Positions 1-64,000 of a stretch of 64,000 bases of DNA are shown here, piece by piece; positions within the stretch are counted from its first letter, which is position 1, and each line of letters opens with the position of its first letter. The notes under the pieces are model-generated. The model did no database searches. It was not told the DNA's origin and was given only the letters and a program-made list of their open reading frames with translations. Source of the DNA: Demequina activiva. GTDB lineage: Bacteria; Actinomycetota; Actinomycetes; Actinomycetales; Demequinaceae. The translations under genes and the position numbers were made by a program. The DNA lies in NCBI RefSeq assembly GCF_016862815.1, contig NZ_BONR01000006.1, positions 62,001 through 126,000 of the forward strand. Reading direction: 5' to 3'.

Positions 1-1166
1 CCGTCCGAGGGCAGCGCGCGCGGGGAGTCGCGAACGAGGTCGACCTCGAGCTCGGGGTCGGGCGACGTCACGTTGATGGTGGGCGGTGCCGTGCGCGTCT
101 CGAGCGCCTTGATCGTGAACACCGACTCCAGTGCGCCCGCACCACCCAGGAGGTGGCCCGTCATCGACTTGGTGGCGCTCAGCAGCACGTTCTCGGCGTG
201 CGCGCCCAGCAGCCCGCGGATCGCGCGCGCCTCGATCATGTCGCCCACCGGGGTCGAGGTGGCGTGAGCGTTGACGTGCGAGACATCGGTCACGGTCAGG
301 CCAGCCATCTCGAGCGCCTGTGCCATGGCGCGAGTCTGGCCCTTGCCCTCCGGCTCGGGCGCGGCGATGTGGTGGCCGTCCGCCGTGCGGCCGAGTCCCA
401 CCAGGTGTGCGTACACGCGTGCACCCCGCGCCGCGGCGTGCTCGGCCGACTCGAGCACGACGATCCCCGCACCCTCTCCCAGCACGAAGCCATCGCGCTC
501 GGTGTCGTACGGACGCGACGCTCCAGCGGGGTCATCATTGCGCTTGGACAGTGCGGCCATGGCGGCGAATGAGGAGATCGGCAGCGGGTGGATGGCTGCC
601 TCGGTGCCGCCGCACACGACCACGTCCGCGCGGCCCTGCTGGATCATCTCGTAGCCCATGGCGATCGCCTCCGCGCCGGAGGCGCATGCGGAGACGGGCG
701 CGTGCGCACCGGCGCGAGCGGTGAGCTCGAGCGACACGTACGCGGCGGGGGAGTTGGGCATGAGCATCGGCACCGTCATGGGGAGGACGCGCCCGGCGCC
801 CTTCTCCTTCATGGTGTCCCACGCGCTCAGCAGCGTCCAGACCCCGCCGATGCCCGAGGAGACCACGGCGCCCAGGCGCTCGGGGTCCACCTCGGGCGAG
901 CCGGCGTCGGCCCATGCCTCGCGCGTGGCCACGATCGCCATCTGGGCGGACGGGTCCATGCGCTTGGTCTCGGGACGAGACAGCACCTCCGACGTGGGCA
1001 CCACCAGCTGACCGGCGAAGTTCACGGCCATGCCGTAGGTCTCCGCCCAGTCGTTGTCGAGCGTCCGCACGCCAGAGCGGCCGGCGAGTGCGGCCTCCCA
1101 GGTGCTGTCCACGTCCCCGCCGAGCGGGTTGGTGGTTCCGAGTCCGGTGACGACGACTGTGGTCAT
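1..1166 (-). CDS. fabF: 3-oxoacyl-[acyl-carrier-protein] synthase II (3' end beyond window)
   Basis: FabF condenses malonyl-ACP with acyl-ACP in the elongation cycle of type II fatty-acid synthesis. The first 388 residues are present; the family is usually about 410, so only the last 20-30 residues lie outside the window. The catalytic triad is visible: Cys161 in SACASGAEA, His301 in NAHATSTPVGD and His338 in KSMTGHLLGGAG. The ATG at 1166 is preceded by AGGAG with 6 nt spacing. It is the last visible gene of fabD-fabH-acpP-fabF, the usual actinobacterial order, 44 bp after acpP. Identification is secure. Confidence 0.96.
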   Translation of the reverse strand, partial: MTTVVVTGLGTTNPLGGDVDSTWEAALAGRSGVRTLDNDWAETYGMAVNFAGQLVVPTSEVLSRPETKRMDPSAQMAIVATREAWADAGSPEVDPERLGAVVSSGIGGVWTLLSAWDTMKEKGAGRVLPMTVPMLMPNSPAAYVSLELTARAGAHAPVSACASGAEAIAMGYEMIQQGRADVVVCGGTEAAIHPLPISSFAAMAALSKRNDDPAGASRPYDTERDGFVLGEGAGIVVLESAEHAAARGARVYAHLVGLGRTADGHHIAAPEPEGKGQTRAMAQALEMAGLTVTDVSHVNAHATSTPVGDMIEARAIRGLLGAHAENVLLSATKSMTGHLLGGAGALESVFTIKALETRTAPPTINVTSPDPELEVDLVRDSPRALPSD

Positions 1167-1209
1167 GTGATGCTCCTGATGGGGGTGGTGCGGAAACTGC
1201 GGGAAGGGG

Positions 1210-1455
1210 TCAGCCCTGTGCGCCGGCGATGTAGTCGACGGCGTCGCCCACGGTGGTCAGGTCCTTGACCTTCTCGTCGGGGATGCGCACGTCGAACTTC
1301 TCCTCGGCGAGGGTGACGATGGTCATCATCGACAGCGAGTCGATGTCGAGGTCGTCGGTGAACGACTTGTCGAGCTGGACCTCGGCGGTCTCGAGGCCGG
1401 TCTCCTCGGCGACGATCTCTGCAAGGCCGGCGAGGATCTCGTTCTTGTCTGCCAT
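1210..1455 (-). CDS. acpP: Acyl carrier protein
   Basis: This 81-residue acidic protein carries the growing acyl chain on a 4'-phosphopantetheine arm. The attachment site is Ser40 in DLDIDSLSM, the canonical DSL motif, and the length is typical. AAGGAG lies 6 nt before the ATG. It sits between fabH and fabF. The 77-bp gap upstream is the widest in the operon and contains a TANNNT box, so acpP may have its own extra promoter, as would suit an abundant protein. Confidence 0.97.
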   Translation of the reverse strand: MADKNEILAGLAEIVAEETGLETAEVQLDKSFTDDLDIDSLSMMTIVTLAEEKFDVRIPDEKVKDLTTVGDAVDYIAGAQG

Positions 1456-1511
1456 GTTTCTCTCCTTGTGGTGGTGATGCGGGGGCATCGGGTTCGTGGT
1501 TGACCTCTGGA

Positions 1512-1517
1512 ACTCTA
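1512..1517 (-). promoter_or_regulatory. Possible internal -10 box before acpP
   Basis: TAGAGT on the minus strand lies just past the fabH stop. It would start transcription near 1505 and give acpP a leader of about 50 nt with its AAGGAG site. There is no clear -35 element, so this is a weak call. Confidence 0.35.
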
Positions 1518-1532
1518 GTAGCGGCCAGCGTC

Positions 1533-2531
1533 CTAGGGCAGGACGACGACCTGCGCGGCGTAGACCAGGCCCGCGCCAAAGCCGATCTGCAGCGCGAGGT
1601 CGCCCGACGTCGCGTCGCCGTCGCGAAGCAGCCGCTCCGTGGCAAGCGGGATCGACGCGGCGGAGGTGTTGCCTGAGTCGACGATGTCCTTGCCCACGGC
1701 GACGTGCGAGGGCAGGCCGATCTGCTTGACCATCTGATCGATGATGCGCACGTTCGCCTGGTGCGGGATGAACGCCTTGATGTCGTCCGGGGTGATGCCT
1801 GCCGCCTCGATGGCCTGCAGCGCGACCGGCGCCATCTTGAAGGAGGCCCACTTGAAGACGCTGGGACCTTCCTGGTAGAGCGTGGGGAACGCGGTGTCGG
1901 CGTCGTCCCGGACCTCGAGCCACGACGCCGTCTGGCGGATGAGCTGAGCACCGGAGCCGTCCGAGCCCCAGACCGTGGGGCCGATCCCGGGGGTGTCGGA
2001 GCCGCTCACGACCACCGCTCCGGCGGCGTCGCCCAGCAGGTAGGAGATGGACCGGTCCGCAGGGTCGACGAAGTCGCTCATCTTCTCCGCGCCCACCACC
2101 AGCACGTTCCGCGCCGAGCCGGACCGCACCAGCGCATCGGCCTGACCGATGCCGTAGCAGTAGCCGGCGCAGGCGGCGGAGATGTCGAACGCGGCTCCGG
2201 TCGAGCCGAGTCGATCCGCGAGCACCGGCGCGCCGCCGGGCGTCATGTGCGGATAGGTGATGGTGGACAGGATCACCGCGTCGATGTCGCCGCCCTCCAG
2301 GCCGGCAGCCTCGAGTGCCTCCCGGGAGGCGCGCTCGGACAGGTCGATCACCGACGTGTCCGCGTTGGCACGCACGCGAGTCGCGATGCCGGTCATCTTG
2401 CGAATCCACTCGTCTGAGGAGTTGATGGGCTCGATGATGTCCTCGTTGGGGACGGCATTCTCGCCGCGAGCGACGCCCAGTCCGGCGATGCGCGAGAACT
2501 CGGGGCCCCGGCGGATGTTCATGGTCGTCAC
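1533..2531 (-). CDS. fabH: 3-oxoacyl-ACP synthase III
   Basis: FabH starts fatty-acid synthesis by condensing acyl-CoA with malonyl-ACP; in actinobacteria it usually accepts branched primers. The thiolase-fold triad is Cys121 (SAACAGYCYG), His257 (FIPHQANVRI) and Asn288 (DSGNTSAAS). I chose the GTG at 2531, which overlaps the fabD stop as GTGA and has GGAG 8 nt upstream; this gives 332 aa. An in-frame ATG at 2522 (329 aa) is possible but its spacing to GGAG is poor. The overlap points to translational coupling with fabD. Confidence 0.96.
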   Translation of the reverse strand: MTTMNIRRGPEFSRIAGLGVARGENAVPNEDIIEPINSSDEWIRKMTGIATRVRANADTSVIDLSERASREALEAAGLEGGDIDAVILSTITYPHMTPGGAPVLADRLGSTGAAFDISAACAGYCYGIGQADALVRSGSARNVLVVGAEKMSDFVDPADRSISYLLGDAAGAVVVSGSDTPGIGPTVWGSDGSGAQLIRQTASWLEVRDDADTAFPTLYQEGPSVFKWASFKMAPVALQAIEAAGITPDDIKAFIPHQANVRIIDQMVKQIGLPSHVAVGKDIVDSGNTSAASIPLATERLLRDGDATSGDLALQIGFGAGLVYAAQVVVLP

Positions 2532-3442
2532 GCGTGCTGCTCCAGGAGCTCTCGGGCTGCGGGGATGTCGTCTGGCGAGGTCAGCGCCACCGCAGGCACG
2601 CCCTTGAGGGAGCGCTTCGCGAGGCCGGTGAGAACGCCGCCGGGGGCCACCTCGATGATGCCGGTGACGCCCAGATCGAGCATACGCGCCTGGCAGAGGT
2701 CCCAGCGGACCGGGTTGGCGACCTGGCGGACGATGCGCGCGAGCGCATCCGGCCCGTCCGCCACCTCGGCTCCGTCCGCGTTCGACAGGAGCGCCGTGGC
2801 CGGAGCGACGGGGGCGACGGAATGTGCGGCCTCGGCGAGGGCCGCCACGGCCGGCTCCATGTACGAGGTGTGGAACGCCCCAGCCACCTGCAGCTCGATC
2901 ACCCGCGTGCGCGCCGGCGGCTCGGCGGCGAGGGCCTCGATGCCGGCCTTCGAGCCCGCGGCGACGATCTGACCGCCGCCGTTCATGTTCGCTGGCGTCA
3001 GCCCCAGCTGCTCGAGCCGGTCGAGCACGTCCTGCTCGACGCCGCCGAGCACGGCGGCCATCGAGGTGGGCTCGGCGGCGGCCGCGGCTGCGGCCATCGC
3101 CTGCGCGCGCACAGTGACCAGGCGCATCGCCTCGGCTTCGCTCACGACTCCGGCGAGCGCGGCCGCACCCAGCTCGCCCACGCTGTGGCCGGCGACGAGG
3201 CCCGGGATCGCGCCGTCCAGCACCGCGCGGGCCGTCGCGAGACCGGCAGCGACCAGCAGCGGCTGGGCCACGGCGGTGTCGCGAATGGTGTCCGCGTCGG
3301 AGACCGTGCCGTGCGCGACGACGTCCGTGTCTGTGGCTTCCGACAACTCGCGCAGGTGTGCAGCGACATCGGCGTGCGCGAGCCATGGCTCCAGCATTCC
3401 GGGCTTCTGGGCTCCCTGGCCGGGGAAGAGTACGGCGATCAT
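2528..3442 (-). CDS. fabD: Malonyl-CoA:ACP transacylase
   Basis: FabD moves malonyl from CoA to ACP, making the extender for FabF and FabH. The 304-residue protein begins MIAVLFPGQGAQ, the typical family N-terminus. It has the nucleophile Ser87 in GHSVGE, Arg112, and His191 in GAFHTSYMEP. The ATG at 3442 is chosen because it begins that conserved N-terminus; GGAG lies about 11 nt upstream, and a longer frame would only add unconserved residues. It is the first gene of the fab operon, 77 bp after the regulator gene, with its own -10 box at 3517-3522. Confidence 0.96.
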   Translation of the reverse strand: MIAVLFPGQGAQKPGMLEPWLAHADVAAHLRELSEATDTDVVAHGTVSDADTIRDTAVAQPLLVAAGLATARAVLDGAIPGLVAGHSVGELGAAALAGVVSEAEAMRLVTVRAQAMAAAAAAAEPTSMAAVLGGVEQDVLDRLEQLGLTPANMNGGGQIVAAGSKAGIEALAAEPPARTRVIELQVAGAFHTSYMEPAVAALAEAAHSVAPVAPATALLSNADGAEVADGPDALARIVRQVANPVRWDLCQARMLDLGVTGIIEVAPGGVLTGLAKRSLKGVPAVALTSPDDIPAARELLEQHA

Positions 3443-3492
3443 GCGTCTAGCATCTCCCATCTCGAGGATGCGCGCCGGGACGTGTGTCACCG

Positions 3493-3509
3493 ATTCGTGC
3501 GCGTCGAAT
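3493..3509. promoter_or_regulatory. Operator-like inverted repeat at the fabD start region
   Basis: ATTCG and CGAAT are separated by 7 nt and lie just downstream of the transcription start predicted from the TAGACT box at 3517-3522. That position would suit control of the fab operon, possibly by the neighbouring PucR-type regulator. The arms are only 5 bp, so this is a hypothesis. Confidence 0.35.
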
Positions 3510-3516
3510 TGTGGAC

Positions 3517-3522
3517 AGTCTA
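3517..3522 (-). promoter_or_regulatory. -10 box of the fabD operon
   Basis: TAGACT on the minus strand overlaps the stop codon of the regulator gene. It predicts a start near 3510 and a fabD leader of about 70 nt. No good -35 element is visible. Confidence 0.5.
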
Positions 3523-4689
3523 CAAAGGCGTGTGGCTCGAGTCGCGCAGGCGACCGAGAGCGAAGGCAGTCTCAAGCACGTGTGCATCGCGGGTGGACAG
3601 CACGTCCCATCCCGTCAGCTGCGCCACCTTCTTGAGGCGGTAGCGGACCGTGTTGGCGTGGACGAACATGGTGCGCGCGGCGAGCTCGAGCGAGCGCCCG
3701 CAGTCGAGATAGGTGGCGATGGTGTCGCCGAGCGCGCCGCCCGCGCGCTGGATGGGGTCGTAGGCGATCGAGATGAGCCGCTCACGCGCGGTGGCGTCGC
3801 CGACGAGGACGCGCTCGGGCAGCAGATCGTCGGCAGCGGCGGGGCGCGGGGTGAGCGACCACGCAGGTGCGGCGACCACCCCGGACAGCGCCGCTCGCGT
3901 GGATCGCGCGACCTCGACCAGCGTGATCGCGGCCGGTCCGATCACGACGGGCCCCGGGCCGAACGACGTGAGCAGCTGTGTCGAGAGCGACTCGTGGCCG
4001 TCGTCCGCCCGCGCGATCACGATGAGATCCTCGCCGTGGATTCCCACCAGCGCGCCAGGGGCGGCTCGGCGGATGGTGCGTCGCAGCTCCGCGGACTGCA
4101 CCTCTCCCAGGGTGCCGTCGGTGAGGCCGACCATCACGAGCGTGGGGCCGGGCTTCCAGCCGAGCGCGGCGGCACGGGAGGGGAGGTCGTCGTCCACCTC
4201 CCCTCGCACGAGCGCGTCGACCACCAGCGCCTCGAGACGCGCGTCCCAGGCGCCGCGGGTCTCGGCCGCACGCGCGTAGACCTCGGCTGCGGAGAACGCG
4301 ATCTCGCGCGAGTAGACCAGGATCGCCTCCCGCACCTCGCGCTCCGAGCCAGGTGACGCGAACTCCCCGGCGTGCTCCTCGACCACCCTCACGACCGTGC
4401 GCACGATCGACAGGGTGTGCTGCAGCGACACGGACCTCGTGAGCTCCGGGGGAGCCGCGGCGAACACCTCGGTGGCGCTGCGCTGGCTGTGCTGCGGGTC
4501 CGCGTACCAGGACACGAACGAGTCGATCCCGGCCTGCGCGACCGTGCCCACCCACGAGCGCTCCTGTGCGGGCAGCTCCCGGAACCACAGGTACTCGGTG
4601 TCGAGACTCTTGAGTGCCGCCGTGGAGAGCCGGCCCGTCGCGGAGCGGAGCCGTCGCAGCGTCTCGGACCGCGCCTGAGTCATCGCCAT
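3520..4689 (-). CDS. fasR: PucR-family transcriptional regulator of fatty-acid synthesis (FasR-like)
   Basis: This 389-residue regulator has a central domain of the CdaR/PucR type and a C-terminal helix-turn-helix at about residues 325-385 (conserved stretch around MFVHANTVRYRLKK). In Streptomyces the PucR-type FasR is encoded just upstream of fabD and activates the fab operon; the same position here supports the same role. The start is ATG 4689: TATGCT at 4697-4702 ends 7 nt before it, the leaderless arrangement seen across this window. An ATG two codons later is also possible. The family is clear from the HTH; the regulatory role comes from gene order and known biology. Confidence 0.88.
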   Translation of the reverse strand: MAMTQARSETLRRLRSATGRLSTAALKSLDTEYLWFRELPAQERSWVGTVAQAGIDSFVSWYADPQHSQRSATEVFAAAPPELTRSVSLQHTLSIVRTVVRVVEEHAGEFASPGSEREVREAILVYSREIAFSAAEVYARAAETRGAWDARLEALVVDALVRGEVDDDLPSRAAALGWKPGPTLVMVGLTDGTLGEVQSAELRRTIRRAAPGALVGIHGEDLIVIARADDGHESLSTQLLTSFGPGPVVIGPAAITLVEVARSTRAALSGVVAAPAWSLTPRPAAADDLLPERVLVGDATARERLISIAYDPIQRAGGALGDTIATYLDCGRSLELAARTMFVHANTVRYRLKKVAQLTGWDVLSTRDAHVLETAFALGRLRDSSHTPL

Positions 4690-4696
4690 GGGGCAC

Positions 4697-4702
4697 AGCA
4701 TA
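4697..4702 (-). promoter_or_regulatory. Leaderless -10 box of fasR
   Basis: TATGCT on the minus strand ends 7 nt before the ATG at 4689, so transcription should begin at or next to the start codon. No Shine-Dalgarno sequence is present. Confidence 0.6.
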
Positions 4703-4842
4703 GGGACTCTTGTAGGCGATCGACAACGACGCGCCACGATCGACCGCAGGAACCCCGATTCGGAGCGCATCTGCTTGTTCGCTCCATCCAAACGCGCTGC
4801 CGTGCGCGGGGCGTTTGTCCTGCTAGCGCACGGGGTGTCGTA

Positions 4843-4848
4843 TAGCGT
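4843..4848 (+). promoter_or_regulatory. -10 box upstream of the 4875 membrane-protein gene
   Basis: TAGCGT, within TATAGCGT, should start transcription near 4855. The leader of about 20 nt would include the AAGGGAG ribosome site at 4861-4867. The rest of the 4703-4874 gap shows no gene. Confidence 0.45.
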
Positions 4849-4874
4849 GAGAGCACACGGAAGGGAGCATCACG

Positions 4875-6074
<1,200 letters not shown>

Positions 6075-6090
6075 CGTCATCCCTCCCGCG

Positions 6091-6134
6091 ACGACGAGGG
6101 CCCCGCACCGGTGATGGTGCGGGGCCCTCGTCGT
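6091..6134. terminator. Bidirectional terminator, perfect 19-bp hairpin
   Basis: The arms 6091-6109 and 6116-6134 are perfectly complementary around a GGTGAT loop. The hairpin lies between two convergent genes and can serve both. There is no long U-tract, as is common in actinobacteria. Confidence 0.85.
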
Positions 6135-6148
6135 GAGCAGTGTCAGGC

Positions 6149-8860
<2,712 letters not shown>

Positions 8861-9093
8861 CGGTGACCTTCCTCTTGGGCGCAGGGGTGGTGCGCCGAAC
8901 GCATAGGGGTGGAGGCGGATGTGCCGCCGCTCCCGCCATTCTTGCCATATCTGGCTCGATTGTCACGCCAGCCCCTGTGACGCAGTCCACGGGCGCCGAG
9001 GAGCGCTGCCGTTGCCACGCATCGCCGGCGGCATCTACTGTGAGTCCTGGGCGCGCACCTGCGCGCATCGCCAACGAAGGGAGCGTCGCCACC
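8861..9093. other. Divergent intergenic region aceE / DUF3052
   Basis: These 233 bp hold no convincing gene. TACTGT at 9036-9041 is a plausible -10 for the DUF3052 gene, with a start near 9048. GTCAC and GTGAC form a short inverted repeat 10 bp apart near 8967-8986 that could bind a regulator. I could not place an aceE promoter with confidence. Confidence 0.4.
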
Positions 9094-9522
9094 GTGGCGT
9101 CACAGGACGGTGCCAGCACCGTGGATGCAGGGATCATCGACCGGTTCGGATTCGAGCGCGGCATGGTCATCCAGGAGTTCGGGTATGACGACGATGCTGA
9201 TGAGTCGCTCCGCGCCGCGATCGAGGATCTCACCGGAGAGGACCTCGTCGACGAGGACTTCGGCGATGTCACCGACGCGGTGCTGGTGTGGTTCCGCGAC
9301 GGCGACGACGACCTCGCCGATCTGCTCATGGACGTGCAGTCGCTGCTCGACGACGGCGGCGGTGTGTGGCTGTTGACCCCCAAGGCGGGAACCACGGGCC
9401 ACGTGCTCCCTGGGGACGTCCAGGAGGCCTCGTCGCTCGCAGGGCTGCACGCGACGTCGACATTCGTCGTGGGCGAGGGGTGGTCGTGCACCCAGCTCGC
9501 CGAGAAGGGGCGCAGCAAGTGA
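9094..9522 (+). CDS. DUF3052 family protein
   Basis: This 142-residue acidic cytoplasmic protein belongs to the actinobacterial DUF3052 family, often found beside aceE. It has the conserved FGFERGMVIQEFGYDDD and LLTPKAGTTGHVLPGDVQE stretches. Its biochemical function is not established. The GTG at 9094 is preceded by AAGGGAG at 9077-9083, about 10 nt away. Its stop overlaps the next start as GTGA, so it is co-translated with the peroxiredoxin. Confidence 0.88.
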   Translation: MASQDGASTVDAGIIDRFGFERGMVIQEFGYDDDADESLRAAIEDLTGEDLVDEDFGDVTDAVLVWFRDGDDDLADLLMDVQSLLDDGGGVWLLTPKAGTTGHVLPGDVQEASSLAGLHATSTFVVGEGWSCTQLAEKGRSK

Positions 9523-9995
9523 GCGACGGACTCGTCGGCCATCCCGCCCCGGATCTCACGCTCACGGACCAGCACGGTCGCCACGTCACGCTCAGCGACT
9601 ACCGCGGTGCCGCGGTGCTGCTGGTGTTCGTGCCCTTCGCGTTCTCGGACACCTGCACCAACGAGCTGATCGACCTGCGGGACGCATCGGACCTCACGGA
9701 GGACCGCGCGCTCGAGGTGATCGTGGTGTCCTGCGACTCGATCTACACGCTCAAGGCGTGGGCGGACGCGCACGGCTACACCGGCGAGCTCCTCAGCGAC
9801 TTCTGGCCACACGGCGAGGCGGCAAGCGCCTACGGCGTGTTCAATCCGCAGAAGGGCCTCGCCACGCGCGGCACCTTCCTGATCGATGCGGACGGCTCGG
9901 TCGCGTGGTCCGTGATCAACCCCACGGGTCAGGCCAGAGAGATCGACGCCTATCGCGAGGCCATCGCTCAGCTGGGTCGACCTGCGGCGCGCTGA
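9519..9995 (+). CDS. AhpE-like 1-Cys peroxiredoxin
   Basis: This 158-residue thioredoxin-fold peroxidase reduces peroxides. The peroxidatic Cys46 lies in PFAFSDTCTNE, matching the PxxFT/SxxC motif of the AhpE group. A second Cys (72) follows at the end of the next strand. The GTG start overlaps the DUF3052 stop by 4 nt, with GAAGGGG upstream. Its place beside aceE suggests protection of central metabolism; that link is inference. Confidence 0.92.
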   Translation: MSDGLVGHPAPDLTLTDQHGRHVTLSDYRGAAVLLVFVPFAFSDTCTNELIDLRDASDLTEDRALEVIVVSCDSIYTLKAWADAHGYTGELLSDFWPHGEAASAYGVFNPQKGLATRGTFLIDADGSVAWSVINPTGQAREIDAYREAIAQLGRPAAR

Positions 9996-10031
9996 CTCGA
10001 CCCGTCGAGCCGATGCGCAAGAATGGGGCGC

Positions 10032-10105
10032 GGGCCCTTAGCTCAGCTGGTTAGAGCACTGCGTTTACACCGCAGGTGTCGTCGGTTCGAGTCCGGCAGG
10101 GCCCA
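10032..10105 (+). tRNA. tRNA-Val (anticodon TAC)
   Basis: The full cloverleaf is readable: acceptor GGGCCCT (10032-10038) pairs with AGGGCCC (10098-10104). The anticodon stem is CTGCG/CGCAG around loop TTTACAC, with anticodon TAC at 10066-10068. The T-loop TTCGAGT has its stem. The discriminator is A10105 and no CCA is encoded. It reads GUA valine codons. Confidence 0.97.
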
Positions 10106-10135
10106 CGCGACAGCCGGACGAGGGGAGCCTTCACC

Positions 10136-10897
10136 GTGGCCGAGCCCATGGGCGCCAGATATGACGCCTACGCGAAGCGCACTGACACCTGGATGGCCGT
10201 GCTCGCCATGGTGTTCCTCGTGGTGTGGTCTGCGCGCATCATCTTCTTCGAGTCGATCCCCGGAGCCCTGAACGGCACGCTGCTCGCGGTGCAGGGATGG
10301 ATCTGGCTGGTCTTCCTGGTCGACATCGTCGTGCGCACCGTGATCTCGGAGAAGTCCTGGAAGTTCCTGTGGACCCATCCCCTCGACGTGATCGCGGTGC
10401 TGATCCCGGCCGCCCGCCCGTTGAAGGTCCTCACCGCCTTCACGCAGGGAGCGGCCTTCGCCTCCGCCAAGGGTCGCATGCGGACCATGCAGGCGGTGGT
10501 GATCTCGGTGGTGCTGCTGCTGTGGATCGGCTCCGTCGCGGTGCTCTCGGCAGAGGGCGAGGTCGAGGACTCGGCCATCGACAACTTCGGCGATGCGCTG
10601 TGGTGGGCGATCGTCACCGTGACCACGGTGGGCTATGGCGACTTCTCGCCGGTGAGCATCACCGGCCGCATCGTCGCCGTCATCATGATGCTGCTCGGCA
10701 TCGCGCTCATCGGCGTCGTGACGGCCTCGGTGGCCGCGTGGTTCGTCTCGGTCACGTCCGGCGAGGGCGACCGCGAGGAGGAGCAGCGCGAGGTCGACCG
10801 CCACTCCGAGCTCCAGGAGCGCATCGACCGCCTGGAGGCGAAGATCGACCGGCTGGTCGAGTCCGCATCCGACGAGCGCCGTTCCGACTCCTCCTAG
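10136..10897 (+). CDS. Voltage-gated-type potassium channel
   Basis: This 253-residue protein has the Kv-like plan: membrane segments S1-S4 in the first 130 residues, S5, a pore loop with the selectivity filter TVGYGD near residues 163-168, then S6. The cytoplasmic end is a short coiled coil (SELQERIDRLEAKIDRL). It should conduct potassium across the plasma membrane. The putative S4 has few basic residues, so voltage sensing may be weak. The start is GTG 10136 with GGGGAG at 10122-10127, shortly after the tRNA gene. Confidence 0.92.
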   Translation: MAEPMGARYDAYAKRTDTWMAVLAMVFLVVWSARIIFFESIPGALNGTLLAVQGWIWLVFLVDIVVRTVISEKSWKFLWTHPLDVIAVLIPAARPLKVLTAFTQGAAFASAKGRMRTMQAVVISVVLLLWIGSVAVLSAEGEVEDSAIDNFGDALWWAIVTVTTVGYGDFSPVSITGRIVAVIMMLLGIALIGVVTASVAAWFVSVTSGEGDREEEQREVDRHSELQERIDRLEAKIDRLVESASDERRSDSS

Positions 10898-10925
10898 CGA
10901 GTCGGCGGCGGTCCGCTGAGGCCGG

Positions 10926-10931
10926 TACCGT
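10926..10931 (+). promoter_or_regulatory. Leaderless -10 box of the Nif3-family gene
   Basis: TACCGT ends exactly 6 nt before the ATG at 10938, and no ribosome-binding site is present, so the mRNA should begin at the start codon. Confidence 0.65.
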
Positions 10932-10937
10932 GGCCCC

Positions 10938-11756
10938 ATGGCCACGGTCGCTGACATCGCCGGGATCCTCGAATCTCGCTTCCGTCCCGAGCTCGCAGAG
11001 CCGTGGGACGTCAATGGTCTCGCAGTCGGAGACCCCCAGGCCGCGGTCACTCGCGTGCTGTTCGCCGTCGACCCCACGCTCGCCGTGGTGGAGGAGGCGC
11101 TCGACCAGGGCGCGGACCTCATCGTCACCCACCATCCGCTGCTGCTGCGTGGCGTCACGTCCGTGTCGGCCTCGACGCCCAAGGGCGCGGTGGTGCACCG
11201 CCTCATCCAGGCCGGCGTGAGCCTGTACAACGCGCACACCAACGCCGATGCGGCGGCCGGGGGAGTATGCGATGCGCTCGCCGCCGCGATCGGCGTCGTC
11301 GACGCCGTCCCCCTGCTCCCCGCCGCGGACAGTGCCTCCGAGGGCACCGGACGGGTGGGCATGCTCGCGGGCCCGCTGACTCTCGAGGAGTTCGCCCGAG
11401 CCGTCGCGTCCGTGCTGCCTGCGACCGAGCACGGCGTGCGCGTGGCGGGGGACCTCGACGCGCTCGTGACCACGGTCGCCGTGGTCGGCGGCGCCGGAGA
11501 CGGCTTCTTCGACGCGGTGCGCCGCAGCGGCGCCGATGCCTACGTCACCGCGGACCTGCGTCACCACCCGGCGTCGGAGGCGCGCGAGTACGCCGAGCTC
11601 CACGACGGCCGGCCGTATCTCGTGGATGTCTCGCACTATGCGTCCGAGTGGGCGTGGCTCGCTGACGCCGCGGAGCATGTCGCGGACGCCGCCGCCGTGG
11701 ACACGATCGTGTCCACTCTCTCGACCGACCCCTGGACCGCGCGCTTCAGCGCCTGA
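10938..11756 (+). CDS. Nif3-like dinuclear metal-centre protein
   Basis: This 272-residue protein belongs to the Nif3/YbgI/DUF34 family, which forms toroidal hexamers with a two-metal site; the physiological substrate is still debated. The metal-binding THHP motif is at residues 64-67, and a second histidine cluster appears as DLRHHPASEA and VSHYASE near the C-terminus. The start is set by the leaderless -10 box. It heads a four-gene run (Nif3, zinc ribbon, histidine phosphatase, membrane protein) with gaps or overlaps under 25 bp. The Nif3/zinc-ribbon pairing is common in actinobacteria. Confidence 0.92.
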   Translation: MATVADIAGILESRFRPELAEPWDVNGLAVGDPQAAVTRVLFAVDPTLAVVEEALDQGADLIVTHHPLLLRGVTSVSASTPKGAVVHRLIQAGVSLYNAHTNADAAAGGVCDALAAAIGVVDAVPLLPAADSASEGTGRVGMLAGPLTLEEFARAVASVLPATEHGVRVAGDLDALVTTVAVVGGAGDGFFDAVRRSGADAYVTADLRHHPASEAREYAELHDGRPYLVDVSHYASEWAWLADAAEHVADAAAVDTIVSTLSTDPWTARFSA

Positions 11757-11779
11757 CACCCCTTTCACGGAGGACCCCT

Positions 11780-12517
11780 GTGCCCACTGCCCCCCACGAC
11801 CATCAGCTGAGGCTCCTGGCCGTCCAGGATGCGGACCTGCGCATCCAGCAGGCGCAGCATCGTCGCGCGACGCTGCCCGTGCTCGCCCAGATCGACGAGC
11901 TCGTCCAGCTCGACCGGGGACTCGAGGAGGAGGCGGTGGCGCGCGGCACCGAGGTGAACGATCTTCGCCGGGCTGTCGCGAAGGCGGAGGACGACGTCCA
12001 GTCCGTGAGGGATCGAGCGGAGCGCGACCGGGCGCGGCTTGCCTCCTCGTCGACCTCGCCCAAGGACCTGCAGGCGCTTCAGGCGGACCTGGAGATCCTC
12101 GAGCGCCGCACCAGCGACCTCGAGGACGTCGAGCTCGAGGTGATGGAGAGCCTCGAGTCAGCGGAGGCCGCCCAGGCCGAGGTCGTGGCCCGCCGCGAGA
12201 ACGGCGTGAAGCGGCTGCGGGAGCTCGAGCACGAGCGCGATGTCACGTTCCGGTCGATCGACTCCGAGATCGAGGAGGCCGCGCAGGAGCGCGCGGCGGC
12301 CGCAGAGGGCCTCGACGCCGGGCTCGTGAGCCTGTACGAGCGGCTCCGCGAGCAGCACGGTGGCGTGGGCGCGGCGGCTCTCGAGGGCGGCACCTGCATG
12401 GGCTGCCACATGTCTCTCAACCCCGCGGACCTGCGCACGATCGACACTGCGCCGGCCGAGCAGATCGTGCGATGCGAGGAGTGCGGACGGATCCTGGTGC
12501 GCAAGGAGCGCGCGTGA
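11780..12517 (+). CDS. Coiled-coil protein with C-terminal C4 zinc ribbon
   Basis: The 245 residues are mainly a long heptad-rich coiled coil (about 15-190). It ends in a zinc ribbon whose four cysteines lie in CMGCHMSL and CEECGRI. The family is conserved in actinobacteria beside Nif3 genes; a nucleic-acid-binding role is usually proposed but not shown here. The GTG at 11780 has ACGGAGG 5-6 nt upstream. Its stop overlaps the next start as GTGA. Confidence 0.88.
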   Translation: MPTAPHDHQLRLLAVQDADLRIQQAQHRRATLPVLAQIDELVQLDRGLEEEAVARGTEVNDLRRAVAKAEDDVQSVRDRAERDRARLASSSTSPKDLQALQADLEILERRTSDLEDVELEVMESLESAEAAQAEVVARRENGVKRLRELEHERDVTFRSIDSEIEEAAQERAAAAEGLDAGLVSLYERLREQHGGVGAAALEGGTCMGCHMSLNPADLRTIDTAPAEQIVRCEECGRILVRKERA

Positions 12518-13338
12518 CGGATCGCCATCCGGAGGACACGGGCCCCGACGCAGGACCGGAGTACGACGACCACGTTGAGTCCGCCACCGCGGATGACACC
12601 CCCGTCGAGTCCTCTCAGACGCGTGGACGTTCGCTCTTCGCGGTCGCCGGCGGCGACCTCGTCAGCCCGCTCACCATGGTTCTGGTGCGACATGGCGTGA
12701 CGGACATGACGCTCTCGCACGCTCTGTCCGGCTCGAGCGTGGTGGGCCCGGCGCTGAACTCCCAGGGACGCATCCAGGCGGCCAAGGCCGCGGATGCCGT
12801 GTACCGCATCGGCCGTCGCGACTGGGACCGCGTCGCCCACGTGACTCGCGTGTTCGCCTCTCCCATGACCCGCACCCAGGAGACGGGTGCTGCGCTGGGC
12901 CGGCGCATCGGCGCCCATGTCGAGACCGAGGACCGCGTGCGCGAGATCGACTTCGGCCACTGGGAAGGCCTCACCGGAGACCAGGTGGCCGAGCGCTTCG
13001 GCGACGCGATCCACCGCTGGAGGTTCGGCGAGATCGCGGCGCCCGGCGGCGAGTCCATGCCTCAGGTGGGGGAGCGCTTCGACGCCTTCCTCCGGGACGC
13101 GGCGCGCGAGCATGCGCAGCTGTGCGCCGACGGCAGCGACATCGCGCGTGCGTGGGCCGTCGCCTCCCACGCCGTCGCCATCAAGTCCGCCGTGGGCGTC
13201 TCGACGGCGATGCCCGTGGACCACTGGGGACACATCTGGCCGCAGCCCGCGTCGCTGACGCTGCTGCAGCTGAGGGTGCGCTCCGACGGCGAGATCGCCG
13301 AGCGTCACGTGCTGTGCGTGGGCGCTCCCACGCATTGA
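12514..13338 (+). CDS. Histidine phosphatase (phosphoglycerate mutase-like), RNase H domain absent
   Basis: This 274-residue protein has a short disordered N-terminus of about 50 residues followed by a histidine phosphatase domain. The phosphohistidine motif RHG is at residues 59-61, and the second catalytic histidine is probably in AVASHAVAIK. In many actinobacteria the gene here encodes an RNase H/acid phosphatase fusion (Rv2228c type); here only the phosphatase half remains. The GTG at 12514 overlaps the preceding stop, with AAGGAG upstream. Confidence 0.87.
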   Translation: MTDRHPEDTGPDAGPEYDDHVESATADDTPVESSQTRGRSLFAVAGGDLVSPLTMVLVRHGVTDMTLSHALSGSSVVGPALNSQGRIQAAKAADAVYRIGRRDWDRVAHVTRVFASPMTRTQETGAALGRRIGAHVETEDRVREIDFGHWEGLTGDQVAERFGDAIHRWRFGEIAAPGGESMPQVGERFDAFLRDAAREHAQLCADGSDIARAWAVASHAVAIKSAVGVSTAMPVDHWGHIWPQPASLTLLQLRVRSDGEIAERHVLCVGAPTH

Positions 13339-13346
13339 GGCGACGG

Positions 13347-13865
13347 ATGGCTGACCGAACGGTGCTGCTGCGCGAGCCCTGGCACGCGATCCTGCGGCGC
13401 CTCGCGGTCCGCGTCGCGATCCTGCTCGGCGGACTTGCCTTCGCCGGCATACCGGGGGTGTGGGTCGGGCTCGTGGCCTCGCCCGTGCTGTGGGGGCTGG
13501 GCAGTCTGGTCGCCCTCCTCGGCGCGCTGTTCGTGGTCCTGTCGCTCGCGAACCTGGTGCGCACGCGCCGCGCGCTGCTGGTGCTCGAGCCCTCGGGCGC
13601 GATCCGGCGCCCCGCCTCCGTCCAGGAGGGCTGGCTCAAGCGCCCCGTCGAGCGCGTGGAGGGCGCGGATGTGGTGGTCACTCCCGCACTGAGCTCGGTG
13701 ATGGGGTCGAAGGCGGATCCGCGCGTGACGCTCACCGCGGGCGGTCGCTCCATCGCAGACGTGCCGCTGTGGGGGGTCGACGTCGAGGATTTCGTCGCGC
13801 GCACCAACGCGCTGCTGGATGGCGACCGCCTGCGCTACGCGCCGCCGCAGATCCCCGGCGACTGA
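13347..13865 (+). CDS. Small membrane protein, two membrane segments
   Basis: This 172-residue protein has two hydrophobic segments (about 17-37 and 42-66) and a soluble C-terminal domain of about 100 residues, possibly PH-like. I do not recognise a named family. The ATG at 13347 is preceded by GAGG with 6 nt spacing, 8 bp after the phosphatase stop, so it is the last gene of that run. It converges on the FNT channel gene with a 21-bp gap. Confidence 0.78.
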   Translation: MADRTVLLREPWHAILRRLAVRVAILLGGLAFAGIPGVWVGLVASPVLWGLGSLVALLGALFVVLSLANLVRTRRALLVLEPSGAIRRPASVQEGWLKRPVERVEGADVVVTPALSSVMGSKADPRVTLTAGGRSIADVPLWGVDVEDFVARTNALLDGDRLRYAPPQIPGD

Positions 13866-13886
13866 CGCATCGGCCGTTCGCGGCTG

Positions 13887-14741
13887 TCACGCCTCCGTGT
13901 CGCCGCTGCGCTTGCGCATGAGCCGCTGAGCGTCGTTGGCGTAGGCGTAGTACCAGCCGATCAGCAGCCCTCCGCCCACAAAGTTGCCGAGGAGCACGAT
14001 GCCTACGTTCCCCAGCGCCAGGCCCACATCGATCCCGTTGCTGAGCCCCATGATCGTGAAGAGCACCGTGTTGGCGACCGAGTGCTCGAAGCCCACGAAG
14101 GCGAACACGAAGACGCTCATCACCATCGTCACGGCGGAGGTGAGGTCGTCGCGGATGCGGCCGTTGTAGACCAGCAGCATCGCGAGGTTGATCATGAAGT
14201 TGCACAGCACCGCGCGCATGAACAGGTCCGACCACCCGCCGACGCCGCCCGCGACGTAGTCGAGCTTGTGGTCCACGCTCATCTGCATCTGATCGCCCAC
14301 GGCGCCGTCCGCGAGCGTCGACGCCGCGACCATGAGGGCCACCGCGAGACCGCCCATGACGTTGCCGGCGTAGCAGTACAGCAGGATGCGCAGGGATCGC
14401 AGCGGCGTGGTGCGCCGGTAGTACGCGCCGATCGCGACGATCATCATGTTCGACGTCAGCAGCTCGGACTTGCTGTAGTAGATGAACACCAGCGCGAACC
14501 CGAACACGGCGGCTCCCACCATGCGGCCGATCGCGATCAGGTCTCCGTCGCCCACCTCCGCGAACCCCGCCAGGACCGCGTAGTAGGTGAGGTACATGAC
14601 GCCTATCAGCGCACCGGCCATGGCGGCTCGCATGATGTAGACCCGAGCGAGCTGACCGCTCATCGCCGTCTTGGTCTCGAGGGCGTCCAGGACGGTCGAG
14701 ATGAACGTCGAGCCCGGGAAGAGCCGGTCTTCTGCTGTCAT
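13887..14741 (-). CDS. Formate/nitrite transporter family channel
   Basis: This 284-residue membrane protein has six hydrophobic segments and the FNT signatures: KSELLTSNMM after the second segment, and GFEHSVANTV with the central histidine that gates permeation. FNT channels are pentamers passing formate, nitrite or related anions. There is no formate or nitrite enzyme gene nearby, so the substrate is open. It is preceded by yaaA on the same strand, 47 bp away. Confidence 0.93.
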   Translation of the reverse strand: MTAEDRLFPGSTFISTVLDALETKTAMSGQLARVYIMRAAMAGALIGVMYLTYYAVLAGFAEVGDGDLIAIGRMVGAAVFGFALVFIYYSKSELLTSNMMIVAIGAYYRRTTPLRSLRILLYCYAGNVMGGLAVALMVAASTLADGAVGDQMQMSVDHKLDYVAGGVGGWSDLFMRAVLCNFMINLAMLLVYNGRIRDDLTSAVTMVMSVFVFAFVGFEHSVANTVLFTIMGLSNGIDVGLALGNVGIVLLGNFVGGGLLIGWYYAYANDAQRLMRKRSGDTEA

Positions 14742-14788
14742 GGCACCACGCTACTCAGGTCCCGGGGGTGCGGGATGTCGCGAGTCGC

Positions 14789-15541
14789 TCAGGCGGCGAC
14801 CACGAGCGTCAGCTCGTGCTCGGTGAGCGTCACGTCGATCACACCGTCGATGGTGCGCGCGGCGTCGGCCAGGTCCTGAGCGGTCTCCGGCACCGCATCG
14901 GCCCTCACCAGCGCGCCCGTGAGGAGGCCGCGAGTGTGCTTGGCCATGTGGCTGACGACGGTGCGCCTGCCGTGCAGCTCGCGCTCGACGCGCACGGACA
15001 CGTGGGGGATCCCTGCGGGGCGCCAGGCGGCGACGTAGGACGAGCTGCGGCAGTCGACCACCAGGCGGCCGTGGGCGAGGTGTCCCAGCTCCGCGGCCAG
15101 GTGCTGGCGCCAGAACGACGCCAGGGGGCCGATGCGCCCCAGGCTCGTCGACATCGACAGGCGGTAGGCAGGGATGAGGTCCGAGGGGGAGACGGCGCCC
15201 CACAGCGCGGACACGATCCGCACGCGCTCGGCGGCGTGCTCGAGGTCTGCGCCGGTCCAGTGCGCGGCGCCGGCGGCGTCGTAGAGCACGCCGGTGTAGA
15301 CGGCCGATGCGGGAGCGGCGGGGTTGTCCCAGAGCGTGCGATTGCGTTCGACCTCGGCTCCCAGGCTCGCGCCCACGCCGAGCACGTCGTAGGCGTTGCG
15401 CTGGGCGCTCACCTTCGCGAGCGCGTCGCCCACGCGACGGCGTGCGCGCGCGAGGCCCGGGTGGGCGAGCGACTCCAGATCCACCGGGGGACCGGAGGCG
15501 GGCGCGGTCTTGCCTTCGGACGGCGGGAGCAGGATCAGCAC
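14789..15541 (-). CDS. yaaA: Peroxide stress protein YaaA (UPF0246)
   Basis: This 250-residue protein opens with LILLPPSEGK, the hallmark of YaaA/UPF0246, and keeps NRTLWDNPA, SALWGAVSPSDLIPAYRLSM and VSHMAKHTRG. In E. coli YaaA limits intracellular iron and DNA damage during peroxide stress. I start at GTG 15541, where homology begins; a frame open further upstream would add a Gly/Pro-rich stretch toward the rnpB promoter. No strong ribosome site is visible. Confidence 0.92.
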   Translation of the reverse strand: MLILLPPSEGKTAPASGPPVDLESLAHPGLARARRRVGDALAKVSAQRNAYDVLGVGASLGAEVERNRTLWDNPAAPASAVYTGVLYDAAGAAHWTGADLEHAAERVRIVSALWGAVSPSDLIPAYRLSMSTSLGRIGPLASFWRQHLAAELGHLAHGRLVVDCRSSSYVAAWRPAGIPHVSVRVERELHGRRTVVSHMAKHTRGLLTGALVRADAVPETAQDLADAARTIDGVIDVTLTEHELTLVVAA

Positions 15542-15607
15542 GCCACCAGGGTACGGGCCGGATGCCGGGCTCGGACCGTTCGGGTGAGCGTGGCCGCCCA
15601 CCCCGGG

Positions 15608-15613
15608 TAGTCT
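15608..15613 (+). promoter_or_regulatory. -10 box of rnpB
   Basis: TAGTCT ends 6 nt before position 15620, the first paired base of the P1 helix of RNase P RNA. The same rule that places leaderless starts therefore predicts the 5' end of this RNA. Confidence 0.6.
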
Positions 15614-15619
15614 GGAGGC

Positions 15620-16010
15620 GCGGATGAGCTGGCCAGGCGGCCGCGTGGTCCTTCACGGATCCCGAGGAACGTCCGGGCTCCGCAGGGCAGGGTGATGGCT
15701 AACGGCCACCCGGGGTGACCCGCGGGACAGTGCCACAGAGAGAAGACCGCCTCCCGGCGTCGCAAGGCGCCGGGCGGTAAGGGTGAAAGGGTGAGGTAAG
15801 AGCTCACCGCGCGACTGGTGACAGGAGCGGCACGGTAAACCCCACCCGGAGCAAGGCCAGACAGAGAGCGCTTGAGGGCTGCCCGCCCGATGCTCTCGGG
15901 TAGGTCGCTGGAGCCCTGGAGCAATCCAGGGCGTAGATGGATGGTCGCCCGGTGCGAGTGCAGCAATGCGCGCACCCGACAGAACCCGGCGTATCGGCCA
16001 GCTCATCCGC
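15620..16010 (+). ncRNA. rnpB: RNase P RNA, bacterial type A
   Basis: This is the catalytic RNA that trims tRNA 5' leaders. The P1 helix is explicit: 15620-15634 pairs perfectly with 15996-16010. Conserved core elements appear in order: GAGGAACGTCCGGGCTCC near 15661, the ACAGAGAGAAGACCG region, CGGTAAACCCC near 15834, and AGATGGATGGTCGC near 15934. The length of about 390 nt fits a GC-rich type A RNA. Confidence 0.96.
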
Positions 16011-16369
16011 CTCAGGGCTGGCTCGCGGCAGCTCTCGTCAGAGGGTGCTGGCGTCAGCGTTTGCTAGAGTCGCCTCAGGCGGCTCACCCGCGCCTGTCCC
16101 GCACGATGTCCCGATCAGGGCACATCAGCGGTCGTTCACCCCGGCGATCGAGAGCGGGCACCACCCCCGGTAGCGCAGCAGTGGCCACCAGCGTCCGCGT
16201 CGGGGTCACAGGCGCGGCTCCGGCGCTCGGCGTGCAGGCGGGTTGCTCCGCCGACGCGCACCTGCGTGGAGACACGAGGGAGCGGACGGCGGTCCAGCCG
16301 CCGCGTGGCGGACTCGTCTCGAACGCGAGGCGTGCCGTCCCGATGGCGACACCACGAACAGGAGGCTCA
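16011..16369 (+). other. Gap between rnpB and the helicase, with candidate promoter
   Basis: I see no convincing gene in these 359 bp. TAGAGT at 16065-16070, preceded by TTGC, looks like an extended -10 and would give the helicase a leader of about 290 nt. The helicase frame stays open upstream through this gap, but the extension is low-complexity Arg/Ala/Gly with no conserved look. Confidence 0.4.
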
Positions 16370-18556
16370 GTGTCTCGATCAGCTCAGGGGCGCTCCGGCC
16401 GTGCGCGCGCCAAGGGCGGCACGCCGCGCCCTCGAGGCGGTGGCCGGAAGCAGCAGGCGACCAGGCCCCGCGAGAAGGGCCTCATCCCGCTGCTCGCAGC
16501 GCTCGCGAACGATGTCGACCGCGCACTGCAGCGTCCTCCTGTTCGCGCCAGCGTGCGCACCACCTTCCAGGTCGTGGCGCTGCTGGTGCGCGAGGAGCGG
16601 GCGGCGGTGAAGGACGACGCATCGCTCAGCTCTTCCGCGCGAGAGGAACGCCTGCGCAGGCTCGACGGCGTCGGGGAACTGCTCGCGAAGACTGCCGCGC
16701 GCGACACGTCGCTGCTGACGCTGCTCGCGGAGGACGCGCGCGTGAGCGACGCGGCTCGCGGCCTGAGGCTCGACGTGCTGCGCCAGGCGGGACGCGACGT
16801 ACCGGACGAGCCCGAGCCTGCGCACGAGCCTCCTGCCGCGCCGTCGCCTGGTGCCGAGAAGCAGGTGGTGCCGCAGTCCGCGCTGTCGCGCCAGATGGCG
16901 AACCCCTTCCTGGCACCGTCCTTCGGTGCAGCCCGCGAGCAGGAGGCCGCACGGCCTCGACGTCTCGCAGGGTGGGAGCTCCTCACCCCGCTGTTCCGCT
17001 CCTTCGAGCACGACTCGCCGGGAGTGCCCGCGTGCATGGCGCTGCCCGAGCGAGGGTCGACCGCCGGAGCGACACGCCTGCCGCTCGGCCGCTCTCTGAT
17101 GCCGCACCAGGACCAGGTGGTCGGAGCCGCTGCACGAGGGCATCGCACCTTCCTGCTCGCCGACGAGCCCGGACTCGGCAAGACGGCCCAGGCGCTGCTC
17201 GCCGCGCAGGCCGCCGACGCGTACCCGCTTCTCGTGGTGGCGCCGAACGTCGTGAAGACCAACTGGGCGCGCGAGGTCGACATGTGGACTCCGGGCCGCC
17301 GTGCGACGGTGGTCCACGGTGACGGCGACGACGTGGATGCCTTCGCTGACGTGGTGATCGTCAACTACGACATCCTGGACCGCCATGCCGGGTGGTTCGG
17401 CACCCACGGATTCCGCGGAATGGTCGTGGACGAGGCGCACTTCATCAAGAACAAGTCGTCGCAACGCTCGCAGCATGTGCTCGAGCTGTCAGCGCGCATC
17501 CAGCAGCGCACCACCCGCCCGCTCCTCATGGCGCTCACCGGCACGCCGCTGATCAACGACATCGAGGACTTTCGGGCGATCTGGCAGTTCCTCGGCTGGA
17601 TCGACGAGGACAAGCCGCGAGGGCCGCTCATGGCGGCGCTCGAGGCGACAGGCTTGGATCCGAGCGACCGGGGATTCTTCGCGGCCGCGCGTTCTGCTGT
17701 CATCGATCAGGGGATCGTCCGCCGGCGCAAGGTCGACGTCGCGGCGGACATCCCGTCGCGGCGCGTCGCTGACCTGCCCGTCGAGCTCGACGGACCCGCC
17801 GGTCGCACCATCCGTGCTGCCGAGGCCGCTCTCGCCGAACGGATGGTCGCCCAGTACCGGCGCGCCGTCAGCGCCCGCGAGGACGGCGAGCCGGTCGACG
17901 GCGTCGACCTCGGCATCGCACGCGCGATCGCAACGGCCGAGCTCAAGGATGCGGCCTCCAAGAAGTCTGGCGACACCGTGTTCGCTCTGGTCCGTCGCAT
18001 CGGCCAGGCGAAGGCCGGGCTTGCGGCCGACTATGCGGCGCAGCTGGTTCGCAACGTCGGCAAGGTCGTGTTCTTCGCCAAGCATGTCGACGTCATGGAC
18101 GAGGCGGAGCAGACCTTCGCGGACCGTGGGATCGGCTATGTCTCGCTGCGCGGCGACCAGAGCGCCAAGGCGCGAGAGCGGAGCATCGCCTCGTTCACGG
18201 ACGATCCTGATGTCCACGTCATCGTGTGCTCGCTCATGGCCGCCGGAGTAGGCGTGAACCTGCAGGCTGCGTCGAACCTCGTGCTTGCTGAGCTGTCGTG
18301 GACCGATGCAGAGCAGACGCAGGCCATCGATCGCATCCACCGCATCGGCCAGACCGAGCCAGTGACCGCGTGGCGCATCATCGCGACGCAGACCGTCGAC
18401 TCAAGGATCGCGCAGCTCATCGACAGCAAGTCCGGACTCGCGGCTCGCGCGCTCGACGGAGCTGTGGGCGACGACGCCGAGCCCTCGGCTTCGGCTCAGG
18501 TCGAGGCCCTGGTGGGGCTGCTGGTGGATGCGCTCGATGCCGAGGCCGCCGACTGA
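16370..18556 (+). CDS. SNF2-family DNA-dependent ATPase/helicase
   Basis: The 728-residue protein has a basic, disordered N-terminus of about 45 residues, a helical region of unknown function to about 200, then a SNF2 motor. The Walker A-like DEPGLGKT lies near residue 264, the DEAH box (VVDEAHFIKN) near 353, LTGTPLIND near 390, and motif VI (IDRIHRIGQ) near 655. SNF2 proteins translocate on double-stranded DNA; the single-domain layout resembles SMARCAL1/HepA-like annealing helicases. The GTG at 16370 is chosen for AGGAGG just upstream; ATG 16343 is in frame. No restriction or defence genes are nearby, so a housekeeping role is more likely. Confidence 0.88.
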   Translation: MSRSAQGRSGRARAKGGTPRPRGGGRKQQATRPREKGLIPLLAALANDVDRALQRPPVRASVRTTFQVVALLVREERAAVKDDASLSSSAREERLRRLDGVGELLAKTAARDTSLLTLLAEDARVSDAARGLRLDVLRQAGRDVPDEPEPAHEPPAAPSPGAEKQVVPQSALSRQMANPFLAPSFGAAREQEAARPRRLAGWELLTPLFRSFEHDSPGVPACMALPERGSTAGATRLPLGRSLMPHQDQVVGAAARGHRTFLLADEPGLGKTAQALLAAQAADAYPLLVVAPNVVKTNWAREVDMWTPGRRATVVHGDGDDVDAFADVVIVNYDILDRHAGWFGTHGFRGMVVDEAHFIKNKSSQRSQHVLELSARIQQRTTRPLLMALTGTPLINDIEDFRAIWQFLGWIDEDKPRGPLMAALEATGLDPSDRGFFAAARSAVIDQGIVRRRKVDVAADIPSRRVADLPVELDGPAGRTIRAAEAALAERMVAQYRRAVSAREDGEPVDGVDLGIARAIATAELKDAASKKSGDTVFALVRRIGQAKAGLAADYAAQLVRNVGKVVFFAKHVDVMDEAEQTFADRGIGYVSLRGDQSAKARERSIASFTDDPDVHVIVCSLMAAGVGVNLQAASNLVLAELSWTDAEQTQAIDRIHRIGQTEPVTAWRIIATQTVDSRIAQLIDSKSGLAARALDGAVGDDAEPSASAQVEALVGLLVDALDAEAAD

Positions 18557-18585
18557 CCCTGCGCGTCACGAATGTGCCCTCCCAG

Positions 18586-18591
18586 TACCAT
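18586..18591 (+). promoter_or_regulatory. Leaderless -10 box of cutC
   Basis: TACCAT ends 6 nt before the GTG at 18598. It decides between that GTG and an in-frame GTG at 18574, which lies upstream of the box. Confidence 0.6.
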
Positions 18592-18597
18592 CGAACG

Positions 18598-19320
18598 GTG
18601 CCTCCTCACACTGCCAGCTCCGTCCTGGTCGAGATCGTGATCGATGACGTCGAGGGTGCGGTGGTCGCCGAGCGCGAGGGCGCCGACCGCGTGGAGCTGT
18701 GCGCGGACCTGGGCCAAGGAGGAACCACGCCGTCGATCGGGATGATCCGGCAGGTGCTGGCGCGCGTGGCACGCGTGGGAGTGCAGGTGATGGTGCGGCC
18801 ACGCGGCGGTGACTTCGTGTACGACGAGGACGAGGTCGCGGTGATGGTCGAGGACGCGCGGGCGATCCGCGACCTGGCCGCCTCGGCGCGCGTGAGGGTG
18901 GGCATCGTGACCGGGGCTCTCACGGCGGAGGGCGCCGTCGACGAGCAGACCGTCGCGCGCATCGTCCAGGCAGCGCAGCCGGTCCCGGTGACGTTCCACA
19001 AGGCCATCGACGACGCCGCGGACCTCGACGCGGCGTATGCCGGGCTCGCGCGACTGGGGGTCGAGCGCGTGCTCACCTCTGGCGGTGCGCCCACGGCGGC
19101 GCAAGGAGCCGATGCGCTGGCGCGGCTGGCGGCGGCGCCGTTCGGGCCCGCAGTGCTCGCCGGCGGGGGAGTGCGTCCGCACAACGTGGGCGCCCTGCTC
19201 GCATCGGCTCCCGTGCGCGAGGTGCACCTGCGCGCGCAGTCGCCCAGCCTCCGCGGCGACGGCACCCTGCGCACTGACCCTGAGACCGTGCGGGCGGCGG
19301 TGGAGGCCGCCCGTTCCTGA
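18598..19320 (+). CDS. cutC: CutC family protein
   Basis: This 240-residue TIM-barrel protein carries CutC hallmarks: VELCADLGQGGTTPS, MVRPRGGDF, VTFHKAIDD and LTSGGAPTA. CutC was named for copper homeostasis in E. coli, but that role is disputed and the enzymatic function is unsettled. The length is typical. The leaderless -10 box sets the start. It follows the helicase gene by 41 bp on the same strand, and no other copper gene is near. Confidence 0.93.
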   Translation: MPPHTASSVLVEIVIDDVEGAVVAEREGADRVELCADLGQGGTTPSIGMIRQVLARVARVGVQVMVRPRGGDFVYDEDEVAVMVEDARAIRDLAASARVRVGIVTGALTAEGAVDEQTVARIVQAAQPVPVTFHKAIDDAADLDAAYAGLARLGVERVLTSGGAPTAAQGADALARLAAAPFGPAVLAGGGVRPHNVGALLASAPVREVHLRAQSPSLRGDGTLRTDPETVRAAVEAARS

Positions 19321-19394
19321 GCGTCCGGCGGGCGGCGGATGTCGACTTCGCCACTTGTGCGCGTGCTGCAGACGAAAGTCGCGCGTCTCGCGAC

Positions 19395-19400
19395 TACCGT
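19395..19400 (+). promoter_or_regulatory. Leaderless -10 box of the lipoprotein gene
   Basis: TACCGT ends 6 nt before the ATG at 19407; there is no Shine-Dalgarno sequence. Confidence 0.65.
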
Positions 19401-19406
19401 GTCGGC

Positions 19407-19742
19407 ATGCGCAACGCAGCGATCATCGTGGCCTCCCTGTCCCTCGCGGCCTGCTCGGCCCCTGCGGCTGACGGCTCCGTCGAACCCGCGCCGGTGGAGA
19501 CCACGGAGGGCGCGCCTGCGGCCCCAACCCAGTCGGCAGCACCCACCTTCTGGGAGCTCGCGCCGCTGGGTGAGGGCGAGCACCTCAAGGTTCACATCGA
19601 TGATCGGGCGCGCGCCGGCGACTGCGAAGAGCTCGAGGTTCAGTTCGAGCGTTGGGTCGAGGCCGACCTCATCGAGGGCTTCACCCATGAGGTGCTCGCG
19701 TACATCGAGGCTCAGACCCGGGGCGCCGGCTGCGCCACCTAG
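19407..19742 (+). CDS. Small secreted lipoprotein
   Basis: The 111-residue product has a short signal sequence ending in the lipobox LAAC (Cys16). A Pro/Ala/Thr-rich linker of about 35 residues follows, then a small domain with two cysteines (DCEEL and GAGCAT) that could form a disulphide. It should be anchored to the outer face of the plasma membrane. I do not recognise the domain. The leaderless promoter supports it as a genuine, separately expressed gene. Confidence 0.75.
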   Translation: MRNAAIIVASLSLAACSAPAADGSVEPAPVETTEGAPAAPTQSAAPTFWELAPLGEGEHLKVHIDDRARAGDCEELEVQFERWVEADLIEGFTHEVLAYIEAQTRGAGCAT

Positions 19743-19802
19743 GTGCGCGCGGGGTGGTGGCCGCCCCGGCACGTCGCGCGCCGCATCTGGCACTGCGAGC
19801 GC

Positions 19803-19808
19803 TAGCCT
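19803..19808 (+). promoter_or_regulatory. Leaderless -10 box of the LCP gene
   Basis: TAGCCT ends 6 nt before the GTG at 19815, and no ribosome-binding site is present. Confidence 0.65.
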
Positions 19809-19814
19809 CGCAGG

Positions 19815-21050
19815 GTGACTTCCACGGGCGGTGGCGACCGCAGCAAGCGTGACGGCGCCCCGGGCGCACGCCGGCCCATGCCGCCGTCGATCCAGCCCAA
19901 GCAGCCCTCGAGCTCCGGGTCCGGACCACGCCGCGTGCACGCCTACCCTCCCGGTCGCGACGCGGTCGACGAGACGCGCGTGATGCCGCCGCAGAAGGGT
20001 CCGCAGCAGCAGGGAGGCCGTCCACCGCAGCCCGCTGGGCGTCCCGCTCCACGCCCGCCGCAGCGACCAGCCGGAGGGCAGGGCGCGCGTCCAGCCGCGC
20101 CCCGGCCGCGCAGGCGCCGCCGCCACCGCTGCTGCACGGCGGCCTTCGTGCTGATCCTGCTGGTCGCGATCCCGGTGATCGGGTTCATGCTGTGGGCCCA
20201 GGGGCAGATCCAGACGGTGCCCGCGCTCAGCGCAGCGCCGGACACTCCCGGACGCACCTACCTCATCGTGGGCTCGGACTCGCGTGAGGGCCTCGACACT
20301 GGCGACCCCACCGAGGGTGCGCGCACGGACACCATCATGCTGCTCCACCAGCCCGAGTCCGGTCCGACGGCTCTCATCAGCATTCCGCGAGACTCGTACG
20401 TCGAGATCCCGGGATACAGCGCGAACAAGGTCAACGCAGCCTTCGCGTTCGGGGGCCCGGAACTGCTGGTCGAGACGGTCGAGAACCTGAGCGGACTCAC
20501 GATCGACGGCTACCTCGAGGTGGGCTTCATGGGAGTCGCGGACATGGTCGACGCGGTGGATGGCGTCGAGCTCTGCTACGACCAGGACGTCTCCGACGAG
20601 CTGAGCCAGCTCGAGTGGGAGGCGGGCTGTCACCTCTCTGACGGGGAGACCGCCCTCGCGTTCTCACGCATGCGCTACAGCGACCCGCTCGGCGACATCG
20701 GCCGCGCCCAGCGCCAACGCCAAGTCGTGGGTGCCGTCGCGGAAGAGGTGCTCAGCCCCTCGACGCTGCTCAACCCCTTCCAGCTCGTGCCGGTCACCTC
20801 GGCGGCGCTCGGCGCCTTCACCTTCAACGACGACACCGGCGTGATCGACATCGGCCGCATGGCATGGGTGCTTCGCTCCGGACTCGGAGGCGAGGCCGTG
20901 ACAGGCACGCCGCCGATCGCGGACATGGGGTACGGCGTCGACGGGGTGGGCTCCACCGTGCTGCTGGACCCGGATCTGGTCGATCAGTTCTGGGACGACA
21001 TCGCTCAGGGCGCGTACCCGCCTGGCGCCACCGTGGGCGGCGTCGAGTAG
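19815..21050 (+). CDS. LytR-CpsA-Psr (LCP) family cell-wall ligase
   Basis: LCP enzymes transfer lipid-linked glycopolymers onto peptidoglycan outside the membrane. The 411-residue protein has a cytoplasmic Pro/Arg-rich tail of about 105 residues, one membrane segment near 107-128, and an extracellular LCP domain with IVGSDSREG, ARTDTIML, SIPRDSYVEIPG and FSRMRYSDPLGDIGRAQRQ. These supply the Asp and Arg residues that bind pyrophosphate. The next gene on the same strand is an O-antigen-ligase-like protein, consistent with surface-polysaccharide assembly. Confidence 0.94.
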   Translation: MTSTGGGDRSKRDGAPGARRPMPPSIQPKQPSSSGSGPRRVHAYPPGRDAVDETRVMPPQKGPQQQGGRPPQPAGRPAPRPPQRPAGGQGARPAAPRPRRRRRHRCCTAAFVLILLVAIPVIGFMLWAQGQIQTVPALSAAPDTPGRTYLIVGSDSREGLDTGDPTEGARTDTIMLLHQPESGPTALISIPRDSYVEIPGYSANKVNAAFAFGGPELLVETVENLSGLTIDGYLEVGFMGVADMVDAVDGVELCYDQDVSDELSQLEWEAGCHLSDGETALAFSRMRYSDPLGDIGRAQRQRQVVGAVAEEVLSPSTLLNPFQLVPVTSAALGAFTFNDDTGVIDIGRMAWVLRSGLGGEAVTGTPPIADMGYGVDGVGSTVLLDPDLVDQFWDDIAQGAYPPGATVGGVE

Positions 21051-21100
21051 TGCAGGCGCGGCGCTTCCGACACCTCGCGAGCCACCACCGCCCAGCGAGA

Positions 21101-21106
21101 TAGAAT
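21101..21106 (+). promoter_or_regulatory. -10 box upstream of the ligase-VOC gene
   Basis: TAGAAT predicts a start near 21113 and a leader of about 70 nt containing GAGGAG before the ATG at 21185. Confidence 0.5.
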
Positions 21107-21184
21107 CGGGTGCTCATCCGGCGAGAGCCAGCCAGACTCGCCGCGCCCGACGTGGGCGCCCACCCTCGAGGAGTAGCCCCGCCC

Positions 21185-22912
21185 ATGCCCAGCACCCCGA
21201 TGCAGGCCGCTCGCCGCCGCCTCTCGTCGACGGCGGGACAGAGCGCCATCACCATCTGGGTCGTGGTGCTGCTGATGTCGGGACAGGGCTTCCGCTACCT
21301 CGTGGGCCTGCCCATGTACGGGGCGATGTGCGCGCTGACGGTCGTCACGGTGGTCGTGGCCTTCCGCACCACCTGGCGCGACCTGCGCCCACCGCTGCTG
21401 GTGGGGGCGTTCGTGGGCCTGGCGGCACTGAGCATCCTGTGGTCCGCGACTCGCGCGATCACCCTGCTCGCCGTCGTGGTGATGCTGGTGACCACCTACA
21501 TCGCGATCGTGACCGCCCGGGGCACCTCCGCGACCGAGTTCATGGTGAGGCTGTACCGAGGGCTCCAGATCAGCCTGGCGCTCGGGATCATCTTCGAGAT
21601 CGTGGTCGCGTCGCTGTTCCTGGGGCAGATCGGCCCGTTCATGCCGGACCTCGTCAACATCGCGGGAGAGGGCTCCGGCCTCAAGGAGGTCGTGTGGTCC
21701 GACGGCGTGCTCTTCCAGGGCGGCCCCATCCAGGGCTTCGTGGGAAACCGCAACCCGTTCGGTGCGATCGCCCTGTTCCTCGTGATCGTCACGTTCGTGC
21801 TCATGCTCGAGCGGCGCATCGGCCGTACGGAGGGGTGGGTGTCCATCGGCGCGGCCGCGGGCGTCCATCTGCTGACGCAGTCCGCGACGGTCACCGCATC
21901 GGCGGCATACCTCGTCGCGATCGCGGTGGGCGCGATCGTGATCCGCAGGGTGCCCCTGCGCACCAAGCGCGTCCTGTCGTTCACCATCCTTGCTTTCAGC
22001 GCCGTGGCGGCCGTGCTGACCCTCAAGTACAGCCAGGGGATCTTCGCGCTCCTAGGCCGCGACTCGGACCTCACCAGCCGCACCGAGATCTGGGAGGACG
22101 TGATCGCGTTCGCCCAGCAGCGTCCCGATGGCTGGGGCTTCGTGGGCTACTGGCCCATCTGGCAGTACCCGTACTCCGAGATCGGCACCGAGGTGAAGTG
22201 GGTGCGCCCCACGCACGCCCACAACGCGTTCCTGGACGTCTGGCTCCAGCTCGGGCTCATCGGACTCGTGCTGCTGGTCGCGATGCTGGTGCTGCTGTTC
22301 GGAAGCGCGTGGCGCCTGGTGGAGCGCGCCGGCAAGGGCGACACGTTCATCCCGCTGGGCTGGGCGCTGCTCACCGTCGCGCTGTCGCTCCAGGCCCTGA
22401 CGGAGTCTCGCCTCCTGGTCGAGGGCGGGTGGTTCCTGCTCGTGGCGCTGTACTGCATGGGTCCACCGGTGTTCCGGCTCACCATCGTCGATCCCGAGAT
22501 GGTGCACTCGGGTGTGCGACGCAAGGACCGCCGGATGGCGGGAACGATCACCGAGTTCACGGGCATCGATCACGTCCTGCTGACCATCCCGGTGGGTGGC
22601 GAGGAGCAGGCGCGGCGCTTCTACGGCGAGGTGCTGGGGATGGTCGAGGTCCCGCGCCCCGACACCATCCGCCACCCCGACGCCTGCTGGTTCGAGGCCG
22701 GGGACGTGGTGCTGCACCTGGTCCCGGACGATCGCTTCGAGCCCATCCGCACCGGCCATCCGGCGATCGTCGTCGAGGATCTGGGCGCGATCGAGGCGGC
22801 GTTGAACGACGCTGGCCACGCGACCGAGCGCTCCGACCACTCGCTGCCGGGCATCCGGCGCTTCCACACCACGGATGTGTTCGGCAACTCCCTGGAGTTC
22901 CAGCAGGCCTGA
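21185..22912 (+). CDS. O-antigen ligase/polymerase-like protein fused to a VOC (glyoxalase-fold) domain
   Basis: Residues 1 to about 440 form a polytopic membrane protein with about ten hydrophobic segments and the Wzy_C/O-antigen-ligase region (FVGNRNPFGAIALF, then LTSRTEIWEDVIAF and THAHNAFLDVWLQLG). Residues 451-575 form a VOC domain (GIDHVLLTIPVGGEEQARRFYGEVLGM region ending in DVFGNSLEFQQ). No stop codon separates them, so one 575-residue chain is encoded. AAGGA at 22523-22527 lies 7 nt before an in-frame ATG at 22535, so the VOC part could also be made alone (126 aa). The start is ATG 21185 with GAGGAG about 11 nt upstream. It follows the LCP ligase, as expected for a glycopolymer locus. 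Confidence 0.85.
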   Translation: MPSTPMQAARRRLSSTAGQSAITIWVVVLLMSGQGFRYLVGLPMYGAMCALTVVTVVVAFRTTWRDLRPPLLVGAFVGLAALSILWSATRAITLLAVVVMLVTTYIAIVTARGTSATEFMVRLYRGLQISLALGIIFEIVVASLFLGQIGPFMPDLVNIAGEGSGLKEVVWSDGVLFQGGPIQGFVGNRNPFGAIALFLVIVTFVLMLERRIGRTEGWVSIGAAAGVHLLTQSATVTASAAYLVAIAVGAIVIRRVPLRTKRVLSFTILAFSAVAAVLTLKYSQGIFALLGRDSDLTSRTEIWEDVIAFAQQRPDGWGFVGYWPIWQYPYSEIGTEVKWVRPTHAHNAFLDVWLQLGLIGLVLLVAMLVLLFGSAWRLVERAGKGDTFIPLGWALLTVALSLQALTESRLLVEGGWFLLVALYCMGPPVFRLTIVDPEMVHSGVRRKDRRMAGTITEFTGIDHVLLTIPVGGEEQARRFYGEVLGMVEVPRPDTIRHPDACWFEAGDVVLHLVPDDRFEPIRTGHPAIVVEDLGAIEAALNDAGHATERSDHSLPGIRRFHTTDVFGNSLEFQQA

Positions 22913-22945
22913 CCGGCGGATGCGCGCTAGCCGAAGGCGCTCGGG

Positions 22946-23752
22946 TCAGCTCTTCTTCGAGGACTTCTTGTCCGCGTCCTTGCGCTTCTTCTCGTCCTTC
23001 TTGTGCTCGGAGGCCGCCCATGCCGCCGCCCCCACGATGCCCGCACCGTTGCGCAGCTCAGCGGGGATGATGGGAGCCCGCAGCGTGAGGTGGGGAAGGA
23101 ACATGTGGTGCGACTTCGAGACTCCGCCGCCCACGATGATGAGATCCGGCCACAGCAGCTTCTCCATCTCTGAGTAGAAGCGCTGCAGGTTCTTGGACCA
23201 CGCGTCCCAATCCAGCCCGAGCCGCTCGCGAGCGGAGTCCGCCGCGAACGACTCGGCCTCCTCGCCGCCGATGTCCGTGTGGCCCAGCTCGGTGTTGGGC
23301 ACGAGCTGACCGTCCACGATCAGCGCCGAGCCGATGCCCGTGCCGAGCGTCGTCATGAGGATCACGCCGTCCTGTCCATGTGCGGCGCCATGCTTGTACT
23401 CGCCGTAGCCCGCCGCGTCCGCGTCGTTCATGACGTAGACGTCATGCCCGGCGTAGTCGCGGATGATGTCGCGCAGGTTGGTGCCGATCCACGCGTCGTC
23501 CACATTGGCCGCCGTCTTCACCACGCCGTTCTGGACCACTCCGGGGAATGCGACGCCGATCGCGGTCTTGCGACCGGGGGAGAACTTCGCGATGCACTTG
23601 GCGACCGTCCTGGCGACCGCGTCCGGCGTCGATGGATCGGGGGTGGGGATGCGGTAGCGCTCCTCCTCGAACTCTCCCGTCTTGAGGTTGACGGGCGCGG
23701 CCTTGATGCCAGTGCCGCCGATGTCGACTCCGAGTGCGATGTGCTTGCTCAT
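22946..23752 (-). CDS. ppgK: Polyphosphate glucokinase
   Basis: This ROK-type kinase phosphorylates glucose with polyphosphate (and usually ATP), a hallmark of actinobacteria. The 268-residue protein has the phosphate loop GVDIGGTGIKAAPV, the catalytic Asp in VMNDADAAGYGEY, and TTLGTGIGSAL and NTELGHTDIGG motifs. The Lys-rich tail of about 20 residues could contact polyphosphate (inference). Its ATG overlaps the map stop as ATGA, so the two genes are translationally coupled. Confidence 0.95.
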   Translation of the reverse strand: MSKHIALGVDIGGTGIKAAPVNLKTGEFEEERYRIPTPDPSTPDAVARTVAKCIAKFSPGRKTAIGVAFPGVVQNGVVKTAANVDDAWIGTNLRDIIRDYAGHDVYVMNDADAAGYGEYKHGAAHGQDGVILMTTLGTGIGSALIVDGQLVPNTELGHTDIGGEEAESFAADSARERLGLDWDAWSKNLQRFYSEMEKLLWPDLIIVGGGVSKSHHMFLPHLTLRAPIIPAELRNGAGIVGAAAWAASEHKKDEKKRKDADKKSSKKS

Positions 23753-24630
23753 GGCTGCGTCAGGACCTCCGGGCCATCGTCGGTGATGAGGATCGTGTGC
23801 TCGAACTGGGCGACCCACGAGCCGTCGTCCGTGACGACGGTCCAGCCGTCGTCCCACTCGTGGTTGGACTCGGAGCCCGCGCACAGCATCGGCTCCACGG
23901 TGAACACCATGCCCGGCTCGATCACGTCCGCATGCGCGGGTGCGGCGTCGTAGTGGGGGATCACCAGGCCCGTGTGGAAGGCGGGACCGACACCGTGACC
24001 GGTGTAGCTGCGCACGGACTCGAATCCGTGACGCTTCGCGTACTTCTCGATCACGCGTCCGATCACGTTGACCTCGCGCCCGGGCTGCGCCGCCTTGATG
24101 CCGCGCATCATCGCCTCGTGGGTGACCTCCACCAGCGACCGCGCCTCGTCGGAGCCGTCGCCGGCGATGAAGGATCCGCAGTTGTCTCCATGGGCGCCAT
24201 CCTTGAAGGCCGTGATGTCGACCTTGACGATGTCGCCCTCCTCGACCACGGTCGAATCGGGGATCCCATGGCAGATCACCTCGTTGACGGAGGTGCACAG
24301 GGCCTTGGGGAACGGGGGGCGCCCGGCGGCGCCCGGGTATCCCAGGGTCGATGGGTAGGCGCCGTGGTCCAGGACGAACTCATGGCCGATGCGGTCGAGC
24401 TCGTCTGTCGTGACGCCCGGGACGACGTTGCGCCCCACCTCCGCGAGCGCCTGAGCCGCGATGCGCGCGGAGACGCGGATGCGCTCGAGCATCTCGGCAT
24501 CGTGGACGTCGCCACCGTTCCAGCGGGTGGCCCGCGCTCGTCCCACGTACTCCGGCCGGGGGATGGACCGCGGTACGTCGCGCCACGGGGACACGACACC
24601 CTTCACGACGCTCTCGCGGACGGGACTCAT
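23749..24630 (-). CDS. map: Methionine aminopeptidase, type I
   Basis: This enzyme removes the initiator methionine from new proteins. The 293-residue protein shows the pita-bread fold metal ligands: Asp in VKVDITAFKDGAHGD, the second Asp in the same stretch, His in SYTGHGVGPAFHTG, Glu in FTVEPML, and Glu in QFEHTILIT. An N-terminal extension of about 40 residues is usual in actinobacterial MapB. The start at 24630 is fixed by the leaderless box TAGACT 7 nt upstream; a longer frame to 24717 would run back through that promoter. Confidence 0.96.
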   Translation of the reverse strand: MSPVRESVVKGVVSPWRDVPRSIPRPEYVGRARATRWNGGDVHDAEMLERIRVSARIAAQALAEVGRNVVPGVTTDELDRIGHEFVLDHGAYPSTLGYPGAAGRPPFPKALCTSVNEVICHGIPDSTVVEEGDIVKVDITAFKDGAHGDNCGSFIAGDGSDEARSLVEVTHEAMMRGIKAAQPGREVNVIGRVIEKYAKRHGFESVRSYTGHGVGPAFHTGLVIPHYDAAPAHADVIEPGMVFTVEPMLCAGSESNHEWDDGWTVVTDDGSWVAQFEHTILITDDGPEVLTQP

Positions 24631-24637
24631 ACCTGGC

Positions 24638-24643
24638 AGTCTA
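24638..24643 (-). promoter_or_regulatory. Leaderless -10 box of map
   Basis: TAGACT on the minus strand ends 7 nt before the ATG at 24630. Confidence 0.6.
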
Positions 24644-24661
24644 TTCATGGAGGCGATGCGG

Positions 24662-24862
24662 ATGTCATTCGACGGTACGGAGCAGGTCGAGTACTTCTTC
24701 AACACGCGCACGCGCATGGTGGAGAAGGGCAGGCAGAGCTCGTGGGAGCACCTGATGGGTCCCTACGGCTCGGCCGAGGAGGCCGCGCGCGCTCTCGAGA
24801 AGGCGCAGGAGCGCACGGAGGCATGGGACGAGGACGACGCCGAATGGCGGGGCGACGACTAG
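24662..24862 (+). CDS. Small SPOR-like actinobacterial protein
   Basis: This 66-residue protein resembles small actinobacterial proteins annotated as SPOR-domain-containing: YFFNTRTRMVEKGRQSSW followed by LMGPYGSAEEAARALEKA. It is acidic and has no membrane segment or signal peptide. I start at ATG 24662 because GGAGG lies 8 nt upstream; ATGs at 24647 and 24656 are in frame but badly spaced. It is divergent from map. Its function is not established. Confidence 0.8.
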   Translation: MSFDGTEQVEYFFNTRTRMVEKGRQSSWEHLMGPYGSAEEAARALEKAQERTEAWDEDDAEWRGDD

Positions 24863-25293
24863 CGTGACGCGGCTCGTCCTCTGAGCGCTGCCACCAGGAA
24901 TCCCACGGCGGAGCCGATGGCGTGCCACCAGATCGCGGCAAGCGTCAGGACGAGCACGATCCCGCTCCACGCCACGTTCGGATCCCTGGGCGCCGGGCTC
25001 AGCGCGATGACGCCGGCCAGTTCGATCGCGGACGCGCCGAGGCCCATCCAGCCCCAGCGGGCCTGAGTGGTCACGCCTGCTGCCATGGCGGTGAGTGCGG
25101 CGACGGCGCACAGGGTCAGCGTGAGCGTCCAGCCTGCCATGGTGACCCGGCCACCGGCCTCGAGCCACAGGGAGGCCTCGGCCCACAGTCCCAGCAGCAG
25201 CACGGGAGCGGTCACCATCGCGAGCGCTGCTAGCACCCACACGCCCCAGCGCTTGCGGCCGGTGCTCTCGACCGCGGCCACGGGGTCACTCAT
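24859..25293 (-). CDS. Four-segment membrane protein of unknown function
   Basis: The 144-residue protein has four hydrophobic segments (about 17-38, 49-71, 79-97, 104-133) and short basic ends. I do not recognise the family. The ATG at 25293 lies inside the panB 3' end (8-bp overlap), so it is expressed with panB. It ends within 4 bp of the convergent SPOR-like gene. Confidence 0.75.
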   Translation of the reverse strand: MSDPVAAVESTGRKRWGVWVLAALAMVTAPVLLLGLWAEASLWLEAGGRVTMAGWTLTLTLCAVAALTAMAAGVTTQARWGWMGLGASAIELAGVIALSPAPRDPNVAWSGIVLVLTLAAIWWHAIGSAVGFLVAALRGRAASR

Positions 25294-26092
25294 CGAACGT
25301 GTGGTCCTCCGACGGGAACGAGCCAGCCTTGACGGCCTCGACATAGCCGGCGGCTCCCTGCTGCATCACGGCGCCCACCTGCGCGAACTGATGCGAGAAG
25401 CTGGGGTGCCAGTCGCCCACGCCCAGGGCGTCCAACCACACGAGCACCTGGCCATCGGTGCCTGACCCCGCGCCGATGCCGATCGTGGGGATGTCGAGGG
25501 CTGCCGTGATCTTCTCCGCCACCGGCGCGATCACCATCTCCAGCACCACGGCGAACGCCCCCGCCTCCTGCAGCGCCAGCGCATCCGCGAGCATCTCGTC
25601 GTACGCGCCGTCTCCGCGACCCTGGATCCGGCGCCCGCCCAGAGCGTTCTCGGACTGCGGGGTGAAGCCCAGGTGGCCGCAGAAGGGGATGCCCGCATCG
25701 GTCACCGCCCGGACCTGCGAGGCGATGCGGCGGCCGCCCTCGAACTTGATCGCCTGGGCTCCAGAGAGCTTCATCATCCGGATCGAGGACTCGACGGCCT
25801 GCTGCGGCGAGACCTCGTACGAGCCGAACGGCAGGTCAGCCACCACGAAGCTGTGCGGCGCGCCCTTCGCGACGGCACGTGCGAACGGGATCATCTCGTC
25901 CAGCGTGAGCGGCACGGTCGAGTCGTACCCGAGCATGTTGTCGCCGACGGAGTCGCCCACGAGCAGCATGTCCACGCCAGCCTCGTCGAAGGCGCGGGCG
26001 GTGGGGAAGTCGTACGCGGTGAGCATGGTGATCTTCTCGCCGCGCTGCTTCATCTGAGCGAAGTGGTGGATGCGGACCTTCTTGCGTTCCAT
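25286..26092 (-). CDS. panB: 3-methyl-2-oxobutanoate hydroxymethyltransferase
   Basis: PanB makes ketopantoate for pantothenate and coenzyme A. The 268-residue TIM barrel has MLTAYDFPTARAFDEAGVD with the metal-binding Asp, LLVGDSVGDNMLGYDST, KFEGG and GHLGFTPQ motifs. The catalytic Glu is in VLEMVIAP. The start is set by a leaderless -10 box. The other pantothenate genes are not in the window; it forms a transcript with the downstream membrane protein. Confidence 0.96.
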   Translation of the reverse strand: MERKKVRIHHFAQMKQRGEKITMLTAYDFPTARAFDEAGVDMLLVGDSVGDNMLGYDSTVPLTLDEMIPFARAVAKGAPHSFVVADLPFGSYEVSPQQAVESSIRMMKLSGAQAIKFEGGRRIASQVRAVTDAGIPFCGHLGFTPQSENALGGRRIQGRGDGAYDEMLADALALQEAGAFAVVLEMVIAPVAEKITAALDIPTIGIGAGSGTDGQVLVWLDALGVGDWHPSFSHQFAQVGAVMQQGAAGYVEAVKAGSFPSEDHTFDE

Positions 26093-26098
26093 GCCTTC

Positions 26099-26104
26099 AC
26101 TCTA
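26099..26104 (-). promoter_or_regulatory. Leaderless -10 box of panB
   Basis: TAGAGT on the minus strand ends 6 nt before the ATG at 26092. Confidence 0.65.
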
Positions 26105-26136
26105 GGCGGCTGCGCCCGTGCCCGAGAATGGGACGG

Positions 26137-27780
26137 TCAGCCGTTCTCGCGCCAGCGGCTCGTGATGGGCAGGCGGCGGTCGCGCCCGAAGGCCAGCGCC
26201 GTCACCTTGGGGCCGGGCGGGTACTGGCGGCGCTTCCATTCGGCGCGGTCCACGAGCGACAGCACCTTGTCCACCACCGCCGCATCGAAGCCCCTCGCCA
26301 GCAGCTCCTCGCGGCCCTCGGCGTGCTCCACGTAGGCGTCCAGCACCTCATCCAGCAGCTCGTACGGGGGCAAGGAGTCCTGATCCGTCTGGCCGGGCCG
26401 CAGCTCCGCGCTGGGCGGCTTGGTGATCGAGCTCTCGGGAATCGGTTCCACCTCGCCGCGCGACCGCGCGTAGGCGTTGCGCCACCGGGCGAGGTCCCAC
26501 ACCCGCGACTTGTCCACGTCCTTCAGCGGAGCGAAGCCGCCGATCGATCCCGCGTCGTAGATCGTGGCGTACCCGGTCGCGAGCTCGGACTTGTTGCCCG
26601 GCGCGATCACCAGGTGCCCCTCGCGGTTGGACAGCGCCATGAGGATCACGCCGCGCAGTCGTGCCTGCAGGTTCTCCTCCGCGACGCCCTCGAGGGCGAG
26701 CTGTGCCTGGAACGCGTCGACCAGGCTCGCGATGGGCTCGACCCGGTAGTCCGCGCCGATGCGCTTGGCGAGGTCCGCGGCATCGTCCCGCGAGTGCTCG
26801 GACGAGTACGGCGACGGCATGGAGACGCCCACGACGTTGCCGCCGCCGAGGGCGTCCGCGGCGATCGCCGCCGTCAACGCCGAGTCGATGCCGCCTGACA
26901 GTCCCAGCACCACCGAGCCGAAGCCGTTCTTCAGCACGTAGTCACGCAGTCCCGTCACGCACGCCCAGTACACCTGCTCGGTGTCGGTGGTGCGCTCCGC
27001 GATGGTCGACGGCGCGGGAGTGTCGAAGTCGTCAGGGACCTCCCACACCACCAGCGCATCGGTGAAGCCGGGCGCGGATGCCAGGGCGCGACCATCCGCG
27101 CCGACGATGAAGCTGTGGCCGTCGAAGACGAGGTCGTCCTGACCTCCCCACAGGTTCACGTAGGCGACAGGTGCGCGGACCTCTCGCGCACGGCGTTGGG
27201 CGAGCTCGGTGCGCACATGCCCCTTGCCCTCCTCGAACGGCGAGCCGTTGAGCACGGCGAGCAGGTGGATGTCCGCATCGTCCATCTGGGACACGGGCCC
27301 GCCGTCCTGCCAGATGTCCTCGCAGATCACCACGCCCACGCGGTGGCCCCTCACGTCGACCACGCAACGATCCTCGCCAGCGGCGAAGATGCGGCGCTCG
27401 TCGAACACCCCGTAGTTGGGGAGGTGATGCTTGTTGTAGCGGGCCTCGACCGCTCCGTCGCGGATCACCACCGCCTGGTTGAAGGGCTTGCCGCCGCGGC
27501 TCACGCCCAGCGTGCCCAGGATCACCACCAGATCCGCAAGGCCCTCGTCCGCGAGCGCAGCGGCGATGCTCTCCACGGAGCGCTCGGCCGCGCGCTGGAA
27601 GCTCTCGCGCAGCGCGAGGTCCTCGATGGGATAGCCCGTGGTGGTCATCTCCGGAAAGATCACGAGGTTCGCTCCCAGCCGGTGGGCGGCGCGACAGCGA
27701 TCCATGACAAGCGCGGCGTTACCAGCGATGTCGCCCACGCAGGTGTTGATCTGGGCGAGTGCGATTCTCAAGCCTGGCAT
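26137..27780 (-). CDS. nadE: Glutamine-dependent NAD+ synthetase
   Basis: This enzyme amidates nicotinate adenine dinucleotide to NAD, using ammonia tunnelled from its own glutaminase. The 547-residue protein has an N-terminal nitrilase-type domain with the triad Glu (IFPEMTTTGYP), Lys (YNKHHLPNYGVFDE) and Cys (VVICEDIW). The C-terminal synthetase has the ATP loop GLSGGIDSALT and APGNKSELATGY. The start at 27780 is fixed by the leaderless box; a frame open to 27834 would extend across that promoter. It is divergent from glnA2. NadA, an earlier step of the pathway, is at 59982. Confidence 0.96.
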   Translation of the reverse strand: MPGLRIALAQINTCVGDIAGNAALVMDRCRAAHRLGANLVIFPEMTTTGYPIEDLALRESFQRAAERSVESIAAALADEGLADLVVILGTLGVSRGGKPFNQAVVIRDGAVEARYNKHHLPNYGVFDERRIFAAGEDRCVVDVRGHRVGVVICEDIWQDGGPVSQMDDADIHLLAVLNGSPFEEGKGHVRTELAQRRAREVRAPVAYVNLWGGQDDLVFDGHSFIVGADGRALASAPGFTDALVVWEVPDDFDTPAPSTIAERTTDTEQVYWACVTGLRDYVLKNGFGSVVLGLSGGIDSALTAAIAADALGGGNVVGVSMPSPYSSEHSRDDAADLAKRIGADYRVEPIASLVDAFQAQLALEGVAEENLQARLRGVILMALSNREGHLVIAPGNKSELATGYATIYDAGSIGGFAPLKDVDKSRVWDLARWRNAYARSRGEVEPIPESSITKPPSAELRPGQTDQDSLPPYELLDEVLDAYVEHAEGREELLARGFDAAVVDKVLSLVDRAEWKRRQYPPGPKVTALAFGRDRRLPITSRWRENG

Positions 27781-27786
27781 GCGGTC

Positions 27787-27792
27787 AGCGTA
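27787..27792 (-). promoter_or_regulatory. Leaderless -10 box of nadE
   Basis: TACGCT on the minus strand ends 6 nt before the ATG at 27780. Confidence 0.65.
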
Positions 27793-27816
27793 GCCGCCGG
27801 CGCGTGGCCGGGTCGC

Positions 27817-27832
27817 GTGACGCGAATGAAAC
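27817..27832 (+). promoter_or_regulatory. GlnR-type box upstream of glnA2
   Basis: GTGAC-n6-GAAAC matches the actinobacterial GlnR a/b-site consensus gTnAC-n6-GaAAC at every specified base. It ends 22 bp before the glnA2 start. If transcription begins near the start codon (CAGGAT at 27843-27848 as -10), the box covers about -38 to -23. Whether this organism has GlnR cannot be seen here. Confidence 0.5.
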
Positions 27833-27854
27833 ACAGGTAGGGCAGGATGGGCAC

Positions 27855-29189
27855 ATGGACAAGCAGCAGGAATACGTGCTCCGCAGCGTCGAGGAGCGGG
27901 ACATTCGCTTCATCCGTCTCTGGTTCACCGATGTGCTCGGCATCCTCAAGTCGGTGGCCATCGCGCCGGCCGAGCTCGAGAACGCCTTCAGCGAGGGGAT
28001 CGGCTTCGACGGCTCAGCTGTCGAGGGCCTGACCCGCGTCTACGAGGCGGACATGCTCGCCAAGCCCGACCCCTCGACCTTCCAGATCCTGCCGTGGCGT
28101 GGCGCCGAACACGGCGTCGCGCGCATGTTCTGCGACATCTCGACGCCCGATGGCGAGCCCGCGCTGTCCGACCCCCGCCAGGTGCTCAAGCGCAACCTCG
28201 ACCGCGCATCGGACCTGGGCTTCACGTTCTACACCCACCCCGAGATCGAGTTCTACCTGCTCGAGAAGCCCCAGCCGGGGGAGCTGCCCAAGCCGGTCGA
28301 CAAGGCCGGTTACTTCGACAACGTGCCGCGCGGCACCGCTCACAACTTCCGCCGCGAGGCGATCACCATGCTGGAGTCGATGGGCATCTCCGTCGAGTTC
28401 TCGCACCACGAGGCGGGACCCGGCCAGAACGAGATCGACCTGCGGTACGCGGACGCGCTCACCATGGCGGACAACATCATGACGTTCCGCACGGTCATCA
28501 AGGAGGTCGCGCTCGAGCAGGGCGTGTTCGCGTCGTTCATGCCCAAGCCGCTCGCGGACGGCCCCGGCTCCGGGATGCACACTCACATGAGCCTGTTCGA
28601 GGGCGACCGCAACGCTTTCTACGAGGCCGGTGCGGACCACCAGCTGTCTCCGGTCGCCCGCCAGTTCATGGCAGGCCTGCTGCAGTACGCGCCGGAGATC
28701 AGCGCGATCACCAACCAGTACGTGAACTCGTACAAGCGCCTGTGGGGCGGCGCCGAGGCCCCTTCCTTCGTGTGCTGGGGCTCGAACAATCGCTCCGCGC
28801 TGGTGCGCATCCCCATCCACAAGCCCGGCAAGGGCCAGTCGACGCGCGTCGAGTACCGCGCGATGGACTCGGCCGCGAACCCCTATCTCGCGTTCTCCGT
28901 CCTGCTGTCCGCAGGGCTCAAGGGCATCGAGGAGGGGCTCGAGCTGCCGGACGGCGCGGAGGACGACGTCTGGAACCTCAGCCCGGCTGAGCGCAAGGCG
29001 ATGGGCTACCAGGCGCTGCCTTCGTCGCTGTCGCAGGCCATCGAGGTGATGGAGCGCTCGGAGCTCGTCGCGGAGACGCTCGGCGAGCGCGTGTTCGACT
29101 TCGTGCTGCGCAACAAGCGCGCGGAGTGGCAGGCCTACCGGGCTCAGGTGACGCCGTACGAGCTCGAGCAGTACCTGCCCGTGCTGTAG
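27855..29189 (+). CDS. glnA2: Glutamine synthetase-like enzyme GlnA2
   Basis: The 444-residue protein belongs to the glutamine synthetase I family and is shorter than GlnA1. It keeps metal and substrate motifs such as EIEFYLLEK, SHHEAGPGQNEIDLRY, GSGMHTHMSL, NRSALVRIP and EYRAMDSAANPYLAF. At the site of the adenylylation loop it has DDVWNLSPAE: the target Tyr is Trp, so GlnE should not modify it. It could make glutamine constitutively or act on another amine, as do some actinobacterial GlnA paralogues. GlnE follows 7 bp later, as in Mycobacterium (Rv2222c-Rv2221c). Confidence 0.93.
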   Translation: MDKQQEYVLRSVEERDIRFIRLWFTDVLGILKSVAIAPAELENAFSEGIGFDGSAVEGLTRVYEADMLAKPDPSTFQILPWRGAEHGVARMFCDISTPDGEPALSDPRQVLKRNLDRASDLGFTFYTHPEIEFYLLEKPQPGELPKPVDKAGYFDNVPRGTAHNFRREAITMLESMGISVEFSHHEAGPGQNEIDLRYADALTMADNIMTFRTVIKEVALEQGVFASFMPKPLADGPGSGMHTHMSLFEGDRNAFYEAGADHQLSPVARQFMAGLLQYAPEISAITNQYVNSYKRLWGGAEAPSFVCWGSNNRSALVRIPIHKPGKGQSTRVEYRAMDSAANPYLAFSVLLSAGLKGIEEGLELPDGAEDDVWNLSPAERKAMGYQALPSSLSQAIEVMERSELVAETLGERVFDFVLRNKRAEWQAYRAQVTPYELEQYLPVL

Positions 29190-29196
29190 GGGAGCC

Positions 29197-32193
29197 GTGA
29201 GCTCTCGAGAGGTCTCCCTCGCGACGAGGCTGCGGCGCGCCGGAGTCTCCGACACCGAGCGCGCGCTCAGCCTGATCCAGCAGATCGAGCACGTCGCCGG
29301 GGTGGGTCTGGAGGATCCGGCGCTCGCGGTGTCGTACCTCGCGGATCCCGAGACCGGTCTGCTCCAGCTGCTGCGACTCGCGGAGGCGGCGCGCGACAGC
29401 GGCCACCTGGAGGACCTGGTCGCGCTGCGCGACCGCCGCGCCGGAGCGCGGTTGGGGGTGCTGCTGGGCGCATCCGTGGCGCTGGGTGACTTCCTGGTCC
29501 GCCACCCGGAGTACATCGCGGACTTCGATGCCTGGCCCGAGGACGATGCTCTGGGCACCGTGGACCAGCGGCGGGTGCTGCTCGAGGCGGTAGGCGCGGA
29601 CCCGGATGCGGACGTTCCTGTCGCATCGATGGCGGGGTCGGACGGCGTCGCCGCGATGCGCGTCGCCTACCGACGCCAGCTGATGCGGGTCGCTGCCGTC
29701 GACCTGTTCGAGGACGTCCCCGCCACCGTCTTCCCCGCCGTGGCGGCCGTTCTGGCCGACCTCGCTGGGGCGGCGCTCGAAGCGGGCCTCGCGATCGCGC
29801 GTGCGGACGAGCCCGACCATGCCCTCACGAGGCTCGCGATCATCGGCATGGGCAAGTGCGGCGCGCGCGAGCTCAACTACGTGTCCGACGTCGACGTCAT
29901 CTTCGCCGCCGAGCCCGCCGAGGGGGCGGAGGACGACGTCTCGCTCAAGATCGCGACCCGGCTCGCCGCCGCGGCCTCCCGTGCCTGCGACCGGCCCGGG
30001 CCGGAGCCCGCACTGTGGCAGGTCGACGCGAACCTGCGCCCGGAGGGCAAGGACGGTGCGCTGGTGCGCGGCATCGGCTCGCATCAGGCGTACTACGAGC
30101 GCTGGGCGCAGACCTGGGAGTTCCAGGCGCTGCTCAAGGCCCGGCCCATCGCAGGCGACCCGGAGGTGGGACAGCACTACCTCGATGCGATGTCCCCCTT
30201 GGTGTGGAACGCCGTCGAGCGCGACGGTTTCGTCGAGAGCGCGCAGGCCATGCGGCGTCGCGTCGAGGAGCATGTTCCCGCTCACGAGCAGGAGCGGCAG
30301 ATCAAGCTGGGCCCCGGTGGACTTCGCGATGTCGAGTTCACCATCCAGCTGCTGCAGCTGGTTCACGGCCGCCACGATCCCTCCCTGCGATCGCGCACCA
30401 CGCTGGACGCCTTGGCAGCCCTGCGTCGTGGCGGCTACGTGGGACGGCCCGATGCCGCCAAGATGGACCGCTCGTACCGGCAGCTGCGGGTATGGGAGCA
30501 CCGCCTGCAGCTGCGCAAGCTCCAGCGCACTCATCTGATGCCCGTGGACGACGCGGACAAGCGAGTGCTGGCGCGAGCGTCCGGCTTCGCCACCGTCGAG
30601 TACATGGAGGAGGTGTGGCACGACATTCGCCGCGACGTGCGCGCGATGCATCTTGAGATGTTCTACCGGCCGCTGCTGCCGGTGATGGCGTCGCTCAGCG
30701 CGGACGAGGCGCGCCTCGACGACGCCGCCGCGCGCGATCGTCTCGCCGCGGTGGGCTTCGACGATCCGCAGGCGGCGCTGCGCCACATCACGGCGCTCAC
30801 CGAGGGCGTGTCGCGCCGTGCCGCGATCCAGCGTCAGCTGCTGCCAGCGATGATCGGCTGGTTCGCCCAGGGCGCCGATCCCGACTCCGGGCTCCTGGCG
30901 TTCCGCAAGCTCTCCGAGCAGCTGAAGGACGCGCAGTGGTACTTGAAGCTGCTGCGCGACTCGGGATCGGCGGCAGAGCGCCTGGCGCGCCTGCTGTCCA
31001 CCTCCGTGTACGTGACCGATGCGCTCCTCGCCTCGGCGGAGGACGTCACCTGGCTGGGGGATACCGCGGCGCTGTCCCCGCGAGCGCCCGAACGTCTGGC
31101 GCGCGAGGCCGATGCGATCCTCACGCGCTCCGACGACGCCGACCAGTGCATCACCGCCCTTCGGGGCCTGCGCCGCCGGGAGCTGGCACGCACCGCGGCG
31201 GCGGATGTGCTGGGCATCATCGACTCCGTGCAGGCCGCCGCATCGGTGTCGACGGCGGCGGACGTGCTCATCGCCGGCGCGCTGCGCATCGCGAGTGCGG
31301 TGGTGGCGCGCGAGGAGGGGATGGACGATCTCCCCATCGAGTTCATCGTGGTGGCGATGGGACGCTACGGCGGCTCCGAGATGTCCTACACCTCGGACGC
31401 GGACGTGCAGTTCGTGTTCGACGGCGATCACCCGGACGCCGCGTCACTCGCGGTCAAGGTGGCCAAGCGCATCCAGCGACTTCTGAAGCAGGTCAATCCG
31501 CAGCCGGCGCTCGAGATCGACGCGGACCTGCGTCCCGAGGGACGCAACGGTCCGCTGGCTCGGTCGCTCGCCTCCAGCACCGAGTACTACGAGCGATGGT
31601 CCGACCCCTGGGAGGCGCAGGCGCTGCTGCGCGCACGACCCTGTGCGGGGTCGCCCGAGCTCCTGGAGCGCTTCACCGCGATGATCGACGCCGTGCGCTA
31701 TCCCGCCGAGCTGCCTGCCTCCGCTCTCAAGCAGATGCGCACGCTCAAGGCCCGCATGGAGTCCGAGCGGCTGCCACGCGGCGTCGATCCGCGCCGGCAT
31801 CTCAAGCTGGGACCGGGCGGACTGTCCGACGTCGAATGGACCGTTCAGCTGCTCCAGCTCCAGCATGCTCACCGTGTTGAGGCGCTGCGGACCACGCGCA
31901 CGCGTGAAGCCCTGCACGCGGCGGTCTCTGCGGAGCTGATCTCAGCCGAGGACGCCGCGGAGCTCGACGAGGCATGGGTGCTCGCCACCGATCTGCGCGG
32001 TGCGTTGGCGCTGCGAGGCCGTGAGCGCACGCCGGACGTTCTGCCCGGCGACACTCGCGAGCTCAAGGTGCTGGCAGAGATCATGAACGTCCGCGACACT
32101 GGTGCCGAGCTCCTCGACCGCCACGGCCGGGCCACCCGTCACGCGCGGGCTGTCACGGAGCGAGTGTTCTTCGGATGGGAGAGTGGCACGTGA
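29197..32193 (+). CDS. glnE: Bifunctional glutamine synthetase adenylyltransferase/deadenylase
   Basis: GlnE adds or removes AMP on the loop tyrosine of GlnA1 according to nitrogen status. The 998-residue protein has two nucleotidyltransferase domains. Each has GMGKCGARELNYVSDVDVIF-like or AMGRYGGSEMSYTSDADVQFV-like catalytic motifs with paired Asp residues, near residues 215-235 and 719-740. Each is followed by a helical domain carrying LKLGPGGLxDVE. The start is GTG 29197, 7 bp after glnA2. Its likely target, glnA1, is 11.7 kb away. Confidence 0.96.
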   Translation: MSSREVSLATRLRRAGVSDTERALSLIQQIEHVAGVGLEDPALAVSYLADPETGLLQLLRLAEAARDSGHLEDLVALRDRRAGARLGVLLGASVALGDFLVRHPEYIADFDAWPEDDALGTVDQRRVLLEAVGADPDADVPVASMAGSDGVAAMRVAYRRQLMRVAAVDLFEDVPATVFPAVAAVLADLAGAALEAGLAIARADEPDHALTRLAIIGMGKCGARELNYVSDVDVIFAAEPAEGAEDDVSLKIATRLAAAASRACDRPGPEPALWQVDANLRPEGKDGALVRGIGSHQAYYERWAQTWEFQALLKARPIAGDPEVGQHYLDAMSPLVWNAVERDGFVESAQAMRRRVEEHVPAHEQERQIKLGPGGLRDVEFTIQLLQLVHGRHDPSLRSRTTLDALAALRRGGYVGRPDAAKMDRSYRQLRVWEHRLQLRKLQRTHLMPVDDADKRVLARASGFATVEYMEEVWHDIRRDVRAMHLEMFYRPLLPVMASLSADEARLDDAAARDRLAAVGFDDPQAALRHITALTEGVSRRAAIQRQLLPAMIGWFAQGADPDSGLLAFRKLSEQLKDAQWYLKLLRDSGSAAERLARLLSTSVYVTDALLASAEDVTWLGDTAALSPRAPERLAREADAILTRSDDADQCITALRGLRRRELARTAAADVLGIIDSVQAAASVSTAADVLIAGALRIASAVVAREEGMDDLPIEFIVVAMGRYGGSEMSYTSDADVQFVFDGDHPDAASLAVKVAKRIQRLLKQVNPQPALEIDADLRPEGRNGPLARSLASSTEYYERWSDPWEAQALLRARPCAGSPELLERFTAMIDAVRYPAELPASALKQMRTLKARMESERLPRGVDPRRHLKLGPGGLSDVEWTVQLLQLQHAHRVEALRTTRTREALHAAVSAELISAEDAAELDEAWVLATDLRGALALRGRERTPDVLPGDTRELKVLAEIMNVRDTGAELLDRHGRATRHARAVTERVFFGWESGT

Positions 32194-33065
32194 GCCTGCT
32201 GAGGACGGTTGTCTCCGCGCTGTGCGTGCTGGCCGGCGCGTTCCTGATCGCCTCGTGGGCGGTGAGCTCCGTGGTCGTCACGTCCGTCGAGGACGGCACC
32301 GCGCTGCGGGGCATCACCGAGCGTGCGCTCGAGTCTCCTGCCGTGCGCAGCCTCGTGGCGGAGCGCATGACGGACCGGGCCGTCGCCGCGTTCGCGGACG
32401 CAGGCGTCGACGCGAACGGCCCGGTGGTTCGCACCGCGCTCGAGTCCGGCATCGCGGCCGCAGTGGGCACCGAAGCGTTCAAGACCAGCGTGCTGAGCGA
32501 GGTCGAGGCAGCGCACGGCCAGTTCTCCGAGCAGCTGACCGACTCCTTGCGCGAGCCCGCACCGCTCGTTCTCGACGTCGATGTCTCGGACACCATCAAC
32601 GCGCGTCTCGACGAGATCCCGGTCGTGGGCGAGGCCATCCCGGATGTCTCCGTGAGCACGGTGAGCGTCGAGGTGCTGAGCGCCGGGACGTTCGAGGTCA
32701 CTCGCGACACCTACCGTCAGATCGAATGGGCAGCGCAGTGGGGCCTGTGGGCAGGCATCGCGCTCCTCCTCGTGGGCATCCTGGTGTCTCAGCGCCGTCG
32801 ATGGTTCGTCGCGAAGCTGCTCCTGGCGCTGGGGTTGATCTGCCTGCTGTTCGGCGGCGCGATCGCCCTGCTGGGCCCTGACACGATCATCACCTTCATC
32901 CCCGGCGGCACGGACGGGCCCCTGTCGACCATCTGGCGCGACATCATCACCGAGGAGACGGCTCCGCTGGTGATGGAGCGGAGCCTGTGGGTCGCCGGCT
33001 TCGCGTTCGCGGGAGCATTGGTCGCGATGCTCCTGGGCGCGATGCTGGGCGGCCGTCGGCGTTGA
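32190..33065 (+). CDS. Membrane protein with large external loop
   Basis: This 291-residue protein has an N-terminal membrane segment (about 5-25), a loop of about 155 residues with repeated acidic helices, and three C-terminal segments (about 180-195, 208-230, 262-285). I recognise only a general similarity to conserved actinobacterial membrane proteins. The GTG at 32190 overlaps the glnE stop by 4 nt, so it is co-translated with glnE. GGGAG lies upstream. Function unknown. Confidence 0.78.
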   Translation: MSLLRTVVSALCVLAGAFLIASWAVSSVVVTSVEDGTALRGITERALESPAVRSLVAERMTDRAVAAFADAGVDANGPVVRTALESGIAAAVGTEAFKTSVLSEVEAAHGQFSEQLTDSLREPAPLVLDVDVSDTINARLDEIPVVGEAIPDVSVSTVSVEVLSAGTFEVTRDTYRQIEWAAQWGLWAGIALLLVGILVSQRRRWFVAKLLLALGLICLLFGGAIALLGPDTIITFIPGGTDGPLSTIWRDIITEETAPLVMERSLWVAGFAFAGALVAMLLGAMLGGRRR

Positions 33066-33169
33066 CGCGCGCTCCGGCATCGCAGCACTGACGCTCGACG
33101 CTCGCCCGCGATCACCTCGAGTGGCCGGGTGCAGACGGCTCCACGGCCGTCAGACGGGAGGGCGGTGCG

Positions 33170-34219
33170 TCACCGCGCCGCAGCGTCGCGAGGACTCGAT
33201 GTCGACGTGCGCACCACGAGCTCGTACGGCAGGGCCTCGTTCGCCGGTGGGGAATCGTCGCCCTGGAGCTGATGCAGCAGCGTCTCCACGGCGCGCCGAC
33301 CTTGCACCTCGGGGAACTGGTCCACCGTGGTCAGCCCGAAGAATCCGGCGAGATCGTGGCCGTCGATGCCCACCACGGACACATCTGCCGGGACCTCTCG
33401 ACCCAGGTCGCGCGCGGCGAGCATCGCGCCGATGGCCATCTCGTCCGATGCCGCGAAGATCGCAGTGGGGTGGATCCATGGATCGCCGAGCAGCTGCAGC
33501 GTCGCGTCGTAGCCTCCTGCGATGGTGAAGTCCGCAGAGCGGACCAGCGAGGGGTCGGGGGCGAGGCCAGCGGCCTTCAGTGCGTCCTCGTATCCCGCGC
33601 GTCGCGTGGTGGGCAGGTGGAAGTCGAGCTCGAAGTCGGAGTCGCCCGCGATGTGCGCGATCTGGCGGTGGCCGAGCGCGAGCAGATGCTCGGTGGCCAG
33701 CCGTGCGATCGCACGGTCGTCGACGGACAGGGTGGGCACGCCGGGCAGGGGGCCCCCGATCCCCACCACGGGCTTGCCGAGGCTGCGCATGCTCTCGAGC
33801 TCGTTCGCGTCGAGCTCGAGGCTCACGGCGATGAGCGCGTCCACGCGCTTGCGGCGCAGGAACTCCTCGAAGAGCCGCCGTCGGCGTGGGTTGTGCTCGG
33901 CAGGAAGGTCCGCCCCCACGTTCGTGTCGAGGTGGTAGAGCGTGAGGTCATAGCCGGCGTCCGACAATGCCCGCTGCACCCCGCGCAGCACGGTCATGTA
34001 GAACCACGAGCTGAGGAACGGCAGCACCACACCGACGCTGCGAGTGCGTCCCGAGGCCAGGCTCGATGCGCTCGCCGACACGACGTAGCCCAGCTCCTTG
34101 GCGGCGCGCTCCACCCGGGCGCGCGTCGCGGGGGACACCGTGGGCTTGCCGGCGAGCGCGCGGGACACGGTGGCGGTGGAGACGCCGGCGAGCTCTGCGA
34201 CCTTCTCGATCTTCGCCAT
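33170..34219 (-). CDS. LacI-family transcriptional regulator
   Basis: The 349-residue repressor has an N-terminal helix-turn-helix (KVAELAGVSTATVSRALAG, residues 6-24), the hinge YVVSASASSLASGRT, and a periplasmic-binding-like sugar sensor. The ATG at 34219 is chosen for AAGGAGGAG just upstream. The next gene upstream on the same strand is a GH13 alpha-glucosidase, so it probably answers to maltose-type sugars and controls that gene (inference). No transporter is adjacent. Confidence 0.92.
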   Translation of the reverse strand: MAKIEKVAELAGVSTATVSRALAGKPTVSPATRARVERAAKELGYVVSASASSLASGRTRSVGVVLPFLSSWFYMTVLRGVQRALSDAGYDLTLYHLDTNVGADLPAEHNPRRRRLFEEFLRRKRVDALIAVSLELDANELESMRSLGKPVVGIGGPLPGVPTLSVDDRAIARLATEHLLALGHRQIAHIAGDSDFELDFHLPTTRRAGYEDALKAAGLAPDPSLVRSADFTIAGGYDATLQLLGDPWIHPTAIFAASDEMAIGAMLAARDLGREVPADVSVVGIDGHDLAGFFGLTTVDQFPEVQGRRAVETLLHQLQGDDSPPANEALPYELVVRTSTSSPRDAAAR

Positions 34220-34380
34220 CGTCTCCTCCTTGAGCGCGAGGCCCGCAGCGATCAAGGCGCTGCAGGTGCCTGCGGCGATGGTATCCCGGCATCCAAGCCC
34301 CGATCACCTCGCCATCGGGCCCACCGATGCGCCTGCGTGCGCGTGCAGAGCCACGCTGGGCGCCAACGCAGCGACGAGCG

Positions 34381-36021
34381 TCAGGAGCGCGTGAGCCAAA
34401 CGGTCGTGTCGGGAGGGAGCGCGCCGTCGACCTCCCCAGAGGCGAGGAGCACGTCACCTCCGGGCAGGTCGAGAGGCGCATCTCCGAGGTTCGTCATCAC
34501 GGTGACATCGCCCACCTGGAACGCCAGTCCGTGCTCGGGCACGTCCAGCCAGCTCAGCTGCGCCGTCGCCAGGCCGTGCTCCCGCCGCAGCCGGAGCGCG
34601 CTGCGGTAGAACTCGAGCGTCGACCCATGTGCGCCCTCCTGCTGGTCGCGTGCCAGGTCCGCCCACACCGCCGGCTGAGGAAGCCATGACGCCCCTGTCG
34701 GCGAGAAGCCGAACGCGGGCGCATCGGCGTTCCACGGGATGGGGACGCGGCAGCCGTCGCGGCCGTACCGCTCACCCTGGGTCCGATGCCACGTGGGGTC
34801 CTGGCGTGCGTCCGCCGGGATGTCGAGCACCTCCGGCAGGCCCAGCTCCTCGCCCTGGTACATGTACGCGGAGCCCGGCAGCGCGAGCATCAACTGCGTG
34901 GCAGCGCGGCCCCGGCGCAGTCCGGTCGACGCGTCTCCCAGGCCGGGGGTGTCCACGCCGATGCCTTGTCCCTGAGGGTTCGGGGCAGTCAGTGCGAGGC
35001 GCGACGGGTGGCGCACCACATCATGGTTGGACAGCACCCAGGTGGCGGGGGCCCCCACGGATGCGAACGCGTCGAGCGATGCATCGATCACGTCGCGCAG
35101 CGCCCGCGCATCCCAACCCGTCATGAGGTAGGGAAAGTTGAAGGCCTGGTGCATCTCATCGGGACGAACCCAGGCGGCCATGTCCGCCAGCGGCTCGACC
35201 CAGGCCTCCGCGGTGAGGATGCGGTCGTCGTACTTGTCGACCACTGCGCGCCAGCGCCGCCAGATCTCGTGCACGCCCTCCTGCGCCCAGGCGGGGTGGC
35301 CCATCTGCGCGGCGCCCATCGAATCGATGTCCTCCGTGATGACGAAGTCGGGCAGATCGGGCGCCTTGGCGAGCCCATGCGCGACATCCACGCGGAAGCC
35401 ATCCGCGCCCCTGTCCATCCAGAAACGCAGGATCCGGTCGAACTCGACCCGAACCTCCTCGTTGGTCCAGTCCAGGTCCGGCTGGCTGGAGTCGAACAGG
35501 TGCAGGTACCACTGCTCGGGAGTGCCGTCCGGGCGAGTGAGCCGGGTCCAGGCGGGCCCGCCGAACACGGACTCCCAGTTGTTCGGCGGCTCGTCGCCGT
35601 CCGGGCCGCGACCGTCGCGGAAGATGTACCTGGCACGCTCCGGCGAGCCAGGCTGCGAGGCCAGCGCGGCCTGGAACCACGCGTGCTCGCTCGACGTGTG
35701 GTTGGGGACGATGTCGACGATGACCTTCAGGCCCAGGTCGTGGGCCCGCTCCAGCATCGTGTCGAAGTCCTCGAGCGTGCCGAACAGTGGGTCCACGTCC
35801 GTGAAGTCCGCGACGTCGTAGCCCGCGTCGCGCTGCGGCGAGGTGTAGAACGGCGAGAGCCAGATCGCGTCGACCCCCAGGGCGGCGAGATCGTCGAGCC
35901 GCGAGGTGATGCCGGCGAGATCACCGATTCCGTCCCCCGAGGCGTCCGCGAACGATCGCGGGTAGATCTGATAGATGACGGCGGTGCGCCACCATTCGGT
36001 CCGAGTCGCTGCGGATTCCAT
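34381..36021 (-). CDS. Alpha-glucosidase, glycoside hydrolase family 13
   Basis: This cytoplasmic enzyme of 546 residues releases glucose from alpha-glucosides. The GH13 signatures are DIVPNHTSSEHAWF, the nucleophile Asp in GFRVDVAHGL, the acid/base Glu in ILTAEAWVEP, and the transition-state Asp in VLSNHDVVRHPSR. It starts EWWRTAVIYQIYPRSF, typical of oligo-1,6- or alpha-1,4-glucosidases; exact specificity cannot be read. There is no signal peptide. The start is set by a leaderless -10 box. It lies upstream of the LacI gene, which begins 161 bp after its stop. Confidence 0.94.
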   Translation of the reverse strand: MESAATRTEWWRTAVIYQIYPRSFADASGDGIGDLAGITSRLDDLAALGVDAIWLSPFYTSPQRDAGYDVADFTDVDPLFGTLEDFDTMLERAHDLGLKVIVDIVPNHTSSEHAWFQAALASQPGSPERARYIFRDGRGPDGDEPPNNWESVFGGPAWTRLTRPDGTPEQWYLHLFDSSQPDLDWTNEEVRVEFDRILRFWMDRGADGFRVDVAHGLAKAPDLPDFVITEDIDSMGAAQMGHPAWAQEGVHEIWRRWRAVVDKYDDRILTAEAWVEPLADMAAWVRPDEMHQAFNFPYLMTGWDARALRDVIDASLDAFASVGAPATWVLSNHDVVRHPSRLALTAPNPQGQGIGVDTPGLGDASTGLRRGRAATQLMLALPGSAYMYQGEELGLPEVLDIPADARQDPTWHRTQGERYGRDGCRVPIPWNADAPAFGFSPTGASWLPQPAVWADLARDQQEGAHGSTLEFYRSALRLRREHGLATAQLSWLDVPEHGLAFQVGDVTVMTNLGDAPLDLPGGDVLLASGEVDGALPPDTTVWLTRS

Positions 36022-36027
36022 CCGTCC

Positions 36028-36033
36028 ATCCTA
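36028..36033 (-). promoter_or_regulatory. Leaderless -10 box of the alpha-glucosidase gene
   Basis: TAGGAT on the minus strand ends 6 nt before the ATG at 36021. Confidence 0.65.
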
Positions 36034-36039
36034 AGCACC

Positions 36040-36063
36040 TTCGCGCACGGGTCGAGGCGCGAA
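36040..36063. promoter_or_regulatory. Inverted repeat around the -35 region of the alpha-glucosidase promoter
   Basis: TTCGCGC and GCGCGAA are perfect 7-bp arms separated by 10 bp, spanning where the -35 element would lie. A regulator binding here could block the promoter. The geometry is not the tight CG-centred palindrome usual for LacI proteins, so the binding protein is uncertain. Confidence 0.35.
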
Positions 36064-36087
36064 ACCGGAGCCCGCGCACGGCGCACG

Positions 36088-36093
36088 TAGAGT
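36088..36093 (+). promoter_or_regulatory. -10 box of the dienoyl-CoA reductase operon
   Basis: TAGAGT predicts a start near 36100 and a leader of about 42 nt with AGGAGG at 36131-36136 before the GTG at 36142. Confidence 0.45.
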
Positions 36094-36141
36094 GGAGCAG
36101 GACGCGCCGATGTGGGCGCCCCGAGACGCGAGGAGGCGTGC

Positions 36142-38199
36142 GTGGGAGTGACGGACGACGCCGGCCCCGGCGCCTACCCCACGCTCCTGAGCCCCCTCGA
36201 GTTGGGCCATGTCACCCTGCGCAACCGCGTGGTCATGGGGTCGATGCATCTGGGGCTCGAGGACTCGAGAAGCGACCTGCCCAAGCTCGCCGCCTTCTAC
36301 GCCGAGCGGGCCCGGGCTGGTGTCGCTCTGATCGTCACCGGCGGCTTCGCGCCGACGCGGACGGGATGGCTGACGCCGTTCGCAGGAGCGATGACGAACG
36401 CGCGCGCCGCAGCCGCCCACCGACCTGTGACCGAGGCCGTGCACGAGCACGACGGTCGCATCCTGCTGCAACTCCTCCACGCCGGGCGCTACGCCTACCA
36501 TCCCCTCGCCGCGAGCGCCTCGGCGGGGAAGTCGCCCATCACGCCGTTCCGCGCGCGCGCGATGACGGGCCGCGAGGTGGACCGCACCGCGACCGCCTTC
36601 GCGCGCGGCGCCGCTCTCGCACGTCGCGCCGGCTACGACGGCGTCGAGATCATGGGCTCCGAGGGCTACCTGATCAACCAGTTCCTGGCCGCGCGCACCA
36701 ACCGCCGCACGGACGCCTGGGGCGGCACGCCCGAGCGGCGCATGCGGTTCCCCCTCGAGGTGGTGCGCCGCACGCGCGACCTGGTGGGCGCGGACTTTAT
36801 CGTGCAGTTCCGCCTGAGCGTGCTCGATCTGGTGGAGGGTGGCCAGACCTGGGACGAGACCATCGCCTTCGCGCACGCGCTCGAGGCTGCCGGAGTCAGC
36901 GTCCTCAACACGGGCATCGGCTGGCACGAGGCGCGGGTGCCGACGATCGTGACCTCGGTGCCGCGCGCCGCCTTCGTCGACGTCGCCGCCCGCTTGCGCG
37001 CCGCCGTTGCGATTCCCGTGGCGGCTACCAACCGCATCAACCGGCCAGAGGCGGCCGAGGAGATCCTCGCGCGCGGGGACGCGGACCTCGTCACGCTGGC
37101 CCGGCCACTGCTCGCGGACGCCGAGTTCGTGGCGAAGGCCACAACCGGCCGCAGCGATCAGATCATCACCTGCATCGCCTGCAACCAGGCCTGCCTGGAC
37201 CACGCCTTCTCCCGCAAGCGCGCGACGTGCCTGCTCAACCCTCGATCCGGCTACGAGACGGAGCTGGTGCTGGGACCCACAAGGCGAGCGCGGCGGATCG
37301 CCGTCGTGGGCGCCGGGCCCGCAGGCATGGCTGCCGCGGTCGAGCTCGCCGGGCGTGGACACCGGGTCGAGCTGTTCGAGGCTGCGGACGCTCTCGGGGG
37401 CCAGTTCCGCCTCGCGGCGCGCATTCCAGGCAAGGAGGAGTTCTCGACGTCCCTGGCGTACTACGCGCGCATGCTCAAGCTGCGCTCGGTCGACGTCCAT
37501 CTCGCGACCCGCGCCACAGCCGATGCGCTGGCGGCCTTCGATGAGGTGGTCGTGGCGACCGGGGTCGTGCCGCGGGTGCCTGACATCCCCGGCATCGATC
37601 ACCCATCGGTGCTCACCTACCAGCAGGTGGTGGGGGAGGGTGCGCATGTGGGTGAGCGCGTGGCCCTGCTGGGTGCGGGCGGCATCGGGTTCGATGTCGC
37701 CCAGTTCCTGCTGCGCGACGCGGACGAGAGCGTCGATCACTGGCGGGCACGGTGGGGCGTGGGCGATCCGCGTGAGCATGCGGGCGGGCTCGCGCCACAC
37801 GCAGCGCAGAGCCCGCGCCGCGAGGTGTACCTGCTCCAGCGCAAGCGCTCGCGTCTGGGCGTGGGCCTCGGCAGGACCACCGGGTGGGTGCACCGTGCCG
37901 AGCTGCGCGAGGGCGGCGTCGCGATGCTCAGAGGCGTCGAGTATGTCCGCGTCGACGACGCAGGCCTTCACGTGACCGTGCCCGTGGACCCCGACGACAG
38001 GCGGTCCGCTCGGGAGGCGCGGGTGCTCGAGGTCGACACGATCGTGCTGTGCACCGGGCAGGTCTCCGTCACCGACCTGGTGGAGCCGCTGCGCGAGCAC
38101 GGCGTGGCCACCCACGTGATCGGCGGTGCTGACGTCGCCGCCGAGCTGGACGCCAAGCGTGCCATTCGCCAAGCGACGGAGCTGGCGGCGACGATCTAG
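36142..38199 (+). CDS. fadH: 2,4-dienoyl-CoA reductase-type FMN/FeS/FAD oxidoreductase
   Basis: The 685-residue protein matches the FadH/Old Yellow Enzyme-like family. An N-terminal FMN TIM barrel comes first. Next is a 4Fe-4S cluster with cysteines in CIACNQACLDH and ATCLLNP. The C-terminal half binds FAD and NADPH through VVGAGPAGMAAAVELAGRG and ALLGAGGIGFDVA. It would reduce unsaturated acyl-CoAs during beta-oxidation. GTG 36142 has AGGAGG 5 nt upstream. The enoyl-CoA hydratase gene follows 8 bp later, so the pair probably acts in fatty-acid degradation. Confidence 0.92.
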   Translation: MGVTDDAGPGAYPTLLSPLELGHVTLRNRVVMGSMHLGLEDSRSDLPKLAAFYAERARAGVALIVTGGFAPTRTGWLTPFAGAMTNARAAAAHRPVTEAVHEHDGRILLQLLHAGRYAYHPLAASASAGKSPITPFRARAMTGREVDRTATAFARGAALARRAGYDGVEIMGSEGYLINQFLAARTNRRTDAWGGTPERRMRFPLEVVRRTRDLVGADFIVQFRLSVLDLVEGGQTWDETIAFAHALEAAGVSVLNTGIGWHEARVPTIVTSVPRAAFVDVAARLRAAVAIPVAATNRINRPEAAEEILARGDADLVTLARPLLADAEFVAKATTGRSDQIITCIACNQACLDHAFSRKRATCLLNPRSGYETELVLGPTRRARRIAVVGAGPAGMAAAVELAGRGHRVELFEAADALGGQFRLAARIPGKEEFSTSLAYYARMLKLRSVDVHLATRATADALAAFDEVVVATGVVPRVPDIPGIDHPSVLTYQQVVGEGAHVGERVALLGAGGIGFDVAQFLLRDADESVDHWRARWGVGDPREHAGGLAPHAAQSPRREVYLLQRKRSRLGVGLGRTTGWVHRAELREGGVAMLRGVEYVRVDDAGLHVTVPVDPDDRRSAREARVLEVDTIVLCTGQVSVTDLVEPLREHGVATHVIGGADVAAELDAKRAIRQATELAATI

Positions 38200-38207
38200 G
38201 AGGACCC

Positions 38208-39023
38208 TTGTCTGCACCTGTGCTGTTCCGCGTGTCCGATGGTCTGGCGCACCTCACGCTGAACCGCCCCGACCGCCTCAATGCGATCGACGCTGCGATG
38301 GCAGGCGCGTGGGCGGACGCCACGCGGGAGATCGCGAGGCGTGACGACATCGGCGCTGTGCTGATCGACGCGGCCGGGCCGGCATTCTGCGCCGGCGGCG
38401 ACGTGCACGCGATGGCGAGCTCGCCCCGCGCCGCGGAGGTCACGGCGCTCGCGCAGATCCTCAACGAGGGCATCGTCGCACTCGTCACCAGCGCTGTCCC
38501 GGTGGTGGCCGCGGCGCATGGGACCACCGCTGGCGGTGGGCTGGGGCTGCTGCTGTGCTCGGACTACGCCGTGGTGGGTGCAGACTCCGTGATCGGCAGC
38601 CGCTACGCGCAGGTGGGCCTGACGCCGGATCTGTCCGTGACCGCCCAGCTGTCGCGCGCGGTGGGGGAGCGTCGTGCGCTGCAGCTGCTGCTGAGCGATC
38701 GCATGCTGACCGCGTCGGAGGCGCTCGAGTGGGGACTCGTCGCCGAGGTCGTCGACGGCGACGGACACGAGCAGATCGCCGATGCGGTGCGCGAGCGTGC
38801 GCAGGCCGTGGCATGGTCATGGCTGGACGGCGCGACCGCGGCGTACGGGCACGCGAAGCGCCTGGTCCGCGCGTCCCCCGAACGGTCTCTTGCGGAGCAG
38901 CTCGCGGATGAGGCGCGGTCCATCGGGACTGCGGTGGAGACGGCCGATGCCCGAGCTCGCATCGCCCGGTTCGCTCGCCGCGCGCAGGCCAACGGAGGCG
39001 AGCAGACCGACCGCCGCGGCTGA
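38208..39023 (+). CDS. Enoyl-CoA hydratase/isomerase family protein
   Basis: The 271-residue crotonase has the oxyanion-hole segments FCAGGDVHAM and AAHGTTAGGGLGLLLCSD. The catalytic region reads YAQVGLTPDLSVTAQL, where classical hydratases have Glu, so isomerase or another crotonase chemistry is possible. It uses a rare TTG start at 38208, supported by AGGAGG with 4 nt spacing and by the alignment of the N-terminus. It is co-transcribed with fadH. Confidence 0.9.
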   Translation: MSAPVLFRVSDGLAHLTLNRPDRLNAIDAAMAGAWADATREIARRDDIGAVLIDAAGPAFCAGGDVHAMASSPRAAEVTALAQILNEGIVALVTSAVPVVAAAHGTTAGGGLGLLLCSDYAVVGADSVIGSRYAQVGLTPDLSVTAQLSRAVGERRALQLLLSDRMLTASEALEWGLVAEVVDGDGHEQIADAVRERAQAVAWSWLDGATAAYGHAKRLVRASPERSLAEQLADEARSIGTAVETADARARIARFARRAQANGGEQTDRRG

Positions 39024-39185
39024 GCCCACGCTCACGGCTGCTCCGAGCGCTGTGCGCACCGCGCGCAGCATGCGCCACACGGTGCCTCTCAGAAACTCTC
39101 ATATGCGACAAATCAGACTGGGAGTTGCCAGAGGTCGCTGCCGCCTTCGAGCGTGCGGGGCCACCACCCAAGACAGGGAGAGAGC
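39024..39185 (+). other. Intergenic region upstream of the secreted peptidase
   Basis: These 162 bp contain a short AT-richer patch (around 39090-39115) that stands out from the GC-rich surroundings and probably holds the peptidase promoter. I see no clear -10 match. AGGGAGAG just before the ATG at 39186 is the ribosome site. Confidence 0.35.
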
Positions 39186-40775
39186 ATGCTGAAGAAGTCC
39201 ATCGGCGCGGCCACGCTTGCGTGTGCGGCGATCGCACTCACGGCGCCCAGCGCTGCAGCAGGGCCGCATCACGGCGGCTACGACCCGTGCGAACGGCGCA
39301 CCAACGGCTCGATCGACAAGCTTCTCGACTGCGTCGACGCAGACGGAGCGATGGAGCACCTCGAGGCCTTCCAGGAGATCGCGGACGCCAACGGCGGCTC
39401 GCGCGCCTCGGGAACCAGTGGATACGACGCGTCGGCCGAGTACGTCGCCGCAGTGATGCGCAAGGCCGGCTATCGGGTGTCCATCGAGCCGTTCTCGTTC
39501 GAGCTGTTCGAGGAGCTGTCGGAGCCGGTGCTTGAGCAGATCGCTCCGGTCCCCACGACCTACGCGACTGACGCCGAGCCGGGCTTCAGCACCATGGAGT
39601 ACTCGGGTTCCGGCGACGTGACCGCCGCCGTCGAGGCCGTCGACGTGGTGGTGCCCCCGGGCGCCGAGGCGAACACCTCGACCTCTGGGTGCGAGCCTGA
39701 GGACTTCGCGGACTTCACCGCAGGCAGCATCGCCTTGCTGCAACGCGGGACCTGCGCGTTCGGAGACAAGGCAGCCAACGCCGAGGCCGCGGGCGCCGTG
39801 GGCGCCGTGATCTTCAACGAGGGCCAGGAGGGTCGGGCAGAGAACCTCCTCGGCACGCTCGGCGGACCCGGAGTGACGATTCCTGTGGTGGGGGCGTCCT
39901 ACGAGATCGGTGCGGAGCTCGCGCAGGCCGAGGGCGCCCAGGTGCGCCTCGCGGTCGATGCCCAGGTCGAGACCCGCGAGACCTCCAATGTGATCGCCGA
40001 GTCCCGCTGGGGCGATGACGACAACGTCGTGATGGCGGGAGCGCATCTCGACTCCGTCGCGGAGGGCTCAGGCATCAACGACAACGGCTCCGGTTCCGCC
40101 GCGATCCTCGAGGTGGCCCAGGCCATGGCCAAGGTGCGCGGCGAGAACAAGCTGCGCTTCGCGTGGTGGGGTGCGGAGGAGTCGGGTCTGATCGGCTCGT
40201 ACGAGTACACGGAGGCGCTCAGCGACGAGGAGATCGAGGACATCGCCCTCTACCTCAACTTCGACATGGTCGCCTCGCCCAACCACATCTTCGGAATCTA
40301 TGACGGCGACGGCTCCGACTTCGGCCTCGCCGGGCCCGAGGGCTCCGACGCGATCGAGGCGACGTTCGAGGAGTTCTTCGAGCGTGCCGGCGAGCCCTCG
40401 CAGGGCACGGAGTTCTCAGGACGCTCCGACTACGCCGGGTTCATCGACGTGGGCATTCCCGCTGGTGGCCTGTTCACGGGGGCCGAGGGCATCAAGACCG
40501 AGGAGGAGGCCGCGCTGTACGGCGGCACCGCGGGCGAGGCGTACGACCCGTGCTACCACTCGGCGTGCGACGACCTCAGCAACCTGAACCTCGAGGCGTT
40601 CGACACCAACATCGACGCCATCGCCTACTCGTTGCTCACGTACGCGCGCAGCACCGAGGACGTCAACGGCGTGGTGCCTGACAGGGGCCACGGCAAGGGC
40701 CACGGCAAGCACTGGGGCGACAAGGGCCACGGCAAGGGCGACCAGCGCCCGGGCCGTAGCGGCTGGGACGACTGA
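39186..40775 (+). CDS. Secreted M28-family aminopeptidase with PA domain and His/Gly/Lys-rich tail
   Basis: This 529-residue enzyme has a Sec signal peptide (MLKKS, hydrophobic core, cleavage after about SAAA-GP). A PA domain is inserted at about 135-250. The M28 catalytic domain has zinc ligands His and Asp in GAHLDSVAEGSGINDNGSG, the Glu-Glu pair in WWGAEESGL, Asp in NFDMVASP, and His in CYHSACDD. It should remove N-terminal residues from peptides outside the cell. The last 35 residues repeat GHGKGHGK, which could bind metal or cell wall. A strong terminator follows. Confidence 0.93.
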   Translation: MLKKSIGAATLACAAIALTAPSAAAGPHHGGYDPCERRTNGSIDKLLDCVDADGAMEHLEAFQEIADANGGSRASGTSGYDASAEYVAAVMRKAGYRVSIEPFSFELFEELSEPVLEQIAPVPTTYATDAEPGFSTMEYSGSGDVTAAVEAVDVVVPPGAEANTSTSGCEPEDFADFTAGSIALLQRGTCAFGDKAANAEAAGAVGAVIFNEGQEGRAENLLGTLGGPGVTIPVVGASYEIGAELAQAEGAQVRLAVDAQVETRETSNVIAESRWGDDDNVVMAGAHLDSVAEGSGINDNGSGSAAILEVAQAMAKVRGENKLRFAWWGAEESGLIGSYEYTEALSDEEIEDIALYLNFDMVASPNHIFGIYDGDGSDFGLAGPEGSDAIEATFEEFFERAGEPSQGTEFSGRSDYAGFIDVGIPAGGLFTGAEGIKTEEEAALYGGTAGEAYDPCYHSACDDLSNLNLEAFDTNIDAIAYSLLTYARSTEDVNGVVPDRGHGKGHGKHWGDKGHGKGDQRPGRSGWDD

Positions 40776-40799
40776 CCGCGCACCGGCGCCCATGGACGA

Positions 40800-40837
40800 C
40801 GAAGGCCCGCCGCCCCTGTCGGGGTGGCGGGCCTTCG
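40800..40837. terminator. Bidirectional terminator between the peptidase and glnA1
   Basis: Arms 40800-40816 and 40821-40837 pair over 17 bp with one G-U pair around the loop TGTC. The genes on each side converge. Confidence 0.85.
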
Positions 40838-40855
40838 TGCCGTGTGCGCTACGAC

Positions 40856-42286
<1,431 letters not shown>

Positions 42287-42332
42287 CCGTTTGCTCCTTG
42301 CAATGTCAGGTGTGCTCGGGCTAGCAAGGCCC

Positions 42333-42338
42333 ACCCTA
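42333..42338 (-). promoter_or_regulatory. -10 box of glnA1
   Basis: TAGGGT on the minus strand predicts a start near 42326 and a leader carrying AAGGAG. Confidence 0.45.
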
Positions 42339-42359
42339 GGGGTAGGCCGTTTCCCCCAG

Positions 42360-42386
42360 GTTCATGGCGTGTTACAAAACTGTTTC
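42360..42386 (-). promoter_or_regulatory. GlnR-like half-site array upstream of glnA1
   Basis: Read on the minus strand, GAAAC-n6-GTAAC-n6-TGAAC forms three half-sites at exact 11-bp spacing, centred about 47 bp upstream of the predicted start. GAAAC and GTAAC fit the GlnR consensus halves; TGAAC is an imperfect match. This is where a nitrogen activator would be expected. Confidence 0.42.
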
Positions 42387-42456
42387 CTACCACCTGGGAG
42401 CGCGCGTCAGCATCGGCGCTGTCACGGCGTCGTCGTCGAGCCTAGCCCACCGCGCC

Positions 42457-42462
42457 TACCAT
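42457..42462 (+). promoter_or_regulatory. Leaderless -10 box of the RDD gene
   Basis: TACCAT ends 6 nt before the GTG at 42469. Confidence 0.65.
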
Positions 42463-42468
42463 GGTCAG

Positions 42469-42900
42469 GTGTCCGAAGCCCCCTCCCCGCGCCCCAGCGC
42501 GCTCGTCGGAAGGCGGCTGCTCGGCATCGTCATCGACTGGGTGCTGTGCCTGCTGATCTCCTCCGCGTTCTTCACCTCCGCATCGGCCGCCGCGGTCGTG
42601 ACCACGGGTATCGAGCGCGTGCTGCTCTCCGGTGATCAGTTCGCCACGCTCGGCATCTGGGCGCTTCAGCACCTGATCCTCGTGGCGACCATCGGCACCA
42701 CGGTGGGACACCGCGTCGTCGGCGTTCGGGTGGTGCGCATCGACGGCGCTCCGTACGTTGGCGTGGCCAAGGCGCTCGCGCGCACCGTCCTGCTGCTGCT
42801 CGTGATCCCCGCGGTGGTGTGGGATCCGGACGGCCGAGGGCTTCACGACCGTGCAGCGCAGACCCGCATCGTCAGCACGCGAGGAGGTGGCGATGCCTGA
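42469..42900 (+). CDS. RDD family membrane protein
   Basis: This 143-residue protein has the RDD family plan: RRLLGIVIDWVLCLLIS with the paired Arg and the Asp, a second membrane segment around WALQHLILVATIGTTVGHRVVGVRVVRIDG, and a third near 105-120. RDD proteins have been linked to ion or sodium homeostasis, but most are uncharacterised. The leaderless box sets the start. It overlaps the HAD gene by 8 bp. RDD genes commonly sit beside glnA in actinobacteria. Confidence 0.9.
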   Translation: MSEAPSPRPSALVGRRLLGIVIDWVLCLLISSAFFTSASAAAVVTTGIERVLLSGDQFATLGIWALQHLILVATIGTTVGHRVVGVRVVRIDGAPYVGVAKALARTVLLLLVIPAVVWDPDGRGLHDRAAQTRIVSTRGGGDA

Positions 42901-43540
42901 CCTCGACGTGGCAGGCGTGCTGTGCGACATGGACGGCACGCTGGTCGACTCGAATGCGCTGGTCGACGTCATGTGGAACGAGTTCGCGGATGCCCACGGG
43001 CTGGACGCCGCGGAGGTGCGCCACTTCGCGCACGGCCGGCCCTCGCGCGCGACCATCGCCCGCTACGTGGACGACTCCGACGGCCGTGCCCACTGGCAGG
43101 AACGCATACACGAGATGGAGGCCACCCGCTTCGACGGCGTGGTCGAGATCCCGGGGGCGCGCTCCTTCACGCGGGCGCTACCGCACGGTCGCTGGGCGCT
43201 CGTGACCTCCGCGATGCACGCTCCGGCCCGCGCCCGCCTCCAAGCGGTGGGGATCGAGGCTCCGAGCATCGTGATCGGCGCCGACGACGTCGAGCACGGC
43301 AAGCCTCATCCCGAGGGATTCTCCCGCGCAGCGCGAGAGCTGGGTGTCGACCCCCGTGACTGCGTCGTGTTCGAGGACACCGACGCCGGCATCGAGGCCG
43401 GACGCGCGGCCGGCTGCACCGTGGTCGTGGTGGGAGGCAATGACTCCGCGCTCACGCGCGCTCTGCCGCGGGTCGCGGACATGCGTCAGGTGCGCGTCCG
43501 TGTCAGGGGAGCGCGCATCGGCCTTTCGCTTCCGGGCTGA
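42893..43540 (+). CDS. HAD-superfamily hydrolase, beta-phosphoglucomutase-like
   Basis: The 215-residue protein has the HAD motifs: nucleophile Asp in LCDMDGTLVDSN, motif II in WALVTSAM, the Lys in HGKPHPEGF, and motif IV in CVVFEDTDAGIEAG. It resembles sugar-phosphate phosphatases or beta-phosphoglucomutases; the substrate cannot be read. ATG 42893 has GAGGAGG 5 nt upstream and overlaps the RDD gene, so both are co-translated. Confidence 0.92.
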   Translation: MPDLDVAGVLCDMDGTLVDSNALVDVMWNEFADAHGLDAAEVRHFAHGRPSRATIARYVDDSDGRAHWQERIHEMEATRFDGVVEIPGARSFTRALPHGRWALVTSAMHAPARARLQAVGIEAPSIVIGADDVEHGKPHPEGFSRAARELGVDPRDCVVFEDTDAGIEAGRAAGCTVVVVGGNDSALTRALPRVADMRQVRVRVRGARIGLSLPG

Positions 43541-43552
43541 GCCCGGGACGGC

Positions 43553-44248
43553 TCAGCGTCCGCGCATCGCCTTGCGGTCGGGGCGAGCGCGCATGGGGTC
43601 AACGCCCTTCGGGACCGGCAGCCTTTGCCCGCCGATGGCATCCAGGCGGGCCGTCACCGCGGCCCGCTCACTCTTGGACAGCACCTTCTTGGGGCCCTTG
43701 ACCGCCTTGGTGAGCTTGCTGAGCGGGACCTCATCGGCATGAGTGCCCACGTAGATGGTGTGCACCGGCACGCCCGGCACGAGCTTGTTGATGCGTCGCG
43801 TGGCGGCGGCGACCTGCTTGGTGGCTGCGTTGCCGCCCTCGGCGATGAGCACCACGCCGCCCTTGCCGACGCCACGGAACACGATCGACTTCCCGCGCGG
43901 GTCCACCGAGATGGGGTCGTCCGCGAACTGGTAGCTGCCGCGCATGTTCTGTGCGATCGACAGCGAGGCGCCGATCTGCCCCTCCATGCGCTGGAACATC
44001 ACCTTCTCGAAGCGGCGCGTCAGGGTGAACAGGCCCGCGAGAGCCGCGGCCAGCACACCGAAGATGATCACGTACACGAGCACGATCGTGTTGTCGAACA
44101 GCAGTCCGATCACCACGGACAGCGCGATGATCGCCACCGGGATGATGATGATCAGCGGCAGTAGCCACCTGTCGTGCGGCGCGGCGGCCTGGTAGGCCTG
44201 CGCGATCAGCTTGTACCAGCGGGGCTTCTTCTCGGGTTCCTTAGCCAT
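43553..44248 (-). CDS. DUF4191 membrane protein
   Basis: This 231-residue protein belongs to DUF4191, conserved beside lipA in actinobacteria. It has a basic N-terminus, two membrane segments (about 29-50 and 55-75) and a cytoplasmic domain (QMRGSYQF-like stretch, VFRGVGKGGVVLIAEGG) with a basic tail. Function unknown. TACACT at 44259-44264 lies 10 nt before the ATG, so the leader is only a few nucleotides. A MITE-like element lies immediately upstream of that promoter. Confidence 0.88.
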   Translation of the reverse strand: MAKEPEKKPRWYKLIAQAYQAAAPHDRWLLPLIIIIPVAIIALSVVIGLLFDNTIVLVYVIIFGVLAAALAGLFTLTRRFEKVMFQRMEGQIGASLSIAQNMRGSYQFADDPISVDPRGKSIVFRGVGKGGVVLIAEGGNAATKQVAAATRRINKLVPGVPVHTIYVGTHADEVPLSKLTKAVKGPKKVLSKSERAAVTARLDAIGGQRLPVPKGVDPMRARPDRKAMRGR

Positions 44249-44258
44249 GATGGCGCCC

Positions 44259-44264
44259 AGTGTA
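44259..44264 (-). promoter_or_regulatory. -10 box of the DUF4191 gene
   Basis: TACACT on the minus strand ends 10 nt before the ATG, so the predicted leader is about 3-4 nt. The -35 region would fall near 44282-44287, right at the edge of the inverted-repeat element. Confidence 0.45.
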
Positions 44265-44291
44265 GTCGCTCAGGTCACCCTGTTCCCCTCC

Positions 44292-44323
44292 CCAGAATTT
44301 GGCACCATTTTCATCGCTCAAGG
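44292..44323 (+). repeat. Left terminal inverted repeat
   Basis: It begins CCAGAATTTGGCACC and is the reverse complement of 44500-44531 with two mismatches in 32 bp. Confidence 0.75.
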
Positions 44324-44499
44324 TACGAAACGATGAAGAACGCTCCGCTGCGGTGAGCGGTATCGCGGCCGAAGCATCGGACGCACAGGCGCCTGTCGGG
44401 TAGCCGGGACTGGGTCGAAGCGAGACGCGCCCACGGACGGTGCGGCGAGCATCGGCTGCATTGGCGCCGATGCGGTGGAGACTTCTTCCTCATCAACGC

Positions 44500-44531
44500 C
44501 CTTGGGCGATGAAAGTGGTGCCAAATTCTGG
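44500..44531 (-). repeat. Right terminal inverted repeat
   Basis: It ends GGTGCCAAATTCTGG, the inverse of the left arm. It lies 16 bp beyond the lipA stop codon. Confidence 0.75.
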
Positions 44532-44547
44532 AGGGAGGGGAGGTGAC

Positions 44548-45567
44548 TCAGCAGGACGGGCGGGCTGCTCGCGAGAGCAGGGTCGATGCCTCCTGGCGTG
44601 CCTCCATGGGCTCGCCCAGGTGCGCCAACGCCTCCGGGATGGCACGGCCCTTGCGGGTCATCGCCTGGCCCCAGAGCCGGCCCGCGCGGTAGCTCGAGCG
44701 GACCAGCGGCCCGGACATGACTCCCAGGAAGCCCATCTCCTCGGCGGCGTCGGAGAGCTCGACGAACTCCTCCGGCTTGACCCAGCGCTCGACCGGGTGG
44801 TGGCGCGGGCTGGGACGCAGGTACTGGGTGATCGTGATGAGGTCGCAGCCGGCGTCGTGCAGATCCTGAAGCGCCTGCACGGCCTCATCGAACGTCTCGC
44901 CCATTCCCAGGATGATGTTCGACTTGGTGACCAGGCCGTCCTTCTGAGCCTCAGTGATGACCTGCAGCGAACGCTCGTACCGGAACGCCGGGCGGATGCG
45001 CTTGAAGATGCGCGGCACGGTCTCGACGTTGTGAGCGAGCACCTCGGGCCGCGAGGAGAAGACCTCGGCGAGCTGCGCGGGCTCTGCGTTGAAGTCGGGG
45101 ATCAGCAGCTCGACGCCCGTGCCGGGGTTCAGCTCGTGGATCTTGCGCACCGTCTCCGCGTAGAGCCAGGCACCGCCGTCGGCGAGGTCGTCTCGCGCGA
45201 CTCCGGTGACCGTCGAGTACTTCAGGCCCATCTGCTGGACCGACTGTGCCACCTTGGTGGGCTCCATGCGGTCCAGGGGGGAGGGCTTGCCGGTGTCGAT
45301 CTGGCAGAAGTCGCACCGGCGGGTGCACTGGGCGCCGCCGATGAGGAACGTCGCCTCGCGGTCCTCCCAGCACTCGAAGATGTTGGGACAGCCCGCCTCC
45401 TCGCACACGGTGTGGAGGCCGCCGGACTTCACCAGGCCCTTGAGCTCGTTGTACTCGGGGCCCATGGTGGCCTTGGTGCGGATCCACTCGGGCTTGCGCT
45501 CGATCGGGGTCTCCGCATTGCGAGCCTCGACGCGCAGCATCCGGCGTCCCTCGGGTGCGATGGTCAC
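44548..45567 (-). CDS. lipA: Lipoyl synthase
   Basis: This radical-SAM enzyme inserts two sulphurs into protein-bound octanoate. The 339-residue protein has the auxiliary cluster cysteines [12 protein letters not shown] and the radical-SAM CTRRCDFC. It also has the C-terminal region [14 protein letters not shown], where the Arg-Ser-Ser-Tyr-Arg motif supplies the serine ligand. The GTG at 45567 overlaps the lipB stop as GTGA, with AAGGAG just upstream. Its product serves the two lipoyl domains of E2 at 50737. Confidence 0.97.
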
Positions 45568-46265
45568 ACGGTCTCCTTGGGGTGATCGGGGACAGGCGTG
45601 GCGCTGCCTGTGGGCTGCGCCGTCTCCCAGCGTACGTCCGTCAGGGCGCTTTCCAGGAATCCCAGGGCTGCGGGCACGACGTCCGCGATGGCGACGTCGC
45701 GACCCAGCTCCTGCGACAGCGAGGTGACGTCCGCATCGGCGATCCCGCACGGCACGATGCGGTCGAACTCGGCGAGCGCGGGGTTGCAGTTGAATGCGAA
45801 GCCGTGCATGGTCACGCCCTTGGCGACGCGCACTCCGATCGCGCAGATCTTGCGCTCGCGCCGGACGTCCGTCGCAGGGAGCCAGACGCCGGAGCGATCC
45901 TCGACCCGCAGGGTGTCCAGGCCGTAGGAGGCGCACAGGTCGATGAACGCCTGCTCGAGCGCCCGCACGTACTTGACCACGTCGACCGGCTCGCGCAGGC
46001 GCACGATCGGGTACCCCACGAGCTGGCCGGGACCGTGCCACGTGATGCGGCCGCCGCGGTCGACGTCGACCACAGGCGTGCCATCGACGGGTCGATCCCA
46101 CGCTGCGGTGCGCCGTCCCGCGGTGTAGACGTCCTCGTGCTCGACCACGATCACCGTGTCCGCGCGTGCGCCAGCCACGCGATCGGCGTGGACGGCGCGC
46201 TGCAGATCCCATGCCTCGTGATACGGCACGGCACGCGTCCCGAGGTCGAGGTCGATGATGTCCAT
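45564..46265 (-). CDS. lipB: Octanoyl-(acyl carrier protein):protein N-octanoyltransferase
   Basis: LipB transfers octanoyl from ACP to lipoyl domains, the step before LipA. The 233-residue protein has [17 protein letters not shown], the catalytic Lys in [11 protein letters not shown] and Cys in [17 protein letters not shown] at 46274-46279 ends 8 nt before the ATG, giving a 1-2 nt leader at most. It is divergent from the MMPL gene. Confidence 0.96.
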
Positions 46266-46273
46266 AGGTCTCC

Positions 46274-46279
46274 AGGCTA
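46274..46279 (-). promoter_or_regulatory. Near-leaderless -10 box of lipB
   Basis: TAGCCT on the minus strand lies 8 nt before the ATG at 46265. GGAG in the same spacer could also act as a ribosome site if the start is upstream. Confidence 0.45.
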
Positions 46280-46321
46280 ACCGGTGGGAATGCGGTCGAA
46301 TTCCCCGCGTTGAGGCACGAT

Positions 46322-48514
46322 ATGAACATGTCCTCTCGCGCGTGGCTCCGGCCCATCCTCGTCGTTCTCGTCATCGTCGGCTGGCTCGCGATCGGGGGTG
46401 CGGGCGGGCAGACGTTCGGCAAGCTCTCCGACGTCCAGGAGAACGACGCTGCGGCGTTCCTGCCCGAGTCCGCGGAGTCGACCCAGGCAGCCGAGCTGCA
46501 CGCGCAGTTCGTTCCCGTGCAGGCCGTCCCCGGCATCTTCGTGGTCGATGGCATCTCCGGACCCGAGGACATCGCGACTGTCGAGGAGTTCGTCGCTGCC
46601 GTGGTGAGCGTGCCGATCGAGGGCGACACCCAGGGCAGGACCGTGGGCGACGTGCTGTCGCCGCCCGCATCCGAGTCCATGCCTCAGGTGGTGCCCTCGG
46701 AGGATGGCGAGGCCGCGCTGGTGGCCTTCAACATCGATCCGTCGGTGATCGAGGAGACCGTGGGCGAGGAGTCGCTGGGCCAGCTGGTCGCGGAGACCAT
46801 CAGGGCCGAGTGGGCGGAGCTCGACTCCGAGCTGGATGGCCACCTCACCGGCGCGCTCGGCGTCCTCGCGGACCTGCTGGCGGCCTTCGCTGGCATCGAT
46901 GGCATCCTGCTGGTGGTCGCGCTCGCCGTGGTGCTGGTGATCCTCCTGGTCGTCTACCGCAGCCCCGTGCTGCCGTTCCTGGTGCTCTCCACGTCTCTGA
47001 TCGCGCTCACGGGCGCCATCCTGGCGGTGTTCGCGCTCGCCGATGCGGACGTGATCACCCTCAACGGCCAGTCCCAGGGCATCATGTTCATCCTGGTGGT
47101 AGGTGCCACGACCGACTATGCGCTGCTGCTCGTCGCCCGCTATCGCGAGGAGCTGCTGCGGATCGAGTCCCCGTACTCCGCCCTCTGGCGCGCGTGGCGA
47201 CGCTCCCTCGAGCCCATCGCCGCATCGGCGGGCACGGTCATCCTGGGCCTGCTGGTGCTGCTGCTGAGCGACCTGAAGTCGAACGCCGCGCTCGGCCCTG
47301 CCGGCGCCTTGGGAATCGCGGCCGCGCTGGTGGCCGCGCTGACGCTGCTGCCTGCGCTGCTGCTGATCGGCGGCAAGCACGCCAGGGGAGTGTTCTGGCC
47401 TGCGATGCCGCGCTACTCCGCCGAGGCCGGGGCCGCCGCGGCGGACCCGTCCGCTGGCTCTGGCTTCTGGCCGAGGGTGGCCCGCGGCGTCGACGCGCGG
47501 CCGCGCCGCACGTGGATTCTCGCCGCTCTGGGCCTGGTGGCCTTCGCCGCGTTCCTGCCCACGTTCAAGGCGGGCGGCCTGGGCGAGCAGGACGTGTTCA
47601 CCCGCGAGACGGACTCGGTCCAGGGCACCGCCGTGCTCGAGGACCACTTCGCCGCGGGCGCGACGTCACCCATCCGCATCATCGCTCCGCAGGATCAGGC
47701 CGATGCGGTGGTCGACGCCGCGAGCGGCGTCGACGGAGTCGAGCAGGCGTACATCCTGACGCCGTCCGTCGCTCAGGGCGCGCCTCCCGGCGTCGCCGGT
47801 CCGGAGGACCCCATCGTCGTGGACGGCATGGTCGAGGTGGTCGCGGTGACCCAGGTGTCCTCGAGCTCCGCAGAGGCCTCTGACATCGTCCAGGACGTGC
47901 GCGACGCCGTGCATCCCGTCGACGAGGCGGTGCTGGTGGGCGGATCTGCCGCTGAGCAGCTCGACACCCGGATCACCACGCAGCGTGACACGATGATCAT
48001 CATCCCCACGATCCTCGCCGTGATCTTCGTGGTGCTGGTGATGCTGCTGCGGGCGATCGTCGCTCCCGCCCTGATCGTGCTCGCGAACGTGCTGTCGTAT
48101 GCGGCGACCATCGGCCTGTCCGCGATCCTGTTCAACCACGTGTTCGACTTCCCGGGGTCCGACCCCGCCGTGCCGCTGCTGGGCTTCGTGTTCCTCGTGG
48201 CTCTGGGCGTGGACTACTCCATCTTCCTGATGTCGCGCGCGCGCGAGGAGTCGTTGCAGCACGGGACGCGGCCAGGAGTGCGCCGCGCCCTCGCCGTCAC
48301 CGGAGGCGTGATCACCTCTGCGGGCATCGTCCTCGCCGCCACCTTCGCCGCGCTGGGAGTGATCCCGCTCATCTTCCTCGCGCAGATCGCGGTCATCGTC
48401 GGCCTCGGCGTCCTGGTCGACACCTTCGTGGTGCGCTCGCTGCTGGTGCCCGGGCTCGTGGCGGACATCGAGCGTCCCGTGTGGTGGCCCTGGACCAGAC
48501 GCATCCCGCGCTGA
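46322..48514 (+). CDS. MMPL/RND-family transporter
   Basis: The 730-residue protein has the RND/MMPL plan: one N-terminal membrane segment, an external domain of about 140 residues, five segments, then the same layout repeated. The two halves share [17 protein letters not shown] and [17 protein letters not shown], the Asp-Tyr motifs used for proton coupling in MmpL proteins. It probably exports a lipid or hydrophobic drug. ATG 46322 has GAGG 6 nt upstream; a TTG at 46310 is in frame. No regulator is adjacent. Confidence 0.92.
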
Positions 48515-48562
48515 TCCTGTGGATAACGTCCGCGGTGCCGCCACGCGCGGCATCGTGGATGC

Positions 48563-49852
48563 ATGACCAGCGCCCGCGAGACTGAGCCGACCCGCCGCAC
48601 GCTGCTGCGCTCGCTTGGGCGCGGCGACGACGTTCTCGCACGAGCGCAGTCCCGTGCCGGCGCACTCGCCCAGCTCGCTCATCCCGCCGTCCTGACGGCG
48701 TCCAGCGTCCACGCAGGCGCAGACGGCGAGGTCGTGGTCGCCGTGCCTCGCATCGACGCGATCGATCTGGCCGAGCTCGCGAGCCGCCGTCGCCCGCTTG
48801 CGCTCGAGGAGTGCGTATGGCTCGGGGCGAAGATTGGCGAGGCGCTCGAGGCGATGCACGGCTCGGGGCTCGTGCACGGCGACGTCGCTCCTGCGAACGT
48901 GCTGCTCACGGGAGACGGGGTGATGCTCGTGGACACCATGAGCGCCATGCTCGAACATGAGTCCGGAACGCCCGGCTTCCGCGCCCCCGAGCGGCGCGAG
49001 GGCGCGACCGCGCCTGGGGACATCTACGCGCTGGGCATGCTGCTGCGCTGGTGCGCCACAGAGGACGCGTCCACCAGGATCGAGGCCTGGACCGCCCCCA
49101 TGCTGGTGAGAGACCCGTCGCGCCGCCCGCCAGCCCAGGTGGCCGTCCGCGCACTGCGCCGCTGCGGTCCCGCGGGCCCGGTGGCCCTGCCGGTGTCCGA
49201 GGATGTGGTGGCGTCGACGCGCGCGAGGGTGCGCGAGCAGACGGAACGGATCGCTCAGGGGCGACCCTGGCGCGTGCGCCGATGGGTGCTGCGAGGGGCC
49301 GCTGGGGTGGTGGTCGCTGCGTGCGCCGTGGGAATCGTGGTCGCGGTCCCGCGGGCGGTCGACGCGGCACTCCCGGATCCGACGGCGGGCTCGACGTCCG
49401 TCGCCACGGATGGCCGCAGCGAACGGCCGGTGAGCGTGAGCGCCAGGGGGGAGCGGACGGAGAGCGCGAGCGTCTCAGGCGAGCGGCCCGATGCGGTGGG
49501 CACCGCCCTCTCGATGACGCAGGCGCGCTTCGAGGCTCTCGCGACCGGCGATCCTGCCGCGCTGCGGGAGATCTCCGCGGAGGGAGCCGTGGCCGATCAG
49601 CTGTCGGACCTGGCGCACCAGCTCGAGGCACGCGCCCTGCGCTTCGAGGGGCTCGAGCTGACCGCCCTGGAGGCCACGGTGGTCGAGGCCACCGACACCC
49701 ATGCCACCGCGAGCGTCGACTACGAGGTGAGCGACCACCGCGTGGTCGATCGCGGCACGGCCGTCGAGCGAGAAGGGTATGCGCAGAGCGTGACGATGGA
49801 GCTCCGCTGGGAGGACGGCTGGGTGCTGAGCTCCGTCAGTGAACGCGGATGA
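48563..49852 (+). CDS. Membrane-anchored protein kinase-like protein (probable pseudokinase)
   Basis: The 429-residue protein has a kinase-like N-terminal half of about 200 residues, one membrane segment near 243-266 and an extracellular domain. The catalytic loop HGDVAPANV (His105-Val113) and the APE motif (141-143) are present. DFG is replaced by DTM at 124, and the glycine-rich loop and VAIK lysine are missing: the N-lobe is shortened and Lys90 is the only lysine in the kinase region. The layout recalls PknB-type kinases, or MviN/FhaA-binding pseudokinases. Its last 17 bp overlap the convergent epimerase gene. Confidence 0.8.
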   Translation: MTSARETEPTRRTLLRSLGRGDDVLARAQSRAGALAQLAHPAVLTASSVHAGADGEVVVAVPRIDAIDLAELASRRRPLALEECVWLGAKIGEALEAMHGSGLVHGDVAPANVLLTGDGVMLVDTMSAMLEHESGTPGFRAPERREGATAPGDIYALGMLLRWCATEDASTRIEAWTAPMLVRDPSRRPPAQVAVRALRRCGPAGPVALPVSEDVVASTRARVREQTERIAQGRPWRVRRWVLRGAAGVVVAACAVGIVVAVPRAVDAALPDPTAGSTSVATDGRSERPVSVSARGERTESASVSGERPDAVGTALSMTQARFEALATGDPAALREISAEGAVADQLSDLAHQLEARALRFEGLELTALEATVVEATDTHATASVDYEVSDHRVVDRGTAVEREGYAQSVTMELRWEDGWVLSSVSERG

Positions 49853-50726
49853 CGCTCGCGGCGGCGGCTTCGATCTCTGGGTGGTCCCAGGTGAAGCCCC
49901 ACCGCTTCAGCACGCCGGGAGTCGCATGCTGGCTGGAGAGCAGGTCCTCGACCGCAGGGCCCTCGACGATGCGCAGAGCCCATGCCGGCACGGGCAGCCC
50001 CGGATGCTTGCCGGCGGCCTCGCTGAACGCTCGGATGAGGTGGGCGTCGCGCGCGGGGGACGGTGCGACGACGTTCACGGCGCCGTGGTGGTCGGTGTCG
50101 ACCAGGAATCGCAACGCCCGGATGTGGTCGTGCAGCGTGATCCACGAATGCCAGGCATCGCCCGAGCCCAGCGAGCGCAGCAGTCCTCGCGTGACGAGCG
50201 GCAGCAGCCGCTCGGCGAAGCCGCCGTGCGGGGCGAGCACGAGTCCGGTGCGAATGAACGCGGTCCGCACCCCGGCGTCGACGGCGGGCTGTGCGGCCGC
50301 CTCCCACTGGGTGACGATGTGCGCGAGCAAGGAGGTGCCGGGTTCCGAGCGTTCGGACAGGCGCTCCTCACCGCGATCGCCGTAGTACCCCATGGCGGAA
50401 CCTTGGAGGAGAACTCCGGTGTGCGACACGTCGGCCAGGGCTCGTGCGAGGGTGCCCGTCGAGTCCAGGCGCGACTGCAGCACCACCTGGGCGTAGGAGT
50501 CCGTCAGGCGACGGCTGCCGATCGAGGCGCCCGCGAGGTTCACCACGACGTCAGCGTCAGCCAGCACCTGGTGGTCGACCTCGCCCTTCGACGGGTCCCA
50601 GGCGCTCTCGTGCGCTCCGCGCGCCTCCCGGCGCACCAGCGCGATGGCGTCGTGACCGTCGGCTCGCAGCGACTCCTTGAGAGCCGTTCCGATGAGTCCG
50701 GACGAGCCGGCGATCACGACGCGCAT
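49836..50726 (-). CDS. TIGR01777-family NAD-dependent epimerase
   Basis: This 296-residue short-chain dehydrogenase-fold protein (YfcH/SulA-like) has the Rossmann loop VIAGSSGLIGTALKESL, VVNLAGASIGSRRLT, QGSAMGYYGDRGEE and the C-terminal DUF1731 region (PVPAWALRIVEGPAVEDLLSSQ). The substrate is unknown. It begins 10 bp after the E2 stop on the same strand and is probably the last gene of the lpd-E2 transcript. Confidence 0.93.
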   Translation of the reverse strand: MRVVIAGSSGLIGTALKESLRADGHDAIALVRREARGAHESAWDPSKGEVDHQVLADADVVVNLAGASIGSRRLTDSYAQVVLQSRLDSTGTLARALADVSHTGVLLQGSAMGYYGDRGEERLSERSEPGTSLLAHIVTQWEAAAQPAVDAGVRTAFIRTGLVLAPHGGFAERLLPLVTRGLLRSLGSGDAWHSWITLHDHIRALRFLVDTDHHGAVNVVAPSPARDAHLIRAFSEAAGKHPGLPVPAWALRIVEGPAVEDLLSSQHATPGVLKRWGFTWDHPEIEAAAASVIRVH

Positions 50727-50736
50727 GCGTGCGGCG

Positions 50737-52647
50737 TCAGAGGCCCAAGTCGGCCTCGAACGCCCCCTCCTCGATGCGCTTCTTCACCGACTGCAGGAAG
50801 CGAGCAGCGTCCGCACCGTCGATGAGGCGGTGGTCGTAGCTGAGCGGCAGGTAGCACATGGGGCGGATCGAGATCACGTCCTCGCCATCGGGGCCCTTGA
50901 CGACCACGGGACGCTTGACGATCGCGCATGTGGCGAGGATGCCGGCCTGAGGAGCGGGCACGACGGGGGTGTCGAAGAGCGTCCCGACAGATCCGGTGTT
51001 GGTCACGGAGAACGTGCCACCGGAGATCTCGTCGGCCTTCAGGCCACCCGAGCGGGCGCGCTCGGCGAGGTCCGCGATGGCCAGCGCCTGCTCGGGCAGC
51101 GACTTCGCATCTGCCTCGCGCATCGTGGGCAGCATCAGGCCCTTCTCGGTGTCGACGGCGATCGACAGGTTCACCGCGGGGTGGTAGACGATGGACTTGC
51201 CGTCCTCGCTCACCGACGCGTTGACGTTCGCGTGCTCCATGAGCGCCTCGGACACGGCCTTCGTGAAGAAGGGCAGGAACGAGAGGTTGACCCCGTGCTT
51301 GTCCTTGAACGCGTTCTTGCTCTGCGAGCGCAGCGCCCAGATGCGGGAGCAGTCGACCTCGATGACCGAGGTGAGCTGCGCCATGCCGTGCAGCGACTCC
51401 ATCATCTTGTCTGCGGTGACCTTGCGAATGCGGGTCATCTTGACGGTCTGGCCACGCAGCTCCGAGACCACGGGCTCCGTGGTCGGTGCGGGTGCGCTCG
51501 CCGCGGCGGCAGGAGCCGATGCGGGGGCCGACGGGGCTGCCGGCTTCTCCGCCGCGCTCAGCACGTCCTCCTTGCGGATGCGGCCACCGACACCCGTGCC
51601 GGTGATCGACGCCAGGTCGACGCCACGCTCCTTGGCGAGCTTGCGCACGATGGGCGTGACGTAGCCCGATCCCGTCGACGCCGGCTCGGCAGACTGCGCG
51701 GCCGGAGACGAGGCCGACGGCTCCGCGGACTCCACCGGAGACGCGGCGGGGGCGGAGGCCTCCGCAGGTGCGGACTCCTGGGCGGCGGGCGCAGCGGCCT
51801 CGGCTGCCGGGCTCGACGCGGGCTCCGCCTGCGCGGGCTCGTCGGCCGTCGACTCCGGCTGTGCAGGAGCGGACTCCTGTGCTGGAGCGGAGGGCTCGGC
51901 GGGTGCGGACGCCTGTGCCGGAGCGGAGGGCTCGGCGGGAGCGGCGCCTGCTTCGCCGATGCGTGCCAGGACGGCGCCCACCTCGACGGTCTCATCCTCG
52001 TCCACGAGGATCTCGTTGAGGGTGCCGGCGACGGGCGAGGGGATCTCGGTGTCGACCTTGTCCGTCGAGACCTCGAGCAGTGGCTCGTCGACCTCGACGG
52101 AGTCGCCAACGGACTTCAGCCAGCGGGTGACGGTGCCCTCGGTGACGGACTCGCCGAGAGCGGGCAGCGTCACCTCCTTGCCGCCGCCTGAGGCCGCGGG
52201 CGCGGACTCGGACGCCGCAGGAGCGGAGGGCTGAGCGGGCGCCGACGGCTCAGCGGGTGCGGACTCCTGCGCAGGTGCAGAAGGCTCGGCAGGCGCGGAC
52301 GCCTGTGCCGGAGCGGACTCCTGTGCCGGAGCGGAGGGCTCGGCGGGGGCGGAGGGCTCGGCAGGTGCGGACTCCTGTGCCGGAGCGGAGGGCTCGGCGG
52401 GAGCCGCGCCTGCGTCGCCGATGCGTGCCAGGACGGCGCCCACCTCGACGGTCTCATCCTCGTCCACGAGGATCTCGTTGAGGGTGCCGGCGACGGGCGA
52501 GGGGATCTCGGTGTCGACTTTGTCCGTCGAGACCTCGAGCAGGGGCTCGTCGACCTCGACGGAGTCGCCAACGGACTTCAGCCAGCGGGTGACGGTGCCC
52601 TCGGTGACGGATTCGCCCAGGGCCGGAAGTGTGACGTCATTGCTCAT
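50737..52647 (-). CDS. sucB: Dihydrolipoamide acyltransferase (E2) with two near-identical lipoyl domains
   Basis: E2 is the core of the 2-oxo-acid dehydrogenase complexes. The 636-residue protein has lipoyl domains at about 2-77 and 156-231, with lipoyl lysines 43 and 197 in [11 protein letters not shown]. Long Ala/Pro/Glu linkers follow each. A peripheral subunit-binding domain ([23 protein letters not shown]) comes next, then the catalytic domain ending in [11 protein letters not shown] (active-site His). With no other E2 in view it may serve both pyruvate and 2-oxoglutarate complexes, as in other actinobacteria. The lipoyl domains share 203 bp with only 3 differences. Confidence 0.95.
51953..52155 (-). 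repeat. Lipoyl-domain DNA repeat, second copy
   Basis: This segment encodes most of the second lipoyl domain. It is identical to 52415-52617 except at three positions, unusually close for an intragenic duplication. Confidence 0.9.
52415..52617 (-). repeat. Lipoyl-domain DNA repeat, first copy
   Basis: This is the partner of 51953-52155, offset by 462 bp. Outside these 203 bp the copies diverge quickly, so the identical tract has sharp edges. Confidence 0.9.
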
Positions 52648-52667
52648 GATGGGAATTGTCTCCGATA

Positions 52668-54053
52668 TCAGTCGTGGGCGTGAAGGGGCTTGCCGGCCAG
52701 GGCCAGGTGTGCCTCGCCCATCGCCTCATTCTGCGTCGGGTGAGCGTGCACGAGCGGCGCCACATCCTCGGGGTGCGCCTCCCAGTTCACGATGAGCTGT
52801 GCTTCGCCGATCTGCTCGCCGACTCGAGCGCCGAGCATGTGGACGCCCACCACGGGGCCGTCCTTCACCCGGACCAGCTTGATGAAGCCCTGGGTGGCGA
52901 GGATCTGGCTCTTGCCGTTGCCCCCCAGGTTGTACTCGAGGGTCTCGACGGCATCGTCGCCGTGGATCTCCTTGGCCTGCGCCTCCGTGACGCCCACGGA
53001 CGCCACCTCGGGCTCGCAGTAGGTCACGCGAGGGATGCCGGACTCCACGATCTTCTGGGGCGACAGCCCCGCGATGGTCTCCGCGACGAAGATGCCCTGC
53101 TGGAAGCCGCGATGTGCGAGCTGGAGGCCGGGCACGATGTCGCCCACCGCGTAGATGTTCGCGACGCCGGTGTGCAGGTTCTCGTCGGTGAGCACGAACC
53201 CGCGGTCCACCCGCACGCCCTGCTCCTCGTAGCCCAGTCCGGACGTCCGAGGACCGCGACCGACGGCGACCAGCAGCAGGTCCGCCTCGAGGACGGTGCC
53301 GTCCTCGAGGGAGACCTTGACGCCCGCGTCGGTCTGCTCGACGCCCTGGAACCGCACGCCGAGCTTGTAGTCGATCTTGCGACGACGGAACGCGCGCTCC
53401 AGTCCCTTCGAGAGCACCTCGTCCTCGTTGGGCACGAGGTGCGGGAGAGCCTCGACGATGGTGACATCCGAGCCGAAGGACTTCCACACGGAGGCGAACT
53501 CGACGCCGATGACGCCGCCGCCGAGCACGATCACGCTCTTCGGGACGGTGTCGAGGCCCAGCGCCTGGTCCGACGTCATCACCCGGCCGCCGATCTCGAG
53601 GCCCGGCAGCGAGCGCGCGTAGGAGCCCGTCGCGAGGACGATGCTCTTGGCGGTGTAGCGCTCGCCGCGCACCTCCACGGCATCGGGGCCCACGAGCGTT
53701 CCGTGGCCCTCGATGACCGTCACCTTGCGCGACTTGATCAGACCCTGCAGTCCCTTGTAGAGGCGGTCCACCACGCCCTGCTTGTACTGGTTGACGACCG
53801 TCATGTCGATCGAGTCGAGCGTCGCGTTCACGCCGAACTTCGAGCCTTCGCGCGCGTTGTCGGCGAGCTCGGCGGCGTGCAGCAGCGCCTTGGTGGGGAT
53901 GCAGCCGTTGTGGAGGCACGTGCCGCCCACCTTCGACTCCTCGACGAGGCCCACGGTGAGGCCGAGCTGAGCGGCGCGCAGCGCGGCGGCGTATCCGCCG
54001 GAGCCTCCGCCGAGAACGAGCAGGTCAAACGAGCGAGGGGTGGACTCGGTCAC
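52668..54053 (-). CDS. lpdA: Dihydrolipoamide dehydrogenase (E3)
   Basis: Lpd reoxidises dihydrolipoyl groups of E2 with FAD and NAD. The 461-residue protein has the FAD loop [17 protein letters not shown], the redox-active pair in [18 protein letters not shown], the NAD loop [15 protein letters not shown] and the C-terminal [12 protein letters not shown] with the catalytic His. GTG 54053 has AAGGAG 8 nt upstream. The E2 gene follows after 20 bp. Confidence 0.97.
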
Positions 54054-54131
54054 TGTATGCACTCCTTGTGAGGATGTCGGTATCACCCATCTTGCCACCT
54101 GTCAGCGGTGACGCGAACCCTGGGCGATGAC

Positions 54132-54137
54132 TACCCT
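54132..54137 (+). promoter_or_regulatory. Leaderless -10 box of the 54144 gene
   Basis: TACCCT ends 6 nt before the ATG at 54144. Confidence 0.65.
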
Positions 54138-54143
54138 GGGGGC

Positions 54144-54482
54144 ATGAGCTTCTTCTCGCGCATGTTCGGCTCCAAGGGCGGCGATGCGGCCGCGACGGGC
54201 ACCGGTTCCAAGGAGGCGCGGGCGGAGACCATCGCGCATTTCCGTGAGTTCGTGGGGAGCCGCCAGGGCTGCGAGGCATTCGTGGAGCCGCCCACCCGGG
54301 TGACCCAGACCACCATGGTCGTGGTGGCGGATTCGGGGGAGTGGACCAGACGTCGGGTGCCGGACACCGCGACGGCCATGAAGCTCGCGAAGCAGCTGGG
54401 CGTGCCGGCGTTCGATGTGAACCTCTCCGGCTACCCGTCGCGGATGCGAGAGTGGAACGAGCAGCACCGCAAGGGTCGCTGA
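54144..54482 (+). CDS. Conserved hypothetical protein
   Basis: This 112-residue soluble protein has a flexible Gly/Ala-rich N-terminus, then a compact domain with EAFVEPPTRVTQTTMVVVADSGEWTRRRVP and GVPAFDVNLSGYPSRMREW. I recognise it only as a small actinobacterial family often found between lpd and pepA. No catalytic motif is evident. The leaderless promoter supports it as a real gene. Confidence 0.8.
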   Translation: MSFFSRMFGSKGGDAAATGTGSKEARAETIAHFREFVGSRQGCEAFVEPPTRVTQTTMVVVADSGEWTRRRVPDTATAMKLAKQLGVPAFDVNLSGYPSRMREWNEQHRKGR

Positions 54483-54487
54483 GACGC

Positions 54488-54525
54488 GAAGGGCGCCCGC
54501 GGCCGGGTGGCCGCAGGCGCCCTTC
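54488..54525. terminator. Bidirectional terminator between the 54144 gene and pepA
   Basis: Arms 54488-54504 and 54509-54525 pair over 17 bp with one mismatch around the loop GGGT, between convergent genes. Confidence 0.85.
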
Positions 54526-54538
54526 GACGCGTCGCCGA

Positions 54539-55978
54539 CTAGAGGCCGGCGCGGTTCTCCAGGAAGCGGAACATGGTGCGCACGGACGCTCCGGTCGCGC
54601 CCGACGGGTTGAACCCCCACGGCGAGCCCTCGTTGAACGCGGGTCGCGCGATGTCCAGGTGCGCCCAGGGCGTGTCGCCCACGAACTCCTGCAGGAAGAC
54701 GCCTGCGGACAGCATGCCGCCCATCGGGTCGCCGATGTTCTTGAGGTCCGCGACCTTCGAGTCGAGGCTGTCGCGCAGGTGCGCGGGCAGCGGCATGGGC
54801 CAGAAGGCCTCATCGACGGAGTCCGCAGCGGCCACGACCTCAGCGCGGATCTCGTCCGCACCCATGACGCCTGACGTGCGCGAGCCCAGCGCGACTCCCT
54901 GGGCGCCGGTGAGGGTGGCGATGTCGAGCACCACGTCGGGGTTGTCCTCGATGGCGCGCACCAGGCCGTCTGCCATCACGAGTCGGCCCTCGGCGTCCGT
55001 GTTCAGGACCTCCACGGTCTTGCCGCCGTAGATGCGAATCACGTCAGACGGGCGCTGCGCGGTGCCGGACGGCATGTTCTCCGCCAGGCACAGCCAACCG
55101 GTGACCTTGACCGGCAGCTCGGCCCGTGCTGCGGCGATCACGATGTGCAGGACCGCCGCGGCGCCGGACATGTCCGACTTCATGGTCTCCATGCCCTTCG
55201 GCGGCTTGAGGGAGATGCCGCCGGTGTCGAAGGTGATGCCCTTGCCCACGAGCGCGACCGAGCTCGTCGCGCCCTCCGGTGCCCACTCGACCTTGACGAG
55301 ACGGGGGAGCCGCGACGAGCCCATGCCGACTCCGAGGATCCCGCCGAAGCCCTGCTCGGCGAGCTCCGGCACGTCCCACACCTCGACGTCGATCGGAAAC
55401 TGCTGCGCGTAGGCCTGGGCGGCCTCGGCGACCGCCGCGGGGTACATGTCCAGCGGGGGAGTGTTGACCAGGTCCCTGGTGCCGGAGACGGCGGCGGCCA
55501 GGATCGACGCCCGCGTGATCGCGGCGTCGGACGCGCCGGCGACGTGCCAGTCGGCTCCCTGATAGCCCGCGACCGCGTCGTCGGACTTGTAGTCGTTGAA
55601 GGTGTAGGCGCCCAGCAGCGCGCCCTCGGCGATGGCGGAGGCGTGCGCGTCGTCGGCGGCGGGAAGAGCCACCACGACGCTCGCCGGACGCTTGCCGCAT
55701 GCTCGTGATGCTGCGCCGGCTGCGAGACGCAGGTCGCCCTCCGAGCCGTCGCCCACGCCCACCACGACGATGCGGGTGGCGCTGACGTCCGTGCCGGGGA
55801 GCACCACGGTGGAGCCCACCTTGCCAGAGGGCTCCAGGGCCGACGCAGACGAGGCGATCGCCGCGCGGACGTCCTCGGGCAGTTGCGGGTGGGAGGTGAC
55901 ATCGCCGTCGTAGCCCACGATCAGGGCGTCCGCGTCGATGGTGCTGACAGTGTCGCTTGTGGCGTTCAGTGAGGTCAT
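54539..55978 (-). CDS. pepA: Leucyl aminopeptidase (M17)
   Basis: This two-metal cytosolic enzyme removes N-terminal residues from peptides. The 479-residue protein has the M17 signature NTDAEGRLVMADGL and the metal/catalytic stretch LVGKGITFDTGGISLKPPKGMETMKSDMSGAA with its Lys and Asp ligands. A less conserved N-terminal domain covers about 1-155. The start is set by a leaderless box shared back to back with pyrD. It converges on the 54144 gene across a terminator. Confidence 0.96.
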   Translation of the reverse strand: MTSLNATSDTVSTIDADALIVGYDGDVTSHPQLPEDVRAAIASSASALEPSGKVGSTVVLPGTDVSATRIVVVGVGDGSEGDLRLAAGAASRACGKRPASVVVALPAADDAHASAIAEGALLGAYTFNDYKSDDAVAGYQGADWHVAGASDAAITRASILAAAVSGTRDLVNTPPLDMYPAAVAEAAQAYAQQFPIDVEVWDVPELAEQGFGGILGVGMGSSRLPRLVKVEWAPEGATSSVALVGKGITFDTGGISLKPPKGMETMKSDMSGAAAVLHIVIAAARAELPVKVTGWLCLAENMPSGTAQRPSDVIRIYGGKTVEVLNTDAEGRLVMADGLVRAIEDNPDVVLDIATLTGAQGVALGSRTSGVMGADEIRAEVVAAADSVDEAFWPMPLPAHLRDSLDSKVADLKNIGDPMGGMLSAGVFLQEFVGDTPWAHLDIARPAFNEGSPWGFNPSGATGASVRTMFRFLENRAGL

Positions 55979-55984
55979 GAAACG

Positions 55985-55990
55985 AGCCTA
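55985..55990 (-). promoter_or_regulatory. Leaderless -10 box of pepA
   Basis: TAGGCT on the minus strand ends 6 nt before the ATG at 55978. Only 8 bp separate it from the pyrD box on the other strand. Confidence 0.65.
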
Positions 55991-55998
55991 TCCCGCGC

Positions 55999-56004
55999 TA
56001 CGTT
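55999..56004 (+). promoter_or_regulatory. Leaderless -10 box of pyrD
   Basis: TACGTT ends 6 nt before the GTG at 56011. It is back to back with the pepA box. Confidence 0.65.
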
Positions 56005-56010
56005 GGTCGC

Positions 56011-57015
56011 GTGTACAGGCTCTTCTACGACCAGCTGCTCGTGCGGATCGACGCCGAGAGGGCCCATGCGTTCGGCGTCAGCGCCTTCAGGTACGGGGCG
56101 TGGGCCTTCCGGCTCGGGCGCGCCATTCGTGCCCAGCGGGGAGCGCCGGCCCCCGTCGAGGCGATGGGGATCACGTTCCCCGGGCGCCTGGGGCTGGCTG
56201 CGGGGATGGACAAGAACGCCGATGCGGTCGTGGGGCTGTCCGCCGCAGGCTTCGCGTTCGTCGAGGTCGGGACCGTCACGGCGCACGGGCAGCCGGGAAA
56301 CGAGCGCCCGCGCTCGTGGCGAGAGCTGGACGTGCACGGCCTGCGCAACCGCATGGGGTTCAACAACGAGGGCGCCGATGCCGTCGCGGCACGCCTCGCG
56401 CGCCTGCGCTCCACGGCGGCCGGGCACCGCGTGGTGCTGGGCGTGAACATCGGCAAGACCAAGGCGACGCCGGCGGAGGATGCGGCGAGCGACTACGCCT
56501 ACTCGGCGACTCGCCTCGCGCCGTATGCCGACTATCTGGTGGTCAACGTCAGCTCCCCGAACACTCCGGGCCTGCGCGACCTGCAGTCGACGGAGTCGCT
56601 GCGGCCCATCCTGACCGCCGTGCGCGAGGCGGCGGACGGCGCGACCGCACAGCGCGTGCCGCTGCTGGTGAAGATCGCGCCTGATCTCGCTGACGCGGAC
56701 GTCGATGCGGTCGCGGACCTGGCCGTCGAGCTCGGGCTCGACGGGATCATCGCCACGAACACGACCATCGCGCACGAACGCGGCCCGGGAGGGCTGTCCG
56801 GACCGCCGGTGCGGGCGAGGGCGGTCGAGGTCGTGGCTCGTCTGAAGGCACGCGCCGGCGATGCCGTCACGATCATCGGGGTGGGCGGCATCGAGAACGA
56901 GCGGGACGCGCGTGCCCTGCTGGAGGCTGGAGCGACGCTGCTGCAGACCTACACCGGGTTCGTGTACCAGGGACCTGGGTGGGTCGCGAGGCTCAACGCG
57001 TCGCTGGGTGCGTGA
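56011..57015 (+). CDS. pyrD: Dihydroorotate dehydrogenase (quinone), class 2
   Basis: PyrD oxidises dihydroorotate to orotate in pyrimidine synthesis, passing electrons to menaquinone at the membrane. The 334-residue protein has the class 2 N-terminal amphipathic helix region ([18 protein letters not shown]), [13 protein letters not shown], the catalytic Ser in [23 protein letters not shown] and [19 protein letters not shown]. The GTG start is set by the leaderless box. The rest of the pyr operon is elsewhere. Confidence 0.96.
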
Positions 57016-57024
57016 TCGCGGCGC

Positions 57025-58086
57025 TCACTGCCGCAGCGCCGCCAGCACCTCGTCGTCCGCGGTCTGGGTGAAGTCCTCGTACCACTGGCCCACGGACAGG
57101 AAGGGCTCGGGCGTGATCGCGGCCAGACCACGGTCGGCGTGCCGGCTCAGCATGGCGAGCACGTCCGGGGGAGCCGCGCCCACCGCGACGATGACGTGCG
57201 CGGCCCCCATGGACCGCGCGACCGCGATGGCTGCCAGCGCCGTCGATCCGGTGGCGGCGCCGTCGTCGACGACGATCGCCGTCGCCCCGTCGAGCGACAG
57301 GGCTGGCTGGCCCTCTCGGTAGAGCGCGATCTTGCTCGCCAGCGCCGCTCTCTCCTTCTCGACCACGGCGTCGACCTCCTCGCGCAGGAGGTCCGCGGCG
57401 GCGACGATGCGGTCATCGATCCACGGTTCGCCACCTTCGCCGATCGCGCCGAACGCGTACTCGGGGTTGGTGGGCAGTCCCAGCTTGCGCACCACCAGCA
57501 CATCGAGGGGGCAGCCAAGTGCTCGGGCCACCGGGGCAGCGACCGGCACGCCGCCGCGCGGGAGCGCGAGCACGATCGGATCGGCAGGGGCCAGGGCTGC
57601 CACGACCGGAGCGAGCCGGGTGCCCGCGTCGGCGCGGTCGCGCAGCGGTGCTTGATCGCGATCGATGGTGGCGCCGGCGTCGGTCATCTCGTCTGCCCAA
57701 CGCTCGAGTGCCGCAAGGTGCTCCACGTCCTTGGGCCGGCCCAAGCGGCGCTTGTATGCCACGACGTCCGCGATCGAGGCGACCCACAGTCCGTCGACCT
57801 GCGACGCCCGTGCGGCCACCGCATCGGCGCTCTGCCCGTGCCAGCCGGAGAACGCCTGGATGCCGCCCGGCAGGTCGATCACGCGATCGCCGAGCTCGCC
57901 ATCGCGCTCGGGACCGCGCTGTGCCAGGGCGTCCCACGCGGAGCCGGTCGCGACCAGGTCGACGTCGCCCACCTGGGAGATCGCGCCATGCGCGAGCAAG
58001 GGGACGCTACCGGTCAGGATCACGCTCTCGACGGGCAGGTCGAGGCTGTGTACCAGGTCGATGACTGCGGGCCAGTCGAGGGTCAT
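57025..58086 (-). CDS. Nucleotidyltransferase-like domain fused to a phosphoribosyltransferase
   Basis: The first 130 residues of this 353-residue protein resemble a minimal nucleotidyltransferase: LTGSVPLLAHGA (24-35), the DVDLVATG Asp pair (41-48), and a KRRLGRPKDVEHLAALE helix near 110. From about 165 the protein is a COG1926-type phosphoribosyltransferase (LALPRGGVPVAAPVA, and the PRPP loop VVDDGAATGSTA near 268-279). I start at ATG 58086 because a leaderless -10 box lies 6 nt upstream. A longer frame from GTG 58185 has AAAGGAG upstream and cannot be excluded. Function unknown. Confidence 0.85.
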   Translation of the reverse strand: MTLDWPAVIDLVHSLDLPVESVILTGSVPLLAHGAISQVGDVDLVATGSAWDALAQRGPERDGELGDRVIDLPGGIQAFSGWHGQSADAVAARASQVDGLWVASIADVVAYKRRLGRPKDVEHLAALERWADEMTDAGATIDRDQAPLRDRADAGTRLAPVVAALAPADPIVLALPRGGVPVAAPVARALGCPLDVLVVRKLGLPTNPEYAFGAIGEGGEPWIDDRIVAAADLLREEVDAVVEKERAALASKIALYREGQPALSLDGATAIVVDDGAATGSTALAAIAVARSMGAAHVIVAVGAAPPDVLAMLSRHADRGLAAITPEPFLSVGQWYEDFTQTADDEVLAALRQ

Positions 58087-58092
58087 CTGTCC

Positions 58093-58098
58093 ACCGTA
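58093..58098 (-). promoter_or_regulatory. Leaderless -10 box of the nucleotidyltransferase-phosphoribosyltransferase gene
   Basis: TACGGT on the minus strand ends 6 nt before the ATG at 58086. Confidence 0.62.
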
Positions 58099-58208
58099 GA
58101 CGCGTCGCTCATCGTTCGCCCGAGGCGTGGGAACAAGCCGCAGCGGCGGACCGTTCATTGAGTGTGTGCCCCCTGCCAGGTGCACGCATTGTTTTCTCCT
58201 TTGATGCG

Positions 58209-58246
58209 CATCGGCCCCGGAAGTCCTTGGACGTCCGGGGCCGATG
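58209..58246 (-). terminator. Terminator of the aldo-keto reductase gene
   Basis: Arms 58209-58221 and 58234-58246 pair perfectly over 13 bp, and the loop can pair further (GTCC with GGAC). It begins 18 bp past the reductase stop. Confidence 0.8.
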
Positions 58247-58264
58247 TGTGTCTGGGGCGCGGCG

Positions 58265-59278
58265 TCAGGCCGGGCGCTCCTGCGGGTTGGTCTCGACGGT
58301 CTTGAGCGGGTCGCGCTCGACGATGTCGCCCAGAGCCTCGTCGATGCGGGTCATGAGCTCGGCCGGGATCTCGACTCCGGAGGCCTTGGCGTTCTCCGTG
58401 ACCTGCTCGGGACGCGAGGCACCGATGATGGCTGCGGACACGTTGGGGTTCTGCAGCACCCACGCGATCGCGAGCTGCGCCATCGTCAGGTCGAGCTCCT
58501 GCGCGATCGGCTCGAGCTTCTGCACACGGGTGAGGACGTCGTCGTTCATGAACCGCTTGATCATGTCCGCGCCGCCCTTCTCGTCTGTGGCGCGGGAGCC
58601 CTCCGGGGGAGCCTGGCCGGGCTTGTACTTACCGGTGAGGACGCCCTGCGCAACGGGGGACCAGACGATCTGGCTGACGCCGGACTCCTCGGAGGCGGGG
58701 ACCACCTCGTCCTCGATCACGCGCCACAGCATCGAGTACTGGGGCTGGCTGGAGATGAGCTGGATGTTCAGCTGGTCAGCGAGCTTCACGCCCTCACGGA
58801 TCTGATCCGCGGTCCACTCGGACACACCGATGTACAGCGCCTTGCCCTGGCGCACCACGTCCGCGAACGCCGTCATGGTCTCCTCGAGCGGCGTCTCGTA
58901 GTCATAGCGGTGCGCCTGGTAGAGGTCCACGTAGTCGGTCTGCAGGCGGGTCAGGGAACCGTTGATGGACTCCATGATGTGCTTGCGGGACAGCCCCACG
59001 TCGTTCGCGCCCTTGGGGCCGGTGGGCCAGTAGACCTTGGTGAAGATCTCGAGGCTCTCGCGACGCTCGCCCTTGAGGATGTCCCCGAGCACGGTCTCCG
59101 CGGCGGTGTTCGCGTAGACGTCCGCGGTGTCGAAGGACGAGATGCCGACGTCGAGGGCTGCCTTCACGCAGGCCGCGGCCTGCTCGTTCGCGACCTGGGA
59201 GGCGTGAGTGAGCCAGTTGCCGTAGGTGAGCTCCGTGATCTTGAGGCCGGAGTTGCCGAGATAGCGATAGTTGATCAT
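58265..59278 (-). CDS. Aldo-keto reductase, Kv-beta-like
   Basis: This 337-residue NADPH-dependent TIM-barrel reductase has the catalytic tetrad Asp and Tyr in FDTADVYANTAAE, Lys in FTKVYWP and His in YQAHRYD. The cofactor region is IIGASRPEQVTENAKA. The sequence resembles the bacterial Kv-beta-like (YghZ/AKR14-like) group. Likely substrates are aldehydes, including methylglyoxal. The leaderless box fixes the start. Confidence 0.93.
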   Translation of the reverse strand: MINYRYLGNSGLKITELTYGNWLTHASQVANEQAAACVKAALDVGISSFDTADVYANTAAETVLGDILKGERRESLEIFTKVYWPTGPKGANDVGLSRKHIMESINGSLTRLQTDYVDLYQAHRYDYETPLEETMTAFADVVRQGKALYIGVSEWTADQIREGVKLADQLNIQLISSQPQYSMLWRVIEDEVVPASEESGVSQIVWSPVAQGVLTGKYKPGQAPPEGSRATDEKGGADMIKRFMNDDVLTRVQKLEPIAQELDLTMAQLAIAWVLQNPNVSAAIIGASRPEQVTENAKASGVEIPAELMTRIDEALGDIVERDPLKTVETNPQERPA

Positions 59279-59284
59279 GCGGCC

Positions 59285-59290
59285 AGCCTA
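59285..59290 (-). promoter_or_regulatory. Leaderless -10 box of the aldo-keto reductase gene
   Basis: TAGGCT on the minus strand ends 6 nt before the ATG at 59278. Confidence 0.65.
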
Positions 59291-59343
59291 CGACGACTCC
59301 GCGCCTGTTTTCTACCGAGTGGTCAGAAAGCCCCTGGGCCGGG

Positions 59344-59949
59344 TCAGGCGGGGTACTCGCCGCGCTTGACCTTGGCACGCGGCGTGCGGAAGCGGCGGAG
59401 GTTCAGCGCGCGGGAGATGATGTAGAACGTCCAGCCGCGCGGGAGCTTGTCCTCGCCGAACTTCGCGATGAAGTGCTTCTTGCAGCGCTTGACGGTGATG
59501 AAGGTCTCGACGGCCGCCGCCAGCACGATCACATAGAAGGCGAGCACCAGCAGGAAGCTGATCGGTCCGGCGATCTGACCGGTGAACAGCGACAGCACCA
59601 CGAACACGATCGCCATGGGCAGCAGGAACTCGCCGATGCTCGTGCGGGCATCCACGAAGTCGCGAAGGAAGCGGCGCTCGGGGCCACGGTGCTCGGCCGG
59701 CATGTTGCGCTCGTCGCCCTCGCGCATGGCCTTGTACTCGGCCTCGCGGCGGGCGCGGTCCTTGGCCTTGCGCTCCTTGGCGTCCGCCTTCATGTCCACC
59801 ACCAGGCCGCGCTTGTTCGCGGCCTCCTGCTCCTTGCGCTTGGGCGTGGGCCGACCCTTGCCCACGGGCGCCTGCTCGACGCCCTCGGCGGCGGCATCGG
59901 TCGAGGGAACCTCGACGGTGGAGTCTTCGGAGTGGTGGCGGGGAGTCAT
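59344..59949 (-). CDS. DUF3043 membrane protein
   Basis: The 201-residue protein belongs to actinobacterial DUF3043. The highly charged N-terminal 100 residues include [19 protein letters not shown] and a Lys/Arg/Glu-rich helix. Two membrane segments follow (about 110-127 and 131-150), then a basic tail ([22 protein letters not shown]). Function unknown. AAGGA lies 4-5 nt before the ATG. It follows nadA by 32 bp and is probably in its transcript. Confidence 0.87.
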
Positions 59950-59981
59950 GTCTTCCTTGCGTGCGGCCGATGCGTGGCCGG

Positions 59982-61187
59982 CTAGTCCTGGGATGCGTCC
60001 TTGGCGGGCAGGGCAAGCATACGGTCAAGCGCGACGCGCGCCTCCGTCTGCGTCTGCTCGTCGACGACGATGCGGTTCACCACGTCACCGGCGACGAGCG
60101 ACTCGAGCGCCCACACCAGGTGCGGGAGGTCGATCCGGTTCATGGTCGAGCAGAAGCACACCGTGTCCTCGAGGAAGTGGATGTCCTTGTCGGGGTGCGC
60201 GTTCGCGAGGCGGCGCACCAGGTTCAGCTCGGTGCCGATCACCCAGCTCGAGCCGGGCTCCGCCGCGTCGAGGGTCTTGATGATGAACTCCGTGGAGCCC
60301 ACGTAGTCCGCGCCGGTCACGACCTCGTGGGTGCACTCCGGGTGCACCAGCACGTTGATGCCGGGCACCTTCTCCCGAGCCGCGTCGACGTTCTCCTTGC
60401 GAAAGCGCCCGTGGACCGAGCAGTGGCCCTTCCACAGGATCACTCGTGCACGCTCGAGCTCCTCCGGGGTGTTGCCGCCGTAGGGCTTGCGAGGGTCGTA
60501 GACCACGCAGTCCTCGAGTGCGAGTCCCAGCTGCAGCACGGCGGTGTTGCGACCCAGGTGCTGGTCCGGAAGGAACAGCACCTTGCCGTCGCCGTCGACG
60601 CCACCCACCTGGTCGTAGGCCCATCGCATCGCCACCTCGGCGTTCGAGGACGTGCACACGACGCCCTGGTTGCGTCCGCAGAACGCCTTGATGGCGGCAG
60701 TCGAGTTCATGTAGGTCACGGGCACGGTGCGGTCCGCGATTCCGGCCTCGGCGAGCTGCTCCCAGGCGTCCTCCACCTGGTTGATGTTCGCCATGTCCGC
60801 CATCGAGCAGCCAGCGGCCATGTCAGGCAGCACCACCGTTTGGTCGTCGGAGGTGAGGATGTCCGCGCTCTCCGCCATGAAGTGCACGCCGCAGAACACG
60901 ATGAACTCCGCCTCAGGACGCGCCGCTGCGTCCCGAGCCAGCTTGAAGGAGTCACCGGTCACGTCAGCGAACTGGATGACCTCATCGCGCTGATAGTGGT
61001 GGCCCAGGATGAAGACGCGCTCGCCCAGCGCGGCCTTCGCGGCGCGGGCGCGCTCGACGAGGTCGGGGTCAGACGCCTCCGGCAGACCACCGGGACAGTC
61101 GACGCCCCGCTCGGACAGCGGGTCGCGGCGCTTGCCGAGCAGCAGCAGCGCGGGGGACTCGGACGGTTCCGTGAACGTCGTGGTCAT
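59982..61187 (-). CDS. nadA: Quinolinate synthase
   Basis: NadA condenses iminoaspartate with dihydroxyacetone phosphate to make quinolinate for NAD. The 401-residue protein has the three 4Fe-4S cysteines in [21 protein letters not shown] and [11 protein letters not shown], plus [16 protein letters not shown] and [14 protein letters not shown] 61187 is chosen by homology; ATG 61196 is in frame. nadB and nadC are not next to it here, unlike in many actinobacteria. NadE is at 26137. Confidence 0.96.
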
Positions 61188-61215
61188 GCCGTCCATCTTC
61201 TCACGTTCCCCACGG

Positions 61216-61221
61216 CACAAT
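61216..61221 (+). promoter_or_regulatory. Probable leaderless -10 box (weak) of the 61228 gene
   Basis: CACAAT ends 6 nt before the ATG at 61228; it departs from TANNNT at the first base. Confidence 0.4.
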
Positions 61222-61227
61222 GCAGGC

Positions 61228-62223
61228 ATGCGCATCGTGGTCCTCACCGAGTCCTGGCCCGCAACGGACGTTCCTGTCGTCACCGCGCCGGAGGTGGCGC
61301 GAACGGTCAGCGAGGCCTGGAAGGCCACCGTCGCCGACGCCGTGGTCGAGGCGTTCGCCCTGGGAGACGGCGGGGCGCGCAGCGCCGATGCGCTGCCCGG
61401 GGCACGCAGCGCGGTCGGCGGAGCGCAGGTGGTGGACGCCGGCGGATCCCTGGTGCTGACGCCTGCGGACGGCGCCCGGCGCTGGGAGCCGCACGCTCTG
61501 GCCGCCGCGTTGCTGGGACTCGCGGCGGAGCATGTCCATGCAGTGCCGTCCCGCACCGTCGTGGTCCCCGTCGGGGACGAGTCACCCGCCGGGGACGCGA
61601 CCGATGTCTGGTTGGGCGGCCTTGCACAGATGCGCGCTGCCACCTCGGTGCTGGACCTGGTGGTGGCGGTGGGTTCCCAGCGGCCCCTGCTGGGATTCCA
61701 TGGCATGAGCGCGGCCCTGAGGGACGGCCGGGAGAGCGATGAGGCGATCGGCCGCGCGGCGCAGGCGCAGGAGGAGCGATGGGCGCTCATCGCCCGCGAG
61801 GCGGACCCGCTCGCGGCGCAGCGCTCGCTGCTCGGCTCATCCCGGCTCTCCGACCAGCCCGGCACCGGCGCCGCGGGCGGGCTCGCCTACTGCCTCGCGG
61901 CCCTGGGTGGGCGGCTCCTGCCCGCTGCGCAGATCCTGGCGAGCCTGAGCGGCGCCGAGGCGGCGGCGGAGCACGCGGACCTGGTGGTCGCGGTGGTGCC
62001 TCGGCTCTTGCCGCGCACGCTCGACGAGGGCGCCGTGCCGGCGGCCAGCGCACTCGCGGCTCGCACCGGCGTTCCCGCGGTCATCCTTGCCCCCAGCACG
62101 CGCATCGGCCGTCGGGACCTCATGAACGCCGGGGTGGCCTCAGCGCACGAGGCCACGACGGGCCTCGACGGGCTGCGGCAGGGTGTGAGGCGCGTCGCCC
62201 AGACCTGGTCGCGACGTCCCTGA
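61228..62223 (+). CDS. Glycerate-kinase-like protein with degenerate active site
   Basis: The 331-residue protein shows the glycerate kinase (GlxK) fold, for example GTGAAGGLAYCLAALGG, and matches the position of Rv2205c beside erpA in mycobacteria. Signature residues are altered: the N-terminal DSFKGS motif reads ESWPAT, and DGGEGT reads DGGARS. The family Lys and Asp are therefore missing and catalysis as a glycerate kinase is doubtful. It may be a pseudoenzyme or have a new substrate. It is divergent from nadA and followed by erpA after 82 bp. Confidence 0.8.
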   Translation: MRIVVLTESWPATDVPVVTAPEVARTVSEAWKATVADAVVEAFALGDGGARSADALPGARSAVGGAQVVDAGGSLVLTPADGARRWEPHALAAALLGLAAEHVHAVPSRTVVVPVGDESPAGDATDVWLGGLAQMRAATSVLDLVVAVGSQRPLLGFHGMSAALRDGRESDEAIGRAAQAQEERWALIAREADPLAAQRSLLGSSRLSDQPGTGAAGGLAYCLAALGGRLLPAAQILASLSGAEAAAEHADLVVAVVPRLLPRTLDEGAVPAASALAARTGVPAVILAPSTRIGRRDLMNAGVASAHEATTGLDGLRQGVRRVAQTWSRRP

Positions 62224-62268
62224 GGCGACGCGCGCAGCTGGGGGTGTCGCGCATGGCCCGCGCGGGCG

Positions 62269-62274
62269 TACCCT
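62269..62274 (+). promoter_or_regulatory. -10 box of erpA
   Basis: TACCCT predicts a start near 62281 and a leader of about 25 nt holding AAAGGAGG, the strongest ribosome site in the window. Confidence 0.5.
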
Positions 62275-62305
62275 AGAAGGCACGAACGAGGAAAGGAGGC
62301 GGCCT

Positions 62306-62659
62306 ATGACGGACACTGCCACGGAGGCTGTCGCTCACGGAGTCGTCATCACGGATGCGGCTGCTGGGAAGGTCAAGAGCCTGCTGGAGCAGGAGGGTCG
62401 AGACGACCTCCGCCTGCGCCTCGCGGTTCAGCCCGGAGGATGCTCGGGGCTCATCTACCAGCTGTACTTTGACGAGCGCATGCTCGACGGTGACGCCATT
62501 CGCGACTTCGAGGGCGTCGAGGTCGTCGTCGACAAGATGTCGGTGCCGTACCTGGACGGTGCGACCATCGACTTCGCCGACACGATCGAGAAGCAGGGCT
62601 TCACTATCGACAACCCGAACGCCTCGAGCTCCTGCGCTTGCGGCGACTCCTTCAGCTGA
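62306..62659 (+). CDS. erpA: A-type iron-sulphur cluster carrier protein
   Basis: This 117-residue HesB/IscA-type protein delivers Fe-S clusters to target enzymes. The three ligand cysteines are present: Cys46 in QPGGCSGLIY and Cys110 and Cys112 in SSCACGDSFS. AAAGGAGG lies just before the ATG. Targets in this window could include LipA, NadA and FadH. It converges on a cysteine-desulfurase-like gene that lacks PLP-binding residues. Confidence 0.96.
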   Translation: MTDTATEAVAHGVVITDAAAGKVKSLLEQEGRDDLRLRLAVQPGGCSGLIYQLYFDERMLDGDAIRDFEGVEVVVDKMSVPYLDGATIDFADTIEKQGFTIDNPNASSSCACGDSFS

Positions 62660-62679
62660 GTCGACAGTTCTTCACGCCG

Positions 62680-62712
62680 ACGGGCGGCATGGCCACAGGC
62701 CGTGCCGCCCGT
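62680..62712. terminator. Bidirectional terminator between erpA and the class V gene
   Basis: Arms 62680-62694 and 62698-62712 pair over 15 bp with one G-U pair around the loop ACA, between convergent genes. Confidence 0.82.
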
Positions 62713-62744
62713 TCGCATGTGCGGGCGGCGTCGCTGGCGAACCG

Positions 62745-63863
62745 CTAGGCCTGCATGGTGCGCCGGACATCCTCGATGACGCGCGGCATGGTGGCGAGGA
62801 AGCGCTCCACATCCGCCTCCTGCACTGCGGGAGGCAGGCCCACACGGAGGTTGCCGTGAGTGAGCGCGCCCATCGCGGCCAACACCTGGCTGGGCTCGAA
62901 GGTGTCCGATCCGCATGCGGAGCCGGAGCCCACGGCGAAGCCCTCGCGGTCCAGGCGTGACACGACCGGCTCGCCATCGAGGTACATGAACGCGGCGGTG
63001 ACGAGGTGCGGCAGACGCTCGTCCTCGGCTCCGACGATGGTCACGCCCTCGAGCTGGGCGAGCTCGCGACGGATGCGGTCGCTGAGAGCGTGGAGGCGCG
63101 TGCGCGTGGCCTCGAGCGTCTCGAGGCGCTCCTGCAGCGCGACGGCCGCCGCCAGCGCCAGCGGAATCGACACCCCGCCCGGCGCCATGTCGTCGCCGGC
63201 CCACGCCGCGAGCCAGCGCGTCTGAGGCCGCATCGCGACGACGCCCAGCCCCAACGGTGCACCCCAGTCTGCGGGGTCGGCGAGGAGGGCGTCCCAATGC
63301 TCGGGCGGCTCGATGTGGCCGATCGAGGCCGAGCCGTCGACCACGAGAGGCACCCCAGCATCATGCGCGAACGCGTGGAGCGGCTCGATCCGCTGCACGG
63401 TGCCGATCTCATGATTCGCGTGCTGCACCAGCGCAAGCGACGTGGACGGATTCGACACCGCGGTAGCGAAGGCGTCCATGTCGACGTGTCCCTCGGCGTC
63501 CACCCCGATGCGCTCGACCCTGTCCGGGGCCACGTGCTCAGCCGCCTCGAGCACTGCGGTGCGCTCGATCGCGCTCGCCACGATCACGTCGCGCCCGCGC
63601 CGTGCGAGATCGATTCCGGCGATAGCGCGGTCGAAGGCGAGATGGGCGCCGGGGACCAGGTGGAGGTGAGCGGGGGAGGCGCCCAGCGCATCGGCGATCG
63701 CCTCGCGCGCGCCGTCGAGCACGGCCCGAGCACGGCGCGATTCGGCGGTCAGGCGGGCCGGATCGGCCCACCCGTCGGCAAGGCCGGCCTGGAGCGCGTC
63801 GGCCACCCTCCTCGTCACCGGAGAGCGGCCGCCGGCGTCGAGGAACACGCGAGGGGCTGGCAT
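62745..63863 (-). CDS. Cysteine-desulfurase-like (aminotransferase class V fold) protein lacking the PLP lysine
   Basis: The 372-residue protein aligns along its length with IscS/NifS. It keeps the mobile-loop Cys317 in GSGSACGSDTFEPSQVL, the HANHEIGTVQRI stretch (IscS HVNNEIGTVQ) and Asp176 in VVDGSASIGH. The PLP lysine motif (SGHK in IscS) is replaced by PADW at 197-200, and the whole protein contains no lysine. The PLP-stacking His (TEHKAVL) is Arg (IERTAVL), the phosphate-binding Thr (GATE) is His, and the Gln of VDAAQS is Ala. It cannot form an internal aldimine, so it is probably a pseudoenzyme. The leaderless box sets the start, back to back with ctaC. Confidence 0.85.
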   Translation of the reverse strand: MPAPRVFLDAGGRSPVTRRVADALQAGLADGWADPARLTAESRRARAVLDGAREAIADALGASPAHLHLVPGAHLAFDRAIAGIDLARRGRDVIVASAIERTAVLEAAEHVAPDRVERIGVDAEGHVDMDAFATAVSNPSTSLALVQHANHEIGTVQRIEPLHAFAHDAGVPLVVDGSASIGHIEPPEHWDALLADPADWGAPLGLGVVAMRPQTRWLAAWAGDDMAPGGVSIPLALAAAVALQERLETLEATRTRLHALSDRIRRELAQLEGVTIVGAEDERLPHLVTAAFMYLDGEPVVSRLDREGFAVGSGSACGSDTFEPSQVLAAMGALTHGNLRVGLPPAVQEADVERFLATMPRVIEDVRRTMQA

Positions 63864-63869
63864 GCCCTC

Positions 63870-63875
63870 ACGGTA
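63870..63875 (-). promoter_or_regulatory. Leaderless -10 box of the desulfurase-like gene
   Basis: TACCGT on the minus strand ends 6 nt before the ATG at 63863. Confidence 0.65.
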
Positions 63876-63883
63876 TCGCGCGC

Positions 63884-63889
63884 TAGACT
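63884..63889 (+). promoter_or_regulatory. Leaderless -10 box of the terminal lipoprotein gene
   Basis: TAGACT ends 6 nt before the GTG at 63896. It lies 8 bp from the opposing box, the same geometry as pepA/pyrD. Confidence 0.65.
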
Positions 63890-63895
63890 GACCGG

Positions 63896-64000
63896 GTGTC
63901 CAAGAAGCCACCATTTGCCATGCCCCGGAGAGCGCTGACAGGCGCTGGTGCGCTCGGCCTCGCGGCCCTGCTTGCAGGTTGCTCGCAGGGGATCGAGAAC
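63896..64000 (+). CDS. ctaC: Lipoprotein, probable cytochrome c oxidase subunit II (5' part only)
   Basis: Thirty-five residues are visible: a basic start, a hydrophobic stretch and a lipobox (LLAGC, Cys29) followed by SQGIEN. In actinobacteria ctaC commonly lies near erpA and begins with such a lipobox, so subunit II of the aa3 oxidase is the best guess. The copper-binding domain is outside the window, so the identity rests on gene order. The GTG start is fixed by the leaderless box. Confidence 0.55.
   Translation, partial: MSKKPPFAMPRRALTGAGALGLAALLAGCSQGIEN

Follow-up and report, generated by a model that had tools for sequence, protein, structure and literature searches.

What function can a homologue of a cysteine desulfurase perform once the residues that hold its cofactor have been replaced? 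A cysteine desulfurase combines two abilities, the making of a persulfide, which relies on pyridoxal phosphate (PLP) and a lysine, and the handing on of that persulfide, which relies on a mobile cysteine. In the window, that is, the whole stretch of 64,000 nucleotides of Demequina activiva DNA analysed here, positions 62745..63863 of the (-) strand (stop codon included) encode a 372-residue protein of the NifS/IscS fold. The initial annotation had described it as a full-length cysteine desulfurase homologue devoid of lysine, and inspection of the codons bears this out: the translation of the open reading frame contains no Lys and a single Cys, Cys317 of the Cys loop. The protein carries an Aminotran_5 domain (PF00266, E=1.8e-30), which places it in the aminotransferase class V fold, and its AF2 model (pLDDT 95.6, pTM 0.93) adopts the fold of IscS. 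Its top fold matches are NFS1 and the IscS proteins of M. tuberculosis, E. coli and A. fulgidus (Z ~46-47); fold matches that were weak or absent were excluded as evidence. Among the curated NCBI desulfurase models (NifS, IscS, DndA, SufS and others) the best score was obtained with TIGR03402, 178 bits against a cut-off of 530.75, and five relatives from the order or the class, two of them TusA fusions, likewise fall under every listed NCBI cut-off. The host genome has a size of 2.47 Mb, and the titled relatives of the protein at 57-79% identity are nearly all from Demequina.

The differences from active enzymes are concentrated around the cofactor. In the family alignment, supported by a check of the codons, the Schiff-base lysine (IscS Lys206) corresponds to Asp199 (63267..63269, (-)), the positions of IscS His205 and Ser203 are occupied by Ala198 and Asp196, the PLP-stacking His104 is replaced by Arg101 (63561..63563, (-)), the PLP-phosphate Thr by His74 (63642..63644, (-)) and Gln183 by Ala179 (63327..63329, (-)). 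The replacement of stacking His, phosphate Thr and Gln by Arg, His and Ala had been read correctly from the start; the SGHK motif, reported as changed to PADW, is indeed replaced, but the register has to be shifted, as SGHK aligns with D196-P197-A198-D199 and the W follows one residue on. On the one hand, therefore, the protein has neither the Schiff-base lysine that defines a cysteine desulfurase nor the PLP pocket formed by the stacking His, the phosphate Thr/Ser/His and the Gln. On the other hand, Cys317 (62913..62915, (-)) aligns with the persulfide-forming Cys328 of IscS and is located in residues 316-319, the only part of the model with pLDDT below 50, in agreement with a catalytic Cys on a mobile loop. 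Arg340 (62844..62846, (-)), which occupies the position of the substrate-carboxylate Arg of cysteine desulfurases, is also retained according to the alignment and the codon check.

These features are shared far beyond the window. A homologue is present in 47 of the 47 searched genomes of the host's taxonomic family (44-79% identity, one of them incomplete), none of these homologues contains inner stops, and position 199 is D or S in all 47 distinct proteins examined from that family. Across the order as a whole, a match at E <1e-35 occurs in 111 of 396 genomes. The proteins compared consisted of the Demequina set, most other matches of the order with E <1e-50 and a class-wide sample, and were divided into 114 Lys-less and 71 Lys-bearing sequences. 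None of the family members fetched from the order of the window has the Schiff-base lysine, whose place is taken by Asp, Ser, Ala, Gly, Thr or Glu. A few lineages of other orders (L180, L187, L189, L190, L204-L207) are also without this lysine, and over all 114 Lys-less members Met is found at the position as well. Other relatives in the class, including those of Actinoplanes and Streptomyces, have the lysine within SAHKWGG or a near variant. These Lys-bearing proteins share the ctaC-erpA locus, the family and the Cys loop with the window protein and, unlike it, keep the stacking His, the phosphate Thr and usually the Gln; identity to the window protein is 35-79% over the whole alignment for the family and mostly 40-43% for the Lys-bearing members, which, judged by their residues, are presumably active desulfurases.

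The loop Cys is found in 185 of 185 family members, and thus in each of the 114 Lys-less ones, in 23 of which it is the sole Cys of the protein; Arg340 has no exception in an alignment of 116 sequences. Both Cys317 and Arg340 have zero entropy in the Lys-bearing as well as in the Lys-less set, and Asp176 and Asn150 are nearly invariant in both. The rise in variability from the Lys-bearing to the Lys-less set is greatest at positions 73 and 74 (the Gly and Thr of the phosphate loop) and 102 (next to the stacking His), and the stacking His 101 together with Ser196, His198 and Lys199 of the SxHK motif are nearly fixed in the former set and variable in the latter. For closely related pairs of Lys-less genes, dN/dS (NG86) is 0.05-0.27. 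Taken together, the comparison indicates that the ability to hold the cofactor is lost and the sulfur-carrying loop is retained. The initial annotation had proposed a new role from this selective loss, to be followed in an alignment of homologues from the same locus, and had named random loss of the Cys loop, a dN/dS near 1 and a frameshift or assembly error as findings that would speak against it. None of the three adverse findings was seen, and the invariance and the purifying selection support the direction of the proposal.

The complete absence of lysine, which had been presented as the key feature, deserves less weight. At the 2.0% Lys of the window, the binomial probability of no lysine in 372 residues is ~5e-4; lysine use varies greatly between genes, however, and in the window a 243-codon open reading frame with coding-like GC3 at 18499-19230 (-) is also without lysine. 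The family as a whole is poor in lysine: Lys-bearing relatives contain on average ~1.7 lysines besides the catalytic one, and 71 of the 114 Lys-less members have none at all. Zero lysine was therefore rejected as a separate phenomenon, being a common by-product once the catalytic residue has gone. The alignment is informative in that the lysine at position 199 has gone along with the other contacts to PLP, rather than in the lack of lysine throughout the protein.

The neighbouring genes had been taken as a hint of a role with ErpA or in cytochrome oxidase maturation. The convergent neighbour at 62306..62659 (+) is erpA, encoding an A-type Fe-S carrier (PF01521, E=4e-19, and synteny), and the divergent neighbour at 63896..64000 (+) is the 5' part of ctaC, recognised by resemblance and by the adjoining ctaD, which follows ctaC; the gene continues beyond the window. 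The same arrangement, with erpA convergent and ctaC divergent, is found throughout the class, Lys-bearing relatives included. The flanks are, by this synteny, ancient, and since they are shared with Lys-bearing relatives the location provides no evidence for a new role. The start of ctaC lies 32 bp from the ATG of the Lys-less gene (gap 63864-63895); elsewhere in the order, other genera mostly have 100-400 bp between the divergent starts. A TAGACT hexamer is located just 5' of the ctaC GTG, and a leaderless ctaC transcript would fit this sequence. In orthology and in its divergent ctaC flank the locus agrees with an actinobacterial ctaC-erpA module of a NifS-like protein and TusA. The TusA gene, directly downstream or fused, is absent from the window species, and the interval 62660-62744 is too short for one. 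In one locus, L096, the NifS-like/TusA unit is flipped between erpA and ctaC in a manner resembling an in-place inversion of both genes. A literature search, with most subscription journals outside its coverage, found no publication that deals with the NifS-like/TusA/ctaC cluster.

In most loci with enough flanking sequence a TusA gene follows directly downstream on the same strand, and its start often overlaps the stop of the NifS-like gene, so that the two are translationally coupled. TusA is fused to the C-terminus in Streptomyces and also in one Lys-less member, L128. With a search pattern that did not require the Cys, 142 TusA copies adjoining family members were counted; the counterpart of E. 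coli Asp51 is an Asp in all 142, and the CPxP Cys is kept in 140, the exceptions being L092 and L093. These two loci belong to a sister genus within the host's taxonomic family; their Cys loops read VGCGCTCGR or VGVGCSCGS, with extra cysteines, their TusA-like neighbours have no CPxP Cys, and the genome of L092 contains a second copy, L091. A further functional change has possibly taken place there. The second TusA Cys (PAWC) is present in 67 of 67 copies beside Lys-bearing proteins versus 22 of 75 beside Lys-less ones, and its loss in the remaining 53 (for example in L096-L126 and in Demequina L018-L031) suggests that the chemistry of the TusA step may have changed in Lys-less lineages. By counts, proteins without the stacking His strikingly often adjoin a TusA that has lost its second Cys, but the association comprises only three independent pairs. 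The evidence from gene order, coupling and fusion points to TusA as the partner, rather than to ErpA or CtaC.

TusA presence changes 14 times on the tree, which implies repeated loss, including that in the window species and its close sisters; other Demequina retain TusA beside the gene. The main clue to a relay role is thus missing in the window species, yet the loop Cys persists in this species and its sisters despite the loss. The only TusA match in the host genome (G000:C1:873800-874006, L211) lies inside an 841-codon open frame, which perhaps encodes a multidomain sulfurtransferase.

A tree that includes other desulfurases places the actinobacterial family in one clade apart from them (support 99). 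In a family tree computed without the active-site columns, the Lys-less proteins of the order lie on one branch (support 84). The best tree contains four lysine changes, but a single origin is allowed (AU p 0.373) and the starred branches force only one change; taxonomy and synteny make several independent losses likely, though not proven. The relatives represent each stage: lysine present; lysine lost and stacking His kept; all contacts lost; and TusA lost.

The reading that we prefer, to which we give about an even chance, is that the window protein is a catalytically dead member of the cysteine desulfurase fold which uses Cys317 to relay persulfide or to act as a docking subunit, and is loaded by another desulfurase. 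The fold, the lost PLP contacts, the invariant Cys, the purifying selection and the linkage to TusA are the observed parts of this reading. The IscS mutants K206A, H104Q and Q183E, each with a single change, are inactive as desulfurases (PMC9978102), and because all three positions are replaced here, the window protein would be expected neither to bind PLP nor to desulfurate cysteine, so that sulfur would have to be obtained from elsewhere. The persulfide on Cys317 could come from another cellular desulfurase, such as a SufS or NifS-type enzyme, or from a small persulfide; the host genome encodes SufS with an adjoining NifU_N (SufU-type) protein, the one such protein found, and also a NifS-type enzyme whose active site is complete. 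The mobile loop would then pass the persulfide on, ancestrally to TusA. The loop Cys of E. coli IscS gives its sulfur to Cys19 of TusA at a distance of ~4 A, and the IscS-TusA complex (PDB 3lvj) shares the fold with the window protein (Z 46 over 364 residues), with TusA as acceptor (PMC2854127). Unlike the window protein in the role proposed here, E. coli IscS works with PLP and generates its own persulfide; an IscS-like hand-over to TusA without persulfide making would be the simplest role, as we infer it, that keeps both cysteines. With the TusA gene lost, this Demequina and its close sisters must use another protein as the acceptor, perhaps a SufU-type scaffold or ErpA.

The main rival, to which we assign a rather low probability, is that Cys317 takes part in binding a nascent [2Fe-2S] cluster while this sits on a scaffold, either a SufU-type protein or ErpA, with no sulfane sulfur involved. 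Its model is IscS of A. fulgidus, which has the same Lys-to-Asp change and no desulfurase activity, and whose Cys serves as a ligand of the cluster on IscU (PMC7585200). That protein (PDB 4eb5, 4eb7, 4hvk; D199K mutant 4r5f) is the best PDB sequence match of the window protein (E 2.8e-37) and resembles it in Lys to Asp, Gln183 to Ala and the kept Cys loop, and the adjoining erpA would suit such a role. However, erpA also adjoins Lys-bearing relatives, the partner is IscU in A. fulgidus and TusA in the actinobacterial family, and the coupled or fused TusA is a sulfur carrier rather than a scaffold. A. fulgidus IscS, in addition, keeps the stacking His and the phosphate Thr, unlike the window protein, and its sequence HGTLLLTL no longer contains the Arg invariant in the actinobacterial family. 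In the tree with other desulfurases, where its sequence was taken from the PDB search alignment, it groups with canonical IscS (support 96), outside the actinobacterial clade, which contradicts common descent; the Lys-to-Asp change therefore looks convergent.

It is also conceivable, if improbable, that the protein acts as a scaffold or regulator that binds TusA, SufS or the respiratory assembly machinery with no Cys chemistry, comparable to the Lys-less subunit of fold-type I pairs; its fold and surface are retained. PDB 3cai, which we take to be Rv3778c of M. tuberculosis, is a weak match (E 1.3e-5, residues 28-209), and if this identification is right Rv3778c represents another branch. Rv3778c is related to desulfurases and, like the window protein, Lys-less and presumably noncatalytic (PMC12910592), so pseudoenzymes of the same fold are known. 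Such a role leaves unexplained why the Cys is kept in every family member, even where it is the sole Cys. A less probable variant of the relay is a widespread PLP-independent sulfur donor, in which the emptied pocket, with Arg340 and Asn150 kept, would bind a small persulfide, for example cysteine persulfide, and transfer its outer sulfur through Cys317 to TusA or another acceptor as a B6-free transpersulfidase. A residual enzyme, holding PLP or another carbonyl cofactor without lysine and performing slow chemistry on cysteine, is very improbable: some PLP remains bound to IscS K206A (PMC9978102) and Asp176, Asn150 and Arg340 are retained, but all three positions at which a single mutation inactivates IscS are changed here, and the phosphate Thr, the Ser and the His are lost as well. 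A decaying relic or a sequencing error, which the many missing active-site residues might suggest, can be dismissed as nearly incredible, since dN/dS is far below 1, the Cys is kept in all Lys-less members, and intact homologues, free of inner stops and with D or S at the site, occur throughout the 47 genomes.

An archaeal noncatalytic desulfurase kept for its Cys was already known from A. fulgidus, and IscS1 of Methanosarcina acetivorans, also Lys-less, is a further archaeal precedent. What is new is a case that is order-wide, tied to TusA and apparently of independent origin, and it would constitute a second dead desulfurase retained for its cysteine. Owing to the Aminotran_5 domain, members of the family are expected to be easily annotated as cysteine desulfurases, giving misleading database names, and metabolic models that count proteins so annotated as sulfur sources would be wrong. 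The stages preserved among the relatives allow direct tests of the sequence of events and of the partner, in a whole bacterial order that appears to keep the half of a cysteine desulfurase that hands sulfur over by its Cys without the half that makes the persulfide.
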